From NCBI RefSeq assembly GCF_000230735.2, contig NC_019962.1:1178001-1242000 (forward strand): a stretch of 64,000 nt of DNA. The letters are read 5' to 3'. The stretch is from Natrinema pellirubrum DSM 15624. GTDB taxonomy: Archaea > Halobacteriota > Halobacteria > Halobacteriales > Natrialbaceae. Below, piece after piece: positions 1 to 64,000 of this stretch; the first letter of the stretch is position 1, and each line of letters opens with the position of its first letter. A program made the position numbers and the translations under genes. The notes under the pieces are model-generated. The model had not been told where the DNA came from and did not search any database. It saw only the letters and a program-made list of their open reading frames with translations.

Positions 1-85
1 GAGATCCGGTACTGAATCGTCACTCGGAACGCTCGGTCGAGCGGTACCCCGTTTTCGCGGCCACGTCGGCCACATCGGTGCCGAT

Positions 86-244
86 TCAGCGACGCAGCGT
101 CCGGATAGCGACCGCGACGTACTCGATGAACGACACGGTCGGCGTTCCGGGCAGATGGATATCGGGGTCCGGTTGTGCGAGCGGGGGGTCGTGAAATTCG
201 TCGTCGGCGCTGTCGATCGGCTCGGTTGCTTCGAGCGTGTTCAT
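86..244 (-). CDS. small acidic orphan protein (52 aa)
   Basis: I do not recognise this protein. The frame starts at an ATG, is rich in Asp, Glu and Pro for its first 35 residues, and ends in a short hydrophobic and basic stretch (VSFIEYVAVAIRTLRR). It is supported mainly by its promoter: CGCATAAGTAC (minus strand, about 264-274) lies about 25 bp upstream of the ATG, which fits leaderless archaeal transcription. The amphipathic C-terminus could bind a membrane or a partner, but that is a guess. The next gene on the same strand is about 150 bp upstream, so it is probably a single transcription unit. Confidence 0.5.
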   Translation of the reverse strand: MNTLEATEPIDSADDEFHDPPLAQPDPDIHLPGTPTVSFIEYVAVAIRTLRR

Positions 245-393
245 GTGTGCGATACGGGTCGGGAGTACTTATGCGTTCAGAGTTATCGAGACGAAATTAA
301 GTCGAATAATCGTTATCGAGTCCGGGTCCCGCGGGCCGCGAGGGCATGTATCACGGACCGCTGGGTGAGTAGACCGCTCGAGACGCCGTGGGT

Positions 394-973
394 TCACTCG
401 GCGTCGGACAAATGGGCCGCGAGCCACGGCGGTTTCTCGGTATACGCCCACTCGGCCCAGTCGGCCTTCTCGCCGGCGTAGTAGGCGCGACAGGCCGCGA
501 CCGGATCGCCGGGTCGTTTGTACTCCTCGGGCATCGCCTGCGGGCGCGGCGTCGGCTCGTCTGACGGGAACGCGATCGCGTCGACTGCGATGCGCTCGAT
601 GACCGACCAGCTCGCGTGGGCCTCGTCCTTGTCGTAGCGCTCGACGAACTCCGCGTTGAGCGCCTCGGCGTGGTCGCGCAGCCGGAGCCAGTTGGCCCGG
701 GATTCGGTGGCCCACCGCGTGACGGGGTGATCGACGTGAGTCGAGCCATAGAGGAACTCGGCCTCGTAGCCGTTCTCGCGGGCGGCAGTACACAGGACCT
801 GGGCGGCCTCGAGCAGCAGCTTGTTGACGTGCTGGTCGCAGTGATACCGCGCCGCGAGACGGGGATCCTCGTCGAGCCAGAAGACGTTCACGGTGAGGCT
901 GGGGACCGCGTCGGTTTGAGGCTGCCGGTCGTCCGCAATCTTCACCAGTCGGCCGGTCGAACCAGCAGCCATG
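394..973 (-). CDS. conserved protein, possible pyrimidine-dimer glycosylase-like (193 aa)
   Basis: The start was placed at the ATG giving MAAGSTGRLVKIADD because the frame upstream of it is antisense to nnr and looks non-coding. The protein has an N-terminal block NVFWLDEDPRLAARYHCDQH followed by VNKLLLEAAQVLCTA, and conserved-looking H, W and E residues (GSTHVDHP, TRWATESRANWLRL). The 'D-Q-H-x-x-K-L-x-L-E-A-x-Q' block resembles proteins annotated as pyrimidine dimer DNA glycosylase or endonuclease V-like in prokaryotes; that link is from memory and weak. Its start lies 3 bp past the divergent nnr start at 971, so the two genes overlap head to head. Confidence 0.6.
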
Positions 974-2398
974 ATTACAGGCGAGCGGATGGCCGCCGTC
1001 GACGAGAACGCCGCGGCGCTCGGCGTCCCGCGAAAGCAGTTGATGGAATCGAGCGGGGGCGCCGTCGCTCGCGCGGTCCGCGAAGCGGCGGACCCGGGCG
1101 CGAGCGTCGCCGTCGTCGCCGGCCGCGGGAACAACGGCGGGGACGCCTTCGTCGCGGCCCGGTTTCTCGATGAGTACGACGTAACGACGCTGTTGCTGGG
1201 CCGGGCCGACCGGATCGGCACGGAGATCGCTCGCGAGAACTGGGCGGCCCTCCAGCGGGCCGACTACGAGACACACGAGGTCACGGACTCGAGCGCGGTC
1301 GACCTCCCCGAGGCGGACGTGATCGTCGATGCGATGCTCGGGACGGGAATCAGCGGCGAGTTGCGGGAACCGGCCGCCACCGCGGCCGCGGCGATCAACG
1401 CCGCCGACGCGACGGTCGTCTCGGTCGATGTCCCCTCCGGGTTCGACGCCGACGGCGGCGACCACGCCGACAACGGCGTCGACGCCGATCGGGTCGTCAC
1501 CTTCCACGAGACGAAGCCGGGGCTCGACGATCTCGACGCGGCGGTCACGGTCGCGGATATCGGCATCCCGGCAGCCGCAGAACGATTCGTCGGCCCCGGT
1601 GACGTGGCCCTCGCGCGGCCGGACGGTCGCGAGGGTCGACCCAACGTCATCGGCGGCGGTCCCTACACCGGCGCGCCGGCGCTGGCCGCACAGGCCGCCC
1701 TGCGGGCCAGCGCGGAACTGTCCTTCGTCGCTGCCCCCGATTCCGTCGCCGGCGAGATCCAGGGCTACAGCGAGGATCTGATCGTCCAGCCCTACGACAG
1801 CGAGGTGCTGACGCCCGACGTGGCCGACGACCTGCTCGAGACGGCCGAGCGCTACGACAACGTCGTCGTCATCGGCCCCGGCCTCGGGGCCGCCGACGAG
1901 ACCCTCGAGGCGACCCGCCAGTTCCTCTCGGGCTACACGGGCCGGGCGGTCGTCGACGCCGACGCGCTCGCGGTCGTCCCCGAAATCGAGACCGACGCGA
2001 CGCTGGTCTGTACGCCCAACCGGGGCGAACTGGCACGGATGGGCGGCCCGGACACCGACGATCTGGCGGCCGCGGCCGACGAGATCGAGGCCTTCGCGGC
2101 CGATCTGGGACACGTCGTCCTCGCGAAGGGTGCAAACGACGTGATCACCGACGGCGAGCGGACGCGGATCAGCCGCTCGGGTACCGTCGGCATGAAAGTC
2201 GGCGGCACCGGGGACACGCTCGCCGGGATCGTCGCGGCGTTGCTCGAGCATGCCGACCCGCTCGAGGCCGCCGCAGCGGGCGCGCACGTCAACGGGCTCG
2301 CGGGCGAACGCCTCGCCGAGCGCGACGATTACGGCCTCCTCGCGTCGGAACTGGTCGGGGAACTCCCGGCGGTCCTCTGGGGTGACGGCGATGAGTGA
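971..2398 (+). CDS. nnr: bifunctional NAD(P)H-hydrate epimerase / ADP-dependent NAD(P)H-hydrate dehydratase
   Basis: This is a two-domain metabolite-repair enzyme. Residues 1-210 form the epimerase half (YjeF_N; GRGNNGGDAFVAARFL near residue 50, VDVPSGFDADGG near 155) that interconverts R- and S-NAD(P)HX. Residues about 215-475 form the ribokinase-like dehydratase half (GPGLG, CTPNRGEL, GGTGDTLAGIVAALL), which removes the hydrate using ADP. At 475 residues it has the usual length of the fused form. Its last 8 bp overlap the moaC start (ATGAGTGA), so the two are probably translationally coupled. The start is an ATG that overlaps the divergent gene at 973. Confidence 0.92.
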   Translation: MITGERMAAVDENAAALGVPRKQLMESSGGAVARAVREAADPGASVAVVAGRGNNGGDAFVAARFLDEYDVTTLLLGRADRIGTEIARENWAALQRADYETHEVTDSSAVDLPEADVIVDAMLGTGISGELREPAATAAAAINAADATVVSVDVPSGFDADGGDHADNGVDADRVVTFHETKPGLDDLDAAVTVADIGIPAAAERFVGPGDVALARPDGREGRPNVIGGGPYTGAPALAAQAALRASAELSFVAAPDSVAGEIQGYSEDLIVQPYDSEVLTPDVADDLLETAERYDNVVVIGPGLGAADETLEATRQFLSGYTGRAVVDADALAVVPEIETDATLVCTPNRGELARMGGPDTDDLAAAADEIEAFAADLGHVVLAKGANDVITDGERTRISRSGTVGMKVGGTGDTLAGIVAALLEHADPLEAAAAGAHVNGLAGERLAERDDYGLLASELVGELPAVLWGDGDE

Positions 2399-2900
2399 GG
2401 ACGCATCGGACGGCAGTGCGGGCGACGCCGACGATCTCACGCACACCACCGAGGACGGGGACGTCCAGATGGTCGACGTCGGCGACAAGCCCGACAGCGA
2501 GCGTCGCGCCGTCGCGGCCGGCGAGATCCGGCTCCAGTCCTCGACGATCGAGGCGATCCGGGCCGACGAGGTCGGCAAGGGCGACGTCCTCGCGACCGCC
2601 CGCATCGGTGCGATCCAGGCCGTCAAACACACCTGGGAGACGATCCCGATGTGTCACCAGATCCCGATCACGAACGTCGATACCGAGTTCGCCCTCGACG
2701 AGGACCGAATCGAACTCCGAGTCACCGTCGAGACCACTGGCAAGACCGGCTGCGAGATGGAGGCCCTCGAGGGCGTGACGACCGGCCTGAACGTCGTCTG
2801 GGACATGGTCAAGGCCGTCGAGAAGAACGACGCGGGCCAGTATCCCGAGACCGGGATCGAGAACGTGCGAGTCGTCTCGAAGGAGAAAGATCGGATCTGA
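2391..2900 (+). CDS. moaC: cyclic pyranopterin monophosphate synthase MoaC
   Basis: MoaC catalyses the second step of molybdenum cofactor synthesis, making cyclic pyranopterin monophosphate from the MoaA product. The family core is complete: MVDVGDKP near residue 25, IPMCHQIPI with the active-site His, and EMEALEGVTTGLNVVWDMVK carrying the Glu, Asp and Lys residues of the active site. The ATG at 2391 was chosen because it gives the normal length (169 aa) with a short acidic halophile leader; a longer frame reading into nnr is unlikely. No other moa gene is visible nearby. Co-transcription with nnr is inferred from the 8-bp overlap. Confidence 0.93.
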   Translation: MSEDASDGSAGDADDLTHTTEDGDVQMVDVGDKPDSERRAVAAGEIRLQSSTIEAIRADEVGKGDVLATARIGAIQAVKHTWETIPMCHQIPITNVDTEFALDEDRIELRVTVETTGKTGCEMEALEGVTTGLNVVWDMVKAVEKNDAGQYPETGIENVRVVSKEKDRI

Positions 2901-3111
2901 GTTCTCCACGATTTCAGTCGTAGACGGTCGCACTGTGACCGTGTGAATCGAAACCGATCGAGGGAGCAGCCCGGATACCGATCGCCGGTGTGAAACCTCG
3001 AGTTCACGCTGCTTTGCGGCGGCTGGCAGCCCTCTGGCGAGTTCAGAATACCGTGGTATCGTGCTTGACTAGTACTCGAGCGGGCACTACCCGCACTCGC
3101 GTTCCGAGTTG

Positions 3112-3161
3112 TTTAGGCTGGCCTAAACCGTAAGTGATAAAATTGTTTAGGCAAGCCTAAA
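3112..3161 (+). promoter_or_regulatory. twin DtxR-type operators around the promoter of the 3167 gene
   Basis: Two perfect 7-2-7 palindromes, TTTAGGCTGGCCTAAA (3112-3127) and TTTAGGCAAGCCTAAA (3146-3161), are centred 34 bp apart. The only TATA-like element, GTGATAAAATT (about 3135-3144), sits between them. Its expected start site is around 3165-3167, so the second palindrome would overlap the transcription start and the first would flank the TFB/TBP site. The half-site TTAGGC..GCCTAA matches operators of DtxR/SirR/Idr metal-dependent repressors. Iron (or manganese) repression is therefore inferred; the repressor gene itself is not in the window. Confidence 0.75.
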
Positions 3162-3166
3162 ACTGT

Positions 3167-4378
3167 ATGTCGAAAACGAAACGATGCGATTGGACGCAGT
3201 TACGGGCGGTGTTCGTCATCGGAATGCTCTGTCTGTCCCTGTTCGCCGGGGTCGGCCTCGTCACTGGTTCCCCGTCGGACGTCTACGTCACCGTCTCCGA
3301 CGTCGAGGTCTCGGACGACGAACCGACGACCGGCGATACCGTTACCGTCACACCGACGATCCGCCACTCGAGCGAACAGGACGGTGGGTTCCAAGTCACG
3401 CAAGTCGTGTTGACGGCACCCGATCGAGGCAAGGTCGACGAAGCGAGCGATCTCGGTTCGATCGGGGCCGGTGAAACGATCGACGTCCCCCTGCAGACGA
3501 CGGTCGAAACGGCGGGAGAGAAACGCCTCGTCGTCAAAGTACGCGGGCTCAAAGAGGACGCGGACGGAAACCTGCAGCGAATCGGGGTCATCGAGCGCCC
3601 GGTATACGTCAGCGCGTCCGAGCCGTCCCGTGATTCACCGACGGAGCCGCGGCTCCAGATCGACACCGATCGGGCGGTCGCCGGCACCGACGTTCCGGTC
3701 GGCGTTACCGTCTCTAACGGTGACGACGAGGAACTGACCGATCTGGTCCTGCGACTCGACGGCGAGGGGATCGTCGAGGAGCAGACCCGGATCCGACCGA
3801 CGCTCGGAGCCGGGAACATGACGACGTTCGATTTCCGGGTACGGCCCGACGAAGCGGGTGAGACGGAGCTCACGGCCACCCTGGAGTACGGCGACGACAG
3901 CCGTGTCGAAACCGTCCGGTCGATCCAGGTCGAACCGTTGCGAGAGGATGTCGATCTACACGCGTCGATCCTCGAGCGAAACGAATCGACGGTGCTGCAG
4001 TACCGGGTTACCAACCGAGGGAACGCCCCGATAGACGACGTGACCCTCTCCGGCCGAGTGAACGACGAGCAGTTGCCGGGTGCGACGATCGCGACCGTCG
4101 ACGCCGCGTCGGCGGAGACGGTGACGATTCCGGTCAGCGACGCGCCGACGGGAACCGCCGAAATCGAAGCGACGTACAGGGCCGACGATCGCACGGAAGG
4201 CATCGATCGAACCGTCGATCTCGCCGGTCCGACTGCGACCGACTCCGAGATCGGTGTCGGCAGCGATCGGGCGGCGTTTCTCCCCGGCAGTTGGGGGCAG
4301 CTCCTGCTCGGTGGCGTCGGTGCTACGCTCGTCTGCGTCGCCGCGATCGCCGGTATCGGCTATCGACGACGACAGTAG
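3167..4378 (+). CDS. exported, membrane-anchored CARDB-like adhesion or ligand-binding protein (403 aa)
   Basis: An N-terminal hydrophobic segment (about residues 13-34) acts as a signal. The body has three to four Ig-like beta-sandwich repeats of CARDB/COG1361 style, each with 'D-x-x-x-T-V-x-V-T-P-T-I' and 'GNAPIDDVTLSGRVND' type strands. It ends in a C-terminal transmembrane helix (about 378-399) followed by the basic tail YRRRQ, so most of the protein should face outside. No enzyme motif is present. The gene stands alone behind two DtxR-type palindromes, so a role in metal-dependent surface adhesion or in metal or siderophore capture is inferred. The start ATG lies 5 bp after the second palindrome, implying a leaderless mRNA. 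Confidence 0.8.
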   Translation: MSKTKRCDWTQLRAVFVIGMLCLSLFAGVGLVTGSPSDVYVTVSDVEVSDDEPTTGDTVTVTPTIRHSSEQDGGFQVTQVVLTAPDRGKVDEASDLGSIGAGETIDVPLQTTVETAGEKRLVVKVRGLKEDADGNLQRIGVIERPVYVSASEPSRDSPTEPRLQIDTDRAVAGTDVPVGVTVSNGDDEELTDLVLRLDGEGIVEEQTRIRPTLGAGNMTTFDFRVRPDEAGETELTATLEYGDDSRVETVRSIQVEPLREDVDLHASILERNESTVLQYRVTNRGNAPIDDVTLSGRVNDEQLPGATIATVDAASAETVTIPVSDAPTGTAEIEATYRADDRTEGIDRTVDLAGPTATDSEIGVGSDRAAFLPGSWGQLLLGGVGATLVCVAAIAGIGYRRRQ

Positions 4379-4409
4379 CGGCGGCGATCCGGTGGGGTGA
4401 ACCGCCGGC

Positions 4410-5153
4410 CTACAGATCCATCCCGCCGTTGACGTCGATCACTTCGCCGGTCACGTACGAGGAGTCCTTGCTCGCGAGGAATCGAACTACTGCGGCGATG
4501 TCTTCGACCTCCGCCAGTCGCTCGAGGGGGATCCCCGCGATGATCCGGTCTAACACCTTGTCCGGGACGCTCTCGAGCATATCGGTGGCGGTAAAGCCCG
4601 GCGCGACGCAGTTGGCCGTCGACCCACCTTTCGCGAGTTCGAGGGCGATCGTCCGCGTGAAGCCGAACATCCCGCTTTTCGCGGCCGCGTAGTTTGCCTG
4701 GCCGTAGTTGCCCTGTTTGCCGACGACGCTCGAGATGTTGATCAATCGACCCTCCTCGGCGTTCCAGAGGTCGTCGTAGAACAGTTGCGTACAGTTGAAC
4801 ATGCCGCCCAGATTGACGTCCATCACGCGGTTCCACTCCTCGGGGGACATCTCGGTGAACTGTTTGTCGGCCGTGATGCCGGCGTTGTTCACGAGGACGT
4901 CCGCCGGGCCGAACGCCTCGTGGCAGACCTCGACCATGTTCTCGACCGCCGCACGGTCGGAGACGTCGGCCTGAGCCGCGACCGCCGAGCCGCCGGCCGA
5001 CTCGATGGCGTCGACTGCCTCGTAGGCCTCACCCTCCGACGACCGGTAGTTGATGACGACGTTCGCTCCCTCCTCGCCGAGGTACTCGGCGATGCCGCGA
5101 CCGATCCCCTTCGCCGAGCCCGTAATAACGCAGGTACGACCATCCATGGACAT
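4410..5153 (-). CDS. phaB: acetoacetyl-CoA reductase / 3-oxoacyl reductase (SDR)
   Basis: This short-chain dehydrogenase (247 aa) has the NADP-binding TGSAKGIGRGIAEYL motif, NNAG, the Ser of INISSVVG and the catalytic YAAAK. The C-terminus EVIDVNGGMDL is typical of FabG/PhaB. Its position downstream of phaC makes acetoacetyl-CoA (and 3-ketovaleryl-CoA) reduction to the R-3-hydroxyacyl-CoA monomer the likely role; a FabG-like role is the alternative. A 118-bp gap separates it from phaC and contains its own TATA-like box (TTATTTAC, minus strand, about 5179-5186), so it may be transcribed independently of the phaRPEC operon. Confidence 0.88.
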   Translation of the reverse strand: MSMDGRTCVITGSAKGIGRGIAEYLGEEGANVVINYRSSEGEAYEAVDAIESAGGSAVAAQADVSDRAAVENMVEVCHEAFGPADVLVNNAGITADKQFTEMSPEEWNRVMDVNLGGMFNCTQLFYDDLWNAEEGRLINISSVVGKQGNYGQANYAAAKSGMFGFTRTIALELAKGGSTANCVAPGFTATDMLESVPDKVLDRIIAGIPLERLAEVEDIAAVVRFLASKDSSYVTGEVIDVNGGMDL

Positions 5154-5178
5154 GACTCACACATTCAACGTCCGATGG

Positions 5179-5186
5179 TAAATAAC
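5179..5186 (-). promoter_or_regulatory. TATA box for phaB
   Basis: GTTATTTA on the minus strand lies about 26-33 bp upstream of the phaB ATG at 5153, consistent with a leaderless or nearly leaderless transcript separate from the phaC transcript. Confidence 0.5.
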
Positions 5187-5271
5187 GACCTGTTAGCTAT
5201 CAATACAGTGAGGGTGCAAACGACCGGAGGGCGACCGGGGCGATCGGATCGCCCCACCGTCGACACCGGCC

Positions 5272-6849
5272 TCAGCGCTCTCGAGCCTGGTCGATCCAGT
5301 CTTCGACTCGAGTCGGCGAGATCCCGGTTTCGGCGGCGAGGTCGGCGACATCGGCGTTGGCCAACTCCGCGAACGTCTCGATCCCGGCCTCGGCGAGCGC
5401 CGCTGCGTAGGCGTCGCCGATGCCACGGAGATCGGTGAGATCGTCGGGTTCGGACGCGATCTCCGAGGCCACGTCCTCGCCAGCGACCTCCTCGACGACG
5501 TCCTCGTCGACGGTCATCTCGCCCGGTTCGGCCGGTTCCGCCTGAACCGATCCCTCGCCGCGATCGGCGATCTCCGCATCCGAGCGATCCTGACCGTGGA
5601 ACTCGCTCGTCTCGGCGTCGATATCCGTCCCCGACTCGATGTCGATGCCGCCGTCGGCGAGGTCGCTGGCACCCGATTCGTTGCCGGCGACGTCCTCGGC
5701 CAGCGCCGCGTCCGCGTCATCGGGGTCGGTCGACCGGTCCGAGGTGGGTGACTCTTCATCCGTCCCGTTCGAGCGCGCCTCGAACCAGTCACAGACCTCC
5801 GGCCAGAGTTCCGCGTGGCTTCGCGAGGAGACGGACATGCCGATGTGGCCCGTCGCGAACTCGAGGATCTCGGTGTCGTCCGAGGCGATCTCGTCGTTGA
5901 ACGGTTTGGAGGCCGCCGGCGGGATGAGGTGGTCGTACTCCGCGACGATCTGGAGGACGGGCATGTCGATGTTGCCCAGATCGACGTGTTCGCCGCCCAA
6001 CCGGAGTTCGTTTGCGTAGAGCTTGTTCTCCTGATAGATGTCGCGGATGAACTCCTCGTAGGCCTCGCCGGCCACGTCGATCCCCTCCGCCAGCCAGCGC
6101 TCCATCCGGGCGAAGTTCTCGACGAAGTCCTCGTCTTCCATGTTGTCGTAAAACGTGACGTACTTGGTCACGTTGTTCTGGACCGGATCCATCAGGGCGA
6201 AGCCGACGTCCAAGAACTCGGCGGGAACGTTGTCGAACGTCGCCGTGACCGTCTCGGGGTCGTAGTAGTCCTCGCTGCCCCACAGCTCGAGGACGCCGCC
6301 GTCGCCGTCGAAGCAGAGCCCGGCGGCCATCAGCGCCAAGTTCTCGACTTTCTCGGGATACAAGGAGGCGTACATGGCCGACATCGTCCCGCCCATGCAG
6401 TAACCGAGGATGTTGATCGACTCCCGTCCCGATCGTTCACGGACCACGTCGACGCAGTTGTCGATATACCGGTTGACGTAGTCGTCGAGACCGAGCGTCC
6501 GATCCAGCTTGGAGGGTTCGCCCCAGTCGATCAGGTAGACGTCGAAGCCGGCCTCGAGCAACGTCTGGACCACGGACCGATCGGGCTGGAGATCGAGGAT
6601 GTAGGGCTTGTTGATCAGCGCGTAGACGATGAGGATGGGGATGTCGTGTTGCTCCTCCGTCATCGGCTCGTAGTGGAGGAGCTTGAGCTTGTTCTCCTCG
6701 TAGACGACCTCGCTGGGCGTTTGCCCAACCCCGACGTTCTCGACGGTTTCGGTCCGGTCGGGTGCGACACTGCTTTTCTCGGCCAGGTCGGCGGTCGCCT
6801 CCCAGGCCTGCCGTTGCATGTTCAGGGCGGTTGCGAAGGGGTTCTTCAT
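5272..6849 (-). CDS. phaC: class III poly(3-hydroxyalkanoate) synthase PhaC with C-terminal HhH extension
   Basis: PhaC polymerises 3-hydroxyacyl-CoA into PHA on the granule surface together with PhaE. The alpha/beta hydrolase domain (about residues 1-365) carries the lipase-like box GYCMGG with nucleophile Cys151, the Asp of AEYDHLIPP and the His of FATGHIGM. After it comes an acidic, low-complexity linker (about 366-468). The final ~55 residues look like a helix-hairpin-helix or Rad51-N-like fold ([20 protein letters not shown]). Haloarchaeal synthases are known to have longer C-termini than bacterial ones; the HhH assignment is mine. The start overlaps the phaE stop by 4 bp. Confidence 0.95.
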
Positions 6850-7394
6850 TGCTCCTCTAGGTGGTCGAGAACGCGGTCGAGTTTCTGCTCGACGGCGTGC
6901 TGGCGGCGCTCGAGTTCGACGAGCCGATCCCCGACCTCGACGATGTCGTCCTCGGTCGCGAAGCCGAGCGTGTGCAGCGTCTCCTGAGCCGCCTCGTCGG
7001 CCTGCTGTTGCAGTTCGAGGACGTCGCCGACGGTCTCGCCGGTCATCTTGGCGAACGCGGTCGTCGACATCACGTCCTTGAACGCCTCGTTGGCCGTGTT
7101 GAGCCAGATGTCACGGAACTCCTCGATGTCGACGTCCTCGCCCTCGAGTTGGTCGTTCATCCGATCGACCATCTGCTGGGAGGCGTTCATCCACGTCTCG
7201 TAGGCACGGGCATACCCCTCGACGCCGTCGGAGAGTTCCTCGTCCTCGCTCAGTTCGCCGACGCTTTCGGACCAGCGCTCGACGAACTGGGCTTGGGCTT
7301 CCATGTTGTCCTCGAGTGCGTCGAGGAACTGCTCGTTCCACTGTTCGGCGAACGCGCTCCAGTCTCCTGCCTGGGGCTGGTGTTGGTCTGACAT
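6846..7394 (-). CDS. phaE: class III PHA synthase subunit PhaE
   Basis: This 182-residue, very acidic, predicted all-helical protein matches haloarchaeal PhaE, the short partner subunit needed for class III synthase activity. It begins [20 protein letters not shown] and has a C-terminal heptad-like stretch ([20 protein letters not shown]) likely to be a coiled coil. It is far shorter than bacterial PhaE (about 350 aa), as known for archaeal homologues. It overlaps phaC by 4 bp (ATGA) and lies 44 bp after phaP in the phaR-phaP-phaE-phaC order described for Haloferax mediterranei. Confidence 0.9.
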
Positions 7395-7438
7395 ATACGG
7401 AAATTGGGGATGGTGGGTGAAAAACGGGTGGGCCTAAT

Positions 7439-7924
7439 TCAGGCCGACGCGTCGAACTCGTCGGCGGCGGTCTCGACGTCTTCGGCGACCGCTTCGACGT
7501 TCTCCTCGACCTGCTTGTGGGCCTCGAGGGCGGCGTCGAACGACGAGTCGACGACCTCGGAGTAGTTCGCGGCGAACTCCTCGTAGGCGAGTTCGGACTC
7601 CTCGAGGGCCTCGAGGACGGCCTCGAGCGACTGCGACTGGGCCTCAGTCGCGGAGTCGAAGCCCTCGTCGACGAGTTCCCGGAGGTCGTCGAACTCGGCG
7701 GCCTCTTCGGGCATCGACGCTTCGAGGGCGTCGAAATAGGCGTGGATCGCGCCCTTGGTCAGTTCGGCGTTGGACTCGGCCAGCGATCCCGACGTCTCGA
7801 CGACGTCGGCGATGGCGCTGATCGAGGTCTGCTGGGCCTCGAGAGCCTCGTGGGCGAACGACTGGCTTTGTTCGAGTGCGGTGCGCTGTGCGTCGAAGAC
7901 TGCGGTGAATGGGTTCTGAGTCAT
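7439..7924 (-). CDS. phaP: PHA granule phasin PhaP
   Basis: This 161-residue protein is almost wholly helical and acidic. It starts MTQNPFTAVFDAQRTALEQS, the typical phasin N-terminus, and contains repeated heptads rich in Ala, Glu and Asp. Phasins coat PHA granules and set their size and number. It overlaps phaR by 4 bp, so the two are probably translationally coupled, and it precedes phaE. There are no catalytic motifs. The call rests on composition, the N-terminal pattern and the operon context together. Confidence 0.88.
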   Translation of the reverse strand: MTQNPFTAVFDAQRTALEQSQSFAHEALEAQQTSISAIADVVETSGSLAESNAELTKGAIHAYFDALEASMPEEAAEFDDLRELVDEGFDSATEAQSQSLEAVLEALEESELAYEEFAANYSEVVDSSFDAALEAHKQVEENVEAVAEDVETAADEFDASA

Positions 7925-8250
7925 GATTGGTCCTCTCGGTTGCGTTTGACGGGGACGACGATCGTCTGGACGATATCGCCCTCCTCGATGTCGAGGGCGT
8001 CCCGTTCGGGTTCGGGAATGCTGATCCGACCGCCGCTTTGGACGCGGGCCTTGAACGTCGCCGTGCCCATGTTCATCGGGCCAAAGGCCGACGTATCCTC
8101 GAGCGGATTCGCCGAACTGGCCTGGAGCAACTGTTTCATCATCTCCTGCTGGGACTGGGCAACCTGCTCGCCCGCTTCCTGCATCTGCTCGGTAAACATA
8201 GCAGGCGGGAACCAGGGCGATCGGTCGGAGTCGTCCGTCATCAACAGCAT
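7921..8250 (-). CDS. phaR: AbrB-family PHA regulator PhaR
   Basis: The 109-residue protein ends in a SpoVT/AbrB swapped-hairpin domain (GGRISIPEPERDALDIEEGD). The N-terminal half (WFPPAMFTEQMQEAGEQVAQ) is an amphipathic region that could bind granules. In Haloferax mediterranei the homologue represses phaRP and associates with granules. It is the first gene of the phaRPEC run. Two in-frame ATGs exist (8250 and 8241); the first lies about 20-25 bp below a TATA-like CCTTATAC and is preferred. Autoregulation through the palindrome at 8297 is an inference. Confidence 0.88.
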   Translation of the reverse strand: MLLMTDDSDRSPWFPPAMFTEQMQEAGEQVAQSQQEMMKQLLQASSANPLEDTSAFGPMNMGTATFKARVQSGGRISIPEPERDALDIEEGDIVQTIVVPVKRNREDQS

Positions 8251-8556
8251 CTTAGATCGCAGACAGTATAAGGCTTTCCACTAGATACCATCTGCTACCA
8301 TTGAATGGTTTCATGGGGGTGGGGCGGGTCGCTGCCGGATCGCGTCGCCGACCCGTTCGGAGGGTCGCCCCGTCTCGAGCGGGCCGCATGAGTGGCGAAC
8401 CGTTCATCGTCACGGCCGTCTCGACGACGGAATGACCGGCGAATACGACCGGGACGTAATCGAGTTTTACGGCGATTTGTGGCCAGTAACACGGGCTTGG
8501 ATCGGCCGGAATGCAGCCAAAGAAGTCATATACGTCCCTCGCTTAGCCGCTCGTAG
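8251..8556. promoter_or_regulatory. divergent phaR / phaJ control region
   Basis: The region holds the phaR TATA box (CCTTATAC on the minus strand, 8266-8273) and a perfect 6-1-6 palindrome, ACCATTGAATGGT (8297-8309), about 24 bp upstream of it. The phaJ TATA box (TCATATAC, 8526-8533) lies about 24-31 bp before the phaJ ATG. The palindrome is a plausible PhaR or other repressor operator; no published site was compared. The middle part (about 8320-8500) holds no convincing gene, only a short open frame from 8432 that runs out of frame into phaJ. Confidence 0.5.
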
Positions 8557-9195
8557 ATGTCACACGAGAACACTGGGGGTGAGAACTTCGCCGCTATGAC
8601 CGACGCTTGGTCGGCGATGACGCGGGGGTTCCTCCGAACCGCGACCGCGGCCAACCGAGCGGCCGTCTCCGCGATGGTTCCCGCCGCCAACGGCGACCGC
8701 GATTCCGAGGGCGACAGGATCGTACCGCCGATCCCCTCCATCGAGTACTCCGACCTCGACTGGCAGTTCGATCGCACGGTCGATGACCCCGACGGCATCA
8801 GCGTCGGCGACACCGTCACGTTCGAGAAGGCGCTGACCGACGAGGACGTCCGGGCCTTCGCCGCGGTCAGCGGCGACACGAACCGGCTCCACTTGGACGA
8901 GGAGTTCGCCGAGGACACCCGCTTCGGCGAACGTATCGTCCACGGCACGCTCGTCTCCGGCCTCATCAGCGCCGCCCTCGCTCGCCTCCCGGGACTCACG
9001 ATCTATCTCTCACAGGACCTCGAGTTCAGCGGTCCCGTCGGCATCGGCGACCGGGTCTCGGCCCGCGTCGAGGTCGTCGAGGCCCTCGGCAACGACCAGT
9101 ACCGCCTCGAGACGGTCGTCCGCAACGAGGACGATGACGCGACCGTGATCGACGGCGAGGCCGTCGTATTGATCGACGACCTGCCGGCGGAGTAA
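8557..9195 (+). CDS. phaJ: MaoC-like R-specific enoyl-CoA hydratase
   Basis: The C-terminal hot-dog domain (about residues 85-210) has the hydratase signature GDTNRLHLDEEFAEDTRFGE followed by HGTLVSGL, with the catalytic Asp and His. It would feed R-3-hydroxyacyl-CoA from beta-oxidation into PHA synthesis. The first ~70 residues are a phasin-like helical extension (MTDAWSAMTRGFLRTATAAN) not present in minimal PhaJ; it may tether the enzyme to granules. The gene is divergent from phaRPEC and shares its control region. At 212 residues it is longer than bacterial PhaJ (about 135-160). Confidence 0.87.
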   Translation: MSHENTGGENFAAMTDAWSAMTRGFLRTATAANRAAVSAMVPAANGDRDSEGDRIVPPIPSIEYSDLDWQFDRTVDDPDGISVGDTVTFEKALTDEDVRAFAAVSGDTNRLHLDEEFAEDTRFGERIVHGTLVSGLISAALARLPGLTIYLSQDLEFSGPVGIGDRVSARVEVVEALGNDQYRLETVVRNEDDDATVIDGEAVVLIDDLPAE

Positions 9196-9278
9196 CCCCT
9201 TTTGTCCGGCGTCGAACCCGCTTATCGTCCGCGACGAGTTGCAACGTTGCTAAGTGGCTGCTCGCGGAACGAGCGCAT

Positions 9279-10673
9279 ATGACGCTGTTCGGAACCGCGG
9301 GGATTCGCGGTCCCGTCGATGAGGTAACGCCGTCGCTCGCGCTCGCCGTCGGCCAAGCCGCCGGCGAACCCGGGGCGACGTTCGTCGTCGGCCGCGACGG
9401 CCGGGAGACCGGCCCAGCGCTCGTGGCGGCGATGGAAGCCGGCCTCGAGAGCGCCGGGGCCGACGTTCGCCGTGTTGGACAGGTGCCGACGCCCGCGCTG
9501 GCCTACGCCTCGCGCGGCCGGCGGGGCGTGATGCTCACCGCCAGCCACAACCCGCCAGCGGACAACGGCATCAAGCTCTTCGACGACGGCGTCGAGTACG
9601 ACAGCGACGCCGAACGGGCCGTCGACGAGGCCGTTGCGGCCGACGACGGCCTCGCTAACTGGGACGAGTGGGGCGACGGCGAACGCCTCGCCGTCCTCTC
9701 GGAGTACCGCGACGCGGTCACCGACTACGTCCGGACACGGTTCGCCGACACCGGTACGGACGGCGACGCCGCGACCCCGCCGGACCCGCTCGAGGGACTG
9801 CGGATCGCCGTCGACTGCGGGAACGGCGTCGGCGCGCTTGCGACGCCACAGGTCCTCGAGCGACTCGGCGCGACGGTCGTCGCGGTCAACGCCTCCGTTG
9901 ACGGCCACTTTCCCGGTCGGGGGAGCAAACCGACTCCGGAGACGCTCACGGAGTTCTCGGCGTTCGTCGCGGACGGCGAGTTCGACCTCGGACTCGCTCA
10001 CGACGGCGACGCCGACCGGCTAGTCGTCCTCGGCCCCGACGGCGAGGTGATCCACGAGGACACGATCCTCGCAGTGGTTGCGGCACGCTACACGGCCGAC
10101 AGCGACGCCGACAACCCCGTCGTCGTCACCACGCCCAACGCCTCCGCCCGCATCGACGAGCGGGTTCGGGCGGCCGGTGGCCGGGTCGAGCGCGTCCGAC
10201 TCGGGGCACTCCACGAGGGGATCGCGCGGGAGCGCGAGCGCGGCTCGGTCGACACCGAAATCGCCTTCGCCGCCGAACCCTGGAAACACATCCACACCGC
10301 CTTCGGCGGCTGGATCGATGGCGTCGCAAGCGCGGCGGTCGTCGCCGCGCTCGTCGCCGCGGCCGGCGACACCGACCGGCTCCGAGAGCCGGTCACCGAA
10401 CGCCCCTACCGAAAGGTCAGTCTCGACTGTCCCGATGCGGCCAAGGTCGACGCCATGTCTGCCCTCGAGAGCGACCTGCCCGACGCGTTCCCCGAGGCCG
10501 CCGTCGACACCGACTACGGCGTCCGCCTCGAGTTCGACGACGCCTCGTGGCTGCTGGTCCGCCCGAGCGGCACCGAACCCTACGTGCGCCTCTACGCGGA
10601 GAGCGAGTCGGTCGACGACCTCGTCGACGAGGCAGGCGGGGTCATCGAAGCGGCAATCGAGGACGTCCGGTAG
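9279..10673 (+). CDS. glmM: phosphohexomutase (phosphoglucosamine mutase / phosphomannomutase)
   Basis: This 464-residue enzyme of the alpha-D-phosphohexomutase family has the phosphoserine loop MLTASHNPP, the metal-binding DGDADR loop and the C-terminal phosphate clamp RPSGTEPYVRLYAE. It interconverts hexose 6- and 1-phosphates; GlmM (GlcN-6-P to GlcN-1-P) is likely because the start FGTAGIRG and the length match archaeal GlmM. A phosphomannomutase or phosphoglucomutase role cannot be excluded from sequence alone. glmS, the preceding step, is 52 kb away in the window. Confidence 0.85.
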   Translation: MTLFGTAGIRGPVDEVTPSLALAVGQAAGEPGATFVVGRDGRETGPALVAAMEAGLESAGADVRRVGQVPTPALAYASRGRRGVMLTASHNPPADNGIKLFDDGVEYDSDAERAVDEAVAADDGLANWDEWGDGERLAVLSEYRDAVTDYVRTRFADTGTDGDAATPPDPLEGLRIAVDCGNGVGALATPQVLERLGATVVAVNASVDGHFPGRGSKPTPETLTEFSAFVADGEFDLGLAHDGDADRLVVLGPDGEVIHEDTILAVVAARYTADSDADNPVVVTTPNASARIDERVRAAGGRVERVRLGALHEGIARERERGSVDTEIAFAAEPWKHIHTAFGGWIDGVASAAVVAALVAAAGDTDRLREPVTERPYRKVSLDCPDAAKVDAMSALESDLPDAFPEAAVDTDYGVRLEFDDASWLLVRPSGTEPYVRLYAESESVDDLVDEAGGVIEAAIEDVR

Positions 10674-10736
10674 CGGTCGTCGACGACCGGCATCGGAGCC
10701 GACATCCTTTGGTCCCCGCCGGTCGAATCGGTCTCC

Positions 10737-11126
10737 ATGAACGACTTGATCGCGGCCGCCCGCGACGCACAGGACCGGGCCCACGTCCCCTACTCCGAGT
10801 ACCGCGTCGGTGCCGCCCTCGAGACTACCGATGGCGCGGTCTTTACCGGCTGTAACCTCGAGAACGCCAACTACAGTAACAGCCTCCACGCCGAGGAGGT
10901 CGCGGTCGCCGAGGCGGTCAAGAACGGCCACCGCGAGTTCTCGCGGCTCGCGGTCAGTTCCGATCGGCGCGACGGCGTCACCCCCTGTGGGATGTGCCGC
11001 CAGACGCTGGCGGAGTTCTGCGACGACGACCTCGCCGTGATCTGTGACGAGGGCGGCGACGACGTGACCGAGTACACGCTGGGTGAACTGCTGCCGAACA
11101 CGATCAGCGAGGAGACGCTCGAGTGA
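10737..11126 (+). CDS. cdd: cytidine deaminase
   Basis: This 129-residue homotetrameric-type cytidine deaminase converts cytidine and deoxycytidine to uridine and deoxyuridine. The zinc-site motifs are complete: HAEEVAVAEA (His and catalytic Glu) and PCGMCRQTL (two Cys). The N-terminal YSEYRVGAAL and GCNLENANYSNSLHAE are typical. Its product is the substrate of the nucleoside phosphorylase encoded at 11690, so the two genes form a pyrimidine salvage pair interrupted only by an opposite-strand DUF488 gene. Confidence 0.95.
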   Translation: MNDLIAAARDAQDRAHVPYSEYRVGAALETTDGAVFTGCNLENANYSNSLHAEEVAVAEAVKNGHREFSRLAVSSDRRDGVTPCGMCRQTLAEFCDDDLAVICDEGGDDVTEYTLGELLPNTISEETLE

Positions 11127-11204
11127 CGGGATAGACCACTGCCGTCGAACCCACTATCGCGGCGCAGCGGCCGGTCGATCGATGCCGGCACTGAGACGGC
11201 CTCG

Positions 11205-11630
11205 TCACTGCTCGAGGTACTCCCGGAGGATCGTCCGGTGACACCGCTTTTTCTCGGTGTTTTCGTAACAGACCAGCGCTAGCGACTCGCCCGCTGCCAA
11301 CCGCTCGGAGAGCGTTTCGACCGCCGCCCGCGCGCTGTCGTCGCTCTCGAGGTGGTCACGATACGCATCGCCGAACCCGACCCGGTCCCACGCGGCGTTG
11401 TGGGCACCCTCCTCGCAGAGCCCCTGCATTTTCATGTCCTCCTCGGCGTCGCGCACCGACTCGAGGAGCGGTTCCGGGGGCCCGAGTTCGGGCAGGTTCT
11501 CGTCGACGGCCGCGTGGAACCACGAGGTCGGCTGGCGGACGACGCCGATCCGGGTCGCGTCGGCGGGCAGATCGACCAAACCGTGCTGGATCGCCGCGAC
11601 GTAGGTGTCCGTGAGCGTCCCGCATGCCAT
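11205..11630 (-). CDS. DUF488 family protein
   Basis: The C-terminal end LALVCYENTEKKRCHRTIL is the hallmark of DUF488 proteins (Cys-x4-6-CHR), and the N-terminal segment RIGVVRQPTSWF is the DUF488 first strand and loop. The biochemical role of the family is unknown. The gene is convergent with cdd, and its ATG at 11630 lies 60 bp from the udp start on the other strand, so the two probably share a divergent promoter region. The length (141 aa) is normal. Confidence 0.8.
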   Translation of the reverse strand: MACGTLTDTYVAAIQHGLVDLPADATRIGVVRQPTSWFHAAVDENLPELGPPEPLLESVRDAEEDMKMQGLCEEGAHNAAWDRVGFGDAYRDHLESDDSARAAVETLSERLAAGESLALVCYENTEKKRCHRTILREYLEQ

Positions 11631-11652
11631 ACCGTCGGTACGGCCGCCCCGG

Positions 11653-11662
11653 GTTTATATAC
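11653..11662 (+). promoter_or_regulatory. TATA box for the nucleoside phosphorylase gene
   Basis: GTTTATATAC lies about 28 bp upstream of the ATG at 11690. This supports the 11690 start with a leaderless transcript rather than an upstream ATG at 11624. Confidence 0.7.
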
Positions 11663-11689
11663 AGCGTCGCCCCGAACCGCCGCTATTCG

Positions 11690-12511
11690 ATGACTCGAGA
11701 CAGCGAAGACCCGAACGCCGACGAACAGTACCACCTCGAGGTCGGCCCCGACGACGTGGCCGACACCGTGTTGTTGCCGGGCAACCCCGAACGCCTCGAG
11801 AAGATCGTGGCGTTCTGGGACGACCACGAGATCCGCGGCCACCACCGCGAGTACCGCACTGCGACCGGGAGCTACGAGGGGACGCCGGTCTCGGTCACCT
11901 CGACGGGGATCGGCAGTCCGTCGGCCGCGATCGCCGTCGAGGAACTGGCGCGGATCGGTGTCGACACGTTCCTCCGGGTCGGCTCCTGCGGCGCGATCCA
12001 GCCCGACATGGCGGTCGGCGATCTGGTGATCACCACCGGCGCGGTCCGTCAGGAGGGGACCAGCGACGAGTACGTCCGCGAGGACTACCCGGCCGCCGCC
12101 GACGGCGAGGTCGTCTCGGCGCTGGTCGCCGCCGCCGAACGACTAGGTTACGACTACCACACCGGTGTGACGATGAGTTCCGACTCGTTCTACGCGGGCC
12201 AGGGCCGGCCCGGGTTCGAGGGTTTCGAGGCTGCGGGTTCGGATGCCCTCGTCGACGAACTCAAAGCGGCGAACGTGAAAAACATCGAGATGGAAGCCAG
12301 CGCCATCCTGACGCTCGCGAACCTCTACGGGCTCCGGGCCGGCGCGGTCTGTACCGTCTACGCCAACCGCGAAACGGGCGAATTCCGGACTGAAGGCGAG
12401 TCCCGGGCCGCCGAGACCGCGACGCTCGCGACCCACTTGCTGGCGAAGATGGACGCCGTCAAACGCGAGGCGGGTGCCGACCGCTGGCACGCCGGCCTCT
12501 CGCTCGAGTAG
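11690..12511 (+). CDS. udp: nucleoside phosphorylase (uridine phosphorylase type)
   Basis: This 273-residue PNP/UDP-family enzyme has VLLPGNPERLEKI at the N-terminus, the glycine-rich VTSTGIGSPSAAIAVEEL, FLRVGSCGAIQPDM and the ribose-binding IEMEASAIL motif. It cleaves uridine (perhaps also other nucleosides) with phosphate to base and ribose 1-phosphate. The start was set by the TATA box at 11653. The neighbouring cdd makes pyrimidine salvage or catabolism the likely job; in archaea such phosphorylases can also feed ribose 1-phosphate into the AMP/RuBisCO pathway. Confidence 0.88.
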   Translation: MTRDSEDPNADEQYHLEVGPDDVADTVLLPGNPERLEKIVAFWDDHEIRGHHREYRTATGSYEGTPVSVTSTGIGSPSAAIAVEELARIGVDTFLRVGSCGAIQPDMAVGDLVITTGAVRQEGTSDEYVREDYPAAADGEVVSALVAAAERLGYDYHTGVTMSSDSFYAGQGRPGFEGFEAAGSDALVDELKAANVKNIEMEASAILTLANLYGLRAGAVCTVYANRETGEFRTEGESRAAETATLATHLLAKMDAVKREAGADRWHAGLSLE

Positions 12512-12532
12512 TCGGTTCCCGTCTCGGCCCAG

Positions 12533-13300
12533 TCAGTCCCGCATCCGGACGATCCCGTCCTCGAAGACCTTCCGATTGGGGACGATGTACTCCTCGGAGT
12601 CGTCCTCGATCTTGGTGACGAACAGATCGACCTCCTGAACGATGCCGGTCTGGTCGCCGATCCGGATCTCGTCGCCGATCCCGTAGGGCTGGTTCAGCAG
12701 CAGATAGATTCCGGCGGCGCTCGAGACGAGGAAGTCCTTGAACGCGACAGTACCGACGATGACGATGCCGACGGCGTAGACGGTCAGCAGGATCAAGAGC
12801 GCGAGGACGTGGACGCCGACTTGCCCGAGCGCGATGATGAACGTGACATAGAGGACGGAGTACTTGACCACTTTCGGGATGACCGATACTTCGGGGAGCT
12901 TGACGCCACGGAGGTACTCGCTGACGATCAGTTCCGTCTTGTCCGCGACGATAAACCCCAGAATGAGGACGAGGACGGCGATAAACAGCTGCGGGACGAA
13001 CTCGGTGACTCGCAGCCAGAAGGCGTCGGTGTCGAGCAGTTGGGCGATGTGGATCGCGGTCAACACCGCGATGCCGTAGATGAACCACGAACTCAGGCGG
13101 GCGACGATCTCGACCGTCGAGGTACCGATCGACTGGGCGGTCCGCTCGAAGGGGGTTCCCTCGACGGCCTCCGGGACGCCCGACGCCGAGAGCAGTTCCT
13201 CGTTGAGCCGACCGACCAGATAGCCGACGACGAGGCCGAGCGCCAGTACCGCCGCGGCTATGACGGCCGGTTCGTTGAGGAGCGGCTGCCACTCTACCAT
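12533..13300 (-). CDS. MscS-family mechanosensitive channel
   Basis: The protein (255 aa) has an N-terminal hydrophobic helix (about residues 10-30), two or three further helices (about 73-93, 103-125, 145-190) and then the MscS pore and beta domain (TVAFKDFLVSSAAGIYLLLN, GIGDEIRIGDQTGIVQEVDL). It should open under hypo-osmotic stress to release solutes. The start at 13300 leaves a single base between it and the dacZ stop, so it is transcribed with dacZ. That pairing suggests control of osmolyte release by c-di-AMP status, although direct binding is not shown. Confidence 0.88.
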   Translation of the reverse strand: MVEWQPLLNEPAVIAAAVLALGLVVGYLVGRLNEELLSASGVPEAVEGTPFERTAQSIGTSTVEIVARLSSWFIYGIAVLTAIHIAQLLDTDAFWLRVTEFVPQLFIAVLVLILGFIVADKTELIVSEYLRGVKLPEVSVIPKVVKYSVLYVTFIIALGQVGVHVLALLILLTVYAVGIVIVGTVAFKDFLVSSAAGIYLLLNQPYGIGDEIRIGDQTGIVQEVDLFVTKIEDDSEEYIVPNRKVFEDGIVRMRD

Positions 13301-13301
13301 A

Positions 13302-14114
13302 TCAGTACGCCTCCGGATCGACCTCCAGGATGAGTTCTCCGGCCTTGAACGCCCGGACGAGGCCGTCACTCTCCGAGAGGACGATCGCGATCGCATTGGT
13401 ATCGCGCGTGATCGCGCCGCCGGCCATGTGGCGCGCGCCCAACCCCTTCGGGATGTCGACCCCCTCCGCCGAGGGCTCGAGGTAGCGATACGCCGAGACG
13501 ATCTTGCCCGCGTCGGAGATGATGAAAGCGCCGTCCAGCCGCGAGAACTCCTTGAGCATCACGTTGACGATCGGATCGCCGACATGAACGTGGGACTTCT
13601 CGAAGGGGTTGTAGGAAAGCGGGCGGGACTTGTTCATCACCTTGCCCGCGTCGCCGACGACGAACAGCGCGCCGACCGGCTTGCCCTTCTGGCCCTTCTT
13701 GCCCAGTTCGATCGCCACTTCCAGCACCGACTTGACCACTTCCGGGTCGGCCCGGGACTTGACGAACAGGTCGTAGATCCCCGTCCGGGTCTCCGCGTCG
13801 GCCCGCACCCGCGAGACGGTATCGATTCCATCGCTGAAGACGCTGGTCGCACAGGCCAACTCGTCGCCGTCCTCGATCACGCCCTGCTCTAAGGCCCCCT
13901 CGAGGCCGTATCGGATCCGTTCGGAGATGTTCTCGAACTCGAGGGGGAGTTCGACGAACGTCTCCGCGCCGACGGCGTTTTCGGTCCCGACGACGATCAC
14001 GTCGAGGTCCTCGATGTCCACGAACTGCTCGTAGTAGGAGCCGCTGGGTGAGAAGAGTACGACCGCATCGACACTCGCAAAGAGGTCCCCGAAGGCGTCG
14101 TCTAACCCGGCCAT
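13302..14114 (-). CDS. dacZ: diadenylate cyclase DacZ
   Basis: This is the archaeal DisA_N-domain enzyme that makes c-di-AMP from two ATP. The catalytic motifs are DGA at residues 194-196 (RLDGAFIISDAGK) and GARHMAGGAIT near 226-236, the archaeal form of the bacterial RHRAA motif. The first ~110 residues form the DacZ-specific N-terminal domain. In Haloferax volcanii DacZ is essential and its dosage affects osmotic tolerance. The start is an ATG at 14114. The downstream neighbour, 1 bp away, is an MscS channel gene, giving a second-messenger plus channel operon. Confidence 0.92.
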   Translation of the reverse strand: MAGLDDAFGDLFASVDAVVLFSPSGSYYEQFVDIEDLDVIVVGTENAVGAETFVELPLEFENISERIRYGLEGALEQGVIEDGDELACATSVFSDGIDTVSRVRADAETRTGIYDLFVKSRADPEVVKSVLEVAIELGKKGQKGKPVGALFVVGDAGKVMNKSRPLSYNPFEKSHVHVGDPIVNVMLKEFSRLDGAFIISDAGKIVSAYRYLEPSAEGVDIPKGLGARHMAGGAITRDTNAIAIVLSESDGLVRAFKAGELILEVDPEAY

Positions 14115-14316
14115 TGACCATACAACCTGTTTCTGCCCGAATAAGCGTTATGGAGCGTCTGACGCTTGTCCGTCGTTTCTCTCGACAGTAGCCGGCCGAA
14201 ACGATCGGCGCAGCCGTTGGCCCTCCAGCAGTGGCTCGGTCACCGGTCGTATCGCTCACGGATTCGGTCGCGATAGCAGCACGGCTCGAGGGAGTGTCGG
14301 GACCGCTCGAGTATAG

Positions 14317-14337
14317 TGCGCGGGACCGGATTCGAAC
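14317..14337 (-). repeat. partial copy of the tRNA-Leu 3' end (possible att remnant)
   Basis: The 21 bp from 14317 to 14337 (starting TGCGCGGGACCGG) are identical to the last 21 bases of the tRNA gene at 14431-14451 (reverse strand), 114 bp away. Such a tRNA 3' end repeat is what integrases of the tyrosine family leave behind. TTCGAAC occurs again at 14380-14386, followed by CGG, so the remnant seems split by about 42 bp. Confidence 0.6.
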
Positions 14338-14342
14338 AACGG

Positions 14343-14374
14343 GAAGACGGACTCGCATCGCTTCGTCCGTCTTC
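14343..14374. terminator. 10-bp perfect hairpin downstream of tRNA-Leu
   Basis: GAAGACGGAC (14343-14352) and GTCCGTCTTC (14365-14374) form a 10-bp stem with a 12-nt loop. A second hairpin, CTGTCGC...GCGACAG (about 14399-14427), sits immediately after the tRNA 3' end. Either could terminate or protect the tRNA transcript, which runs leftward. The stretch 14115-14430 holds no gene. Confidence 0.4.
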
Positions 14375-14430
14375 TCTCGTTCGAACCGGTCGGCGATTGC
14401 TGTCGCTCGCGGGTTTGCTCGCGACAGTAA

Positions 14431-14515
14431 TGCGCGGGACCGGATTCGAACCGGCGGACCCCTACGGGACAGCGTCCTAAGCGCTGCGCCGTTGGCCTAG
14501 CTTGGCTACCCGCGC
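14431..14515 (-). tRNA. tRNA-Leu (anticodon UAG)
   Basis: The reverse complement folds as an 85-nt class II tRNA. The acceptor stem GCGCGGG pairs with CCCGCGC, followed by discriminator A. The anticodon stem is CAGCG/CGCTG with loop CTTAGGA (anticodon TAG, reading CUA). A long variable arm CCC-GTA-GGG is present, and the T arm contains GGTTCGAATCC. There is no intron, and CCA is not encoded. A TATA-like CTTACTCG lies about 28-35 bp upstream. The 3' end is duplicated at 14317. Confidence 0.95.
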
Positions 14516-14572
14516 TCGCTCTCGAGTTTTCACGAATCGAGTAAGTACCTGTCGGTCCGCGCCAAGCGACGC

Positions 14573-14746
14573 TCAACAATGGGTCACCGGCTCCTCGGGC
14601 GACCAGTCCGGCGGGACGATAAACGTCACGTGTTCCGAATCCCGGAGCTGGTGTAACTCCGCGGCCCGTTCGGCCAGCGAGCGCTCCCGGTAGGCCAACT
14701 CGAGCCCGCAGCCGGTACAGACGAGTTTGCAGGTTGGCTCTGTCAT
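14573..14746 (-). CDS. small CxxC protein (57 aa)
   Basis: The frame MTEPTCKLVCTGCGLELAYR continues to VPPDWSPEEPVTHC and stop. It has CxxxCxxC near the N-terminus and a C-terminal Cys (with His), which suggests a single zinc site. It belongs to the many small CxxC proteins of haloarchaea, whose roles are mostly unknown. The codon pattern (GC-rich third positions, acidic residues) is like that of its neighbours. It ends 58 bp upstream of the tRNA-Leu gene on the same strand. Confidence 0.7.
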   Translation of the reverse strand: MTEPTCKLVCTGCGLELAYRERSLAERAAELHQLRDSEHVTFIVPPDWSPEEPVTHC

Positions 14747-14967
14747 GAGGTGGACTCGACACGCCGCACGTCGACGGACCGTTGGGGCGACACGCGGTTT
14801 AGTAGTCGGCTCCTAGTCGAATCCGCCGCGAACGGTCCACACACTCCATGAATCGTAGCCGACCGTTGTGTCGGTAGTCTCTCGTTGGGACGGCGAGCCG
14901 ATCGGCCGCTCGTCGAACGGCTCGCCGTGACCGCACGTTTATATCGGCTCAGCAGGTACGCGGAGGT

Positions 14968-15276
14968 ATGCACAGTGCCCGGGACCGGGTCGAGTACGAG
15001 CCGTGGCTCGCGGAACTCGAGACGATCGCCGACCGCCTCGAGCTATCGACGGAGGCTCGCTCGTGTGCGGTCGACCTCTTTCTGACCGACGTTCCCGAGT
15101 CGGATCGATCGAAGCGGGCGGTCCTGGCCGCCAGCCTCTATGCCGGCTCGCTCGTCGCCGGCGACGGTCGCACCCAGGGCGCGGTCGCCGACGCCGCCGA
15201 CGTCTCCCGGCTCTCGATCCAATCGCGCTGGAAGGAGTTGCTCGAGGCGGCGGGCCTCGAGCCGCCGCGCTGGTAA
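14968..15276 (+). CDS. single-cyclin-repeat TFIIB-like protein (102 aa)
   Basis: The protein resembles one cyclin fold of archaeal TFB: helices ELETIADRLELSTEARSCAV, RSKRAVLAASLYAGSLVAG, then RTQGAVADAADVSRLSIQSR followed by WKELLE. The last part matches the TFB helix-turn-helix that reads the BRE. It lacks the N-terminal zinc ribbon, the B-finger and the other cyclin repeat (a full TFB is about 310-330 aa). A strong TATA box (TTTATATC, 14938-14945) and GGAGGT just before the ATG support expression. It could be a DNA-binding regulator or a TFB competitor; that is inference. Confidence 0.75.
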   Translation: MHSARDRVEYEPWLAELETIADRLELSTEARSCAVDLFLTDVPESDRSKRAVLAASLYAGSLVAGDGRTQGAVADAADVSRLSIQSRWKELLEAAGLEPPRW

Positions 15277-15425
15277 TCGGTTCGTAGCGCGACCGTTCCA
15301 CGAGTCAGAAGCGGGCTGTCCCGGCGTAATTGTACGATACGAAGCCGTATCGGCCGGTACTGTCCGACGGCAATCGGCCGTTGGCTTGACGCTGGTCGCC
15401 GACGGGTTGGTCTCGGCGACGACGC

Positions 15426-15893
15426 TTACTCCCCGTCGACGACGTTTCCGTGTTCGTCGATTTCGCCGTGGACGATCCGGGTACTCGAGATGATGTCGCC
15501 GTCGTCGGCCAGTACGTGGGGGACGACGACGACCTCGAGTGGGTCGTGGCCGCGTTCGCGGCGGATCTCGTTGATCCGCGTGCCGCCCTCACGGGTCTCC
15601 GGCGAGACGACGAGATAGTCGTACTGCGGTTCCGTTGCGATCCCCGTGGGCGACTCGAGCAGTCGGACCTCGAACGTGCGGTCGTGATCGGCCGCGATCG
15701 ATTCGAGTTCCGACTCGAGGTTTCGTTTCCGTTCGTCGAACGACCGAACCCGCCGGTCGACGTCTCGTGTCTTCGGGGCGAGGTCGTCGCTGGTCAAGCC
15801 GACAGTCACGTCCCCGAGTTCGAACGCCCGTTCGAACAGCCGCCGATGGCCGTCATGAACGGGGTCGAAGGTCCCACCAAGCGCGACGTCCAT
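15426..15893 (-). CDS. coaD: archaeal phosphopantetheine adenylyltransferase
   Basis: This 155-residue nucleotidyltransferase makes dephospho-CoA from 4'-phosphopantetheine and ATP. The motifs are VALGGTFDPVHDGHRRLFER (HxGH-type) at the N-terminus and IISSTRI (ISSTxI) near the C-terminus. The start at 15893 was chosen because it opens with the conserved MDVALGGTF and lies about 24-32 bp downstream of a TATA box (GTTTTATAC, minus strand, 15917-15925). It is divergent from the malic enzyme gene. Confidence 0.92.
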   Translation of the reverse strand: MDVALGGTFDPVHDGHRRLFERAFELGDVTVGLTSDDLAPKTRDVDRRVRSFDERKRNLESELESIAADHDRTFEVRLLESPTGIATEPQYDYLVVSPETREGGTRINEIRRERGHDPLEVVVVPHVLADDGDIISSTRIVHGEIDEHGNVVDGE

Positions 15894-15916
15894 ACCCCAC
15901 CACACTTCCGCGGAGT

Positions 15917-15925
15917 GTATAAAAC
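15917..15925 (-). promoter_or_regulatory. TATA box for coaD
   Basis: GTTTTATAC on the minus strand is positioned 24-32 bp upstream of the coaD ATG, giving a leaderless transcript. On the opposite strand GTTTATTTC (15972-15980) is the likely TATA for the malic enzyme gene. Confidence 0.65.
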
Positions 15926-16039
15926 GGTCGAATCCCCGTCTTTTGCTCGGGCGAACTGCGGCCGCAGAACGGTTTATTTCGACAGCCGTCGAAACTCCCC
16001 TTCGCATTGTTTTTTGTAGTCGCCCACAGTGTCCCCGAT

Positions 16040-18295
16040 ATGGGATTAGACGAGGACGCACTCGAGTACCATCGAACGGATCCACCGGGCAAGATCGAGA
16101 TTTCGACGACCAAGCCGACGAACACCCAGCGTGACCTCTCGCTGGCGTACTCGCCGGGCGTCGCCGCCCCGTGTCTCGAGATCGACGAGGACGAAACCGA
16201 CGCCTACCAGTACACGGCCAAGGGTAACCTCGTCGGCGTCGTCTCGAACGGCTCGGCGGTTCTCGGATTGGGTGACATCGGCGCACAGGCTTCAAAACCC
16301 GTCATGGAGGGCAAAGGCGTGCTGTTCAAGCGTTTTGCCGACATCGACGTGTTCGACATCGAACTCGACGATTCGGACCCCGACAAGCTCGTCGAGGCCA
16401 TCAAGATGATGGAGCCGACCTTCGGCGGGATCAACTTAGAGGACATCAAAGCGCCCGGCTGTTTCACCGTCGAGGAACGGCTGCGCGAGGAGATCGACAT
16501 TCCGGTCTTCCACGACGACCAGCACGGGACCGCGATCATCTCCGGGGCCGCGCTGCTCAACGCCGCCGACATCGCCGGCAAGAGCCTCGAGGAACTCGAG
16601 GTCGTCTTCTCCGGAGCCGGGGCGAGTGCCATCGCGACGGCGCGCTTTTACGTCTCGCTGGGCGTCCGGAAGGAGAACATCACGATGTGTGACTCCTCGG
16701 GAATCATCACCGAGGACCGCGCCGCGGACGGCGACGTCAACGAGTACAAACAGCAGTTCGCCCGCGACGTGCCCGAGGGCGGGCTGGCCGACGCGATGGA
16801 TGGGGCCGACGTCTTCGTCGGGCTCTCGATCGGCGGCATCGTCTCCCAGGAGATGATCCAGTCGATGGCGTCGGACCCGATCGTCTTCGCGATGGCAAAT
16901 CCGGATCCGGAGATCGGCTACGAGGAGGCCAAAGCGGCCCGCGACGACACCGTCATCATGGCCACCGGCCGCTCGGATTATCCGAATCAGGTCAACAACG
17001 TCCTCGGGTTCCCCTTCATCTTCCGTGGAGCCCTCGACGTGCGCGCGACCGAGATCAACGAGGAGATGAAAGTCGCCTGTGCCGAGGCGCTGGCCGAACT
17101 CGCCCGCCAAGACGTTCCCGACGCGGTCGTCAAGGCCTACGGCGACGACCCGATCCAGTACGGCCCGGATTACATCATTCCCAAGCCCGTCGACCCGCGC
17201 GTCCTCTTCCGCGTCGCGCCGGCGATCGCCGAGGCCGCGATGGAGTCCGGTGCGGCCCGTACCGAGATCGACCTCGAGGCCTACGAGGAAGAACTCGAGG
17301 CCCGACTGGGCAAGTCCCGCGAGATGATGCGGGTCGTGCTGAACAAGGCAAAGAGCGACCCCAAGACCGTCGCTCTGGCGGAGGGCGAAAACGAGAAAAT
17401 GATCCGCGCGGCCTACCAGATCCAGGAGCAGGGGATCGCCCTGCCGATCCTGATCGGCGACGAGGACGAGATCAGACAGACCTCGGCCAACCTCGGACTG
17501 GACTTCGATCCGACCGTCGCCGACCCCTCCGTCGGCGACTACGAGGAGTACGCCGACCGGCTCCACGAACTGCGGGCCCGCAAGGGGATCACGCGCAGCG
17601 AGGCCGGCGAACTCGTCGAACGTGACTCGAACTACTTCGGCAGCGTGATGGTCGAACAGGGCGACGCCGACGCCCTACTGACCGGCCTCTCCCATCACTA
17701 CCCCTCGGCGCTGCGGCCGCCGCTACAGGTGGTCGGCACCGACGACGACGTCGACTACGCCGCCGGGGTCTACATGCTGACGTTCAAGAACCGCGTGATC
17801 TTCGTCGCCGACGCGACGGTCAACCAGGACCCCAACGAGGAGGTCCTCGCGGAGGTCACCAAACAGACCGGCAAGTTGGCACGGCGGTTCAACATCGAAC
17901 CCCGCGCGGCACTACTCTCGTACTCGAACTTCGGGAGCGTCGACAACGAGGGGACCCGCAAACCGCGCAAGGCGGCACAGATGTTGCAGGACGACCCCGA
18001 AGTCGACTTCACGGTCGACGGCGAGATGCAGGCCGACACCGCCGTCGTCGAGGACATCCTCGAGGGTACGTACGGCTTCTCCGAACTCGAGGAGCCCGCG
18101 AACGTGCTTGTCTTCCCGAACCTCGAGTCGGGCAACATCGGCTACAAACTCCTCCAGCGACTGGGCGGGGCCGACGCCATCGGGCCGATGCTGGTCGGGA
18201 TGGACAAGCCGGTCCACGTCCTCCAGCGGGGCGACGAGGTCAAGGACATCGTGAACCTCGCGGGCGTGGCGGTCGTCGACGCCCAACAGGAGTAA
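16040..18295 (+). CDS. maeB: NADP-dependent malic enzyme with phosphotransacetylase-like domain
   Basis: This large malic enzyme (751 aa) has the MaeB architecture. Residues 1-~420 form the malic enzyme domain ([44 protein letters not shown]), which decarboxylates malate to pyruvate with NAD(P). Residues ~430-751 form a phosphotransacetylase-like domain that probably binds acetyl-CoA as an allosteric signal rather than acting as an enzyme. The ATG at 16040 gives the conserved start [11 protein letters not shown]; a TTG-initiated form from 16007 is possible but less likely. It is followed after 4 bp by the PQQ-repeat gene. Confidence 0.92.
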
Positions 18296-18299
18296 CCGC

Positions 18300-19730
18300 G
18301 TGAGCGAGCGCGCCGCGGACCCTCGAGCCGACGCCGATCGCGACGGCGAGACAGCCGCGGCTGCGCGCGTCACCAGACGGCAACTGCTCGGGACCGCCGG
18401 CACGGCGGGTCTCGTCGGACTGGCCGGCTGTGCCGACCGCCAGTACCGCTTGCGGGCGGACTGCGCGGCGATCTCCGCCGCCGCGAGCGACGCGGACGGC
18501 TACGTTCCGCTGCCGGCCGACGACGGTACCTCGATGTTCCGTCGGGGCCTGCGCCGGTACGGCTACTACCCCGAGGAGACCGTCCCGGACGCGGTGCGGG
18601 TCGACTGGTCGTTCCCGACCAACCGGATCGGCCACACTGCGGCCAAGTCGACGCCGCGACCGACGCCGGACGGCGAGACGGTCCTCGTGGCCAGCGACAC
18701 CGGCCGGATCGACGCCGTCACGCCGACCGGCGAGCAGCGCTGGCACCTCGAGACCGGTGCCGGCCGGAGCCTGGGCTTTCACGGCACGCCGGCGATCGTC
18801 GACGGAACGGCCTACGTCGGCGGCTACGACGGCGCGCTCTACGCCGTCGATATCGCGTCGGGCGATCTGCAGTGGCGAACCACCGCCCGCGAGTTCGGCG
18901 GCGCGATCGCGATCGGCTCGAGCCCCGCCTACGTCGACGGGACGCTCTACCTGCTCGCCGAGTACAGCGACCCGGCCAGCGGGACGCTCTGGGCGGTCGA
19001 CGCCGCCACCGGTACGCCGGTCTGGAGCGACGACCGCCTCTGGGGAATGCCCCACCCCTCGCCGGCGATCGACTGCGAGGCCGGCCGGCTCGTCACGGGG
19101 TCGAACGACGGCGTCGTCTACTGTTGGGAGTTCCCCTCGCTCGAGTTCGCGTGGTCGTTTCAGGCGGGCGGCAAGGGCGGCCCCGACGGGAAGTCGATGG
19201 CGGGCGGTCGGTTCAACCTCGGCGCACAGATCAAGGGGACGATCCCGGTCTACGACGGCGCGGCGTTCGTCGGCTCCTGGGACGGCCGGTTCTACCGCCT
19301 CGATCTCGCGGACGGCAGCGAGGAGTGGTCGTTCGACACCGGTGACGTCGTCATGTCGAACCCGGCGATCGATCCCGAGGCAGGGATCGTCTACGTCGGG
19401 GGCGACGACCACCACGTCCACGCGCTCGAGACCGATACCGGCGAGGAGTTGTGGTCGGCCGACGTGGACGGACACGTCATCGGTTCGATCACGGCCACCG
19501 CCGAGACGATCCTCGTCGGCTCCTACGATACGCACCTGTACGCGCTCGGTCGCGAGACCGGCGACCGACGCTGGCGAGTGAAGAACCGCGGTCACGTCAC
19601 GAGCGGCGCGATCCCCCGTGACGGCCGGATCTACTACGCCGAGCGTGGCGTCTTCTCGAACTACTACGCCGACGAGGAGACGATCCTCGAGGAGCCCGGC
19701 CGCGCGTACTGTCTTGTCGCCGACGAGTGA
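18300..19730 (+). CDS. Tat-exported PQQ-type beta-propeller lipoprotein
   Basis: The protein (476 aa, GTG start) has a twin-arginine motif (TRRQLLGTAG, near residue 25) and a lipobox LAGC, so it is probably folded before export and lipid-anchored outside. The mature part has seven to eight PQQ/WD-like blades recognisable by repeats such as GTAYVGGYDGALYAVDIASG and GIVYVGGDDHHVHALETDTG. It has no obvious PQQ-enzyme catalytic residues and may be a scaffold like BamB. It follows maeB by 4 bp, so co-transcription is likely, but a functional link is not evident. Confidence 0.88.
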   Translation: MSERAADPRADADRDGETAAAARVTRRQLLGTAGTAGLVGLAGCADRQYRLRADCAAISAAASDADGYVPLPADDGTSMFRRGLRRYGYYPEETVPDAVRVDWSFPTNRIGHTAAKSTPRPTPDGETVLVASDTGRIDAVTPTGEQRWHLETGAGRSLGFHGTPAIVDGTAYVGGYDGALYAVDIASGDLQWRTTAREFGGAIAIGSSPAYVDGTLYLLAEYSDPASGTLWAVDAATGTPVWSDDRLWGMPHPSPAIDCEAGRLVTGSNDGVVYCWEFPSLEFAWSFQAGGKGGPDGKSMAGGRFNLGAQIKGTIPVYDGAAFVGSWDGRFYRLDLADGSEEWSFDTGDVVMSNPAIDPEAGIVYVGGDDHHVHALETDTGEELWSADVDGHVIGSITATAETILVGSYDTHLYALGRETGDRRWRVKNRGHVTSGAIPRDGRIYYAERGVFSNYYADEETILEEPGRAYCLVADE

Positions 19731-19778
19731 CCGGCCGGCGACTGCGCCGGTGGCCTGCAGCCGGGGTGTATCTCGTTG

Positions 19779-19788
19779 CATATAAATA
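19779..19788 (+). promoter_or_regulatory. TATA box for rps8e
   Basis: CATATAAATA lies about 23-32 bp before the ATG at 19811, a textbook strong archaeal promoter with a leaderless start. Confidence 0.7.
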
Positions 19789-19810
19789 TGCGCCGGGGCT
19801 GGGTACGTGT

Positions 19811-20182
19811 ATGCAGGATCAGGGACGCTCTACGCGCAAGCGAACCGGCGGTCGACTGAAGAACGTTCGAAAGCGCCGGAAGAACGAACTCGGTCGGCTG
19901 CCCACCGAGACGCAGGTCGGCGAACCGCGGTTCCGCGCCGTCGACGCCCGCGGGAACGAGACGAAGACCCGCGCGCTGGCGACCAACGTCGCAAGCGTCA
20001 ACAAGGGCGACGAGACGGTTTCGGCCGACATCGAGGACGTCGTCGAGAACGACGCCAACCCGAACTACGTCCGCCGAAACATCATCACGAAGGGTGCCGT
20101 CATCGAAACGAGCGAAGGGCAGGCCCGCGTTACGTCCCGACCCGGCCAGACCGGTCAGGTCAACGCCGTTCTTCTCGAGTAA
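19811..20182 (+). CDS. rps8e: 30S ribosomal protein S8e
   Basis: This 123-residue archaeal and eukaryotic-type small-subunit protein opens with MQDQGRSTRKRTGGRLKNVR and contains GRLPTETQVGEP, NPNYVRRNIITKGAVIET and the C-terminal SRPGQTGQVNAVLLE, all characteristic of S8e. It binds rRNA in the small subunit. The basic N-terminus contrasts with the acidic surrounding proteins. It has its own strong promoter. Confidence 0.97.
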   Translation: MQDQGRSTRKRTGGRLKNVRKRRKNELGRLPTETQVGEPRFRAVDARGNETKTRALATNVASVNKGDETVSADIEDVVENDANPNYVRRNIITKGAVIETSEGQARVTSRPGQTGQVNAVLLE

Positions 20183-20281
20183 CGCTCGCTGACTCTTCCG
20201 TTGTGCCAGCGCGGCCAGCCGCGGCTCTACGGTTTACACCACGAGCGTACCGTCTCCCGATAATCGATCGCCCGCGGGTCG

Positions 20282-21277
20282 TCAGGGCCGTGGGGCGGCC
20301 TTCTGCAGCGCAGTTTCGGCGATGTTACCGCCGTAGTCGGCGCTCCGCGAGAGCGAGTCGACGATCAGCCCCAGCGATTGGGCCTGTGCGGGCTCGAGAT
20401 CCCGTAGCATGTCGTCGATCTTGCGGGTGTGTTCGTCGATCTCGACGACGGCCTCGAGCGCCGCGTGGCCGAGGCGGGTGGCCTCGTCGGATTCGTCGGC
20501 GAACAGGGCGTCGGTCGACTGTTCGAGGACCGACGCGGCCTCGGCGTGGAGCCCGTGGACGGCATCGGCGACGTCGGCCGACAGGTCGTCGAGTTTGAGC
20601 GCGATGTCGCTGATCTTGACGGCGTGGTCGGCGATCCGCTCGAGTTGCCGGGCGGTCGAGTGAAAGTCGAAGCAATCCTCCCGGGAGACGCCGAGTTCCT
20701 CGACGGCGCGTGGCGAGCGCAACGTTGCGCGGAAGATCCGCGAGACGACCAGCCAGAGCCGGTCGACGTCGTCGTCGCGCTCGATCACGTCCTCGGCGAT
20801 CGCGTCGTCGTTCTCGATCAGCGCCGTCACCGCGTCCTCGAGCATCGACTGAGCGATCAGCCGCATCCGGGTGACGGCGTTGACGATCGACAGCTCCGAT
20901 GAGTCGAGCAAGTCCTGAATGACGACGCTATCGCTGGTTTCCTCCAGGACCTCGACGCCGACGAGTCGCTGGGTCGCACTCCTGATCGCGCTTCGTTGCT
21001 CGGTCGTGATCCGGCCGGCCTCGAGCGAGATCACGTCGAAGCCGCTGACGTACATCGTCATTACGGCCCGCGTGAGCTGTTCGCCCTCGAGGCCGGAGAC
21101 GTCGAGGGTTCCCTCCTGCCGGCGCGTCTCGCGTTCCGGCGTGAGAAGCAGTTCGTCGTCTTCGGGATAGAATTCGACGGTCGTACCGCTGCTGACACCG
21201 TTGTCGGTCGCCCACGTCTTCGGCAGCGAAACGGTATACGTCGACCCACCGGTCACCTGGACCTTTCGCGTCTCCAT
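20282..21277 (-). CDS. AbrB-PhoU phosphate uptake regulator
   Basis: This 331-residue protein has an N-terminal SpoVT/AbrB domain (METRKVQVTGGSTYTVSLPK, about 1-50). Two PhoU-like three-helix bundles follow, with the PhoU metal-binding-type segments ARQLERIADHAVKISD and EIDEHTRKIDDMLRD. Haloarchaeal proteins of this kind regulate phosphate transport and the phosphate response. No pst genes are adjacent, but polyphosphate kinase is 0.7 kb away, which fits phosphate homeostasis. Its promoter has TATA AATATAAAT (21300-21308, minus) and three ATATAGAG copies further upstream. Confidence 0.9.
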   Translation of the reverse strand: METRKVQVTGGSTYTVSLPKTWATDNGVSSGTTVEFYPEDDELLLTPERETRRQEGTLDVSGLEGEQLTRAVMTMYVSGFDVISLEAGRITTEQRSAIRSATQRLVGVEVLEETSDSVVIQDLLDSSELSIVNAVTRMRLIAQSMLEDAVTALIENDDAIAEDVIERDDDVDRLWLVVSRIFRATLRSPRAVEELGVSREDCFDFHSTARQLERIADHAVKISDIALKLDDLSADVADAVHGLHAEAASVLEQSTDALFADESDEATRLGHAALEAVVEIDEHTRKIDDMLRDLEPAQAQSLGLIVDSLSRSADYGGNIAETALQKAAPRP

Positions 21278-21299
21278 ACAGGCCGCTTTTGATTACAAC

Positions 21300-21455
21300 A
21301 ATATAAATCCACTAGTATATAGAGAGAGTTGGACGGAGAGATAGCGCCACTACCGGACGATTTGGTCTGTCTCGGCTAACTATCCATCAGTACGAATCCA
21401 TCGACAATAGTTACCAAACATAGAGCTATATAGAGATGCAGAGATACATATAGAG
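21300..21455 (-). promoter_or_regulatory. promoter region of the AbrB-PhoU gene with three ATATAGAG repeats
   Basis: The TATA-like ATTTATATT (minus strand, 21300-21308) is about 24-31 bp from the start at 21277. ATATAGAG (CTCTATAT on the coding strand) occurs at 21317-21324, 21428-21435 and 21448-21455. These may be extra promoters or protein-binding sites. Confidence 0.4.
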
Positions 21456-21524
21456 TGGACTCACTCCGACGAAGAAGGGGTACAGTCGGTGCGAATCGTG
21501 ATCGATTCGCTGGGCCGGTCGGCG

Positions 21525-21752
21525 TCAGCGCGCGTCCTCGAGATCGACGAACGCCCCGGCGTCGGCCGACAGCCACGTGGTCAACCGATCGTCGGCGGGA
21601 CACTCGCGTGGCGTGATCGTACATCGATCCGGCCGGTCCTCGTATCGGACGACGATCGACTCGAGGGTGGCCGTCTCGGTCGCGTACTGCGTCGCCGTCG
21701 AGAGCCGTTGCCGCGTCGAACGATCGCCGTAGCCGCCGGTTGATCCGTTCAT
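21525..21752 (-). CDS. DUF7511-type small haloarchaeal protein (75 aa)
   Basis: The frame from the ATG at 21752 gives MNGSTGGYGDRSTRQRLSTA and then the conserved block LESIVVRYEDRPDRCTITP, ECPADDRLTTWLSADAGAF. This pattern is familiar from small, haloarchaea-only proteins annotated DUF7511; their function is unknown. It lies between ppk and the AbrB-PhoU gene on the same strand, 225 bp after the ppk stop. A longer start (21797) is possible but adds a non-conserved leader. Confidence 0.75.
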   Translation of the reverse strand: MNGSTGGYGDRSTRQRLSTATQYATETATLESIVVRYEDRPDRCTITPRECPADDRLTTWLSADAGAFVDLEDAR

Positions 21753-21977
21753 GGTCGGGGGAGAGCGCGTATCGAAGGCGACCGACGGAACGTACAAAGC
21801 CGCTGCTAGTTGTGCTATTGAGGGATCCGTACGGCCTCGAACGACTCGGTATCGGCAGGGGTGGGCCGCGCCGCTGGTGGCACTCGTTTCGGAAATGGAA
21901 AAGAGAACCGTCGGTGATCGGTGGTCGGCGATTGGTAGTCTGAAACTGGCAATCAGCAGTCGGCGATCGCCTACCGT

Positions 21978-24458
21978 TCAGTCGCCGAGATCGATCCGCC
22001 CCCGACCCGCGGGGCGTAACGCCGACCGCATGAACGTCTCGTGAACGTCGGTCGACGAGCCGTCCGTCGATCGGCAGCGATCGTAGCTCCCGTCCGACCG
22101 CATTACCCACCTGTTCCGATCGTCCTCGAGCAGCGTCTCGAGGATCGTCTCGAGTCGCTCCCGGAGCCGCGGATCCTCGATCGGCGTCACCGCCTCGACC
22201 CGGTTGTCGAGGTTGCGGGTCATCCAGTCGGCCGACCCGATGTAGTATCGGTCCTCGCCGCCGGCCCGGAAGTAGAAGATCCGCGAGTGTTCGAGAAAGC
22301 GGCCGACGACGCTGTAGACGTCGATCGTCTCGCTGATGCCCTCGAGGCCGGGCCGGAGCCGACAGATATCGCGGACGATCAGATCGATGTCGACGCCGGC
22401 CATCGAGGCTTCGTAGAGTTCCCGGACCAGTTCGGGGTCTTCCAACCGGTTCATCTTGGCGACGATCCGGGCGTCCTCGCCGTTGCGGGCCCGCTCGGCC
22501 TCGGCCCGGATCAGTTCGACGAACCGATCGCGCATGTTCCCCGGCGCGATCAACAGCTCCCGGTAGTCCCGATACATCGAGTGGCCGGTGAAGTAGTTGA
22601 ACAGCCTGACGAGGTCCTGTCCGATGTCACGATCGGCGGTCAGGAGGCCAAGGTCCTCGTAGCTCTTGGCCGTCTCGGAGTGGTAGTTGCCGGTCCCGAC
22701 GTGGGAGTAGAGCCGGACCCCCTCTGCCTCCTCGCGGACGACCAGCGAGGTCTTGGTGTGGGTCTTGTATCCGATCGTCCCATAGGCGACGTGGATCCCC
22801 TCCTCCTCGAGTTTCTTCGCCCACTCGAGGTTGTTCTCCTCGTCGAAGCGGGCCTTCAACTCGACCATGACCGCGACCTGCTTGCCGTTGTGGGCGGCCT
22901 CGATCAGGCTCTCGATGACCCGCGAGTCGCTGGCGGTCCGGTAGATCGCCGCCTTGATCGCCAGTACGTCGGGGTCGTTGGCCGCGGCCTCGAGGAACCG
23001 CTGGACGGTCCCCTCGAAGGAGTGGTAGGGGTGATGAACGAGGACGTCGCGGTCGCTGATGACGTCGAAGACGGTCGTACCGTCGTCGCACCGACCCAGC
23101 CGCGGATGGGGCTGTGGCGACCACTCGGGAAGCTTCAGATCGGGACGGTCGAGTTCGGTCAGGTCCGCGAAGTCCCGGTAATCGAGCGGGCCGGCGAGTT
23201 CGAACACCTCCCGATCGTCGAGTTCGAGTTCCCGCGTGAGGATCTCGCGCACTTGCTTCGGGGCGTCGGGTTCGATCTCGAGGCGAACGGCGGCCGCGAA
23301 TCGCCGCTCCTCGATGACCTCCTCGATGGTCTCGATCAGGTCCTCGGCGACCTCCTCGTTGCGCCGGACCTCGGCGTTGCGGGTCACGCGGAACAGGGCA
23401 GTGTCGACCACCTCGACGTCCGGAAAGAGCAGGTCGAGGTTCGCCCGGACGACGTCCTCGAGGAGGACGTACCGCCGGTCGTCGCCGAGCTGGACGAATC
23501 GGAGCTGATTGCGCGGGATCTTCACCCGCGAGAAGGTCAGTTCCGCGTCGGGTCGTTCCCGCGTCAGCACCGCCAGCGAGAGGCTCTGATTCGAGATGAA
23601 CGGGAAGGGATGGGCCGGATCGAACGTCAGCGGGGTCAGCGTCGGCAACACCGAACTCTCGAAGTACTCGCGAAGCGTCGTCCGCTCGGCCGCGCTCAGC
23701 TCGTCGTAATCGACGATGGCGATGCCTTCGTCGGCCAGCGCCGGACGGATCTCCTCGCAGTAACACTCGGCCTGCCGCTCGAGCAGCGGCCGGGCCGCCT
23801 CGAGGACGGCATCCCACTGCTCGCGGGGCGTGCGGCCGTCGGGCGTCTCCTCGGTGACGCCGGCCGCGATGCCCTGTTTCAGGCCGCCGACGCGCTTGCG
23901 GAAGAACTCGTCTAGGTTCCGCGTGACGATCGAGCAGAACTTCACGCGCTCCAACAGCGGGTTGTCCGAATCGAGGACCTCGTGGAGGACCCGCCGCTGG
24001 AAGGCCAGTTCGCTGAGTTCGCGATTCAGGTAGTACTCCGGGCTCGAGAGGTCGACGTCGGCGATGCCGGACGACGGGCCGTTCCCTTCGACTGGATCGG
24101 TCCCGTCGCCGTCGGCCGAAGTATCGCCGATCGGCTCAGGGAGAGGCAGCGTCTCGGCGTTGCCGTCGTCGGTCTCCGCGGCACCGTCGGTCCGCGAGCC
24201 GGTCGCGCCCGCTCCCGCGTCCGACTCGGCCTCGATCACGGTGTCCGCTGTGGACTCCTGGTCACCGGCGCGATCAGTAGTCTCCGATTCGGCGCCGCCG
24301 TCGGTCCGCTCGGCCGGACTCGAGGCGGTCACACCTTCGTCGTCGAGCAGCGATCGAAACGCGAACTCGGAGCCGTCGACGGTCGATCGATCGTCTGCCT
24401 GTTCCCCCGGGGTCGTCCCACCCTGCTCGTCGTCGGCTGTCGAATCTCGTTCGTTCAT
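21978..24458 (-). CDS. ppk1: polyphosphate kinase 1
   Basis: This enzyme makes inorganic polyphosphate from ATP. Residues ~140-826 are the PPK1 core: YLNRELSELAFQRRVLHEV (N domain), the head domain, and the C1/C2 domains with the catalytic LYSHVGTGNYHSETAKSYED and the later YYIGSADWMTRNLDNRVEAV. The first ~130 residues are a low-complexity acidic extension rich in Asp, Glu, Ser and Thr that is absent from bacterial PPK1. The start ATG at 24458 was preferred over an in-frame ATG 132 bp further upstream. The gene follows the phosphatase gene at 24472 by 13 bp and is probably in its operon. Confidence 0.92.
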   Translation of the reverse strand: MNERDSTADDEQGGTTPGEQADDRSTVDGSEFAFRSLLDDEGVTASSPAERTDGGAESETTDRAGDQESTADTVIEAESDAGAGATGSRTDGAAETDDGNAETLPLPEPIGDTSADGDGTDPVEGNGPSSGIADVDLSSPEYYLNRELSELAFQRRVLHEVLDSDNPLLERVKFCSIVTRNLDEFFRKRVGGLKQGIAAGVTEETPDGRTPREQWDAVLEAARPLLERQAECYCEEIRPALADEGIAIVDYDELSAAERTTLREYFESSVLPTLTPLTFDPAHPFPFISNQSLSLAVLTRERPDAELTFSRVKIPRNQLRFVQLGDDRRYVLLEDVVRANLDLLFPDVEVVDTALFRVTRNAEVRRNEEVAEDLIETIEEVIEERRFAAAVRLEIEPDAPKQVREILTRELELDDREVFELAGPLDYRDFADLTELDRPDLKLPEWSPQPHPRLGRCDDGTTVFDVISDRDVLVHHPYHSFEGTVQRFLEAAANDPDVLAIKAAIYRTASDSRVIESLIEAAHNGKQVAVMVELKARFDEENNLEWAKKLEEEGIHVAYGTIGYKTHTKTSLVVREEAEGVRLYSHVGTGNYHSETAKSYEDLGLLTADRDIGQDLVRLFNYFTGHSMYRDYRELLIAPGNMRDRFVELIRAEAERARNGEDARIVAKMNRLEDPELVRELYEASMAGVDIDLIVRDICRLRPGLEGISETIDVYSVVGRFLEHSRIFYFRAGGEDRYYIGSADWMTRNLDNRVEAVTPIEDPRLRERLETILETLLEDDRNRWVMRSDGSYDRCRSTDGSSTDVHETFMRSALRPAGRGRIDLGD

Positions 24459-24471
24459 GCCGAAAGTCCCA

Positions 24472-25164
24472 TCAACTGCTGTCTGGCGTGACGATCTTCT
24501 CGGACGACCGCTCGACGTGGTCGGGGCCGTCGACGCTGACGAACCGCTCGTTCCCGACGTCGTACGCGGTGAGACTGCCGCCGTAGACACACCCCGTATC
24601 GAGCCCCACCGCCCACTCCCGTTCGATCGGCGTCTCGAGGACGGTGTGGCCGAAAAAGACCCGCGGCGGCCCCTCGTAGGCGTCGAACCAGAAGGGGCCG
24701 TCGTAGCCGTCCCCCTCCGGCGACCGCATCGTCAACACGTCCTCGCGGGACTGCGCCGACAGCGAGCGGGCCGGGTCGACCCCGCCATGGACGACGAGGC
24801 CGCCGTCCCACGAGATCGCGGTCGGCAGCGACTCTACGTACTGGTAGTCGGCCGACTCCAGCGCCGACAGCGAGGCCGCCCCCTCGATGAGCTTTCGCTC
24901 GTTGTTGCCCCGAACGGAGAGCAGGCGTGGCGACCGGCGCACCCGGTCGAGGACGGCCTTGCTGTCGGGCCCCTTTCGGACCAGGTCGCCGACGAACACG
25001 GCGAGGTCGTTGCCGCCGAGGTCCAGTCGCTCGAGCAGCGCATCGAGCGCGTCCGGACAGCCGTGAACGTCGCCGATGACGTAGACGTCGTCGCGGTTCT
25101 CGAGGGCGATGTGGCGGTGGTCGAACGATACCGCGTCGTCTGCTGGGGTGGTGGCGGTCGTCAC
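24472..25164 (-). CDS. PPP-type metallophosphoesterase (symmetrical Ap4A hydrolase / protein phosphatase-like)
   Basis: The 230-residue protein carries the PPP signature blocks VIGDVHGCPDALDALLERL, VFVGDLVRKGPDS, VRGNNERKLI (the usual GNHE is GNNE here), VVHGGVDP and FFGHTVLETP. It may hydrolyse diadenosine tetraphosphate or phosphoproteins. The start is a GTG at 25164, supported by a TATA box (ACATATAAAC on the minus strand, about 25205-25214). It sits directly upstream of ppk1, consistent with a role in nucleotide or polyphosphate turnover. Confidence 0.82.
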   Translation of the reverse strand: MTTATTPADDAVSFDHRHIALENRDDVYVIGDVHGCPDALDALLERLDLGGNDLAVFVGDLVRKGPDSKAVLDRVRRSPRLLSVRGNNERKLIEGAASLSALESADYQYVESLPTAISWDGGLVVHGGVDPARSLSAQSREDVLTMRSPEGDGYDGPFWFDAYEGPPRVFFGHTVLETPIEREWAVGLDTGCVYGGSLTAYDVGNERFVSVDGPDHVERSSEKIVTPDSS

Positions 25165-25343
25165 GCGTCGTGTCCGACCCGTCCAGCGAAACCGGATAAG
25201 TCGTTTATATGTTGGGTACGCGATGCTATATAGTGGCGTATAGCCGACACGAGAAACGGTCCGACCCCCGTCGGCGGACACCCGACGCGACGCCGGCGGC
25301 CCGCGAGCGGGGATTTCTTTAGCCGTCCCCCCGCAGCAGCGGT

Positions 25344-26009
25344 ATGCACGTCGTGGTCAACGCCGCCGTGAGCGCCGACGGCAAACTCTCCTCGCGACGC
25401 CGGGAGCAACTCGCGATCAGCGGCGACGAGGACTTCGCCCGCGTCGATCGAGTCCGGGCCGAAAGCGACGCCATCGTCGTCGGCGTCGGGACCGTCCTCG
25501 CGGACGATCCGCACCTGACGGTCAAGGACGAGCGGCTGCGGGAGCGCCGGCGCGAGCGGGGCGAGCCGGCAAACCCCGCCCGAGTCGTGGTCGACTCGAG
25601 CGGGCGGACCCCGACCGACGCCGCGGTCCTCGACGACGCGGCGACGACCTACTGCTGTCTGAGCGAGGCTGCGTCCGTCGACCGACGCGCGGCACTCGCC
25701 GACGCCGCCGAACTGATCACCGCGGGCGAGGAGCGGGTCGATCTCCTGCGGGCGTTCGCGGTGCTGCAGGAGGCGGGCCTCGAGCGGGTCATGGTCGAGG
25801 GCGGCGGCGAACTGATCTTCTCGCTGTTCGAGGCCGGACTGGTCGACGAACTCAGGACGTTCGTCGGCCCGACGATTATCGGCGGCCGTGACGCCCCGAC
25901 GCTGGCCGACGGCGAGGGGTTCGTCGCCGACTTCCCCGAACTCGCGCTCGAGGCCGTCGACCGGCTCGACGAGGGTGTCCTGCTCACGTGGCGGGTCGCG
26001 GACCGGTAG
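25344..26009 (+). CDS. arfC: 2,5-diamino-6-(ribosylamino)pyrimidinone 5'-phosphate reductase
   Basis: This 221-residue RibD_C/dihydrofolate reductase-fold enzyme reduces the ribosyl side chain in archaeal and fungal riboflavin synthesis. Typical blocks are MHVVVNAAVSADGKLSSRRR, ESDAIVVGVGTVLADDPHL, RVMVEGGGELIFSLFEAGLV and VGPTIIGGRDAPTL. The deaminase domain of bacterial RibD is absent, as expected for the archaeal pathway. It is a single gene, convergent with the enoyl-CoA hydratase gene. Confidence 0.9.
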   Translation: MHVVVNAAVSADGKLSSRRREQLAISGDEDFARVDRVRAESDAIVVGVGTVLADDPHLTVKDERLRERRRERGEPANPARVVVDSSGRTPTDAAVLDDAATTYCCLSEAASVDRRAALADAAELITAGEERVDLLRAFAVLQEAGLERVMVEGGGELIFSLFEAGLVDELRTFVGPTIIGGRDAPTLADGEGFVADFPELALEAVDRLDEGVLLTWRVADR

Positions 26010-26015
26010 CGCGGG

Positions 26016-26786
26016 TTACTCGAAGTCCGGTTCCCGATCCTCGACGAACGCGGCCATCCCCTCGCGCTGATCCGGCGTGCCGAAGAGGCTCGCGAAGGCG
26101 CGTTTCTCGTAGCTGAGCCCGCTCTCCTGTGACCCCTCGTAGCCTTGATTGATCGCCTGCTTGGCCGTCCGCATCGCGAACGCCGGCTTCGCGGCGAGCC
26201 GATCGGCCAGTTCCGCGGCGACCCCCTCGAGTTCGTCGTCCGCTACGACCTCGCCGAACAGCCCCGCCTCCGCGGCCGACTCGGCGTCGAGGCGTTCGCC
26301 GAGGAAGATCATCCGGCGGGCGGTCTCGTCGCCGACCAGTCGCGGCAGCCGCTGAGTGGCCCCCCAGCCGGGGATGATTCCCAGATCGATCTCGGTGTTG
26401 CCGATCAGCGCCGATTCGCCGGCCACGCGGAGGTCACAGGCCAGCGCCATCTCACAGCCGCCGCCGAACGCGTAGCCGTTGACCGCGGCGATCGTCGGCG
26501 CGGGGAACGCCTCGAGCGCGTCGGCGACATCGTGGCCGAGTTCGCCCCACTTCTGGGCCGCCTCGGGACCGAGATCCTGCATGTATTTGATGTCCGCGCC
26601 GGCGATGAACGCGTCGCCGGCCCCGGTCAGGACGAGCGCGCGTGCGCCCTCGTCGGCGGCCGTTTCGATCGCCTCCCCCATCGCCTCGAGCGTCTCGACG
26701 TTCAGGGCGTTCAGGGCGTCCGGTCGGTCGACGGTCAGCGTTGCGACATCGTCGTCGTACTCGAGGGAGACTGTGTCCCAAGACAT
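26016..26786 (-). CDS. enoyl-CoA hydratase / isomerase (crotonase family)
   Basis: The protein (256 aa) is a complete crotonase: the oxyanion-hole segments AFIAGADIKYMQDLG and NGYAFGGGCEMALACDLRV, and a catalytic-type Glu in TEIDLGIIPGWGATQRL. It probably hydrates trans-2-enoyl-CoA in beta-oxidation and could supply the PHA pathway with 3-hydroxyacyl-CoA of S configuration. The start MSWDTVSLEYDDD at 26786 is preferred; the frame upstream has no conserved sequence. It is divergent from msrA with 133 bp between the starts. Confidence 0.9.
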   Translation of the reverse strand: MSWDTVSLEYDDDVATLTVDRPDALNALNVETLEAMGEAIETAADEGARALVLTGAGDAFIAGADIKYMQDLGPEAAQKWGELGHDVADALEAFPAPTIAAVNGYAFGGGCEMALACDLRVAGESALIGNTEIDLGIIPGWGATQRLPRLVGDETARRMIFLGERLDAESAAEAGLFGEVVADDELEGVAAELADRLAAKPAFAMRTAKQAINQGYEGSQESGLSYEKRAFASLFGTPDQREGMAAFVEDREPDFE

Positions 26787-26919
26787 ACCCCGGCGTTCGT
26801 CGGCCACCGGCAAATCCCTTGGCACGCGGTTCGGATCGCGAGGCAGGCAGCGGTCGGGTCGCGGGGCCCGAACGAACCCACCCGTCACATCTTTCCTCGG
26901 TCGCGCCCTACTCTGGGGT

Positions 26920-27450
26920 ATGGAACGAGCCACGTTCGGCGGCGGCTGTTTCTGGTGTACCGAAGCGGCGATGAAGGAACTCGAAGGCGTCGACGCCGTC
27001 ACCTCGGGCTACGCCGGCGGCCACGTCGAGGACCCCTCCTATCGGGAGGTCTGTTCCGGCAACACCGGCCACGCCGAAGTCGTCCAGGTCGAGTACGACC
27101 CCGACGTGATCGCGTACGACGAACTGCTCGAGGTCTTTTTCGCCACGCACGATCCGACACAGCTCAACCGACAGGGCCCCGACGTGGGCACGCAGTACCG
27201 CTCGATCGTCCTCGCTCACGATGACGAGCAACACCGGCAGGCCGAGGCCTACATCGAGGCCCTCGATTCCGAGTACGACGACGATGTCGTGACCGAACTC
27301 GAGCCCCTCGAGACGTTCTACCGCGCCGAGGAGAAACATCAGGACTACTTCGAGAAGAATCCCACCGACGCCTACTGCCAGATGCACGCGGCCCCGAAAG
27401 TCGAGAAGGTCCGCGAGAAGTTCGAGGAGAACGTCGCGCCGAACCAATAG
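26920..27450 (+). CDS. msrA: peptide methionine sulfoxide reductase MsrA
   Basis: This 176-residue protein repairs S-methionine sulfoxide. The catalytic motif is FGGGCFWCTEA (GCFW with the nucleophilic Cys), followed by GYAGGHVEDPSYREVCSGNT, THDPTQLNRQGPDVGTQYRS and YCQMHAAPKV, all conserved in MsrA. The start is an ATG at 26920. The short acidic gene at 27507 is downstream on the opposite strand. Confidence 0.95.
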   Translation: MERATFGGGCFWCTEAAMKELEGVDAVTSGYAGGHVEDPSYREVCSGNTGHAEVVQVEYDPDVIAYDELLEVFFATHDPTQLNRQGPDVGTQYRSIVLAHDDEQHRQAEAYIEALDSEYDDDVVTELEPLETFYRAEEKHQDYFEKNPTDAYCQMHAAPKVEKVREKFEENVAPNQ

Positions 27451-27506
27451 CGAGACCGCTCGGTCGCGGGGCGGTTCGGGGGACGATCGATCGTGAACGG
27501 GCGCGC

Positions 27507-27638
27507 TCAGTCCTCGCGTTCCTCGGCGAGGTGTTCCCAGATCTCGGTACACCCCGCACCGACGTCGACGTCCTCGAGGTGGCCGTCGTCTCGATCGGAC
27601 TCCTCGTCCGAACCGCCGGACTCGGCACTGTCGCTCAT
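27507..27638 (-). CDS. small acidic protein (43 aa)
   Basis: The frame MSDSAESGGSDEESDRDDGH is followed by LEDVDVGAGCTEIWEHLAEE and a short end. The C-terminal block VDVGAGCTEIWEHL looks conserved and structured (one Cys, an amphipathic helix), while the first 20 residues are almost all Ser, Asp, Glu and Gly. I recall similar haloarchaeal short proteins, but with no known function. It is convergent with msrA. Confidence 0.6.
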   Translation of the reverse strand: MSDSAESGGSDEESDRDDGHLEDVDVGAGCTEIWEHLAEERED

Positions 27639-28109
27639 TCCGCGGGCACCTCCGACCGCGGGCTCGACGTGATTGCGGCCGGTCCGGTTTGCAAAGCGGA
27701 TGTGGCCGCGGTTCGGGAGCCCCGTTTTTTCGTCGCGTCTGCTGTCATGGGTTCGGGTTACGCGGTCGGACGGATAAAGACGGGTTCCCGAGCAAGCGAT
27801 ACCTCGACTCGGGCGTTTCGGAAACTACTGCCGCTATCTCTGTCGAAAGACGATGGCAGTTTTCAGGGGGAGTAACCGGTTACAGCGACGGCGACTCCAT
27901 CGTCCGGGTCGATCGTCGTGTCATCACGATCGCTCGCTGCAACGATATTGAACGCGGGAGCTGCGCCACGCCACTGTCGGACGAACCGCGATCCGGACCC
28001 AGTTTAGCGGGGGCCAGACGTGGTGTTCGTCGTTGTAATATTAGCCGGTAGTTGGATGGACCCGCGAACAGCCAGTGGCAGGGACTCGAGTCGTTCCCGC
28101 AGTCGGGGG
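27639..28109. other. 471-bp gap without a recognisable gene
   Basis: Frames here are short and have no haloarchaeal codon or acidic signature. It probably holds the promoter of the small 27507 gene at its left side and the 3' end of the methyltransferase transcript at its right side. No repeat or RNA was recognised. Confidence 0.4.
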
Positions 28110-30062
28110 TTAGTTCGTTCGCGTTTCGAGCGCGTCGAGTTCGATCTCGGAATCGAAATGGGACCGTTCGTTCATATCAGGGAACGGGTACGTACAGAGG
28201 ACCTTCCCCTCGGGCATCGTTTCGTGAGTCGCCGGCGTCCGGAGTTCGTAGCGCCACCCGCGAAGTTGCCGGAGCGCATCCACGAGTTCCTCGTGGGTCG
28301 CGTCCAACTGGCGGCCGAGTTCGTCCAGGGTAAACTCCGTGTTGCAGTTGCTCGCTTGGCTGAAAAACTGGAGCGTCCGCGGGACCAGCCCCGCGTCGAC
28401 GCCCGTCAACTCGAGCGACGACGAGTAGTCCAGCCGGGTGGTCGAGTAGTGGCCGACGACGTCGATGAACTTCTCGTAGCGCGTTCGCTCGATTACGTCC
28501 GTCGCGGCGATATCCCAGACGTAGAAGATATCGTCGAGATCGACCCCAATCGCGGTCACCTCGAGGGAGCCGATCCCGTTCCAGATGCCGTCGTCCGGTT
28601 CGAGGACGATCTCGATCGTCCCCTCGCCGCCGTGTTGTCGCTCGATGTCCACGCGGAGAGTGCCCCCTTCCACGTCGCTTTCCGTATCGAAGGTCCGGCC
28701 CGCACCGTCCGGTTCGACGTCGGTGCCGTAGCTCAACCGCTCGCGCTCGAAGTGGTCGCGGTAGTGCAGCGTGGCCCGTCGGCGGGTCGCTTCCGGCTCC
28801 GTCTCGTCGTCGCTCGAGTCGCCGTACTCCTCTAACCCGCGTTGCTGGCCGCTTCGTTCGTTGCGAGGGTCCCAGAGCCCGAGTTCCTCGAGCCGTTCGC
28901 GGGCCTTCCGGCGGTATTCCTCCGTACTCGTCCGCTTTCGCGAGCGGAAGTTCAGGTCGTACCCGTCGGGCATCGGCACCACGTCGTCGTCCCCCTCGGC
29001 TCCGAACAGTTCCTCGGCGATCGCTTTCGCCAGCACCTCGGCGATCCGCGGGGGGACCGAATTGCCGATCTGTTTGACGACCTGCCCGTACGAACCCTCG
29101 AGGACGTAGTCGTCGGGGAACGCCTGCAGGCGTTTGAGTTCCGCTTCGGTGAACTTCCGGTTCTCCCAGTGGAAAGGGCCCGACGCCGCGCCGGGCTGGG
29201 CCTTCAGCGTCCGAACGGGTCGTTCGGGGTCGGCCTTGTAGAGGTAGTCCGAGAAGCGAGAGCGCCAGCCAAAGACCGGCTCCGGGTGGCCGAGCTTCTC
29301 CGTGTAGAAACTGTAGTTGAGTCCCGGCGGGATATCGGCCAGCAGATGGGCGTGTTTCGACGTGATCTCGTAGGTCGGATCCTCGGCTGCGCCCGCCGTC
29401 TCCAGGTCCGCGAGGGCCTCGCCGGCCGTCACGAGGTCGCGGTCGGCGGGCGAGTCGGGACCGTGGGTCGGTCGCGGGAAGCGAAACTCCTCGTCTACGT
29501 CCTTCCGGACGCCGACGATGAACGTTCGGGCACGGTGCTGTGGGACGCCGTAGTCCGCGGCGTCGAGCGTCCGAGCCGTCAGGCGATACCCGGGATCGCC
29601 AGCCTCGTTCTCGAAGGCGTCGACGATCATCTGCCAGTCCTCCTCGTCGGAGGTGATCCCGTAGACGTTCTCGAAGAGGAAGGCCCGCGGCTGCCATCGC
29701 TCGAGCAGTTTCACGTACGCGCGAAACAGCTGTCCGTCCTCGCTGTCGGCACCGGCGAAGCCGCCGGAACGGCGGGCCGCCGCAGAGAACGGCTGGCACG
29801 GCGGGCCGCCGATGACGAGATCGACTTCATCGGGCTCGAGGTCGCCGCCGTCGTACTCCGTGATGTCCGTCCGTTCGATGATCGCGTCGTCGTCGATGTA
29901 AGAGCCCCGCTCGGCGTTCGTCCGAAGCGTGTCGATAGCGATATCGTCGATGTCGGTATGAAAGCGGACGTCGAACTCCGAAAGCGTGCTAAAGCCAATA
30001 TCGAGACCGCCGGCGCCGGTAAACAGACTGGCAACACGAATCCGGTCACTCATCTCCACCAC
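28110..30062 (-). CDS. DNA (cytosine-5) methyltransferase with long C-terminal extension
   Basis: The first ~355 residues are a complete C5 methyltransferase: motif I SLFTGAGGLDIGF, motif IV GGPPCQPFS (catalytic Cys89), motif VI ENV (131-133), motif VIII QHRART (175-180), a short target-recognition region (about 190-290), motif IX RLQAFP and motif X GNSVPP (333-338). Residues ~370-650 are an added region: a charged linker, a beta-rich part (about 465-560) and a stretch near 575-612 (TEFTLDELGRQLDATHEELV) that resembles a winged helix. It is divergent from a candidate restriction enzyme gene. The target sequence cannot be told from this. Confidence 0.9.
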   Translation of the reverse strand: MVEMSDRIRVASLFTGAGGLDIGFSTLSEFDVRFHTDIDDIAIDTLRTNAERGSYIDDDAIIERTDITEYDGGDLEPDEVDLVIGGPPCQPFSAAARRSGGFAGADSEDGQLFRAYVKLLERWQPRAFLFENVYGITSDEEDWQMIVDAFENEAGDPGYRLTARTLDAADYGVPQHRARTFIVGVRKDVDEEFRFPRPTHGPDSPADRDLVTAGEALADLETAGAAEDPTYEITSKHAHLLADIPPGLNYSFYTEKLGHPEPVFGWRSRFSDYLYKADPERPVRTLKAQPGAASGPFHWENRKFTEAELKRLQAFPDDYVLEGSYGQVVKQIGNSVPPRIAEVLAKAIAEELFGAEGDDDVVPMPDGYDLNFRSRKRTSTEEYRRKARERLEELGLWDPRNERSGQQRGLEEYGDSSDDETEPEATRRRATLHYRDHFERERLSYGTDVEPDGAGRTFDTESDVEGGTLRVDIERQHGGEGTIEIVLEPDDGIWNGIGSLEVTAIGVDLDDIFYVWDIAATDVIERTRYEKFIDVVGHYSTTRLDYSSSLELTGVDAGLVPRTLQFFSQASNCNTEFTLDELGRQLDATHEELVDALRQLRGWRYELRTPATHETMPEGKVLCTYPFPDMNERSHFDSEIELDALETRTN

Positions 30063-30423
30063 CCGGTAGCAGCGTCATCGTTGATAGGTTTCCGGCGTTG
30101 AAAGAGTGTAGTGCTTGTGGTTTCGCACCTCGAGGACCGATCGAATCCGACGGAGCCAGCGTCGCCTTGCCATGCTCGGTCGAGCCGTCGATCTCGCCCT
30201 CGAATCCGTCTCTCACGACTCTGAGCCACGAAGTCTCGTGCCACGTGGAGGCTGTCGCGACGACCTCTGGTCGGTCGATAGCAACCGGGGCCGTTCGCCG
30301 ACGACACTGCGTCGTAATCAGTAGGCGCGATTATTGTACTACTATACACTTATATACTAACCTGGGAATTCACAGTGGACATTACGTTTAAGTTGTATTG
30401 GGGAACATAGCAGACACATAGAG
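30063..30423. promoter_or_regulatory. divergent promoter region of the candidate restriction-modification pair
   Basis: This 361-bp gap becomes AT-rich toward the endonuclease gene: CTTATATAC near 30350 and CGTTTAAGT (30385-30393) are TATA candidates, the latter about 31-39 bp before the ATG. On the other strand CCTATCAA (about 30084-30091) lies about 22-29 bp before the methyltransferase start. I see no separate controller (C) protein gene. Confidence 0.45.
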
Positions 30424-31755
30424 ATGGCTGACAGTACATCGAACGCGAACGACGGGGTCGAGCCGCACGTGCGGTACTACGCCGACCGCGTCGTGTTCGT
30501 CGACGAGGACGGGACCACCACCGAGTATCGGGAAGGGAAGCAGTCGGAGGCCGCGAGAGAACGGTACAACCGAATCAAAGACGACCTCGAGGACGGCTGG
30601 TTCGAGGACGTCCTCGACCGGGTCACCGATCCCGGAACCGAGAACGAGATCGCGCTGGACGGGGAGATCCGGACCCTCATCGACGAGATCGTCGAGTCGA
30701 TCACCAGCGAGCGAGGGCGTGCGATCGCCGGGCTGACCGTTACTCAGTTGGTGATCAAGTCCCTCGAGCCCGCACAGAGCATTCGACTCCACAAGGGGAG
30801 CCGGAACAGCGCGCACTTCTCGTGGCGGGAGGGGCTATCGATGCGGACGATCGACAGCAATTACGTCGCGCCGGCGCTCCGGGACAGGGACCTGTTGCGG
30901 GTCAACGCCGACGGCGTGATGATGACCCGCTCGCTCGCGGAGAACTACCCCTACTCGAAACAGTACAAGGCGAACATTCGGGGAGCCCAACGACAGTGGG
31001 GCGACCTGGTCGAGGCCCTCGAGGACGACGACCCGGTCGATGCGCTGGAGGCGCTCGAGTACATGATCGTCAGCCTCTCGAACCGCGGCGAGCGCGCCGA
31101 GGAGGTCTACGAGGACGCTCTGGAGTTGGTCGATCGGTTCGTCGCCGGTGAGCCGTCCCCCGAAACGGTCAAGCAGGTCATCGACATTCACCTGGCGCAG
31201 TCTCAGCACGGGGCCCGCATCTACGAGGTCGCCATGCACGCGCTGGCACAGGTCCTCGAGGACGAGGGGCTGCTCGACGGCCGCCTGAAGCCGCTCACGC
31301 AGATGCGCTCGGCTGACAAGAAACACGGTAACATCGCGGACATCGAGGTCGTCGACCCCGACGACGAGTTCAGGGTTCGGGAGGCCTACGACGCGAAGTA
31401 CGGCAAGGCGTACCTGCTGAACGAACTCCAGGAGATCCGGGGCAAACTCGAGGCGCACCCGGAGACCGAGTCGGTCGCGTTCGTGACCAGTTCGGAGCCG
31501 GTCCGGGACGACGCCATCGAGGACCGGCTCGCGGCCCTTGAAAGCGAGTTCGGCGTGACCGTGAGCGTGACGACCTTCGACGAGTTCTGGCGGCGCTGGT
31601 GGTCGGCGCTGGACGACCGCGGTGTCGCCGCGACGGACTGGCTCGAAGCCTACGCCGAGACGCTCTGTCAGCGACGACGGGACCGCGCCCCGGTCAACGA
31701 ACCCACGCGCGAGTGGGTCGAAGAACTGGCGTCGATCCTCGAAGATCGGGTGTAG
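30424..31755 (+). CDS. candidate type II restriction endonuclease (PD-(D/E)xK)
   Basis: I do not recognise a named family. The 443-residue protein has a helical N-terminal half, then a plausible PD-(D/E)xK core: Glu268 in a helix (GARIYEVAMHAL), Asp306 in HGNIADIEVV, and D323-A-K325 in REAYDAKYGKAYLLNELQEI, with a later strand VAFVTSS. Genes of this kind opposite a C5 methyltransferase are normally restriction enzymes, so context supports the call. The residue assignment is mine. An alternative is a nuclease of another defence system that uses the methyltransferase for self-marking. Confidence 0.65.
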   Translation: MADSTSNANDGVEPHVRYYADRVVFVDEDGTTTEYREGKQSEAARERYNRIKDDLEDGWFEDVLDRVTDPGTENEIALDGEIRTLIDEIVESITSERGRAIAGLTVTQLVIKSLEPAQSIRLHKGSRNSAHFSWREGLSMRTIDSNYVAPALRDRDLLRVNADGVMMTRSLAENYPYSKQYKANIRGAQRQWGDLVEALEDDDPVDALEALEYMIVSLSNRGERAEEVYEDALELVDRFVAGEPSPETVKQVIDIHLAQSQHGARIYEVAMHALAQVLEDEGLLDGRLKPLTQMRSADKKHGNIADIEVVDPDDEFRVREAYDAKYGKAYLLNELQEIRGKLEAHPETESVAFVTSSEPVRDDAIEDRLAALESEFGVTVSVTTFDEFWRRWWSALDDRGVAATDWLEAYAETLCQRRRDRAPVNEPTREWVEELASILEDRV

Positions 31756-31856
31756 GGTGTCCTCGAGCCGAGAGACCACAGCGAATCACGACCCGTTCGC
31801 TCTTCGTCTCGCTCGATCGGTGAAAGCTACGTCAGTGTGGACGCCCTCGATCGGGT

Positions 31857-33074
31857 ATGGAGCGAACCGAAGTCCTCGTGATCGGCGGCGGCGCGACCGG
31901 GGCGGGAATCGCAAGAGACCTCGCACGCAGGGGCGTCGACGTCACGCTCGTCGAGCGCGACGGGCTCGCGTCGGGTACCTCGGGCCGGTCGCACGGTCTG
32001 TTGCACAGCGGCGCACGCTACGCAGAGGCCGACGGGCCGGAGGCCCAGGCGTGTCTCGAGGAGAACCGGATCGTCCGCCGGATCGCGGGCGAGTGCGTTC
32101 GGGACACCGGCGGACTCTTCGTGGAACTCGCGGCCGATGATCCGGCGTACTTCGAGGCGAAGCGAGCGGCCTGTGAGAACGTCGGTATCCCGACCGACGT
32201 CGTCGACGGCGCGGCCGCCCGCGAAGCGGTCCCGGGACTGGCGACCGACGTCGAACGCGCAATGGAGGTCCCGGACGGGGTCGTCGTCCCGTCCAGACTG
32301 GTCGCGGCGAACGCGGCCGATGCCCGCGACCACGGCGCGCGAATCCGCCCGCACACACCGGTCACGTCGATGACGACCGAGGACGGCCGAATCAGGTCCG
32401 TCACGCTCGGCGGCGACGCCGACGCGACGCTCAGTCCGGAATACGTCGTGAACGCAACCGGGCCCCACGCCGGTCGGGTCGCGGCGATGGCCGGCGCTGC
32501 CGTCGAGATGCGACCGACTCGCGGCGTCATGGTCTCGGTCGAATATCCGGGCCTCGAGCCGGTTCTCAACCGGTGTCGCGAGCCGGCCGACGGGGATATC
32601 GTCGTCCCTCACGACGGCGAGGTCGTCCTCGGGACGACGAGCGTGGCGGTCGACGATCCGGACGACTACGAGCGGGCCGACTGGGAGATCACAGCGACGG
32701 TCCGGGAGTGTGCGGCGATGCTCCCGCCGGTGGCCGATGCCGACCACGTCCGGACGTGGTGGGGGGTCCGCCCGCTGTACGAACCCGACGAAGCCACGCG
32801 GGGTGGGCGCGGCATCTCGCGTGGCTTCCACCTGCTCGATCACGCCGAGGCGGGCGTCGAGAACTGCTGTAGCATCGTCGGTGGGAAGCTGACGACCTAT
32901 CGGCGGATGGCCGAGGCGACCGCGGACCTCGTCTGCGAGCGACTCGAGGTCGACGCGGACTGTTCCACCGGGGACGAGCGGCTGCCGGCGGCGTCCGATC
33001 CCGACCGGCTCGACGAGTTCGTCCGGGAGTTCGACGGACAGGGACCGACGGACGCGGATCTCGTCGGAAGCTAA
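31857..33074 (+). CDS. GlpA-type FAD-dependent glycerol-3-phosphate dehydrogenase, C-terminally short
   Basis: The protein (405 aa) has the FAD-binding VLVIGGGATGAGIARDLARR and the GlpA-typical GRSHGLLHSGARYAEAD, GGLFVELAADDPAYFEAKRA and VPDGVVVPSRLVAANAADAR blocks. It should oxidise glycerol 3-phosphate or a similar alpha-hydroxy acid to the keto form. Bacterial GlpA is about 540 residues; this one ends after the FAD domain (SIVGGKLTTYRRMAEATADL) with only ~40 more residues, so the C-terminal BFD/[2Fe-2S] part is absent. No glpB, glpC or glpK is adjacent, so a different electron acceptor or substrate is possible. Confidence 0.75.
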   Translation: MERTEVLVIGGGATGAGIARDLARRGVDVTLVERDGLASGTSGRSHGLLHSGARYAEADGPEAQACLEENRIVRRIAGECVRDTGGLFVELAADDPAYFEAKRAACENVGIPTDVVDGAAAREAVPGLATDVERAMEVPDGVVVPSRLVAANAADARDHGARIRPHTPVTSMTTEDGRIRSVTLGGDADATLSPEYVVNATGPHAGRVAAMAGAAVEMRPTRGVMVSVEYPGLEPVLNRCREPADGDIVVPHDGEVVLGTTSVAVDDPDDYERADWEITATVRECAAMLPPVADADHVRTWWGVRPLYEPDEATRGGRGISRGFHLLDHAEAGVENCCSIVGGKLTTYRRMAEATADLVCERLEVDADCSTGDERLPAASDPDRLDEFVREFDGQGPTDADLVGS

Positions 33075-33094
33075 CGCGAGGTGAGAACCATCGG

Positions 33095-33454
33095 TCAGTG
33101 GCCACCCTGCAGTTCGGACCAGATGCTGGCCCCCGAAGCGTAATCGACGTCGACGCGCAACTCGTTGTCTTCGTCGAGTCCGATCGAGATCCGCTCGAGG
33201 TTGGCCACGTACCGGGCTTTCCGGTGGCGGCCCTCCCGGACGCCGACGGCCTCTTCGGCGAGCCCGGCCTCGGTCAGGCAATCGAGTTTGCGGTAGGTCG
33301 TCGAGAGCGGGCGCTCCGTCGCCTCGGCGATCGCCTCGACGGTCATCGGCTCCTCGAGAATCGCGATGATTTCCCGACAGGCGCAGTCGTCGAGCGCGGC
33401 GATCACGCACTCGAAATCGGGCGTCTCGTCGGACGGGGAGAACTCGAGGGACAT
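33095..33454 (-). CDS. winged-helix transcriptional regulator (119 aa)
   Basis: The protein has an ArsR-like helix-turn-helix: ALDDCACREIIAILEEPMTV, EAIAEATERPLSTTYRKLDC and LTEAGLAEEAVGV, followed by a basic wing RHRKARY and a beta-rich tail. It is widespread in haloarchaea, where relatives regulate metabolism or stress genes. The start at 33454 was chosen as the last ATG before the conserved core (MSLEFSPSDE); a start at 33490 is possible. It is convergent with the GlpA-like gene and divergent from the corrinoid adenosyltransferase gene. Confidence 0.8.
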   Translation of the reverse strand: MSLEFSPSDETPDFECVIAALDDCACREIIAILEEPMTVEAIAEATERPLSTTYRKLDCLTEAGLAEEAVGVREGRHRKARYVANLERISIGLDEDNELRVDVDYASGASIWSELQGGH

Positions 33455-33565
33455 CGGTGACCGCGGGTTAGGAGCGAACACGGAAGACACGTTTGGTTAC
33501 GTATGTCACAGAATCCCGCCTGCGATGGAGCAACGTACATGTGGGCGCGGCCCGACCGCCCGCGT

Positions 33566-34255
33566 ATGAGCGACGAGGAGGAAGTCGAGTCCGCGATCGA
33601 GAACACGCCCGGGCAGGGTCGAACGCCCGAAGCCGAGCGGATCGAACCCGCCGCGCCCGAGGAGTTCGGGCGCGTGCAGGTCTGGTGGGGCGACGGGAAA
33701 GGGAAGACGACGGCGACGCTGGGGATGGGGATGCGCGCCGCCGGCCACGGCTACCGCGTCCACATGCTCCAGTTCATGAAAGGCGGGGCCTCGAGCGTCG
33801 ACGCGGTCCGGGGCGAGTACAACGCCATCGCCGCCCTGCCGGGGATCAGCTACGAGAACCTCGGCCACTACGGCTGGCACGGGATGGCCGACGGCAGCGA
33901 CGAGGCCGACCACGAGGCCGAAGCGCAGGCCGGCCTCGAGCGTGCCCACGAACTGCTCGAGGCCGCCGACGACGCCGACCTCGGCGCACCGATCGATCTC
34001 GCAGCCGAGCCGGAGGCCGGGATGCACATGCTCATCCTCGACGAGGTCCTCTACGCCGCCGACCGGGAGTTACTCTCTCAGGACGACGTGTTGGGGCTGA
34101 TCGAGGCCAAGCCCGACGACCTCGAACTCGTCCTCTCGGGGAGCCACACCGAGCCCGCGTACCTCGCCGACAGCGCGGACCTGATCACGAACGTCCGGAA
34201 AGTGAAACACCCGATCGACGACGGCCAGCGAGCGCGACAGGGCACCGAGTTCTGA
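33566..34255 (+). CDS. cobA: cob(I)yrinic acid a,c-diamide adenosyltransferase
   Basis: This 229-residue protein of the CobA/CobO/BtuR family transfers adenosyl from ATP to the corrinoid cobalt. The P-loop is VWWGDGKGKTTATLGMGMRA; later blocks LILDEVLYAADRELL and LVLSGSHTEPAYLADSADLI are typical. A ~35-residue acidic N-terminal leader precedes the core. The ATG at 33566 (MSDEEEVESA) is preferred to one at 33503, which would add a non-conserved leader. Cobyric acid synthase is encoded 5.7 kb downstream, but the two are not contiguous. Confidence 0.88.
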   Translation: MSDEEEVESAIENTPGQGRTPEAERIEPAAPEEFGRVQVWWGDGKGKTTATLGMGMRAAGHGYRVHMLQFMKGGASSVDAVRGEYNAIAALPGISYENLGHYGWHGMADGSDEADHEAEAQAGLERAHELLEAADDADLGAPIDLAAEPEAGMHMLILDEVLYAADRELLSQDDVLGLIEAKPDDLELVLSGSHTEPAYLADSADLITNVRKVKHPIDDGQRARQGTEF

Positions 34256-34310
34256 GACTGTCGCTTCGTTACCCGTAGTTGTTCTTGTATCCACACGCGT
34301 CCGTGAAACT

Positions 34311-34325
34311 CTTGTTCAGTACAGA
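34311..34325 (+). repeat. left copy of a 15-bp direct repeat
   Basis: CTTGTTCAGTACAGA (34311-34325) matches CTTGTTCAGTTCAGA (35678-35692) at 14 of 15 positions. The two copies bracket the lower-GC segment that carries two small regulators. Confidence 0.4.
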
Positions 34326-34493
34326 GGAAGCAGAGAACGACCTCGGGGGACTGCATCAGTGATCCACGTTTAGGTCCAGACGAACCGAGTACCGATTCTG
34401 GGTTCGGGCGATCAGGCGTTTGGGAACAGCGGCGTCAGGAACACGGTCTGCTGAGTCGTAGACCTTTCCCGCTGGAAGCCGATGGTACAGGCC

Positions 34494-35150
34494 ATGGCTA
34501 CCGAGGCGACGTTCACGGTTCCATCTGACCAGTTCCCCCTAGGGACGGTGTTCGAGCAACTGCCGAACGTGACGGTCGAACTCGAGCGGATTATCCCAGC
34601 AAGGGACGTGGTGATCCCGTATTTTTGGGTCCGGGGTACCGAAGTCGATGACATTGAGGGCGCGTTTTCCGAGCACCCGAGCGTGAAGGAGATTCGACTC
34701 GTTGACACCGTTGAAGACGAGTATCTGTTACGCGTTGAGTGGGCGCTGGACTACGACGATGTACTCACCATATTGGCGGAGGCGGAGGTGCCGGTCATCA
34801 ATGCCACTGGGACGAACCAGCAGTGGACGTTCGAGATACGCGGTGATGATCGAACCGACATCGCAGCCTTTCAACGCCGCTGTCGAGAGCTGGACATCCC
34901 GATCACGCTGACGGCGTTGCACGCGCTCACACCGGTCGAAACTGGAACCGAAGCCGCCCTCACCGACACTCAGCAAGAGGCGCTGATGCTCGCCTACGAG
35001 CGTGGCTACTTCGAGTCTCCCCGCGAGGTCACGCTGGAAGAACTCGGCGAGGAACTCGGCATCTCCCAGCAGGCCGTCGGCTCCCGCCTCCGGGGTGGGA
35101 TTAGGCATGTCCTTGGGAGTACGCTTTCCGCCATCGAATCCCAGCCCTGA
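34494..35150 (+). CDS. HTH_10 (Bat-type) transcriptional regulator (218 aa)
   Basis: The N-terminal ~150 residues are the bacterio-opsin activator beta domain (FTVPSDQFPLGTVFEQLPNV, VDTVEDEYLLRVEW). The C-terminus is the HTH_10 domain: LTDTQQEALMLAYERGYFES, PREVTLEELGEELGISQQAV, GSRLRGGIRHVLGSTL. Such proteins regulate genes in haloarchaea; the target is unknown. Base composition is lower in GC than the neighbourhood. ATGs at 34482 and 34494 are both possible; the second begins MATEATFTVP, the usual start in the family. Confidence 0.85.
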   Translation: MATEATFTVPSDQFPLGTVFEQLPNVTVELERIIPARDVVIPYFWVRGTEVDDIEGAFSEHPSVKEIRLVDTVEDEYLLRVEWALDYDDVLTILAEAEVPVINATGTNQQWTFEIRGDDRTDIAAFQRRCRELDIPITLTALHALTPVETGTEAALTDTQQEALMLAYERGYFESPREVTLEELGEELGISQQAVGSRLRGGIRHVLGSTLSAIESQP

Positions 35151-35221
35151 CCGGCTACGGAAAAAGGGTTTGTACACGAAAAAGCCAGCGTGATTCCCGT
35201 CGCTCGTCTGCACTAGAGATA

Positions 35222-35581
35222 ATGAGTGGGGATTCTATCGCCTTCGACTCGGTACTGGACTTGTGTCAACACCAGCATCGCCGGATCGTACTTGCGATTC
35301 TCGCAGCAGAACAGCGGTCGTTGACACTGAATGATCTCACGAAGACCGTTCTCAAGTATAATCACCACACTCCACTTACAGAGGTCTCTGAGGACAGGCT
35401 AGCAGAGATTCGCCTCTCGCTCTGTCACGTCCATCTCCCAAAGTTGGCTTCGGAAGGACTCATCACCCATGATCCGGACCGACAGCTTGTGGAACCGACC
35501 GAGCAGTTCGAGCAGGTTCAGCCGACCCTGACTACGATCCTTGATGCTGACCCCACACTCGAAGCGCCGATCGAACTGTAG
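35222..35581 (+). CDS. DUF7344-type helix-turn-helix protein (119 aa)
   Basis: The protein starts MSGDSIAFDSVLDLCQHQHR and continues with RIVLAILAAEQRSLTLNDLT, then SLCHVHLPKLASEGLITHDP. This is a haloarchaeal winged-helix pattern (DUF7344-like) with a helix-turn-helix in the middle and the wing near DPDRQLVEP. It follows the HTH_10 gene by 71 bp on the same strand within the lower-GC segment. There is no known target. Confidence 0.7.
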   Translation: MSGDSIAFDSVLDLCQHQHRRIVLAILAAEQRSLTLNDLTKTVLKYNHHTPLTEVSEDRLAEIRLSLCHVHLPKLASEGLITHDPDRQLVEPTEQFEQVQPTLTTILDADPTLEAPIEL

Positions 35582-35677
35582 TATTGATTAACCGCAGCCC
35601 TCCTCGGTCAATGCTAGATTAGTCCATTAGGAGAATGACGGCGACGAACAATACGCACACGCAGTTACCGAACGGGC

Positions 35678-35692
35678 CTTGTTCAGTTCAGA
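35678..35692 (+). repeat. right copy of a 15-bp direct repeat
   Basis: CTTGTTCAGTTCAGA, matching the copy at 34311 with one mismatch. It lies in an AT-rich gap (35582-35787) just upstream of the ABC transporter promoter. Confidence 0.4.
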
Positions 35693-35752
35693 TACAATTC
35701 TGAATAAAGAATCCACACTACCTGCTACTGTTACTATACCCCTACCAACACA

Positions 35753-35762
35753 GTTATTATCA
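35753..35762 (+). promoter_or_regulatory. TATA box of the ABC exporter operon
   Basis: GTTATTATCA lies 26-35 bp before the ATG at 35788, indicating a leaderless transcript. The surrounding 200 bp are unusually AT-rich for this genome. Confidence 0.6.
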
Positions 35763-35787
35763 AATCATCCAAACGGTTTCGCGTTCA

Positions 35788-36543
35788 ATGGGTGCGATTC
35801 ACGTAGCCGGACTCACGAAGTCCTACGGCGCCGTCGACGCCGTGGACGGCATGGAGTTCACCGTCGAGCGAGGGGAGCTGTACGGGTTTCTCGGGCCGAA
35901 CGGTGCGGGCAAGACCACGACCATCCGGGTGTTGACCGGCCAGATCGAGCCCGATTCGGGCGAGGTCAACGTTCTCGAGACCGATCCGACGACGGAGCCG
36001 ATCGAGACGCGCCGGCGGGTCGGGATCCTTCCGGAACAGGAGTCGCCGCCGAGCTTTCTCACGCCACGCGAGTACCTCGAGTTCGTCGGTGAGGTGCGAA
36101 ACCTCGAGGCGGAGCGGGTCGCCGAGCGGACCGACCGCTGGGCCGAGCGGCTCGGCTTTGAGAGCAAGCTCGACACGTTACACACCGATCTCTCCCGGGG
36201 CCAACAACAGAAGGTGATGATCGCGCAGGCGTTCCTCCACGAGCCCGACGTGGTCTTCATCGACGAACCGCTGGCGAACCTCGACCCACTCGTCCAGGAG
36301 CAGGTCAAGCAGTTCCTCGTCTCCTACGCGGCCGGCGACAACGCCGTCTTCGTCTCCACGCACAACATCGACGTCGCCGAGGAGATCTGTACCCGCGTCG
36401 GCATCGTGGCCGACGGCCAACTCGTCACGGAGCGGTCCGTCGCCGACGATGGGGCCGACGAGTCGCTGCTTGAGGTCTTCCTCGACCGCGTCGAGGGCGA
36501 GGACGCACGAGACACGCCGACGCTCGAGCAGTTGGACACATGA
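35788..36543 (+). CDS. ABC transporter ATP-binding protein
   Basis: This 251-residue ATPase has Walker A GPNGAGKTTTI, Q-loop in GILPEQESPPSFLTPREYLE, signature LSRGQQQKV, Walker B VVFIDEPLANLDP and the H-loop in VFVSTHNID. It resembles the drug- or antibiotic-export class with a paired large permease. It overlaps the permease gene by 4 bp. The substrate is unknown. A winged-helix gene on the opposite strand lies just beyond the permease and may be the regulator. Confidence 0.93.
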   Translation: MGAIHVAGLTKSYGAVDAVDGMEFTVERGELYGFLGPNGAGKTTTIRVLTGQIEPDSGEVNVLETDPTTEPIETRRRVGILPEQESPPSFLTPREYLEFVGEVRNLEAERVAERTDRWAERLGFESKLDTLHTDLSRGQQQKVMIAQAFLHEPDVVFIDEPLANLDPLVQEQVKQFLVSYAAGDNAVFVSTHNIDVAEEICTRVGIVADGQLVTERSVADDGADESLLEVFLDRVEGEDARDTPTLEQLDT

Positions 36544-38021
36544 CCGGCGAGACGACGGACCCGGCTGGCCCGACGGGGACGGGCCGTTCCGGTTCGGGCC
36601 TGTCGACCCGTCGGCTGCTCGCGATCCTCTTTCGCGAGGAGTGGCGCATGCACACCGAGCTGTTCGGGGGCTGGCGGTTCGCGCTCTTTCCGTTCGTGAT
36701 CGCCGCCCTCGCGGTCGGCGGTTCGGTTGCGCTCGTCGAGACCGGTACCGCCCCGGGGACGGTCGTCGTCGGTCTCCACGTCCTCGCGGCCGGTTTCGGA
36801 CTCTACAGCGGCACCGCGGGCTTTGCCGGCTCGGACATGCTCGAGAACGTTTTCGGCCGGCTCTCGCTGTTGCTGTCCTCGTCGACGACGCTGCCGCTCT
36901 CGCGCCGGCGGCTGCTCGGGGTCTTTCTCCTGAAGGACGCGCTGTTCTACGGCGTCGCGTTCGTGTTGCCGATGGCGCTGGGGGGCGCGGTCGCCGAGGG
37001 CCTCTCCGCGACGACGCCGCTCTCGCTCGTCGCGTTCTGGGCGTCGCTGTTTCTGGTCTTTGCCGTCGGCATGGCGACGACCGTCGCGCTGATCGCGGTC
37101 CGGACGCGGGGCGTGCCGCCGTGGACCATCGGGCTGGCGGTCGGCCTGACTGCGGTCGCTGGCTGGGCGCTCGAGGCCGGCGCGGCGCTTCGGAGCGTCG
37201 TCGTCCCGATCGCGGGGAGCGCACTTTCGGCGGGCGGACTGGCCGCCGCGACCCTCGTCGTCGCGGCGGGCTCGCTCCTGCTGTACGACCCGACCTACGG
37301 CCGGCCCTCGCGGACCGCGACCGACCGGTTCGCCCGGCTCAGTGCGGCCCTGCCCGTCGCCGATTCGCCCCTCGTGACGAAATCGCTGCTCGATCTCGCC
37401 CGCTCCTCGGGCGGGGTCTGGAAGCCGTTCGTCTCGTCGACGATCCTGCTTGCGCTCGTGGCCGCGCTGGTCGGCGTCGTTGACTCGATCACCGGCGTCG
37501 CGCCCGCCCCGGGGATCTTCTTCGGCGGCGTCCTCGGGCTCTCGGCGTTTACCACCTACAACTGGCTCACCCAGTTCGACTCGCTCGAGGCCTACCTCGC
37601 TTACCCCGTCTCGATCGCTGATGTCTTTCGGGCCAAGCGGACGGCGTTCGTCCTCGTCGGCGCGCCGACGGCTGCACTTCCGTATCTCGCGGCCGTCGTC
37701 TGGTTCGACGCGACGCCGCTCGACGCCGTCGTCGGCGCGATCCTGCTCGCTGGCTATGCGCTGTACTACTACGGACTCACCGTCTTCATCGCCGGCTTCG
37801 ATCCCAATGAGTTCCTCTTCGACGCCGTCCGCTTCGCGACGTTCACGGTCGGCGTCGCCGTCGCGCTCGTCCCGACGCTCGTGGCCGGCTTCGTCGTCGT
37901 TCCGCCGTCGCTCGAGTTGGCCGCGGTCCTCGTCCTTGGCGGGCTCGTGATGGGTGCGGTCGGGATCGTCCTCTCGAGTCGCGCTGGGCCGCGCTGGGAC
38001 GCGCGATACAGAACGGAGTAG
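36540..38021 (+). CDS. ABC transporter permease (493 aa)
   Basis: About 10-12 hydrophobic segments are visible: two near residues 50-90, then around 115, 135-180, 195-250, 300-335 and 370-485. A ~30-residue hydrophilic leader precedes LLAILFREEWRMHTELFGGW, typical of ABC-2-like permeases that pair with a separate ATPase. It overlaps the ATPase gene by 4 bp and is convergent with the downstream regulator gene. The substrate is not predictable. Confidence 0.88.
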   Translation: MTGETTDPAGPTGTGRSGSGLSTRRLLAILFREEWRMHTELFGGWRFALFPFVIAALAVGGSVALVETGTAPGTVVVGLHVLAAGFGLYSGTAGFAGSDMLENVFGRLSLLLSSSTTLPLSRRRLLGVFLLKDALFYGVAFVLPMALGGAVAEGLSATTPLSLVAFWASLFLVFAVGMATTVALIAVRTRGVPPWTIGLAVGLTAVAGWALEAGAALRSVVVPIAGSALSAGGLAAATLVVAAGSLLLYDPTYGRPSRTATDRFARLSAALPVADSPLVTKSLLDLARSSGGVWKPFVSSTILLALVAALVGVVDSITGVAPAPGIFFGGVLGLSAFTTYNWLTQFDSLEAYLAYPVSIADVFRAKRTAFVLVGAPTAALPYLAAVVWFDATPLDAVVGAILLAGYALYYYGLTVFIAGFDPNEFLFDAVRFATFTVGVAVALVPTLVAGFVVVPPSLELAAVLVLGGLVMGAVGIVLSSRAGPRWDARYRTE

Positions 38022-38044
38022 CTGACGGGAGACGCCGACCGAGC

Positions 38045-38455
38045 CTATCGCTCCGGTCGCGGTGCGGCTTCGTATCGCTCGATTTCGTCGGTCTTCTCGA
38101 TCCGTTCGTAGACGGACCGCAACGTCTCCTCGGCCCGCAGGAGGTCGTGTGCCTCGAGGAACGCCCGCCCCTCGTCGCTGATCCCGTAGAACTTGTAGGG
38201 GAGATCGTTCCGTCGACGGTCGTCCGGGAGCGTCACTTCCTCGACGATGTCCGCCTCGACGAGTTGCTGGAGGTGCTGTCGGATCGTCGTTCGGCTCTTG
38301 CTGGGGTTCACGTAATCCAGCTCTTTCAGCGTCGGCAGCCCCTTGGGGTGACCCAGGAGGTCCTGCACGAGGGCGAACCGCGTTTCCTGTGTCACGACGT
38401 TCAGTCGCTCGCGGACGCGCTGGAGGTCGGCCGACGGCCGATCCGGAGTACTCAT
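38045..38455 (-). CDS. winged-helix transcriptional regulator (136 aa)
   Basis: The protein has an ArsR/MarR-type domain: NVVTQETRFALVQDLLGHPK, LPTLKELDYVNPSKSRTTIR, QHLQQLVEADIVEEV and then a wing (DDRRRNDLPYKFYGISDEGR). A C-terminal helix (RAEETLRSVYERIEKTDEIE) may dimerise. The start at 38455 (MSTPDRPSAD) is preferred over one 42 bp upstream. It is convergent with the ABC permease and divergent from the gene at 38575. Confidence 0.82.
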   Translation of the reverse strand: MSTPDRPSADLQRVRERLNVVTQETRFALVQDLLGHPKGLPTLKELDYVNPSKSRTTIRQHLQQLVEADIVEEVTLPDDRRRNDLPYKFYGISDEGRAFLEAHDLLRAEETLRSVYERIEKTDEIERYEAAPRPER

Positions 38456-38574
38456 ACCTACGGATTCGTCCGGTACGTGCAAAAGCGTTTCGCTCAAATA
38501 CGAATCGGTTATGTACGATTCAGTTGGCCGTTCGGTCGATAAATTGAAGTTTCGAAGGGGCGTGCAACCGGGCG

Positions 38575-39153
38575 ATGAGCGAGGGGCCGGTGACGGTCGA
38601 CGAACTTGCGGCGAAGGCCGAGTCGTATCTCCACGAGTCGTCGCTGACGCCGGCGGAGTACGAAGCGCTCAAACACAGCGTCACGGAGTTGGCTCCGCTT
38701 CTCACGACCGGGCGGTCGTATTTCGTTCTCGGCAGCTACGGTCGACCGGAGATCCACCGCCTGCAACTCGTCAAAGACCGGCTCAACCGACGGACGGACA
38801 GCTATGCGTTCCTGATGGTCGACATCCGTAACGAGTGGACGAACACCTACCTCAAGTTCCGTCTCATCGCCGACTACGCCGATTACATCGTCGGCGTGTC
38901 CGAACACGATAGCGGCGGGTTTCTCGTCGAACAGGGCTACTTCACCGCGCTCGAGCAGTACTTCGAGAAGACCTACATCCTCAAACGGACGTACGACGAC
39001 CTGACACCGGCGGATATCGAGACGGAGGCCGACCCCGAAAACCCCTACAGCGGGATGCAAACGGCGATCTTCGAGATGCTCGCGGACGAGGATCGCCTCT
39101 GCGTCTGGGAGACGGAGGACGATTTGCGCGAGTGTACATCGGAGCTACCGTGA
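38575..39153 (+). CDS. uncharacterised Rossmann-like protein with NDT/TIR-like motif (192 aa)
   Basis: I do not know its function. After a helical N-terminal part it has a strand with a glycine loop (GRSYFVLGSYGRPEIHRLQL), a helix with KDRLNRRT, the strand YAFLMVDI, then YADYIVGVSEHDSGGFLVEQ ending GYFTALEQYF. The order 'strand, helix, ... S-x-x-x-S-G-G-x-x-x-E-x-G' is like the nucleoside 2-deoxyribosyltransferase/TIR-like superfamily, whose Glu is catalytic. This is a tentative fold-level reading. A TATA box (CGATAAAT, about 38537-38544) supports the start. Confidence 0.6.
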   Translation: MSEGPVTVDELAAKAESYLHESSLTPAEYEALKHSVTELAPLLTTGRSYFVLGSYGRPEIHRLQLVKDRLNRRTDSYAFLMVDIRNEWTNTYLKFRLIADYADYIVGVSEHDSGGFLVEQGYFTALEQYFEKTYILKRTYDDLTPADIETEADPENPYSGMQTAIFEMLADEDRLCVWETEDDLRECTSELP

Positions 39154-39261
39154 CGAGGGGTCCTGCGAACGGCTGCAAACGGCGGCGAGTCGGACGGCAC
39201 CAGGCGCCGAACGCGAACCGATAAGACGATACCCCCGGCTTCCCCACTCCCGTCAACGCGG

Positions 39262-40869
39262 ATGACACGAACGCTTCTCGTCGCCGGGACCGCGAGCCAC
39301 GTCGGCAAGTCGACGGTTGCGGCCGGGCTCTGTCGCCTGCTCGCTGACCGCGGGGTCGACGTCGCCCCCTTCAAGGGCCAGAACATGAGCAACAACGCTC
39401 GCGTGGTCGTCCGACCCGAGACCGCGGCGTCCGACGGACTCGAGGACGGGGACGCCGACACCGACCGCTGGGGCGAGATCGGCGTCTCCCAGTTCGTCCA
39501 GGCTCGAGCCGCCCGAACGACCCCGACTACCGACTGCAACCCGGTCCTGCTCAAACCCCGTGGCGACGGCGAGAGCCAGTTGGTGCTGCAGGGGGAGGCC
39601 CACGACCACGTGCCGGCCGGCACCTACTACGAGGAGTACTGGACTCGCGCGCGCGAGGCCGCCGCGGAGTCATACCGCAGCCTGGCGGCCGATAACGACG
39701 TGATCATCGCCGAGGGCGCGGGCAGCATCGGCGAGATCAACCTCCACGACCGCGATCTCGCGAACGTCGAAACGGCCGACTTCGCCGACGCCGAGATCCT
39801 CCTGCTGGTCGATATCGAGCGCGGCGGGGCCTTCGCCAGTCTCTACGGGACGATCGAACTCGTGCCCGACGACCTCCGGGACCGGATCGTCGGCGCGGTC
39901 ATCACCAAGTTCCGCGGGGACCCGTCCTTGCTCAAGTCCGGCATCGAGGAGATCGAATCCCGAACCGGCGTCCCGATTCTGGGCGTACTCCCCTACGACG
40001 ACCCCGGGCTCCCCGAGGAAGACAGCGTCGGCCTCCCCGGCAGCGAGGAACGCGGCGTCGTCGGCGATGACGACGGGGTACCGGCCGACCGGCGGCTCCG
40101 GATCGCCGTCCCGCGGCTCCCCCGGATCTCGAACGCGACCGACCTCGAGGCACTGGCGGCGGTACCCGGCGTCTCAGTCGTCTATCTCCCAGTCGACGAG
40201 CGCGGCGGTGATGGGCGGCCGGACGGGACCGATCCGCTCGCGGGCGTCGACGCCGACGCAGTCGTCCTTCCGGGGACGAAGAACACGGTCGACGACCTGC
40301 TGGCGCTGCGGGCCGCCGGCTACGCCGACGCGCTCGCGGCCTTCAACGGCCCGATCGTCGGCCTCTGTGGCGGCTATCAGCTGCTGGGCGAGCGCATCAC
40401 CAACGCCGCCCTCGAGGGAACCGGCGCGGACGACATCGTCGAGGGACTGGGCCTGTTGCCGGTCGAAACCCACTTCGAGGGGGAGAAACGCCTCGAGCAG
40501 ACCGCGGTGCCCGTCGACGGGTCGGCGTCGGCGCTGCTGGCCGGCGCGGACGGCCCCGCGACGGGATACGAGATCCACGCGGGACGGACGGAGGTGGTCG
40601 GCGACGTGACGCGGCCGCTCGGGGACTCGAGCGCGGCCCGCGGGCGCGTGCTGGGGACCTACCTGCACGGCCTGTTCGACAACGAGTCGGTCCGGGCAGC
40701 GTTTCTCGATCACGTCGCCGAGACGGCCGGCGTTGATCGGTCGATTGCCAACGACGCGGATGCTCCGTCGGACCACGAGGGGGCCGGCGCGACGCCGTAC
40801 GACCGGGCGGCGCGGCTCGTCGCCGAGAACGTCGATCTGGCGGCACTGGGCGAGCCGTTCGCCGAGTGA
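39262..40869 (+). CDS. cbiP: cobyric acid synthase
   Basis: This glutamine-dependent amidase (535 aa) amidates side chains b, d, e and g of adenosylcobyrinic acid a,c-diamide. The N-terminal ATP domain has [20 protein letters not shown] and [13 protein letters not shown]; the C-terminal class I amidotransferase-like domain has [17 protein letters not shown] (Cys nucleophile) and [14 protein letters not shown] (His). A ~20-residue insertion around 265-285 ([17 protein letters not shown]) is a halophilic acidic loop. The ATG at 39262 gives the conserved start. The other cobalamin gene in the window is cobA. Confidence 0.93.
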
Positions 40870-40872
40870 GAA

Positions 40873-41262
40873 TCAGGCCGACTCGTCGCGGTAGGTGCCG
40901 AGCAGTTCCTCGAGGATGATACACTCCTGGTCGGTCTCGTCGTAGTGGGTGTCGATGAAGCGTTCCGCGGCCTCGTAGTTGCCCCGGAGTCCGTGTTTGC
41001 GGACGTTGATCACGGCATCGAGGAAGAAGGTCCCGCCGTCGGCCCCGAGCGCTTCGGCGTGGTCGCGGTCGCTGATATCGAGTTCGCCCTTGATCTCGTC
41101 GAAGTTGAACGTCTTGACGTCGTGGTCGTCGTTGATCAGGGTTAGGACGTATTCCGCGGAGAAGCGATAGAACTCGGATTTGCTCTCGAACATACCGTCG
41201 TCGACGAGCGCGTCGATTTCCTCGACTACGTCGTCGGGGTACCTGACGGTATCCTTCGCCAT
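40873..41262 (-). CDS. ribbon-helix-helix regulator (129 aa)
   Basis: The first 45 residues form a CopG/Arc-type ribbon-helix-helix domain (DTVRYPDDVVEEIDALVDDG, then FESKSEFYRFSAEYVLTLI). The rest is an acidic, halophilic extension with a mixed helical region and an end TDQECIILEELLGTYRD. This architecture resembles the long cell-division regulator CdrL of Haloferax/Halobacterium, but no cdrS-ftsZ2 is adjacent, so that name is not justified. It is convergent with cbiP, whose stop lies 3 bp away. Confidence 0.8.
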   Translation of the reverse strand: MAKDTVRYPDDVVEEIDALVDDGMFESKSEFYRFSAEYVLTLINDDHDVKTFNFDEIKGELDISDRDHAEALGADGGTFFLDAVINVRKHGLRGNYEAAERFIDTHYDETDQECIILEELLGTYRDESA

Positions 41263-41427
41263 GGGGGAACACTCGTCCCCGCTGATTAATCACTGTTTCG
41301 ACTATCTGTTTGGGGATCTACTATTTCGGTCGCAAGTGAAGGCGACCCTCGAGCCACGGGATCGGTTCCCGTCTGCGGATCGAAGCTCGAAAATCCCGGC
41401 GTTCTCCTCAGTTCCCTCCCATGGTAG

Positions 41428-41538
41428 CTCGCGGCCCCGCTGATCCATCTCGCGGTGCTGGTGTTCGGGATGGCGCTCGACGAGACCGACATCAACCGAA
41501 CGACCGTCCTGACGGGTGCGATCGCACCCGGAAGTTAA
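41428..41538 (+). pseudogene. remnant of a membrane protein C-terminus
   Basis: The open frame between an in-frame TAG and the TAA at 41536 reads LAAPLIHLAVLVFGMALDET and then DINRTTVLTGAIAPGS: a hydrophobic helix followed by a plausible C-terminus. There is no start codon upstream and no homologous frame nearby, so it looks like the tail of a deleted membrane protein gene. It could also be chance in GC-rich DNA. Confidence 0.3.
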
Positions 41539-41566
41539 TGCGCCCGCGGGATAATCACGACCTAAC

Positions 41567-41818
41567 ATGACAGTCGAAGCAGACCTCCGAGAACAGCTGG
41601 TCGACGCGTTCGAGGGCGCTGACTATCCCGTTTCGGACCCCATGACGCTGATCCCGGCGCTCCCTGACGGCCCGAGTACGCGGTTCGAGACCGGGGAATT
41701 CTCGATGACCGCGATGGAGTTGTACACCAAGACCGACGGCGGTGACTTCCCCTACGAGGGCGTCGACCCCCTCGTGGACGATCTGATCGATGCGCTGCGG
41801 GAACGAGGCGAACTCTAA
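41567..41818 (+). CDS. MTH865-like family protein (83 aa)
   Basis: The sequence DLREQLVDAFEGADYPVSDP, then MTLIPALPDGPSTRFETGEF and SMTAMELYTK matches the small archaeal MTH865 family, an EF-hand-like helical fold of unknown function. The protein is acidic and full length. It stands alone, with the CopG-type gene upstream on the opposite strand and the large HTH_10 gene downstream. Confidence 0.85.
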   Translation: MTVEADLREQLVDAFEGADYPVSDPMTLIPALPDGPSTRFETGEFSMTAMELYTKTDGGDFPYEGVDPLVDDLIDALRERGEL

Positions 41819-42041
41819 TCGGCCGCGGGACGCCGGGATAGGGGGGTCGGGTTTCGTCGTAGCTCCCTCGGCAGGCCTCCGCTCGAGGGAGTCGTCCGGC
41901 GTCGACTGTGGCGCATCCACGCCCGGTCGAGTGCGCGCCGATCGACCCCGTCTGACCAGCAAGCTTTTATTTCACAGTCACGATGTGACAGAAAGGAGCG
42001 AGGCGGTAGCGGTGTCGGCGGACGCGACGGGAGAGATACGG

Positions 42042-44138
42042 ATGACCACTGGAGACTGTCAACGACCGATCGTCGTCGTGATCGACGCTCGAAGCGAACG
42101 GAGTCGCCTTCGACCCCGACTCGAACAGGCGACCGACCGCGCCGTTCGAGCGGTGTCGACGGCCGACGACATCGGGTCGATCCTCGAGTCGTCGGCCGAT
42201 GAGCCCGAAACGGACGGGGGGAACGACTCGGGTCCCGCGACTGACGACGAGTCGACCGCGACGGAGCGAACGGCTCTGACGTCCGCAGACGAAGCGGGGG
42301 TATCGCCACCGGGTGCGGTGGTCCTCGAACTGGACTGTCCCGGCGAAATCCAGACGCTGTTACAACGGGTCCACGCCGAGACGCCGGACGTACCGACGAT
42401 CGTCGCCCCACAGGACGGCAGCGAGCGACTCGCTACGGTGGCACTCCGTGCCGGGGCGACCGATTACGTCCCGAGCGAGCGCGATGAAGACCCGATCGAT
42501 CGGATCGTCTCGACGATCGGGTCGCGGGACCGTGCGACGACGGACGAGCGGCCGCACCGTATCCTCGCGAACGAACTGCCCGACGAGGCCTTCGTCATCG
42601 GCGAGGACGGCACCTATCTGGAAGCGAAAGTACGCTCGGAGTCGGCAGAACTGTACCGGACCAGTGTCGACGAACTGCGCGGCAGCCGACTCGACGACGC
42701 CTTTCCGGACGAGGTCGCTGCGGAGTTACAGGACTGTCTCGATCGGGCCCTCCGAACGGACGAGGTCCAGTCGGTCGAGTACGACGCCGAGACGACCGAT
42801 GGCCGCCGACGGTTCGAAGCCCGCGTCGTTCCGATCGACGAGCGGATACGGGGGCGACGCGCCGTCGTCTGGTTGGCCCGAGACATCACCGAGCGGGTCG
42901 AACGCGAACGGCGGCTCCGATCGCGACAGGACCAACTCGAGACGTTAAACCGGATCAACGCGGTGGTTCGGCAGGTGATCGAGACGCTAGTCGAGGCACC
43001 CGCCCGCGACGCCATCGAGCGCGAGGTCTGTACACAGCTCGTCGACTCGGAACTGTACTGTGGCTCGTGGATCGCCGAACGAACCGGCGAGGGCAGACTC
43101 ACCTATCGAACGGGGACGGGCGAGGCCGATGCCTACCTCGATCGGGTCAGCGACGGCATCGAGTACGCCACCGATCGGGAGCGACCGGTCGCCAGAGCCG
43201 CCCGAACGGGCGAGATTCAGACGACGAACCACATCCTCGACGACGAAACGACGCCCGAGCCGCTTCGGGAGGCGGCCCGCACGGACGACGTCCGGTCGGC
43301 GATCGCCGTCCCGATCACCCACGAGGACGCGACCTACGGGGTGTTGACGGTACTTGCCAGTCGGGACGACGCCTTCAGCGAACGCGAACGGGCTGGGTTC
43401 CGCCTGCTCGGCGAGACGATCGGCTTTACGATCATGGCCGTCAAGAACCGCCAACTGCTCTTTGCCGACACCGTCGTCGAACTCGAGTTCCGCATCGACG
43501 GCGGCGACACGTTTTCCTTCGATCTCTCCGAGGAGTACGGTTGTACCTGTTCGCTCGAGTGGGCGGGGACGACCGCTGGCGGGCGAACGTTCCAGTACGT
43601 CACGATCGAGGGCCTCGACGGCGAGACGGTCCGCGACGAGGCCGACGCCCACGATTCGGTCGAGGAGTGTCGGCTCATCCACGACGGCGAGGACCAGTGT
43701 ACGGTCGAGATCCGACTCGCGAAATCGGGTGTTCGGACGCTCGTGAACCACGGTGCGACGATCTGTGATGTCGTCGTCGAGAACGGCGTGGGACGCTGTC
43801 TAGTCGAAGTCTCACAGGACGCCGACATCCGGGAGATCGCGGACGCGCTGACCGTCGTCTACGAGAACACCGAACTCGTCGCGAGGCGAGAGGTCGACCG
43901 ACCGGTACGGACGGCAGCGGAGCGCCGCGATCGGATCCTCGACGAACTCACGGACCGACAGCTCACCACCTTGCGACTCGCCTACTACGGCGGCTTCTTC
44001 GACTGGCCCCGGGAGAGTACCGGCGAGGACATCGCCGAAGCGATGGATATCTCGCCGCCGACGATGCACCAGCACCTGCGAAAGGGGCTCAAATCGATCC
44101 TCAGCGAGTTCTTCGAGGGCGGTAGCAGCACCGAGTGA
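42042..44138 (+). CDS. receiver-like/PAS/GAF/Bat sensor with HTH_10 output (698 aa)
   Basis: Domains in order: a degenerate receiver-like region (about 1-165, IVVVIDARSERSRLRPRL and GATDYVPSERDEDPIDRI; no clear phospho-Asp), a PAS domain (about 175-290, FVIGEDGTYLEAKV), a GAF domain (about 310-470), the Bat beta domain (about 475-620) and HTH_10 (about 630-690, LTDRQLTTLRLAYYGGFFDW, EDIAEAMDISPPTMHQHL). It is a one-component regulator, perhaps of redox or light type. An in-frame GTG at 41985 would add 19 residues. It is paralogous to the 57697 gene. Confidence 0.87.
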   Translation: MTTGDCQRPIVVVIDARSERSRLRPRLEQATDRAVRAVSTADDIGSILESSADEPETDGGNDSGPATDDESTATERTALTSADEAGVSPPGAVVLELDCPGEIQTLLQRVHAETPDVPTIVAPQDGSERLATVALRAGATDYVPSERDEDPIDRIVSTIGSRDRATTDERPHRILANELPDEAFVIGEDGTYLEAKVRSESAELYRTSVDELRGSRLDDAFPDEVAAELQDCLDRALRTDEVQSVEYDAETTDGRRRFEARVVPIDERIRGRRAVVWLARDITERVERERRLRSRQDQLETLNRINAVVRQVIETLVEAPARDAIEREVCTQLVDSELYCGSWIAERTGEGRLTYRTGTGEADAYLDRVSDGIEYATDRERPVARAARTGEIQTTNHILDDETTPEPLREAARTDDVRSAIAVPITHEDATYGVLTVLASRDDAFSERERAGFRLLGETIGFTIMAVKNRQLLFADTVVELEFRIDGGDTFSFDLSEEYGCTCSLEWAGTTAGGRTFQYVTIEGLDGETVRDEADAHDSVEECRLIHDGEDQCTVEIRLAKSGVRTLVNHGATICDVVVENGVGRCLVEVSQDADIREIADALTVVYENTELVARREVDRPVRTAAERRDRILDELTDRQLTTLRLAYYGGFFDWPRESTGEDIAEAMDISPPTMHQHLRKGLKSILSEFFEGGSSTE

Positions 44139-44581
44139 GCGGCGAGCCGCCGCTCGAGTGGGGGATCTCACTCGGGCGGAACACGGAACCGCGGCGTCGG
44201 GAGACGGGGCCGGGCACTGACGGGCCGGTCTTCGACCCGCTCGGTCCCGGGACGCCAGCGGAACCGCGCGACGCCGCATCCCGACGCGGTAGGTGGTGGT
44301 GGTGTTTCGAATGGTGTCACAATCGCGCGGCGACCCCGACTGACGCCGGTCGAACGCAGTCACTCGATCCTGATAATGATATTCACAGACATGATCGGGA
44401 GCGGCTACTAGACTCCGTGATCTCGGTATCCCGTGTTCTCGTTTGCACGACACTCATGATCGCTTAACAGTCGCGTATATGAAGCCAAGCGGCGACGGGG
44501 CTGGCCCCGGTCGGCTCGGACGAGAATGCCGAGATCCGTTTCCGAGCGGCAGCTCGCGGGCCGAGTGAGGGTGGGCGTTCC
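44139..44581. other. 443-bp gap with AT-rich promoter-like segment
   Basis: No convincing gene. The stretch around 44375-44480 is AT-rich (GATAATGATATTCACAGAC, GCGTATATGAAG) and has TATA-like elements, but none is spaced correctly for the next start at 44582. Confidence 0.3.
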
Positions 44582-44869
44582 GTGGTGACGTCGCCGTATG
44601 AAACCGTCCTCAGGGGGTCGAACGGTCGGTACTACACCGACTGGCAGGTCCGAACACGGCTCCGATCCGGCGAGTGGGCGCTCTGTCTGCGCCAGCGAGA
44701 GCCGGACAGACGGCTGGTCGAAACCCCCGAGGACGCCTTGCTCATGCTCCGTCCGGTCGAGCCGACCGCACTGCCGGCCGGACTCGAGATCAGAGTCACC
44801 GGTCGCCGCGCCCGCGTGGTCGATACCCGACGGCCGCCGGGCGGACGCGGTGTCACTGATCGACCCTAA
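44582..44869 (+). CDS. hypothetical basic protein (95 aa)
   Basis: A GTG-initiated frame with a structured look: NGRYYTDWQVRTRLRSGEWA, LCLRQREPDRRLVETPEDAL, LMLRPVEPTALPAGLEIRVT. It is unusually Arg-rich for a haloarchaeon, and the last 15 residues are low in complexity. There is no recognised domain. It lies 54 bp upstream of the metzincin gene on the same strand and may be co-transcribed with it. It could be spurious. Confidence 0.4.
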   Translation: MVTSPYETVLRGSNGRYYTDWQVRTRLRSGEWALCLRQREPDRRLVETPEDALLMLRPVEPTALPAGLEIRVTGRRARVVDTRRPPGGRGVTDRP

Positions 44870-44923
44870 TGCGCGTCTATGTTCACCCGCAGAATCTGAA
44901 CGGCGGCGGCGAAAGTCATCGCC

Positions 44924-45697
44924 GTGAAGCGCCGCGTGTTTCTGGGGGCCGTCGGCTCGATGGCGTCGCTCGGCACGCTGGCGTATACGACGCGGGCCGA
45001 CGATGACGCCCTCGCGGTCCGGATCTGGCTCTCCGAGCAGGCCGGTCGCTACGACGGGGTAGCTGACCGCGTCCGCGCGTTCCTCGCACGGACGCTCGCG
45101 CTCGAGCGGCGGCGCGTCGAGCCGACCGTGGGGGGCACGGTTTCGGTGTCGACCGAGGACGCCGCACGTCTCACCAGTCGCGGTGAATGGCCGCTGGCGC
45201 TCGCGTCGGGGCGGCTCGGACGCCGTGACATCGACCCCGTCTCGGGCGTCAACCTGTTGGTGACCGACGGCGGAATGCGGGACGCTCCGACCGGCTACGG
45301 GGCCCCCCACGTCGCGTCGGTCGGCGGGGCGCGACACATCGGACGGCTCGAGTCGGTCGACGACCTGCTCGGTAACGACTGGATCGTCCCGGTCACGACG
45401 GCAGCGCGGACGATGCACGTACTGCTTCACGAAGTCGGGCACGCGCTCGGACTGGCCCACCGCCACGGCGTCGCCGTTCGATCGGGCGATGCGATCGTCA
45501 CGACGCCGATGCTGAGTTCCTACGCCTGGGATCCGGACTTCGACCCCGCTCCGACGCAGTGTGGGGGCGCGATTCCGTCGACGGGGGGCCGCGAGCGACT
45601 CCTCGATTTCGCCTTTTCCGCGTGTGCCCGGCGCGAACTCGCTGTCGGCGGACGGGACGGGAACCGATCGGAGACCCGTCACCGAGCCGCCGACTGA
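44924..45697 (+). CDS. Tat-exported metzincin zinc metalloprotease (257 aa)
   Basis: A twin-arginine signal is present (MKRRVFLGAVGSMASLGTLA). The catalytic zinc motif is HEVGHALGLAH (His169, Glu170, His173, His179) and the Met-turn is TPMLSS (Met196), which places it among metzincins (matrixin/archaemetzincin-like). The C-terminal ~50 residues are basic (RELAVGGRDGNRSETRHRAA). It should act outside the cell membrane on proteins or peptides. The start is an ATG at 44924. The substrate is unknown. Confidence 0.85.
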   Translation: MKRRVFLGAVGSMASLGTLAYTTRADDDALAVRIWLSEQAGRYDGVADRVRAFLARTLALERRRVEPTVGGTVSVSTEDAARLTSRGEWPLALASGRLGRRDIDPVSGVNLLVTDGGMRDAPTGYGAPHVASVGGARHIGRLESVDDLLGNDWIVPVTTAARTMHVLLHEVGHALGLAHRHGVAVRSGDAIVTTPMLSSYAWDPDFDPAPTQCGGAIPSTGGRERLLDFAFSACARRELAVGGRDGNRSETRHRAAD

Positions 45698-45802
45698 CCG
45701 ACGCTCGAGTTGGCAACGACTCGGTTCGCAGGCTTCCGGTCCGCAGGCTACGGAACCCTGGGTTGTCCGGTCGGTACAGAGCGGGTGCGCGGAGAACGAA
45801 CG

Positions 45803-46150
45803 TTACTCCCCGTCGTCGGCGTCGTCGCCCCCTCGGACGAAACTCGCCCGCTCTCCCTCCCCATCAGTGCCGGCGTTCGGCCCCTCGATCAGCGCCTCGA
45901 AGTCGTCGACCTCGTCGTACTGATCGCGATACACCAGTGCCGCCTTCCCCGCCGACGTGATCTCGTAGAGTCCCGAGCGTTCCGCGGGGCCGATCTTCCG
46001 GACCAGCCCGTAGTCCTCGAGGACCGGGAGTCTGGTGTTGATGTTCTTTCGACTCTTTCCCGTATGCGCCGCGAGGTTCGTCGCGACGTTTCGCCCCTCG
46101 TCCTCGAGCGCCTCGAGGATCAGGAAATCAGTTGGCTGTCGGAGTTTCAC
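45803..46150 (-). CDS. PhiH1-repressor-like winged-helix protein (115 aa)
   Basis: The first ~75 residues match the halophage phiH1 repressor-like winged helix: MKLRQPTDFLILEALEDEGR, NVATNLAAHTGKSRKNINTR, LPVLEDYGLVRKIGPAERSG, LYEITSAGKAAL. The C-terminus is acidic and disordered (GTDGEGERASFVRGGDDADD). Such genes are common on halovirus and plasmid elements but also in chromosomes. An inverted repeat (46212-46228) lies about 60 bp upstream and could be its operator. Confidence 0.85.
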   Translation of the reverse strand: MKLRQPTDFLILEALEDEGRNVATNLAAHTGKSRKNINTRLPVLEDYGLVRKIGPAERSGLYEITSAGKAALVYRDQYDEVDDFEALIEGPNAGTDGEGERASFVRGGDDADDGE

Positions 46151-46211
46151 ACACGTTCACACTCGTCCCCATTGTGTTTCCAGTGGTAACTAATACTTTC
46201 GGCCCCGGACA

Positions 46212-46228
46212 ACAAATTTCTTATTTGT
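46212..46228. promoter_or_regulatory. 6-5-6 inverted repeat upstream of the PhiH1-like gene
   Basis: ACAAATTTCTTATTTGT: arms ACAAAT and ATTTGT around a 5-nt centre. It lies about 62-78 bp upstream of the regulator start at 46150, behind a TATA-like TATTAGT (about 46189-46195, minus strand). Autoregulation is a guess. Confidence 0.35.
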
Positions 46229-46329
46229 GTTGTTTTCGGAGGTTTCGAACGGTCTATTCGGGTGTCGAAACCGGCGCCCCCTTGCCGACGACGGGACATC
46301 TGCACGGCCCCCGGCGATTCGGGCCCGGC

Positions 46330-47169
46330 TCAGGGCCGTCGATCGGGACCGGACGACATGCCATCCGCGAGTCGGGTGAGCAACGACGCAACGCCCGCCG
46401 GCGACTCGACCCGACGGGAGGCAGCCGACGGGCCGTCGCCGCCGACCTGGACCCCGATCCCGTCCGGTTCGACGGCACGAAACGCCGACTCGTCGGTGAC
46501 GTCGTCCCCGACGTAGACGGCGGCCGTCCCCGGCGGCTCGTCGGCCGCGATCAACTCGACGGCGTTCCCCTTCCCCCACGGGATCGACGGCCCGATCTCG
46601 AGGATCCGCTTCCCGCGGGAGAGTTCGAGCGCGCCGTCGCTGAACGTCTCGAAGACGGCGGTCGTGAGCCGACGGGCGACCGGTCGGGCGGCCGGCGGCA
46701 CGGACCGGAAATGAACCGTCCCGGACAGGCGCTTGTTCTCGATCCGTACGTTCGGGATCGACGCGAGCGTCGTCTCGAGAACCGTACAGAGGCGGTCGAT
46801 CCGAGCGGCCCGTTTCCGCGCGACGGGATGGACGGCGATCGATCCCCGCCGCTCGAGTTCGAGGCCGTGGTTGCCGGCGTAGATCGCCGGGCCGTCGATG
46901 CGACCGCGGACGTCCCGCAGCGCCCGGCCGCTGACGACCGCCGTCGTCACGTCCGGGTGGGCGGCCAGCCTCGCGACGGCGTGGCGGTTGTCCTCGGTCG
47001 GTCGGGCCGCGTCGGGATCGTCGACGATCGGCGCGAGCGTCCCGTCGAAATCGAGACAGACGAGCAGTTGCTCAGCGTCCGCGAGTGTCTCCCGAACGGC
47101 CGGGAATCCGTCTTCGAGCGGCCGGGGCGACGACTCGGCAGCGGCGGTTCCGGATTCGGAGCTTGTCAT
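46330..47169 (-). CDS. otsB: trehalose-6-phosphate phosphatase OtsB
   Basis: This HAD-superfamily phosphatase (279 aa) removes phosphate from trehalose 6-phosphate. Motif I is LVCLDFDGTLAPIVDDPDAA with the nucleophile Asp; later blocks TTAVVSGRALRDVRGRI, IYAGNHGLELERRG, GKGNAVELI and AVYVGDDVTDESAFRAVEPD are typical of OtsB. The start is an ATG at 47169, 3 bp after the otsA stop, so the two form an operon. Trehalose serves as a compatible solute in many haloarchaea. Confidence 0.93.
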   Translation of the reverse strand: MTSSESGTAAAESSPRPLEDGFPAVRETLADAEQLLVCLDFDGTLAPIVDDPDAARPTEDNRHAVARLAAHPDVTTAVVSGRALRDVRGRIDGPAIYAGNHGLELERRGSIAVHPVARKRAARIDRLCTVLETTLASIPNVRIENKRLSGTVHFRSVPPAARPVARRLTTAVFETFSDGALELSRGKRILEIGPSIPWGKGNAVELIAADEPPGTAAVYVGDDVTDESAFRAVEPDGIGVQVGGDGPSAASRRVESPAGVASLLTRLADGMSSGPDRRP

Positions 47170-47172
47170 CCG

Positions 47173-48831
47173 TTAGACCGGCGGCGTGGGTTCCCGCGAA
47201 TCGGAATCGCTGTCCGAGCCCGCGTCGGTCCGACCCCGCTCGTCGCGGAGCCGCCGGAACCAGTCGAACTGCGTAGCCATCCACGACTCGAGGTCGCCGG
47301 TGAACACGCGCTGGCGCAGCGTGTTCATCCGCCGCCGGCGCTCGTGGGCCGGCATCGAGAGCGCCGCCTCGAGTTGGGCCGCGAACCCGTCGGTGTCGAT
47401 CGGGTCGATCGTCAGTGCGTGGGAGCCGAGCCGTTCGTGTGCGCCGGTCCGGTCGCTCAACACCAGCGTGTCGTCGCCGTCGACGCTGGCCGCGACGTAC
47501 TCCTGGGCGACCAGGTTCATCCCGTCGACCAGCGGGCTGACGACCATGGCGTCCGCGCGCCGATAGAGCGTACAGATGTCGTCGGTCGAGAGGTAGTCCT
47601 CGGTGTAGGCGATCGGCCGCCAGTCTGCGGTCTCGAAGCGGCGGTTGATCCGCTGGACCTCGCTGCGGACGAGGTCGCCGTGGCGCTGGTAGGTCTCGAT
47701 GTCGGTCCGGGAGGGGGTCGCCTTCTGGAGGAAGGTGAACTCGCCGCGCCAGCCGGGGTTTCGCTCGAAGAACCGCTCGATGGCCGCCAGCCGTTCGGGA
47801 ATCCCTTTGGTGTAGTCGAGCCGGTCGAGGCCCAACCCGAGCGTCGTGTCGGGGGCGATGTCGTACTCCGCGAGCAGGTCGGCGAGGCGGTCGGGGTCGA
47901 CCGACCGAGCGTCCCGGTCGTAGGCCGCGGCGTCGACCCCCATCGGCGTCGCGACGACGCGAGTTCGCCCCCCGTCGTATCGGACCGTTCGGCGCTCGTG
48001 GTCGACGGTCGCGGTCGGCAGGAACCGGTCGACGCACTCGAGGAACCGATCCGCGTACTGCTCGACGTGAAAGCCAAGCAGGTCGTTGCCGAGCAGTCCC
48101 TCGAGGACGCGGCCGCCGGCGGGACACTGCCGGAACGTCGGCGGCGACGGCCACGGAATGTGCCAGAAGTGGGCGACGGTCGTGCCGGCCGGCACGGACT
48201 CCCGGATCATCCGCGGCGCGAGCGCGAGATGGTAGTCCTGCAGCCAGATCACGGCGTCGGCCGTCGCGTGGTCGGCGACCGCGTCGGCGAACCGCTCGTT
48301 GACCGTCCGGTACCACTCGAAGTCGTTCGATCGGTCCTCGATCAGGTCGGGAAAGCCGTGACAGAGCGGCCAGAGGACGCGATTGCTGAACCCGTAGTAG
48401 TAGGAGTCGACGGCTTCCTCGGAGAGATCGAGCCGGCGGAGGGTGTAGTCCTCCTCCCCGGGCGGGACGGCGACGCAGTTCCGGTCGTCGGTCACGTCGA
48501 AGTCCGCCTCGCCGTCGCCCCAGGCGATCCACGTTCCGTCGGTCCGCTTGACGACTGGATCGAGCCCGGCTGTCAGCCCGCCGGTCGGCTCGTCGACCGT
48601 GATCGACCGGGTCTGGGCAGTAGCGCTCGAGCGGGCACCGCCGTCAGTCTCAGTCGGCGGCCCCGCGTCGTCGTACTCGTGACGATACGGTTGCCGGTTC
48701 GAGACGACGATCAGCGAACCGGGACAGCTCGGCCCGCCGGTCGCGGACTCGTCGTCCGTTCGGCCTCGACCGTCGGCCCGGCACTGTCGATTCCGTACAG
48801 CCGTCGACGACAACCGCTCGGGAACTCGCAT
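47173..48831 (-). CDS. otsA: trehalose-6-phosphate synthase OtsA
   Basis: This GT20 glycosyltransferase joins UDP- or GDP-glucose and glucose 6-phosphate. The core begins at LIVVSNRQPYRHEY (about residue 35) and includes VIWLQDYHLALAPRMI, GFHVEQYADRFLECVDRFL, LGLGLDRLDYTKGIPERLAA and DGMNLVAQEYVAAS. The ~35 residues before it are a variable leader; the ATG at 48831 is one of several possible starts, and a farther one at 49041 is less likely. It is upstream of otsB by 3 bp. Confidence 0.92.
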   Translation of the reverse strand: MRVPERLSSTAVRNRQCRADGRGRTDDESATGGPSCPGSLIVVSNRQPYRHEYDDAGPPTETDGGARSSATAQTRSITVDEPTGGLTAGLDPVVKRTDGTWIAWGDGEADFDVTDDRNCVAVPPGEEDYTLRRLDLSEEAVDSYYYGFSNRVLWPLCHGFPDLIEDRSNDFEWYRTVNERFADAVADHATADAVIWLQDYHLALAPRMIRESVPAGTTVAHFWHIPWPSPPTFRQCPAGGRVLEGLLGNDLLGFHVEQYADRFLECVDRFLPTATVDHERRTVRYDGGRTRVVATPMGVDAAAYDRDARSVDPDRLADLLAEYDIAPDTTLGLGLDRLDYTKGIPERLAAIERFFERNPGWRGEFTFLQKATPSRTDIETYQRHGDLVRSEVQRINRRFETADWRPIAYTEDYLSTDDICTLYRRADAMVVSPLVDGMNLVAQEYVAASVDGDDTLVLSDRTGAHERLGSHALTIDPIDTDGFAAQLEAALSMPAHERRRRMNTLRQRVFTGDLESWMATQFDWFRRLRDERGRTDAGSDSDSDSREPTPPV

Positions 48832-49309
48832 TCGCTGTAATGACACAGCGTCCCGACGGGTTGCTTCGCGGCCTGCGGTCGCTGGGGGGTTAATACGTTT
48901 CCGACGGCGTTCGCCCTCGAGTGAGCGTCCACCCGCGGCGACGGTCACGTCGGGAAACTGGTGCGGTCGGCGATGGGGTCGAGTCGTCGGACTCGGAAAA
49001 CGACTGGCGGTGGCGTGTGCTGTCGGCCGGACGAGTGCCAACGAGGACGGCCGACGACACCGCGCGAGGGATGAGCGAGCGGTGCGAGGCCGACCGGAGG
49101 GAGGTCTCGAGAGCGAACGGTGACCAACGGGAGCCGTGAGCAGCGAGCGAATCGGCTGGGGAGGGCGTGGCCACTCCGTGTTGCCACGATAGCAGGACGG
49201 TCGATATCGCTGAGCCGATGTTCACGACAGGAGCCGCTGTTCACGACGGGAGCCGCCTTCACACCCGACTAACCAAACGTTGATTCACCGCTCGAGCGAA
49301 CACCCGTTC
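48832..49309. other. 478-bp gap between otsA and the M24 peptidase gene
   Basis: It contains a TATA-like CGTATTAAC (minus strand, about 48887-48895) upstream of otsA, and near the right end a perfect-but-one 19-bp tandem repeat (49219-49256). No frame here looks coding. Confidence 0.4.
49219..49256. repeat. two tandem 19-bp repeats
   Basis: TGTTCACGACAGGAGCCGC (49219-49237) is followed directly by TGTTCACGACGGGAGCCGC (49238-49256), one mismatch. The pair lies 54-91 bp before the start at 49310. Confidence 0.6.
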
Positions 49310-50479
49310 ATGGAATCACCGTTCGAGCGCCGCATCGAAGCCTGCAAGCGCCGGCTCACGGCGGAAGGTGCCGACCTCGTCGTCTGTTTCCCGAGTCCGA
49401 ACCTGACCTATCTGACTGGCTTCGAGGAGTCGCCCTCGGAGCGACACCTGCTGCTGTTCGTCCCTCGAGACGGCGACCCCGCGATCGTCGCACCGGCGAT
49501 GTACGAGGCGCAACTGTCCGAGCTTCCGATTCCGGACCTCGAGCGGCGGTTCTGGACCGACGCGGACGACCCGCTCGAGGCCATCGAGACCGTTATCGAT
49601 GGGTATTCGCTCGCGGGAGAGATCGAGGAGCCGCCGACCGTCCTCGTCGACGACCGCATGTGGGCGACGTTCACCCAGGATCTGCGGGACCTGTGTCCCG
49701 AGGCCGCGTTCGGACTGGCGGGGACCGTCCTCGAGCCGCTCCGGATCCGGAAAGACGCGGTCGAACTCGAGACGCTGCGGCGAGCCGGCGCGGTCGCGGA
49801 TCGGGTCGCGCTCGAAATCCGTGAGCGGGGGACGGACCTGATCGGGACCACCGAAGCGGAACTGGCGACCGAGATCGATCGCTTGCTCGCGGCGGAAGGC
49901 GGGGAGGAACCGGCGTTCGAAACCATCGTCGCCGCGGGGCCGAACGGCGCGCAACCGCACCACCACAGCGGCTCGCGGGAGATCCAGAACGGTGACTCCG
50001 TCGTTCTGGATTTCGGGGCCTTCGTCGCGGCCGACCTCGAGGGAAGTGCGGCGACTGCTATAGGGCGGTATCCGGGCGATCAAACCCGAACGATCGTGGT
50101 CGGCGACGAGCCGCCCGCGGCGTACGAACGCGTCCACGAGACCGTCAGAGAAGCCCAGAACGCCGCCGTCGAGGCGGTCGAGCCGGGCGTGACGGCAGGG
50201 GCGGTCGACCGCGCAGCGTGGTCGGTCATCGAGGATGCCGGCTACGGCGACGCCTTCATCCACCGGACGGGCCACGGCGTCGGCCTCGAGGTCCACGAGC
50301 CGCCCTACATCGCCGCGGGCAACGACCGCGAACTCGAGCCAGGCATGGTGTTCAGCATCGAACCGGGGATCTACCTCGAGGGGGAGTTCGGCGTCCGAAT
50401 CGAGGACCTCGTCGCCGTGACCGAGGACGGAGCCGAACAGCTGAACGACACCCCGCGGGGCTGGGCAACGGGGCAGTGA
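49310..50479 (+). CDS. M24-family Xaa-Pro aminopeptidase
   Basis: This 389-residue creatinase-fold peptidase has the two-domain layout: N-terminal domain (about 1-130) and pita-bread catalytic domain with VVLDFGAF (first metal Asp), GDQTRTIVVG (second Asp), HRTGHGVGLEVHE (His) and FSIEPGIYLEGEFGVRIEDL (two Glu). The metal ligands are all present. The spacing between the first two Asp is longer than usual (22 residues against about 10), owing to an inserted loop (AADLEGSAATAIGR). An ATG at 49280 would add 10 residues. It is convergent with orc1. Confidence 0.88.
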   Translation: MESPFERRIEACKRRLTAEGADLVVCFPSPNLTYLTGFEESPSERHLLLFVPRDGDPAIVAPAMYEAQLSELPIPDLERRFWTDADDPLEAIETVIDGYSLAGEIEEPPTVLVDDRMWATFTQDLRDLCPEAAFGLAGTVLEPLRIRKDAVELETLRRAGAVADRVALEIRERGTDLIGTTEAELATEIDRLLAAEGGEEPAFETIVAAGPNGAQPHHHSGSREIQNGDSVVLDFGAFVAADLEGSAATAIGRYPGDQTRTIVVGDEPPAAYERVHETVREAQNAAVEAVEPGVTAGAVDRAAWSVIEDAGYGDAFIHRTGHGVGLEVHEPPYIAAGNDRELEPGMVFSIEPGIYLEGEFGVRIEDLVAVTEDGAEQLNDTPRGWATGQ

Positions 50480-50525
50480 GGCCGTGGGGGAGTTCGGTGC
50501 CGGTCGATCGGCTCCTGTAGCCGGG

Positions 50526-50545
50526 ACACCGGGTTTCCGGTGAAA
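50526..50545 (-). repeat. ORB element downstream of orc1
   Basis: ACACCGGGTTTCCGGTGAAA (reverse orientation), one base different from the main ORB. It lies 36 bp past the orc1 stop, so orc1 is flanked by ORBs on both sides. Confidence 0.75.
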
Positions 50546-50581
50546 TGTCGGCCGGATGTAGTCACAGTGTTTCCCGATCAG

Positions 50582-51787
50582 TTACGGCTCGTCGGTTTCG
50601 ACGAGGACGGTCCGGACGACCTCCGGGTCCTCGAGCAACTGATGCTCAGTATAGCTGCCCTCCGCGCTCCCACCGCTGCGACGGGTCTGCTCGAGGATGT
50701 CGAGGAAGGCGTGTTCCTTCAGGAGATCGCGGACGCGGCGTAGGGAGAGTGGATCGGACCCCTCCTGCCGGCAGATCTCCTCGTAGACGTCGTAGATCCG
50801 CGTCGTTCGGAACCCGTCCTCGTCGGGCGTATTGAGCGAAAGGACTGCGAGGGCCTGTAATACGTAGCGCGAGTGGGGCGTCGAGCCGCGGATGAGTTCC
50901 CGGAACCGGTCGGTTTCGGCCCGCTCGCGCGCCTGAACGACGTACTCCTCGCGAACCGTCTCGTGGCCCTCCGATTGGGCGATCTCCCCGGCGTAGCGCA
51001 GGATGTCGATCGCCTTCCGCGCGTCGCCGTGTTCCCGGGCCGCGAGTGCGGCAGCCCGCGGGATGACCGACGGCTCGAGGACGCCGTCCTTGAACGCGTC
51101 GCTGCGGGCCTCCATGATGTCCCGGAGCTGGGTCGCGTCGTAGGGCGGGAAAACGAACTCCCGTTCACAGAGGCTGGACTTGACCCGCTCGTCGAGCCGG
51201 TCTTTGTACTTGATCTTGTTGCTGATTCCGATGACCCCGATCTTGCACGACTCGAGCTTGCCGGCCTCGCCCGCGCGCGAGAGTTGCATGAGGATGTCGT
51301 CGTCGTCGAGTTTGTCCACTTCGTCGAGAATGACCAAGGCGACGTCGTACTGGGCGTCCAGCACCGTCCAGAGGCGCTTGTAGTAGGTCGACGTACTCAG
51401 TCCCTTGTCCGGAATCCTGACGTCGGTGACCGCCGGCTCGTTCAACGTGTGTGCGATCGTCTGGACCGCCTGCGTCTCCGTGTTGTCCTGTGCGCAGTCA
51501 ACGTAGGCGAAGGCCGACGTGATCCCCTCGTCTTCGGCGACCCGGACGAGCCGTTCGGAGATGTACTTCGCACAGAGGGACTTGCCCGTCCCGGTCTTCC
51601 CGTAAATGAGGAGGTTGCTCGGGCTCTGGCCGAAGATCGCCGGATTGACCGCGTTCGCGAGTTCGGCGATCTCGTCGTCCCGGCCGACGATCCGCCCCTC
51701 CTCGGGCAGGTGGTTGATCTCGAGTAGCTCCTTGTTCTCGAAGATCGGGTCGTCGCGGGTGAACAGGTCGTCGCCGGAACTCGACAT
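50582..51787 (-). CDS. orc1: Orc1/Cdc6 replication initiator
   Basis: This 401-residue AAA+ origin-binding protein has Walker A in LLIYGKTGTGKSLCAKYI, Walker B VALVILDEVDKL, sensor I IGVIGISNK and a C-terminal winged helix (about 300-400) that binds ORBs. The sequence MSSSGDDLFTRDDPIFENKE is the normal start. ORB repeats lie immediately upstream (51794) and downstream (50526), and the origin is on its 5' side. Such orc1-linked origins are the standard arrangement in haloarchaea. Confidence 0.95.
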   Translation of the reverse strand: MSSSGDDLFTRDDPIFENKELLEINHLPEEGRIVGRDDEIAELANAVNPAIFGQSPSNLLIYGKTGTGKSLCAKYISERLVRVAEDEGITSAFAYVDCAQDNTETQAVQTIAHTLNEPAVTDVRIPDKGLSTSTYYKRLWTVLDAQYDVALVILDEVDKLDDDDILMQLSRAGEAGKLESCKIGVIGISNKIKYKDRLDERVKSSLCEREFVFPPYDATQLRDIMEARSDAFKDGVLEPSVIPRAAALAAREHGDARKAIDILRYAGEIAQSEGHETVREEYVVQARERAETDRFRELIRGSTPHSRYVLQALAVLSLNTPDEDGFRTTRIYDVYEEICRQEGSDPLSLRRVRDLLKEHAFLDILEQTRRSGGSAEGSYTEHQLLEDPEVVRTVLVETDEP

Positions 51788-51793
51788 AGTCGG

Positions 51794-51813
51794 ACACCGT
51801 GTTTCCGGTGAAA
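51794..51813 (-). repeat. ORB element
   Basis: ACACCGTGTTTCCGGTGAAA, an exact reverse-complement copy of the consensus, 7 bp upstream of the orc1 ATG; it may also autoregulate orc1. Confidence 0.85.
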
Positions 51814-51979
51814 TAGCACTTCCGTTCCGCCCCGGCGGGTTGGGGATCGATCGCACAGAGTGTGTTCGGCACCGAGCGGGCGGTTACGGACCGAACTGAC
51901 GATCAGATCGGGACGTCCTCGCCAAGTGACTCGAGACCGGACCCTCGGTTGCGATCGGTGATCGGTCGTGGACACACAC

Positions 51980-51999
51980 ACACCGTGTTTCCAGTGAAA
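51980..51999 (-). repeat. ORB element
   Basis: ACACCGTGTTTCCAGTGAAA, one mismatch to the reverse consensus. It faces the forward copy at 52043, with 43 bp between them. Confidence 0.8.
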
Positions 52000-52042
52000 C
52001 GGGGCAACTGGGGGGTTGGTGTGGAGTCGAAGTCGGGGTACG

Positions 52043-52062
52043 TTTCACCGGAAACACGGTGT
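52043..52062 (+). repeat. ORB element
   Basis: TTTCACCGGAAACACGGTGT, exact consensus, forward; left boundary of the AT-rich zone. Confidence 0.85.
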
Positions 52063-52184
52063 GGGGGCGGCTCGAAATACGGTCGTTCCGGACGTACGCA
52101 CCCGCTCGAGCCGGGTGGAACGAGCGGTTCAACCCTCGGAAACGCCGCTGGCGCGATCCACCGATTCGACTGCATCCATTCTCG

Positions 52185-52400
52185 ATCTCTCTCGAGAATA
52201 CTTTCGATTCACTCAATGGGCTATACTCATATCTATTACTTATATGTGGCCATAATCACGACAGAATATCAATCACCACTCACGAGGGCAGTCAACTGTC
52301 AAGGGATATCAAGGGCTGTCAATTGGCCTCGAGATATTCTCCGCTTTCTACCCAGCCTCTACCCAGTCTCTATTCAGTCTCTACTCAGATTCTATCCAGA
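52185..52400. other. AT-rich candidate duplex-unwinding element
   Basis: This is the most AT-rich stretch in this part of the window (for example CTCATATCTATTACTTATAT around 52224-52243), followed by TCAA-based repeats (52291-52327, spacing about 10 bp) and the 11-bp tandem array. Its location between ORBs is what archaeal origins show for the unwinding element. Confidence 0.6.
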
Positions 52401-52401
52401 A
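52347..52401 (+). repeat. five tandem 11-bp repeats in the origin
   Basis: Units are TCTACCCAGCC, TCTACCCAGTC, TCTATTCAGTC, TCTACTCAGAT and TCTATCCAGAA; the shared core is TCTAnnCAG. The 11-bp period is close to one helical turn, so the cores would lie on one face of the DNA. Confidence 0.75.
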
Positions 52402-52500
52402 GTCTCCCTTAGGCACGGAGTCGGTCGATTACCCTCCATGGAGACTACGGTGGCTTTGCGGGTTCACCGGATCGGTATCAGTCGATGAGTCTCGGACTGC

Positions 52501-52520
52501 TTCACCGGAAACACGGTGTG
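52501..52520 (+). repeat. ORB element
   Basis: CTTCACCGGAAACACGGTGT (counted from 52500), forward, one mismatch; right boundary of the AT-rich zone. Confidence 0.8.
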
Positions 52521-52558
52521 TCTCACCACTCCGCTCTCGAGCGGCGGCCGCCACCCCG

Positions 52559-52578
52559 TTTCACCGGAAACACGGTGT
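52559..52578 (+). repeat. ORB element
   Basis: TTTCACCGGAAACACGGTGT, exact consensus, forward, about 58 bp after the previous one. Confidence 0.85.
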
Positions 52579-52763
52579 GACCGCGCGACCGGTCGAACTG
52601 CCGGGGCTCATCGAGCGGCCCTCATCGAGCGATGAGTGATCGAACTCGAGCGGGAACCAGCCGAACCCCTCGAGTCGGTAGTTCTCACGTCACCGAATCG
52701 GTGATAGAACAGTACCGTTAGAACAGCACCGCCGCAGAACGAGGATTCGGGAACGTTCCGCTG

Positions 52764-52783
52764 ATTCACCGGAAACCCGGTGT
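52764..52783 (+). repeat. ORB element
   Basis: ATTCACCGGAAACCCGGTGT, two mismatches, forward. Confidence 0.7.
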
Positions 52784-52921
52784 TCGAACCCGTGGTTACT
52801 GCCGATTCGGCCCCACGGCTGTCGTCGGTCCGACTCACTATGAATCAGAACGAGTCGCGGCCGTATCGGTGCCGAACCGAGTCGTCTCTTGCACTGATTC
52901 TCTCCTCCATCTCAGTCCTGT

Positions 52922-52981
52922 CCACCGGCAACTCGGACCTGCTCACCGGAAATTCGGTCCTATTCACCGGAAATCTGGTGT
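52922..52981 (+). repeat. three tandem degenerate ORB-like units (20-21 bp)
   Basis: CACCGGCAACTCGG, CACCGGAAATTCGG and CACCGGAAATCTGG occur at about 21-bp spacing. The third (ATTCACCGGAAATCTGGTGT, 52962-52981) is closest to the consensus. Confidence 0.6.
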
Positions 52982-53026
52982 GTTTCCACATGGTCATGTC
53001 GAGCCAGTACCAGCGTCCCTCTCGAA

Positions 53027-53046
53027 TTTTACCGGAAACCCGGTGT
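53027..53046 (+). repeat. ORB element
   Basis: TTTTACCGGAAACCCGGTGT, two mismatches, forward; the rightmost good copy. Confidence 0.7.
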
Positions 53047-53195
53047 GTGACACGTCCGCTCGAGCCAGTAGTCGGCCCCTCGAGTCCGGACCAGTGGCAC
53101 ACGACTGCAGCCCTCTCGCTCGTCGTCACGATCACGGATGTTCAGGTTCCGATCCGACGGCGACCAGTTCGGTCGACCGATTCCGTACGCCCCGT

Positions 53196-53372
53196 TCAAT
53201 AGTAGTAGAGTTCGAGTTCGTGACCGCAGTTCCGACACCGGGTTTCCTTCCCCAGGAGCCGATTCGAATCGCTCTCCGCGTGGATTCCCGGCCCCGGCGG
53301 CACGGACGCGACAACCGTCGCGTCGCACGCTGGGCAGCCGATATCCATATCCGAATTGGTTGACAGAGACAT
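53196..53372 (-). CDS. small zinc-ribbon protein (58 aa)
   Basis: The frame MSLSTNSDMDIGCPACDATV continues to RLLGKETRCRNCGHELELYY and stop. Two CxxC knuckles (CPAC and CRNC) 34 residues apart form a zinc ribbon; the spacer holds a Pro-Gly loop (SVPPGPG). Small haloarchaeal proteins of this type are of unknown function; some bind DNA or RNA. A degenerate ORB (53235) lies within its coding sequence. It is convergent with the origin region. Confidence 0.75.
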   Translation of the reverse strand: MSLSTNSDMDIGCPACDATVVASVPPGPGIHAESDSNRLLGKETRCRNCGHELELYYY

Positions 53373-53653
53373 GCCTTGGTCGTATTCGATACTCCCCGAT
53401 AGTTATCGGAGCCGTACCGAACTATTGCGGTTCGTTTCGGAACGATTTCGCCCGCTACGATCGGATTTACCTGGAAAACGATTCCCTTCGACACTCGGTA
53501 GTCGTCCGACCGGACGTGGACCGCGTCGTTTTGCCGTGGAAATAGCAGCGGCTCGGGCCGGACTCCTGAAAGAAGCTGTTTCCGACAGCACGGACGGAGA
53601 CGCCGGCGGCTGACCCGCAGTGTCGATTCAGCGGACGCGAACCCCGTCCGGAC
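53373..53653. other. 281-bp gap downstream of a lipoprotein gene
   Basis: No supported gene. Upstream of the zinc-ribbon ATG (53372) the sequence GGAGTATCGAATACG on the minus strand (about 53381-53395) may be part of its promoter. Confidence 0.3.
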
Positions 53654-54784
53654 TCAGACGGTATACGCTACGTCTTCGAACTCGAAAAACGCCGTTTCGT
53701 AGCCGTCGTGACGGGACACTTGCGGCGGGGAATCGACGGTGACTCTCAGTCGGTCCCCGGCCGCGAGGTCGTCGACCGCGAGCCCGTAGTGGTGCCCGAA
53801 CTCGCCGTCTAACGTCTCGGTCAATCGCTCTTCCAGGCGGACCGAGCCGTCTCGCTCGAGGGTCGCCGACAGTGACGTCAGCGGGAGGCTGATACCGTGA
53901 TACGGGGTCCTGAGAGCGACCGCCAGGTATTCGCTACTGTCGCTGCCGACAAACCGCTCGGCGCCGGTCCTGATCGCGGTGATCGCCGCGTCGCCGCTGC
54001 GTTCGGTCCCCAGCGACTCGCCGGGGAGGTCGTCGATCGGCGGCCCTTGCCCCATCGGTGGCATACCGCCGCTTCCGTCTCCGGCCCCGTCGCTGTCCCC
54101 GCCATCACCATGCGACATGAGGGGCAACGCTCCGCGGTTCCCTCGCCGCTCCTCGTCGATCGTCTGGAACGAGAGACCGTTGATCGCCGAGCGGCTGTAC
54201 TCGAAGTCGACCTCGAGCGTCGCGGCCGACTCGAGTCGCCCCTCGAACGCACCGGTTCGCTCGAGCGAGACGGGACCGGCACGGACTCGAGCCGTGTACT
54301 CGCCTTCGCCGGGGAGGCGGATGTTGTCGCCGTAGTGAAACCCCATCCGCTGGGAGATCATCGGCCACGGCGACGAGATGCCGGCGTCGACGGGCGACCC
54401 GTCCTCCAGCACCTCGATGACTGGATCCACCGGAAGGACGGTGTCCGTCTCCCGGTCCCAGACGGTCAACATGAGATGGAGGCTGTCGTCGGTGTCGACC
54501 TCGACGAGCCGTTTGCCCTCGGTGGTCGCCTCGACGGTCCAGAACCGATGCGGGAACGTATACGAGAGCGCGACCGCGTAGTCGCCGTCGGTCGCCGTGC
54601 CGTACATGGCCATCTCCTCGCGTGACGCCGGCAGGTAGACAGCGTCCGGGCGGTCCTCGACCAGCGGCGGGTTCGCCCACGCCGATTCCTCTTCGAAGCC
54701 CAGCCGCTCGAGACAGCCGGCGAGGCCGGCGGCTCCGACCGCTCCAACCCCGGCAACGCCGCGGAGATAACGCCGACGGTTCAT
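53654..54784 (-). CDS. Tat lipoprotein with P19/Tp34-like metal-binding domain (DUF7350-type, 376 aa)
   Basis: It opens MNRRRYLRGVAGVGAVGAAG and LAGC (twin Arg plus lipobox). Residues ~35-200 resemble P19/Tp34 periplasmic metal proteins (HRFWTVEATTEGKRLVEVDT, MISQRMGFHYGDNIRLPGEG), with several Met and His as possible copper or iron ligands. A Gly/Asp/Met-rich linker (SHGDGGDSDGAGDGSGGMPP) follows, then a second beta domain. It is divergent from sco, tlpA-like and ccdA, so a role in copper or iron delivery outside the membrane is likely. Confidence 0.75.
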   Translation of the reverse strand: MNRRRYLRGVAGVGAVGAAGLAGCLERLGFEEESAWANPPLVEDRPDAVYLPASREEMAMYGTATDGDYAVALSYTFPHRFWTVEATTEGKRLVEVDTDDSLHLMLTVWDRETDTVLPVDPVIEVLEDGSPVDAGISSPWPMISQRMGFHYGDNIRLPGEGEYTARVRAGPVSLERTGAFEGRLESAATLEVDFEYSRSAINGLSFQTIDEERRGNRGALPLMSHGDGGDSDGAGDGSGGMPPMGQGPPIDDLPGESLGTERSGDAAITAIRTGAERFVGSDSSEYLAVALRTPYHGISLPLTSLSATLERDGSVRLEERLTETLDGEFGHHYGLAVDDLAAGDRLRVTVDSPPQVSRHDGYETAFFEFEDVAYTV

Positions 54785-54955
54785 TGACTCACGGTTGGAA
54801 ACCGGTGATGAAACGCCTGTTGGTTCGCGGGTCGAAGGGACCTCTCGTCCACCGGACGTATCAGTGGTCGGATCCGTGTCCCGTGGACGGAGGATCGCCT
54901 GCTCTTCGGGAACCGAACCAATGAACCTTTGATCGGCCCACCCTTCGAGTCGATT

Positions 54956-55675
54956 ATGGACCGGCGAACATACCTCGGTACGGCCGGGATAACGGGACTT
55001 ACCAGTATTGCCGGCTGTCTCGGTGAGGCGCTGGGGGGAAACGAGAGTGGGGATGCAGGCGATGCAGGCCATCCCGATGCCGTTCTCGGGCCGCCGGAAA
55101 CGGACCTCAGCGCGGCGACACACCCGAGCTACGGGGACGAATACCCGTCGGTCACGCTGCCTGACCCGCTTTCCGGCGAGACGATTTCCGTCGAGCAGTT
55201 CGAGGGGGACCGGACTGTCTTGATGACGTTCATTTATACGAACTGTCCGGACGGGATGTGTCCCGCACTGACGTTACGACTGCAGCGCGCACAGCAGGCT
55301 GCAGTCGAAAACGGCTACGAGGACGAGGCGGCGTTCCTCGCGATGACGTTCGATCCCGAACGGGATACCGCGGAGCAACTACGGACGTTCGCCGACCGAC
55401 GTAGCGTCGATTACGAGGCGGACAACTGGCATTTCTTGCGGCCCGAGCGCTACGAGAAAGCCCAATCGATCATCGGTGAGACCTACGGGCTCCCCGAGGA
55501 GTCACTGAAAAAGAACTACGATCACGAGTACGAGAACGTCGAGTACACCTTCCCGCATCTCCCCTATATATTCCTCGTCAACGAAGCGGGGATCGTCGAA
55601 CGTATGTATCGCAAGGGCAATTCGGTCGAGGTCTCTCGCCTGATCGACGATTTCGAAACGGTGGTGAACGGCTAG
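54956..55675 (+). CDS. sco: Sco1/SenC-family copper chaperone, lipoprotein, with C-x4-C motif
   Basis: The signal has a twin Arg (DRRTYLGTAG) and a lipobox (IAGC, lipid Cys at residue 21). The thioredoxin-fold core carries NCPDGMCPAL: Cys97 and Cys102 are four residues apart, where Sco normally has C-x3-C (CPDVC). The third ligand His201 is in FPHLPYIFLV. Sco proteins insert CuA copper or reduce thiols of cytochrome oxidase subunit II. It abuts the next gene (stop and start touch), so it is the first gene of an operon with the TlpA-like and CcdA genes. Confidence 0.87.
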   Translation: MDRRTYLGTAGITGLTSIAGCLGEALGGNESGDAGDAGHPDAVLGPPETDLSAATHPSYGDEYPSVTLPDPLSGETISVEQFEGDRTVLMTFIYTNCPDGMCPALTLRLQRAQQAAVENGYEDEAAFLAMTFDPERDTAEQLRTFADRRSVDYEADNWHFLRPERYEKAQSIIGETYGLPEESLKKNYDHEYENVEYTFPHLPYIFLVNEAGIVERMYRKGNSVEVSRLIDDFETVVNG

Positions 55676-56218
55676 ATGCGCAGGCGCGAGCTAATCGCCG
55701 GAATCGGTAGCCTCGGTATCGTCGGTGGCGCGAGTGCGGTCGCTATCGGCGGCGTCCCCTCGTTCGGGGGTACCGAAGACGCCGACCCCGTCGAGCCACA
55801 GACGGTGGAAACGATCGCTGCGCCGGGCAGCGAGGCCGGCGAGGTACGCGTGCCTGCATCCGATCAGCCGACGTTCATCGACTTCTTCGCGACGTGGTGT
55901 CCGCCCTGTTCCAAGCAGATGCCCGATCTCATCGAGGCCCACGAGCGAGTCGGCGACGACGTGTTGTTCATGTCGGTTACGAACGAGAACGTCGGTGGCT
56001 CGGTCACGAAAGAAGAGGTCGTCGACTGGTGGGAAGAACACGACGGCAACTGGACGCTCGGAATCGACCCGATCCGGGACCTGAGCGCCCAGTACTCGAT
56101 CGAGGGTCTGCCCTACGCCGTCGCGATCGACGCAGATGGACGCGTTCAGTGGACGGACAAGGGGCAGAAATCCGCCGACGAGTTCGTCGACGGTATCGAA
56201 CGAGCGATCGAAAACTAA
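55676..56218 (+). CDS. TlpA/ResA-like thioredoxin, exported
   Basis: The 180-residue protein has a hydrophobic N-terminal anchor (about 5-28, MRRRELIAGIGSLGIVGGAS) and a thioredoxin domain with WCPPC (Cys75, Cys78; FIDFFATWCPPCSKQM) and a cis-Pro (EGLPYAVAIDADG). It should reduce disulfides outside the membrane, for example of Sco or apo-cytochromes, with electrons from CcdA. Its start touches the sco stop and it is followed after 1 bp by ccdA. Confidence 0.9.
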   Translation: MRRRELIAGIGSLGIVGGASAVAIGGVPSFGGTEDADPVEPQTVETIAAPGSEAGEVRVPASDQPTFIDFFATWCPPCSKQMPDLIEAHERVGDDVLFMSVTNENVGGSVTKEEVVDWWEEHDGNWTLGIDPIRDLSAQYSIEGLPYAVAIDADGRVQWTDKGQKSADEFVDGIERAIEN

Positions 56219-56219
56219 C

Positions 56220-56915
56220 ATGGTCGATACCACACTCGCAACCTCGATCGTGTTCGGGCTGACTTCCGGGATCGCGACGTTCTTTTCGCCGTGTTCCTAC
56301 CCGCTCCTACCCGGCTACGTCGGCTTCTACGTCAGCCAGACCGACGGCGACCACGCGTCGCTCGGCGGCGCACTCAGCCGGGGGTTGATCGCCGGCCTCG
56401 GCGTGTTGGTCACTTTCGGCGTCTTGCTCGGCGCGACGTTCTGGGTTGGTCACTCGACGCTGTCTGCTGTCACCTGGTTCGAGGTGTTCGCCGGCGTCGT
56501 CCTGATCGCGTTCGGCCTCCTGATCGTCTTCGATCGCGCCCCGTCGCCGTCGATCGCGCTTCCCAAACGGCGCTCGAGCGTCCTCGGGTTCGGGATCTTC
56601 GGGGTCGGCTACGCGCTGGCTGCGGCCGGCTGTGTCGCACCGGTGTTTTTCGGTGTGGTCACCCGCGCGCTGTCGCTGCCGACGACCTCGGCGGCGATCC
56701 TGCTGGGGACCTACGTCGGGAGCTTCGTCGTGTTGATGGTGTCGCTGACCGTCGCGACCGGCATGGGGCTGGTCGCGGGCGCGGGCCGGCTCGCGGCCTA
56801 CACTGGCCTGCTCAAACGGATCGCGGGCGTCGTCATGATCGTCGCCGGAATCGGCCAGCTGTACCTCGCGATCGTCGTCCTCGACGCGATCGACCTCGCC
56901 GCGCTGGTGTCCTGA
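56220..56915 (+). CDS. ccdA: CcdA/DsbD-like thiol transporter
   Basis: This 231-residue membrane protein has six helices and the two conserved Cys-Pro sites: FFSPCSYPLLPGYVGFYVS near residue 25 and AAAGCVAPVFFGVV near 145. It moves reducing equivalents from cytoplasmic thioredoxin to exported thioredoxin-like proteins. The start at 56220 lies 1 bp after the TlpA-like stop. With sco and the lipoprotein gene it forms a thiol- and metal-handling set for terminal oxidase or cytochrome maturation. Confidence 0.92.
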   Translation: MVDTTLATSIVFGLTSGIATFFSPCSYPLLPGYVGFYVSQTDGDHASLGGALSRGLIAGLGVLVTFGVLLGATFWVGHSTLSAVTWFEVFAGVVLIAFGLLIVFDRAPSPSIALPKRRSSVLGFGIFGVGYALAAAGCVAPVFFGVVTRALSLPTTSAAILLGTYVGSFVVLMVSLTVATGMGLVAGAGRLAAYTGLLKRIAGVVMIVAGIGQLYLAIVVLDAIDLAALVS

Positions 56916-57045
56916 TCGTCGGCGCCTCGCCCCGGCTGCGTTCCGACCGGCCGTTTCGAACCGCTTTTTCGTACCTCGCTCGAGCCGCCCTCGGCAGGCA
57001 ACGGCAGGTCCGGAACCTATCCCGCCGTCACCCGAATCGGGGGAC

Positions 57046-57468
57046 ATGTATCAGGATCTGCTGGTCGCGACCGACGGGAGCGACGCCGCACAGCGGGCGA
57101 CCGACCACGGGATCGAACTCGCGGACCGACTCGACGCAACGCTGCACGTCCTCTCGGTCTCCGAGGACGGACCGCAGGCGACGGAGAAACAGGATCGGCT
57201 TCGCTCCGATCCGGAAGACGAGGCCGCAGGGGCCGCCGAACGCGCTCGAGCGGCGGCCGAACACGACGGTGTCGAGGCGACGACGGACATCCGCCACGGC
57301 GTACCCCAAGAGCAGATCGTCGACTACGCGGAGGTGAATCAGGTCGATATGGTCATGGTCGGGACGGCCGGTCGATCAGGGCTCGATCACTTGATTTCGG
57401 GTAGTGTCGCCGAGGAGATCGTCCGGAACGCGCCGGTGCCGGTGCTGACGGTCCGCGAGCAGCCCTAA
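57046..57468 (+). CDS. universal stress protein (UspA)
   Basis: This 140-residue protein has the ATP-binding type C-terminal motif MVGTAGRSGLDHLISGSVAE followed by RNAPVPVLTVRE, and the N-terminal YQDLLVATDGSDAAQRATDH. It probably binds ATP. It is 130 bp after ccdA on the same strand, with no evident link to it. The gap 57469-57696 shows no supported gene. Confidence 0.9.
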   Translation: MYQDLLVATDGSDAAQRATDHGIELADRLDATLHVLSVSEDGPQATEKQDRLRSDPEDEAAGAAERARAAAEHDGVEATTDIRHGVPQEQIVDYAEVNQVDMVMVGTAGRSGLDHLISGSVAEEIVRNAPVPVLTVREQP

Positions 57469-57696
57469 CCGCGCCAGCGCGGTGTCCCCGACTCGCCAGC
57501 TGACGCCGGCCGCCACGATGACCCCTGACCTCTCGACGGCGGTCGCCGAACCTAATCCGGTGCTACCCGCCGGTACGAGATCGATACTTAACCCGTCCGG
57601 TGCCGTCGCGACCGCTATCGTGACCGCTCGAGTCGGGCACGTTCGGTGGCAGTCGGCTCGCTACACGGCCGCGATCCAACTGGGGGTGAGCGCCGG

Positions 57697-60600
57697 GTGA
57701 GCGACGCTGCTGCCACGGTCGTCGGCGACTCCCCGTGCATCCTGATCGTCGGTGAGTCCAGCTCGGCCGACGACGCGATGGACGCCCTCGCTGGGGCGTT
57801 CGCGGAGCAGTCGCTACTGCGGGCGCGAACGGCCGTGGCTGCCCGCGAGCGACTGGCCGAGCGCGAGATCCACTGTCTGGTCTGCCCCTTCGACCCCGAC
57901 GAGCGCTCGGACTCCCCCTCGCTCCTCGAGGGACTGGCGGACCGAACCGACGCGCCGATCGTCGCGCTCGCCGACGGGGACGACGCCGACCGCGCGCTCG
58001 AGGCGGGAGCCAGCGACGTCGCGAGCGCCCGGTCGGCGACCGTCCTGCGAACCCGCGTTCGGAACGCCGCCGATCGCGAGCGGTATCGCCGCGCCGCGTC
58101 CGCAGCCGCCCCGCGGCACCGAGCGATCCTCGAGTCCGCCGACGCGGTCGTCTGGGTCGTCGACGACGAGGGGACCGTCAAGTACGTGACGCCGGCCGTC
58201 GAATCGCGGCTGGGGTATACACCCGCCGAACTCGAGCGAACGGCGCTGACGCGGCTCGTCCACCCCGACGATCGTGAGGGTGTTCGCGACGCCGTCGCCA
58301 CCGCCGTCGCGGGACCGACTGGAACGACCGAGCGGGTCCGGCCTCGCCTCGGCCACGCCGACGGCACCTGGCGGGTCGCGACGCTTACCTGTACCAATCG
58401 GCTCGCGGATCCGGCTCTCGAGGGGGTCGTCGTGACGCGGACGGACGCTGAACCGACCGTCGATGCCGGCGGGGCCGACGCCGTCCGAACGGGGCTCGAC
58501 CGGCTCACGGACCCGCTTTTCGTCCTCGGTGCGGACGACGACGTACGGTACGCCAACGCGGCGGCGACCCGATTCGTCCGACGGTTTGATTCGACGACGA
58601 CCGACGAGCCGCTGCCGACGGGTGCCGTCCTCTGGGACCGGCTCCCGGACGCCCTCGGTCGGTCCCTCTCCGAGCGCGTCCGGGAGGCCGAGCGGACCGG
58701 CTCGGTCACCGCCTTCGAGACGACCGTTCCTTCGCTCGAGGACCCGATCGCTGTCGCTGTTCATCCCGGCGACGACGGCGCGACGATCCACGTCCGGAAC
58801 CGGCCCGCCGAGGCCGTGGAGACGGATCGGGATCGGCTCGCGCTGCTCGAGTCGGTCATCGACACCGTCGACGTCGGAATCGCCGTCCTCGAGGGGTCGA
58901 CGATCCGGCTGGCGAATCCGGCGCTGCTGGAGCTGGCCGACGCGGCATCGCTGGTCGGTCGGGACCTCGAATCGGTGTTCGACGACGACCTCGCGGCATC
59001 GGTGCTGGAGCGGGCCGACTCGCCGGTCGTCAGGTGGCTCGAATCCGTCTCGGGGACGCTCGCGACCGAGCCGCCGCGGCCGGTCGACGTTTCCGTCGCA
59101 CCGTTGTCTCCCGACTTCGACGCCGACCGCGATACGCCGGCGGCGGATCGGACGCTCTGTGTCGTGCGCGACGGGCGCGAGTCCGGTGACGATGCGGCGT
59201 CGATGCTCCGTCGGACGACCGCTGCACTCGCCAGTGCGGAAGCCCCCTCAGCCGTTCGGCATGCGGTCGTCGACGCCGTCGGCGAGTGGATGGGGGCCGA
59301 CGTCACCGTCTGGTACCGTGGAACCGACGACGACCTTCGGCCGACGGCCACCGTGACGGCCGACCATACTGGCAGCGACGACGCGTCGATCGAACCGCCA
59401 GCGATCGACCCCCGTGGGACGCGGCTCGAGCCGATCATCGAGTCGGGCGAGCCGACGGTCGACGACCGCGAGGCGTTCACGGACGTCCTCGCCCGTACCG
59501 GGCTCCGAGCCGAGCGGGTACTCGCAGTGCCGGTCGGGAGCGACGGGATCGTCCTCGCGACCAGCACGGAGCCGACGGCGTTCGATGGCATCGACGTCGA
59601 CGGACTCGAGGCGCTGTCGGCGGCCACGGCGATCGCACACGAGGACCGCGATCGCGCCGCTGCCCTTCGGACCTGCCGCCACGAGCGCGCTCGGCTCGAG
59701 ACGGTCGTCGACCGGGACGAGCGACTGTGGGACCTCGGTCGGTCGCTACTGGAGGCGGAGACCCGCGAGGCGGTCGAGGAACGGCTCTGTGAAGGACTGG
59801 TCTCGCTTTCGCTGCCGGCCGCGGCCGACGGCGTCGGGCTCGCCTGGGTCGGCCGCGCGGACGACGGCCGCGAACGGCTCGTCCCGACGGCGTGGGCCGG
59901 CCGTGACGCCGCGTTCCTCGAGTCGGCGACCGTGGCGCTGAACGGGAGCGAGGAGACGCCGGCTCGCGCCGCGGCGACGACCCGCGAGGCGGTCGTGGTC
60001 GACGATCTCGCGACCGGCGACGCGATGGGTGCCGAGACGACCGACCGCGCCGGCGAGGACTCGTGGCGGCGACGGCTGCGCGATCGCGGATTCCGATCGG
60101 CGCTGAGCGTCCCCCTCACCGCCGACGAGTTCCGCTTCGGGACGCTGACTGCGTACGCGACGGAGCCGGGGGCCTTCGACGAGCGGACCCGCCGGGCCTG
60201 TGCCCATCTCGGAACGATCGCGGGCGCTGCGATCGGCGCGCTCGAGACGAAAGCGGCGCTGCTTGCGGACCGGGTAACCGAACTCGAGGTCGTCTGTCGG
60301 GACGAGACCGAGCCGCTGTCGTCGCTCGCCGGCCGACTCGAGCGGCGGATCGACGTCCGGGCCGTGATCCCGCGGTCGACGGACGGTTCGACGGTGTACT
60401 GTTCGATCTCGGACGGCGATTCGGACGCGATCCGGGACCGAGTCGCGACCGCGACGGCCGTCGAATCGGTTACGGTCGTCGGCGACGGCGACGACCGGAC
60501 GGCCCTCGAGATCGTCTTTGCCGCGCCCACCGTTGCCGGGACGATCGCGGCCCACGGTGGCGTCCTCCGCTCGCTCGAGCCGGTCGACGACCGGACGCGG

Positions 60601-60936
60601 CTCACGATCGAACTCGGCGAGCCCGTCGAGGTCCGCGCGTTCGTCCGCGCTCTCGAGCGGCGGCATCCGGGGACGGAGCTGATCGCTCGCCGAACGCGGG
60701 AGCGACCGCCCCGGGCAGCGGGAGCGATCGACGACCTCGCCGAGCGCCTCTCGGAACGACAGCGGCGGACGCTCGAGGCGGCCTACCATGGCGGGTTCTT
60801 CGAATGGCCCCGCGATCACACCGGCGAGGAGATCGCGGACTCGCTCGGCATCTCTCAGCCGACGTTCAGCCGACATCTCCGGTTGGCCCAGCGGAAGCTG
60901 TTCGCGTTGCTGTTCGACGACGCCGACGGGGAGTGA
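57697..60936 (+). CDS. multi-PAS/GAF sensor with Bat and HTH_10 output (1079 aa)
   Basis: GTG start. Domains in order: degenerate receiver-like (about 10-125), PAS (about 140-265, VVWVVDDEGTVKYVTPAVES), two further PAS-like regions (about 280-390 and 405-510), GAF (about 530-690), a second GAF (about 715-870), Bat beta domain (about 870-1010) and HTH_10 (about 1020-1075, LSERQRRTLEAAYHGGFFEW, EEIADSLGISQPTFSRHL). It is a paralogue of the 42042 gene with extra PAS and GAF units. A 7-bp hairpin (61003-61022) about 67 bp after its stop may terminate transcription. Confidence 0.85.
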   Translation: MSDAAATVVGDSPCILIVGESSSADDAMDALAGAFAEQSLLRARTAVAARERLAEREIHCLVCPFDPDERSDSPSLLEGLADRTDAPIVALADGDDADRALEAGASDVASARSATVLRTRVRNAADRERYRRAASAAAPRHRAILESADAVVWVVDDEGTVKYVTPAVESRLGYTPAELERTALTRLVHPDDREGVRDAVATAVAGPTGTTERVRPRLGHADGTWRVATLTCTNRLADPALEGVVVTRTDAEPTVDAGGADAVRTGLDRLTDPLFVLGADDDVRYANAAATRFVRRFDSTTTDEPLPTGAVLWDRLPDALGRSLSERVREAERTGSVTAFETTVPSLEDPIAVAVHPGDDGATIHVRNRPAEAVETDRDRLALLESVIDTVDVGIAVLEGSTIRLANPALLELADAASLVGRDLESVFDDDLAASVLERADSPVVRWLESVSGTLATEPPRPVDVSVAPLSPDFDADRDTPAADRTLCVVRDGRESGDDAASMLRRTTAALASAEAPSAVRHAVVDAVGEWMGADVTVWYRGTDDDLRPTATVTADHTGSDDASIEPPAIDPRGTRLEPIIESGEPTVDDREAFTDVLARTGLRAERVLAVPVGSDGIVLATSTEPTAFDGIDVDGLEALSAATAIAHEDRDRAAALRTCRHERARLETVVDRDERLWDLGRSLLEAETREAVEERLCEGLVSLSLPAAADGVGLAWVGRADDGRERLVPTAWAGRDAAFLESATVALNGSEETPARAAATTREAVVVDDLATGDAMGAETTDRAGEDSWRRRLRDRGFRSALSVPLTADEFRFGTLTAYATEPGAFDERTRRACAHLGTIAGAAIGALETKAALLADRVTELEVVCRDETEPLSSLAGRLERRIDVRAVIPRSTDGSTVYCSISDGDSDAIRDRVATATAVESVTVVGDGDDRTALEIVFAAPTVAGTIAAHGGVLRSLEPVDDRTRLTIELGEPVEVRAFVRALERRHPGTELIARRTRERPPRAAGAIDDLAERLSERQRRTLEAAYHGGFFEWPRDHTGEEIADSLGISQPTFSRHLRLAQRKLFALLFDDADGE

Positions 60937-61267
60937 TCGCGTGCCGCCGATCGAACCGTCCCAGCCAGCGGCGACGGGAAACTCAGCCAGCGTCGGTCGT
61001 GATGGCCGGCCAACTCCGGCCAGCATCGATGCCGGGCCGGGCGTATTCCGGTTTTACTGAGCCGATCCGTCGGGTAACACACTCTTTCCCGCTCGGTCCA
61101 AACTGGATAGCGAGCTGACGGATGAATACGTATTGATGTCGGTCCCCTGTTCGGTTCCGTGTATAGCGTCTACGACCATGTACTCGGCTCCTAATGAGCC
61201 ATTCAATGAGTGCGTTCGAGGTAAGAACTGATTACAGCGGCCGCCCGGGCGGGCGGGGGATGGTCCT
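60937..61267. other. 331-bp gap with hairpin and AT-rich promoter-like segment
   Basis: TGGCCGG and CCGGCCA (61003-61022, 6-nt loop) could form a terminator for the 57697 gene. The later part has TATA-like GAATACGTATTGATG (about 61121-61135) that may serve the 61268 gene, giving a leader of about 110 nt. Confidence 0.4.
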
Positions 61268-62017
61268 GTGAGCATCGAGATCGCCGACGCCGAGGACCGA
61301 CCGGAGCCGGGAGCCGACGCCGACGGAACCGGCGCTGACGGAACCGACGTCGGCGCGAGCGGCGTTCGATCGACGGCCGACGGCGGTATCGTCGCCCAGC
61401 TCCGGCTCGATCACTCGCGGCTGTTTCTGGCCCCCTCGCTCCGGCGGGCCCCCGAGATCGCCCTCGAGCCCGACTACTGGACCGAGCCCGAACCCGGCCG
61501 GACCGTCGTGTTCGTCACGGCCCACGGAACCGACCTCGAGGCGTTCGAGGCCGGGCTCGAGACCGATCCTACCGTCGCCGATCCCGTCCTCGTCGACCGC
61601 TATCCGGACAGGCGAGTCTACCGGGTGACCCTTACCGACCGCGCGGTCACGTTCACCGCCGCGACCGCCGCCGTCGGCGGTCGGCTCCTCGATTGCTCGA
61701 GCTGCCGGGCCGGCTGGCAGCTCCAGTTACGGTTCCCCGACCGGGACCGACTCGTCGCGTTCAACGACTACTGCCGCGAGCGCGACGTGTCGGTCACCGT
61801 CGATCACCTCCGGGTGTCCGACGAGGAAGACGACGGCGTCGTCGCCCTGACCGACAAACAACAGGAGTTGCTCGCCGTCGCCTACGAGGAAGGTTATTTC
61901 GAGGTCCCTCGCGGCATCTCCCAGGACGAACTCGCACAACGACTCGACGTCTCGAAGTCGGCCGTCTCCCAGCGACTGCGACGGGCGATCGGCGAACTCT
62001 GCGCACAGACGCTCTGA
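61268..62017 (+). CDS. HTH_10 (Bat-type) transcriptional regulator (249 aa)
   Basis: GTG start; an acidic ~40-residue leader, then the Bat domain (VAQLRLDHSRLFLAPSLRRA, VVFVTAHGTDLEAFEAGLET, DCSSCRAGWQLQLRFPDRDR) and HTH_10 (LTDKQQELLAVAYEEGYFEV, SQDELAQRLDVSKSAVSQRL). It lacks PAS or GAF sensor domains, so any signal would enter through the Bat domain. The target is unknown. It lies downstream of the large HTH_10 sensor, and the two may act together. Confidence 0.87.
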   Translation: MSIEIADAEDRPEPGADADGTGADGTDVGASGVRSTADGGIVAQLRLDHSRLFLAPSLRRAPEIALEPDYWTEPEPGRTVVFVTAHGTDLEAFEAGLETDPTVADPVLVDRYPDRRVYRVTLTDRAVTFTAATAAVGGRLLDCSSCRAGWQLQLRFPDRDRLVAFNDYCRERDVSVTVDHLRVSDEEDDGVVALTDKQQELLAVAYEEGYFEVPRGISQDELAQRLDVSKSAVSQRLRRAIGELCAQTL

Positions 62018-62190
62018 CCGAGCCGCAGGGGCGCCCATTCCTCCAGCGATGTCTCGCCGAGTTCGTCCCGACGCTCTCCGATCGAGCGATGACAGTCGTC
62101 CGTCCGCACGAGAAAACCGAGATGTAAGCAGTTCGACACCCTGCGGACCGTCGCAATCGATTCCGGGCGCTCCGGTCGCCTACCGACGCG

Positions 62191-62376
62191 TTACTCGTCG
62201 TCTTCGTCGTCTTTCATCGCGCCGAGCTGGTCGACCAGCTCGTCCGTCGATACGTCGGATTCGAACGACATCTCGCCATGATGGTCGTTTTCGTGGACGT
62301 TGACGGCTTCGACGTCCTCGTCGTCGTCGGCAGTCTGCTCTTTTTGTTCGGATTCGTCGTAGCTACCAAAACCCAT
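62191..62376 (-). CDS. DUF5786 family protein (61 aa)
   Basis: The start MGFGSYDESEQKEQTADDDE and end LVDQLGAMKDDEDDE, with ENDHHGEMSFESDVSTDELV between, are the pattern of haloarchaeal DUF5786 proteins: short, very acidic, with one conserved His-rich centre (NDHHG). The function is unknown. The start at 62376 lies about 22-28 bp below a TATA-like CTTTTGC. It is convergent with the preceding HTH_10 gene. Confidence 0.85.
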   Translation of the reverse strand: MGFGSYDESEQKEQTADDDEDVEAVNVHENDHHGEMSFESDVSTDELVDQLGAMKDDEDDE

Positions 62377-62908
62377 ACGTACACGTTCGCCGCCACTGCA
62401 AAAGGTGTGCCGGTTTTTGCCCCTTTCTGTCAACGTGGCTGCAACCCTTCGAAACCGAGTCGACCGGTCCCGTGTCCGTCCCCTACCGATCGTTTTGCCG
62501 TCCGTACCAGAGCGGCGATCCCCTGTTCGTTTGCCGTACTTTTCACCGCCGGTCGACGCCTTCGGCAAAACCGCTCGAGAGCGCGGCCGGGACCGACGGT
62601 TCGGTCGTGATAGCGACTCGATACGGCGACCCGTCCCCCGCATTCGAAACGGCCGAACCGCGACTCAGGCCTCGAGTACCCGGAGACTACGGCGTTCAGT
62701 AGTCCGTCTATAGTAATGGGTTCGGGAGGGTTGCCTTGGCTCATGGTCGCGTACCGGTTGTCATCTCGAACACTCGATTCGGATCACTGTGCTGTCAGAT
62801 CGCGTCGGCCCTCGCCGTCGGGGGCGAGCCGGGCCGTCGCTGCACACGCAACTACCGTGAGCGGGCCACACGACCGTCACCACCGGCCCGACGGGGGGTG
62901 AGCCACCG
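62377..62908. other. 532-bp gap upstream of glmS
   Basis: It holds the likely promoter of the DUF5786 gene at its left end. Toward glmS, CTATAGTAAT (about 62709-62718) is the best TATA-like element but lies 190 bp before the ATG, so a long leader or an undetected small gene is possible. No frame here is convincing. Confidence 0.35.
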
Positions 62909-64000
62909 ATGTGTGGCATCATCGGCCGCGTCGGCGACGGCAACGCTCTCGAACCGCTGCTGACGGGCCTGGAAAACCTCGAGTATCGCGGCTACGATTC
63001 CGCGGGCGTCGCCGTCCAGAACGGTTCCGGCATCAACGTTGAGAAACGCTCCGGGAAGGTCGAGGAACTGAAATCGTCGATCGGCGAGCCGCTCCAGGGG
63101 GAGGTCGGGATCGGTCACACCCGCTGGAGTACGCACGGGCCCCCGACCGACGCCAACGCCCACCCGCATACCGACGAGAGCGAGGACGTCGCCGTCGTCC
63201 ACAACGGTATCATCGAGAACTACACCGAACTCAGAGAGCGGCTCGCGGCCAACGGCTACAAGTTCACCAGCGACACCGACACCGAAGTCATCCCACATCT
63301 GGTCCAGTACTACCTCGACGCCGGCTACGACAGCGAGCCGGCCTTCCGACAGGCCATCGACGAACTCGAGGGCAGCTACGCCGTCACCGCGATGGTCTCG
63401 GGCGAACACGTCCTCTACGCGGCCCGCAGCGGGTCGCCGCTGGTCGTCGGCATGGAAGACGGCGAGTACTTCCTCGCCAGCGACGTCCCCGCCTTCCTCG
63501 AGTACACGGACAGCGTCATCTACCTCGAGGACGGCGACGTCGTCGTCGTCGACGAGGACGGCGTCGAGTTCACCGACCTCGAGGGGGATCCGGTCGTGCG
63601 CGAACCCGAAACAGTCGAGTGGGACCCCGAACAGGCCGGTAAGGGCACGTACGACCACTTCATGCTCAAGGAGATCCACGAACAGCCCACGTCGCTGTCA
63701 CAGGCGATCGAGGGCCGGATCGATCCGGCCGGTGGCCGGATCGCGCTGGCCGACTTCGAACCCGGAACCTTCGCCGACGTCGACAGCGTCCAGTTCGTCG
63801 CCTGTGGGACCTCGTATCACGCTGCGCTCTACGGCTCGCTGGCGCTGAATCAGGCGGGCGTCCAGTCGACCGCCCTGCTGGCCAACGAGTACAGCGTCTC
63901 GGCCCCGCCGATCGACGACGACACGCTGGTGATCGCGGTCACCCAGAGCGGGGAGACGGCCGATACTCTCACCGCGCTTCGGCGGGCCGCCAGCGAGGGT
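62909..64000 (+). CDS. glmS: glucosamine-fructose-6-phosphate aminotransferase GlmS (5' part, cut by window end)
   Basis: The first 364 residues are present. The N-terminal glutaminase starts MCGIIGRVGDGNALEPLLTG with catalytic Cys2; GIGHTRWSTHG and AVVHNGIIENYTELRERLAA follow. The isomerase (SIS) domain begins around residue 270 (TYDHFMLKEIHEQPTSLSQA, FVACGTSYHAALYGSL, ITQSGETADTL-type loop AVTQSGETADTL). It makes glucosamine 6-phosphate for UDP-GlcNAc and S-layer or glycolipid sugars. No internal stop is seen. Confidence 0.95.
   Translation, partial: MCGIIGRVGDGNALEPLLTGLENLEYRGYDSAGVAVQNGSGINVEKRSGKVEELKSSIGEPLQGEVGIGHTRWSTHGPPTDANAHPHTDESEDVAVVHNGIIENYTELRERLAANGYKFTSDTDTEVIPHLVQYYLDAGYDSEPAFRQAIDELEGSYAVTAMVSGEHVLYAARSGSPLVVGMEDGEYFLASDVPAFLEYTDSVIYLEDGDVVVVDEDGVEFTDLEGDPVVREPETVEWDPEQAGKGTYDHFMLKEIHEQPTSLSQAIEGRIDPAGGRIALADFEPGTFADVDSVQFVACGTSYHAALYGSLALNQAGVQSTALLANEYSVSAPPIDDDTLVIAVTQSGETADTLTALRRAASEG

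Follow-up and report, generated by a model that had tools for sequence, protein, structure and literature searches.

The 11-bp repeat array of a predicted Natrinema pellirubrum replication origin is probably a lineage-limited duplication next to a conserved core element

A predicted Orc1/ORB replication origin of N. pellirubrum contains five consecutive 11-bp repeats that probably represent a lineage-limited tandem duplication, drifting in a long spacer between a conserved origin core and the right-hand ORB cluster. Comparison of related genomes revealed that the array is eroded or absent, that the core is conserved, and that the distance between the core and the right ORB is quantized. All coordinates below refer to the window, which is the entire 64,000-nucleotide stretch of genomic DNA that we analyzed.

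Results

Upstream of an orc1/cdc6 initiator gene (P0001, positions 50582–51787, minus strand) is a 1.4-kb intergenic region that contains the array. The predicted 401-residue product, a class 1 Orc1, contains the Pfam domains Cdc6_lid (2.7e-22) and Cdc6_C (4.4e-19). Orthologs with 77–100% identity were present in about 75 of the 125 genomes of the family, and a GTDB scan extended the ortholog set to other families. The Natrinema gene is carried on large, mostly chromosome-sized contigs; orthologs in Haloterrigena, Natronorubrum and others are plasmid-borne (~160–245 kb; L024–L042 and named plasmids). Several inverted ORBs with the consensus TTTCACCGGAAACACGGTGT, found in both orientations around the array, flank an AT-rich region. 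On the left side, a minus-strand ORB, ACACCGTGTTTCCGGTGAAA, overlaps the stretch just upstream of the orc1 start (51794–51813), a second minus-strand ORB is at 51980–51999, and a third, at 52043–52062, is in the plus orientation. On the right side, the following elements are on the plus strand. A degenerate ORB-like sequence identified by direct reading, GTTCACCGGATCGGTAT (52462–52481), is retained in the sister species and is followed by the first clear right ORB (52500–52519), which is 287 bp from the core, and by further ORBs at 52559–52578 and 52764–52783. Three ORB-like units at exact 21-bp steps, or two helical turns, occupy 52915–52981 (TRF period 21, score 78), and a distal ORB lies at 53027–53046. 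Judged from these sequence features, the site is a predicted Orc1/ORB origin adjoining a core of the unwinding type.

The array itself occupies positions 52347–52401 of the plus strand. Its units, in order TCTACCCAGCC, TCTACCCAGTC, TCTATTCAGTC, TCTACTCAGAT and TCTATCCAGAA, follow the pattern TCTAnnCAGnn and are all in register, with TCTAnnCAG present in five of five. TRF called the array with a period of 11 and a score of 57. The lag-11 self-match score of 23 was not reached in any of 3,000 Markov shuffles (250-bp spacer, lags 5–30), which gave a maximum of 16.5, and the next-best lag-11 score anywhere else in the window was 9.5. In a whole-genome search, the sole mismatch-free occurrence of the two-unit pattern was the array site. 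These results bear out the five TCTAnnCAG units described in a sequence-only reading of this DNA. The TCAA-based repeats that it reported upstream of the array were also found by direct reading and TRF (52292–52322, plus strand), with starts at 52292, 52299, 52309 and 52319 and steps of 7, 10 and 10 bp; the sister genome has lost part of them. The same reading had placed the array in the candidate unwinding region, next to the AT-rich zone of the origin; the array in fact lies outside that zone. The A+T content of the array is 55%, the array begins 134 bp rightward of the conserved AT-rich core (core coordinates +134 to +188), and the minimum of duplex stability in 50-bp windows is centered at 52220–52245, approximately 130–150 bp to the left. 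On its other side, the array is separated by ~60 bp from the degenerate ORB-like sequence and by ~100 bp from the first clear right-hand ORB.

The sequence-only reading had itself named absence from related origins as grounds for its refutation, and for the 11-mers such absence was the outcome. TCTAnnCAG arrays were absent from the other fetched upstream regions and origins of P0001's Orc1 class. In the closest sister, N. thermotolerans, whose Orc1 is 99.75% identical, the array consists of four eroded, out-of-phase units, one of which is 12 bp long and none of which retains the full motif. No other segment of the origin has diverged as far in this comparison, the array having 58% identity against ~93% (90–100% for most neighboring segments), and the lengths of the two spacers differ by 16 bp, or ~1.5 turns. 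The homolog search and the sister alignment thus ruled out the array as a conserved 11-mer. On this comparative evidence the array is limited to N. pellirubrum and, in eroded form, its sister species, and it is a fast-changing tandem duplication. The array may have a species-specific function.

These findings also bear on whether the 11-mers serve as sites at which Orc1 or MCM binds single strands, making the array an archaeal analog of the bacterial DnaA-trio; we consider this very unlikely. The perfect 11-bp register in N. pellirubrum would suit such sites, as would the pyrimidine-rich plus strand of the array, a property of the entire right flank, and the reported binding of T-rich single-stranded DNA by Aeropyrum Orc1 (PMC8287685). 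However, the motif is gone in the sister and was not found elsewhere, and the array neither adjoins an ORB nor occupies the least stable DNA. Moreover, DnaA-trios are 3-mers beside DnaA boxes that lose function when their register is shifted (PMC6669920).

The surroundings of the array suggest how a duplication of this kind could arise. Tandem repeats were counted at p ≤ 0.01 in the class 1 loci. They were present in 17–18% of the intervals on either side and of the core-to-ORB spacers alike (left, 20 of 112; spacer, 18 of 108; right, 44 of 240), compared with 22 of 242 intervals in the other intergenic DNA of the same loci, which served as the control. The corresponding densities were ~0.9–1.2 per kb in the origins and 0.32 per kb in the control, a 3- to 4-fold difference, and the sequences and periods of the repeats varied among origin intervals. 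Because repeat density was alike in the left, spacer and right intervals and higher than in other intergenic DNA, we conclude that the origins of this class are repeat-prone as a whole. The near-equal density in the three intervals also led us to reject the idea that such repeats mark the unwinding spacer in particular. A 19-bp tandem repeat was also seen in another intergenic region of the window (49212–49256; TRF score 76). Periods of 11 or 22 bp were mildly in excess in the spacers (7 of 18 repeats versus 7 of 64 in the left and right intervals combined), a bias that selection for steps of a helical turn could explain and that counts against pure drift.

The element of this origin that is conserved is the core. 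In the window the full core spans 52179–52249 and comprises inverted half-sites, a third half-site, TYACTCAATGGAC and an AT-rich tract. The half-sites, TTCTCGA(6 nt)TCGAGAA and TTCGA, were identified by direct reading at 52179–52207 (plus strand), and class 2 origins have the same layout. The remainder, TTCACTCAATGGGCTATACTC and the AT-rich tract (52208–52249, plus strand), is a candidate unwinding or ucm-like element by virtue of its motif, its match to a class 2 model and its low duplex stability; the lowest stability and the conserved core coincide at ~52205–52250. Position-weight analysis gave a class 1 consensus consisting of a short dyad, the third half-site, TYACTCAATGGACnnTnnC and an AT-rich, TATA-like tract. 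The core was found in approximately 100 class 1 loci, nearly all of the family, with positions anchored by a regular expression that takes in the Haloferax variants. The flank to the left of the core is more purine-rich than the right flank in 101 of 102 class 1 loci with ORBs masked, and a switch from a purine-rich to a pyrimidine-rich strand at the core is seen in the window (51800–53200) and in 101 other class 1 loci.

The core is not confined to one initiator. The same genomes encode a second Orc1 class that is ~57% identical and has an ORB, TGCCGCTGTATA, unrelated to that of class 1, and 54 of 70 class 2 loci carry the core in variant form. A model built from class 2 cores only (R1) had two matches in the 4.35-Mb genome, the genome's own class 2 origin and the core of the window (52193–52249, E=1.5e-5 within the window). 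Around the orc gene of the canonical oriC1, at the start of contig C1, R1 found nothing at E ≤ 1. Across 394 genomes of the order, 54 were matched at E ≤ 1e-4, and all eight of the out-of-family matches that were fetched adjoin a P0001 ortholog. These sequence comparisons indicate that the core is common to two Orc1 classes whose ORBs are unrelated. A third Orc1 class (L254–L256) has a different dyad, GTTGTGAC...GTCACAAC, followed at a similar distance by a TTATTTATA tract, which is possibly a further variant of the core.

We also found that the distance from the core to the first right ORB is periodic. In class 2 (L075–L089, L202–L250) the distances are mostly 130–132, 139–144, 151–153, 163, 172–174, 202, 222, 234, 244 and 257 bp, near to steps of a helical turn. 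With values collapsed by genus, these lengths have a period of 10.4 bp (R=0.74, n=28), and the periodicity persists when each distinct length is used once (R=0.68, n=14; p=0.04 across periods 7–16 and p=0.008 for the 9.9–10.9 band). The null for the spacing tests jittered lengths by up to 8 bp, and phylogeny was handled by collapsing only. Within-genus length changes in class 2 cluster on multiples of ~10.5 bp (n=14, p=0.0006). Thus, the core-to-right-ORB spacing is quantized at 10.4–10.5 bp in class 2. Class 1 lengths, with each length counted once per genus, had a weaker periodicity when the first right ORB was less than 160 bp from the core (R=0.50, n=40, p=0.001), and spacers longer than 160 bp had none (p=0.43). 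The phasing in class 1 is considered weaker than in class 2 because differences within genera did not group clearly at 10.5 bp (mean cosine at most 0.09). Since several distances had been examined before the periodic one was found, class 2 serves as a replication. The class 2 distances from the core to the left ORB and to the start codon were not periodic. Phasing at 10–11 bp was also rejected for left ORBs in either class and for successive right ORBs in class 1. Our search of mostly openly accessible literature turned up no earlier account of the haloarchaeal core or of the rule for its spacing.

Quantized spacing raises the possibility that the array is a phase-preserving spacer, in which units of 11 bp, or about one turn, are kept since whole-turn insertions do not rotate the right ORB away from its proper face. 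The helical quantization in class 2 and in short class 1 spacers, together with the excess of 11- and 22-bp periods in spacers, is consistent with this idea. However, the 287-bp spacer of the window is beyond the phased range, spacers above 160 bp are without phasing, the sister spacer differs by 16 bp, and five units of 11 bp add 55 bp, which is 5.24 turns. We therefore view this explanation as unlikely.

A second type of periodicity was observed in the class 1 spacers, in which A/T content is modulated every ~11 bp in register with the core from +38 to ~+110 (81–91 origins; separately seen in other families). The array could then form the distal end of a bending or wrapping signal that is anchored on the core and recognized by a nucleoid protein or supercoiling, an explanation that we consider very unlikely. 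Besides the modulation itself, the coincidence of TCAA units at +86, +96 and +106 with modulation peaks would favor it. However, in long-spacer loci the modulation has disappeared by +100 to +170 (p=0.71), and class 2 has no robust 11-bp signal (best T 9.25 bp; p=0.03–0.31 for 10–11.75). The array was rejected as part of the modulation on the grounds that the signal fades before +134 and that the array is off register at T=11. From these data we conclude that the sequence-only reading, in attaching importance to helical phasing next to the unwinding element, was right about the architecture of these origins, both in the core-to-ORB distance of shorter-spacer relatives and of class 2 and in the class 1 A/T modulation, but not about the 11-mer repeat.

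Discussion

The duplication that we favor as the origin of the array would arise and decay locally, like short tandem repeats across these origins, and would contain no site for a sequence- or phase-specific ligand. In our model, Orc1 would bind the inverted ORBs on both sides of the core and DNA opening would begin at the AT-rich core, whose motif may be read by a further factor or by Orc1 itself. When the right ORB is within ~160 bp (class 1), or in class 2, selection would keep the helical face on which it lies fixed with respect to the core. Such positioning would follow from a need for Orc1 bound there to contact the core complex, which it might do directly or via a short loop. The 287-bp spacer of N. 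pellirubrum has no detectable phase constraint, and it would therefore be free to accumulate repeats. There is perhaps an even chance that an initiator-independent core, a counterpart of ucm read by a separate factor, is common to the secondary and megaplasmid origins of haloarchaea, with the proximal right ORB required on a fixed helical face, as an archaeal version of the phasing of DnaA box and unwinding site in B. subtilis. The array would then be a by-product of repeat turnover in the spacer. This proposal touches on how ORB-bound archaeal Orc1 opens DNA ~100 bp away. A shared core with an ORB in register predicts that half-turn insertions would inactivate the origin and that full-turn insertions would be tolerated, and the occurrence of one core with different initiators points to a core-binding factor. 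A caution also follows, in that a striking repeat in a single origin can be drift.

The overall layout resembles that of haloarchaeal origins adjacent to orc1/cdc6 (Wu et al. 2012, PMC3528665; Haloarcula hispanica, PMC3936714), which likewise have an orc1 gene, inverted ORBs flanking an AT-rich region and several origin classes with different ORBs per genome. The array shares with the DnaA-trio and basal unwinding system of bacteria (PMC6669920) a repeated short motif near an origin. The likeness fails on anatomy, as the array neither abuts an ORB nor lies in the AT-rich core; in contrast to a trinucleotide-scale repeat beside an initiator box, it consists of 11-mers ~100 bp from a clear ORB, and it is not conserved in related origins. 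In B. subtilis the DnaA box is helically phased relative to the unwinding site (PMC6669920), whereas the haloarchaeal phasing concerns the distance between ORB and core. The remark in the sequence-only reading that no archaeal counterpart had been described is outdated, as Orc1 of Aeropyrum pernix binds T-rich single-stranded DNA of its own AT-rich region (PMC8287685); this archaeal initiator has a T-rich preference and no repeat code. A parallel to the core is the crenarchaeal ucm, which one report (PMC12141716) describes as an essential, UBP-bound motif in the AT-rich region of Sulfolobus origins with different initiators. It is the core at 52179–52249, not the array, that is a short motif in an AT-rich region common to origins with different initiators. 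By analogy with ucm as described there, the core is a candidate ucm-like element in both its position and its sharing across initiators.
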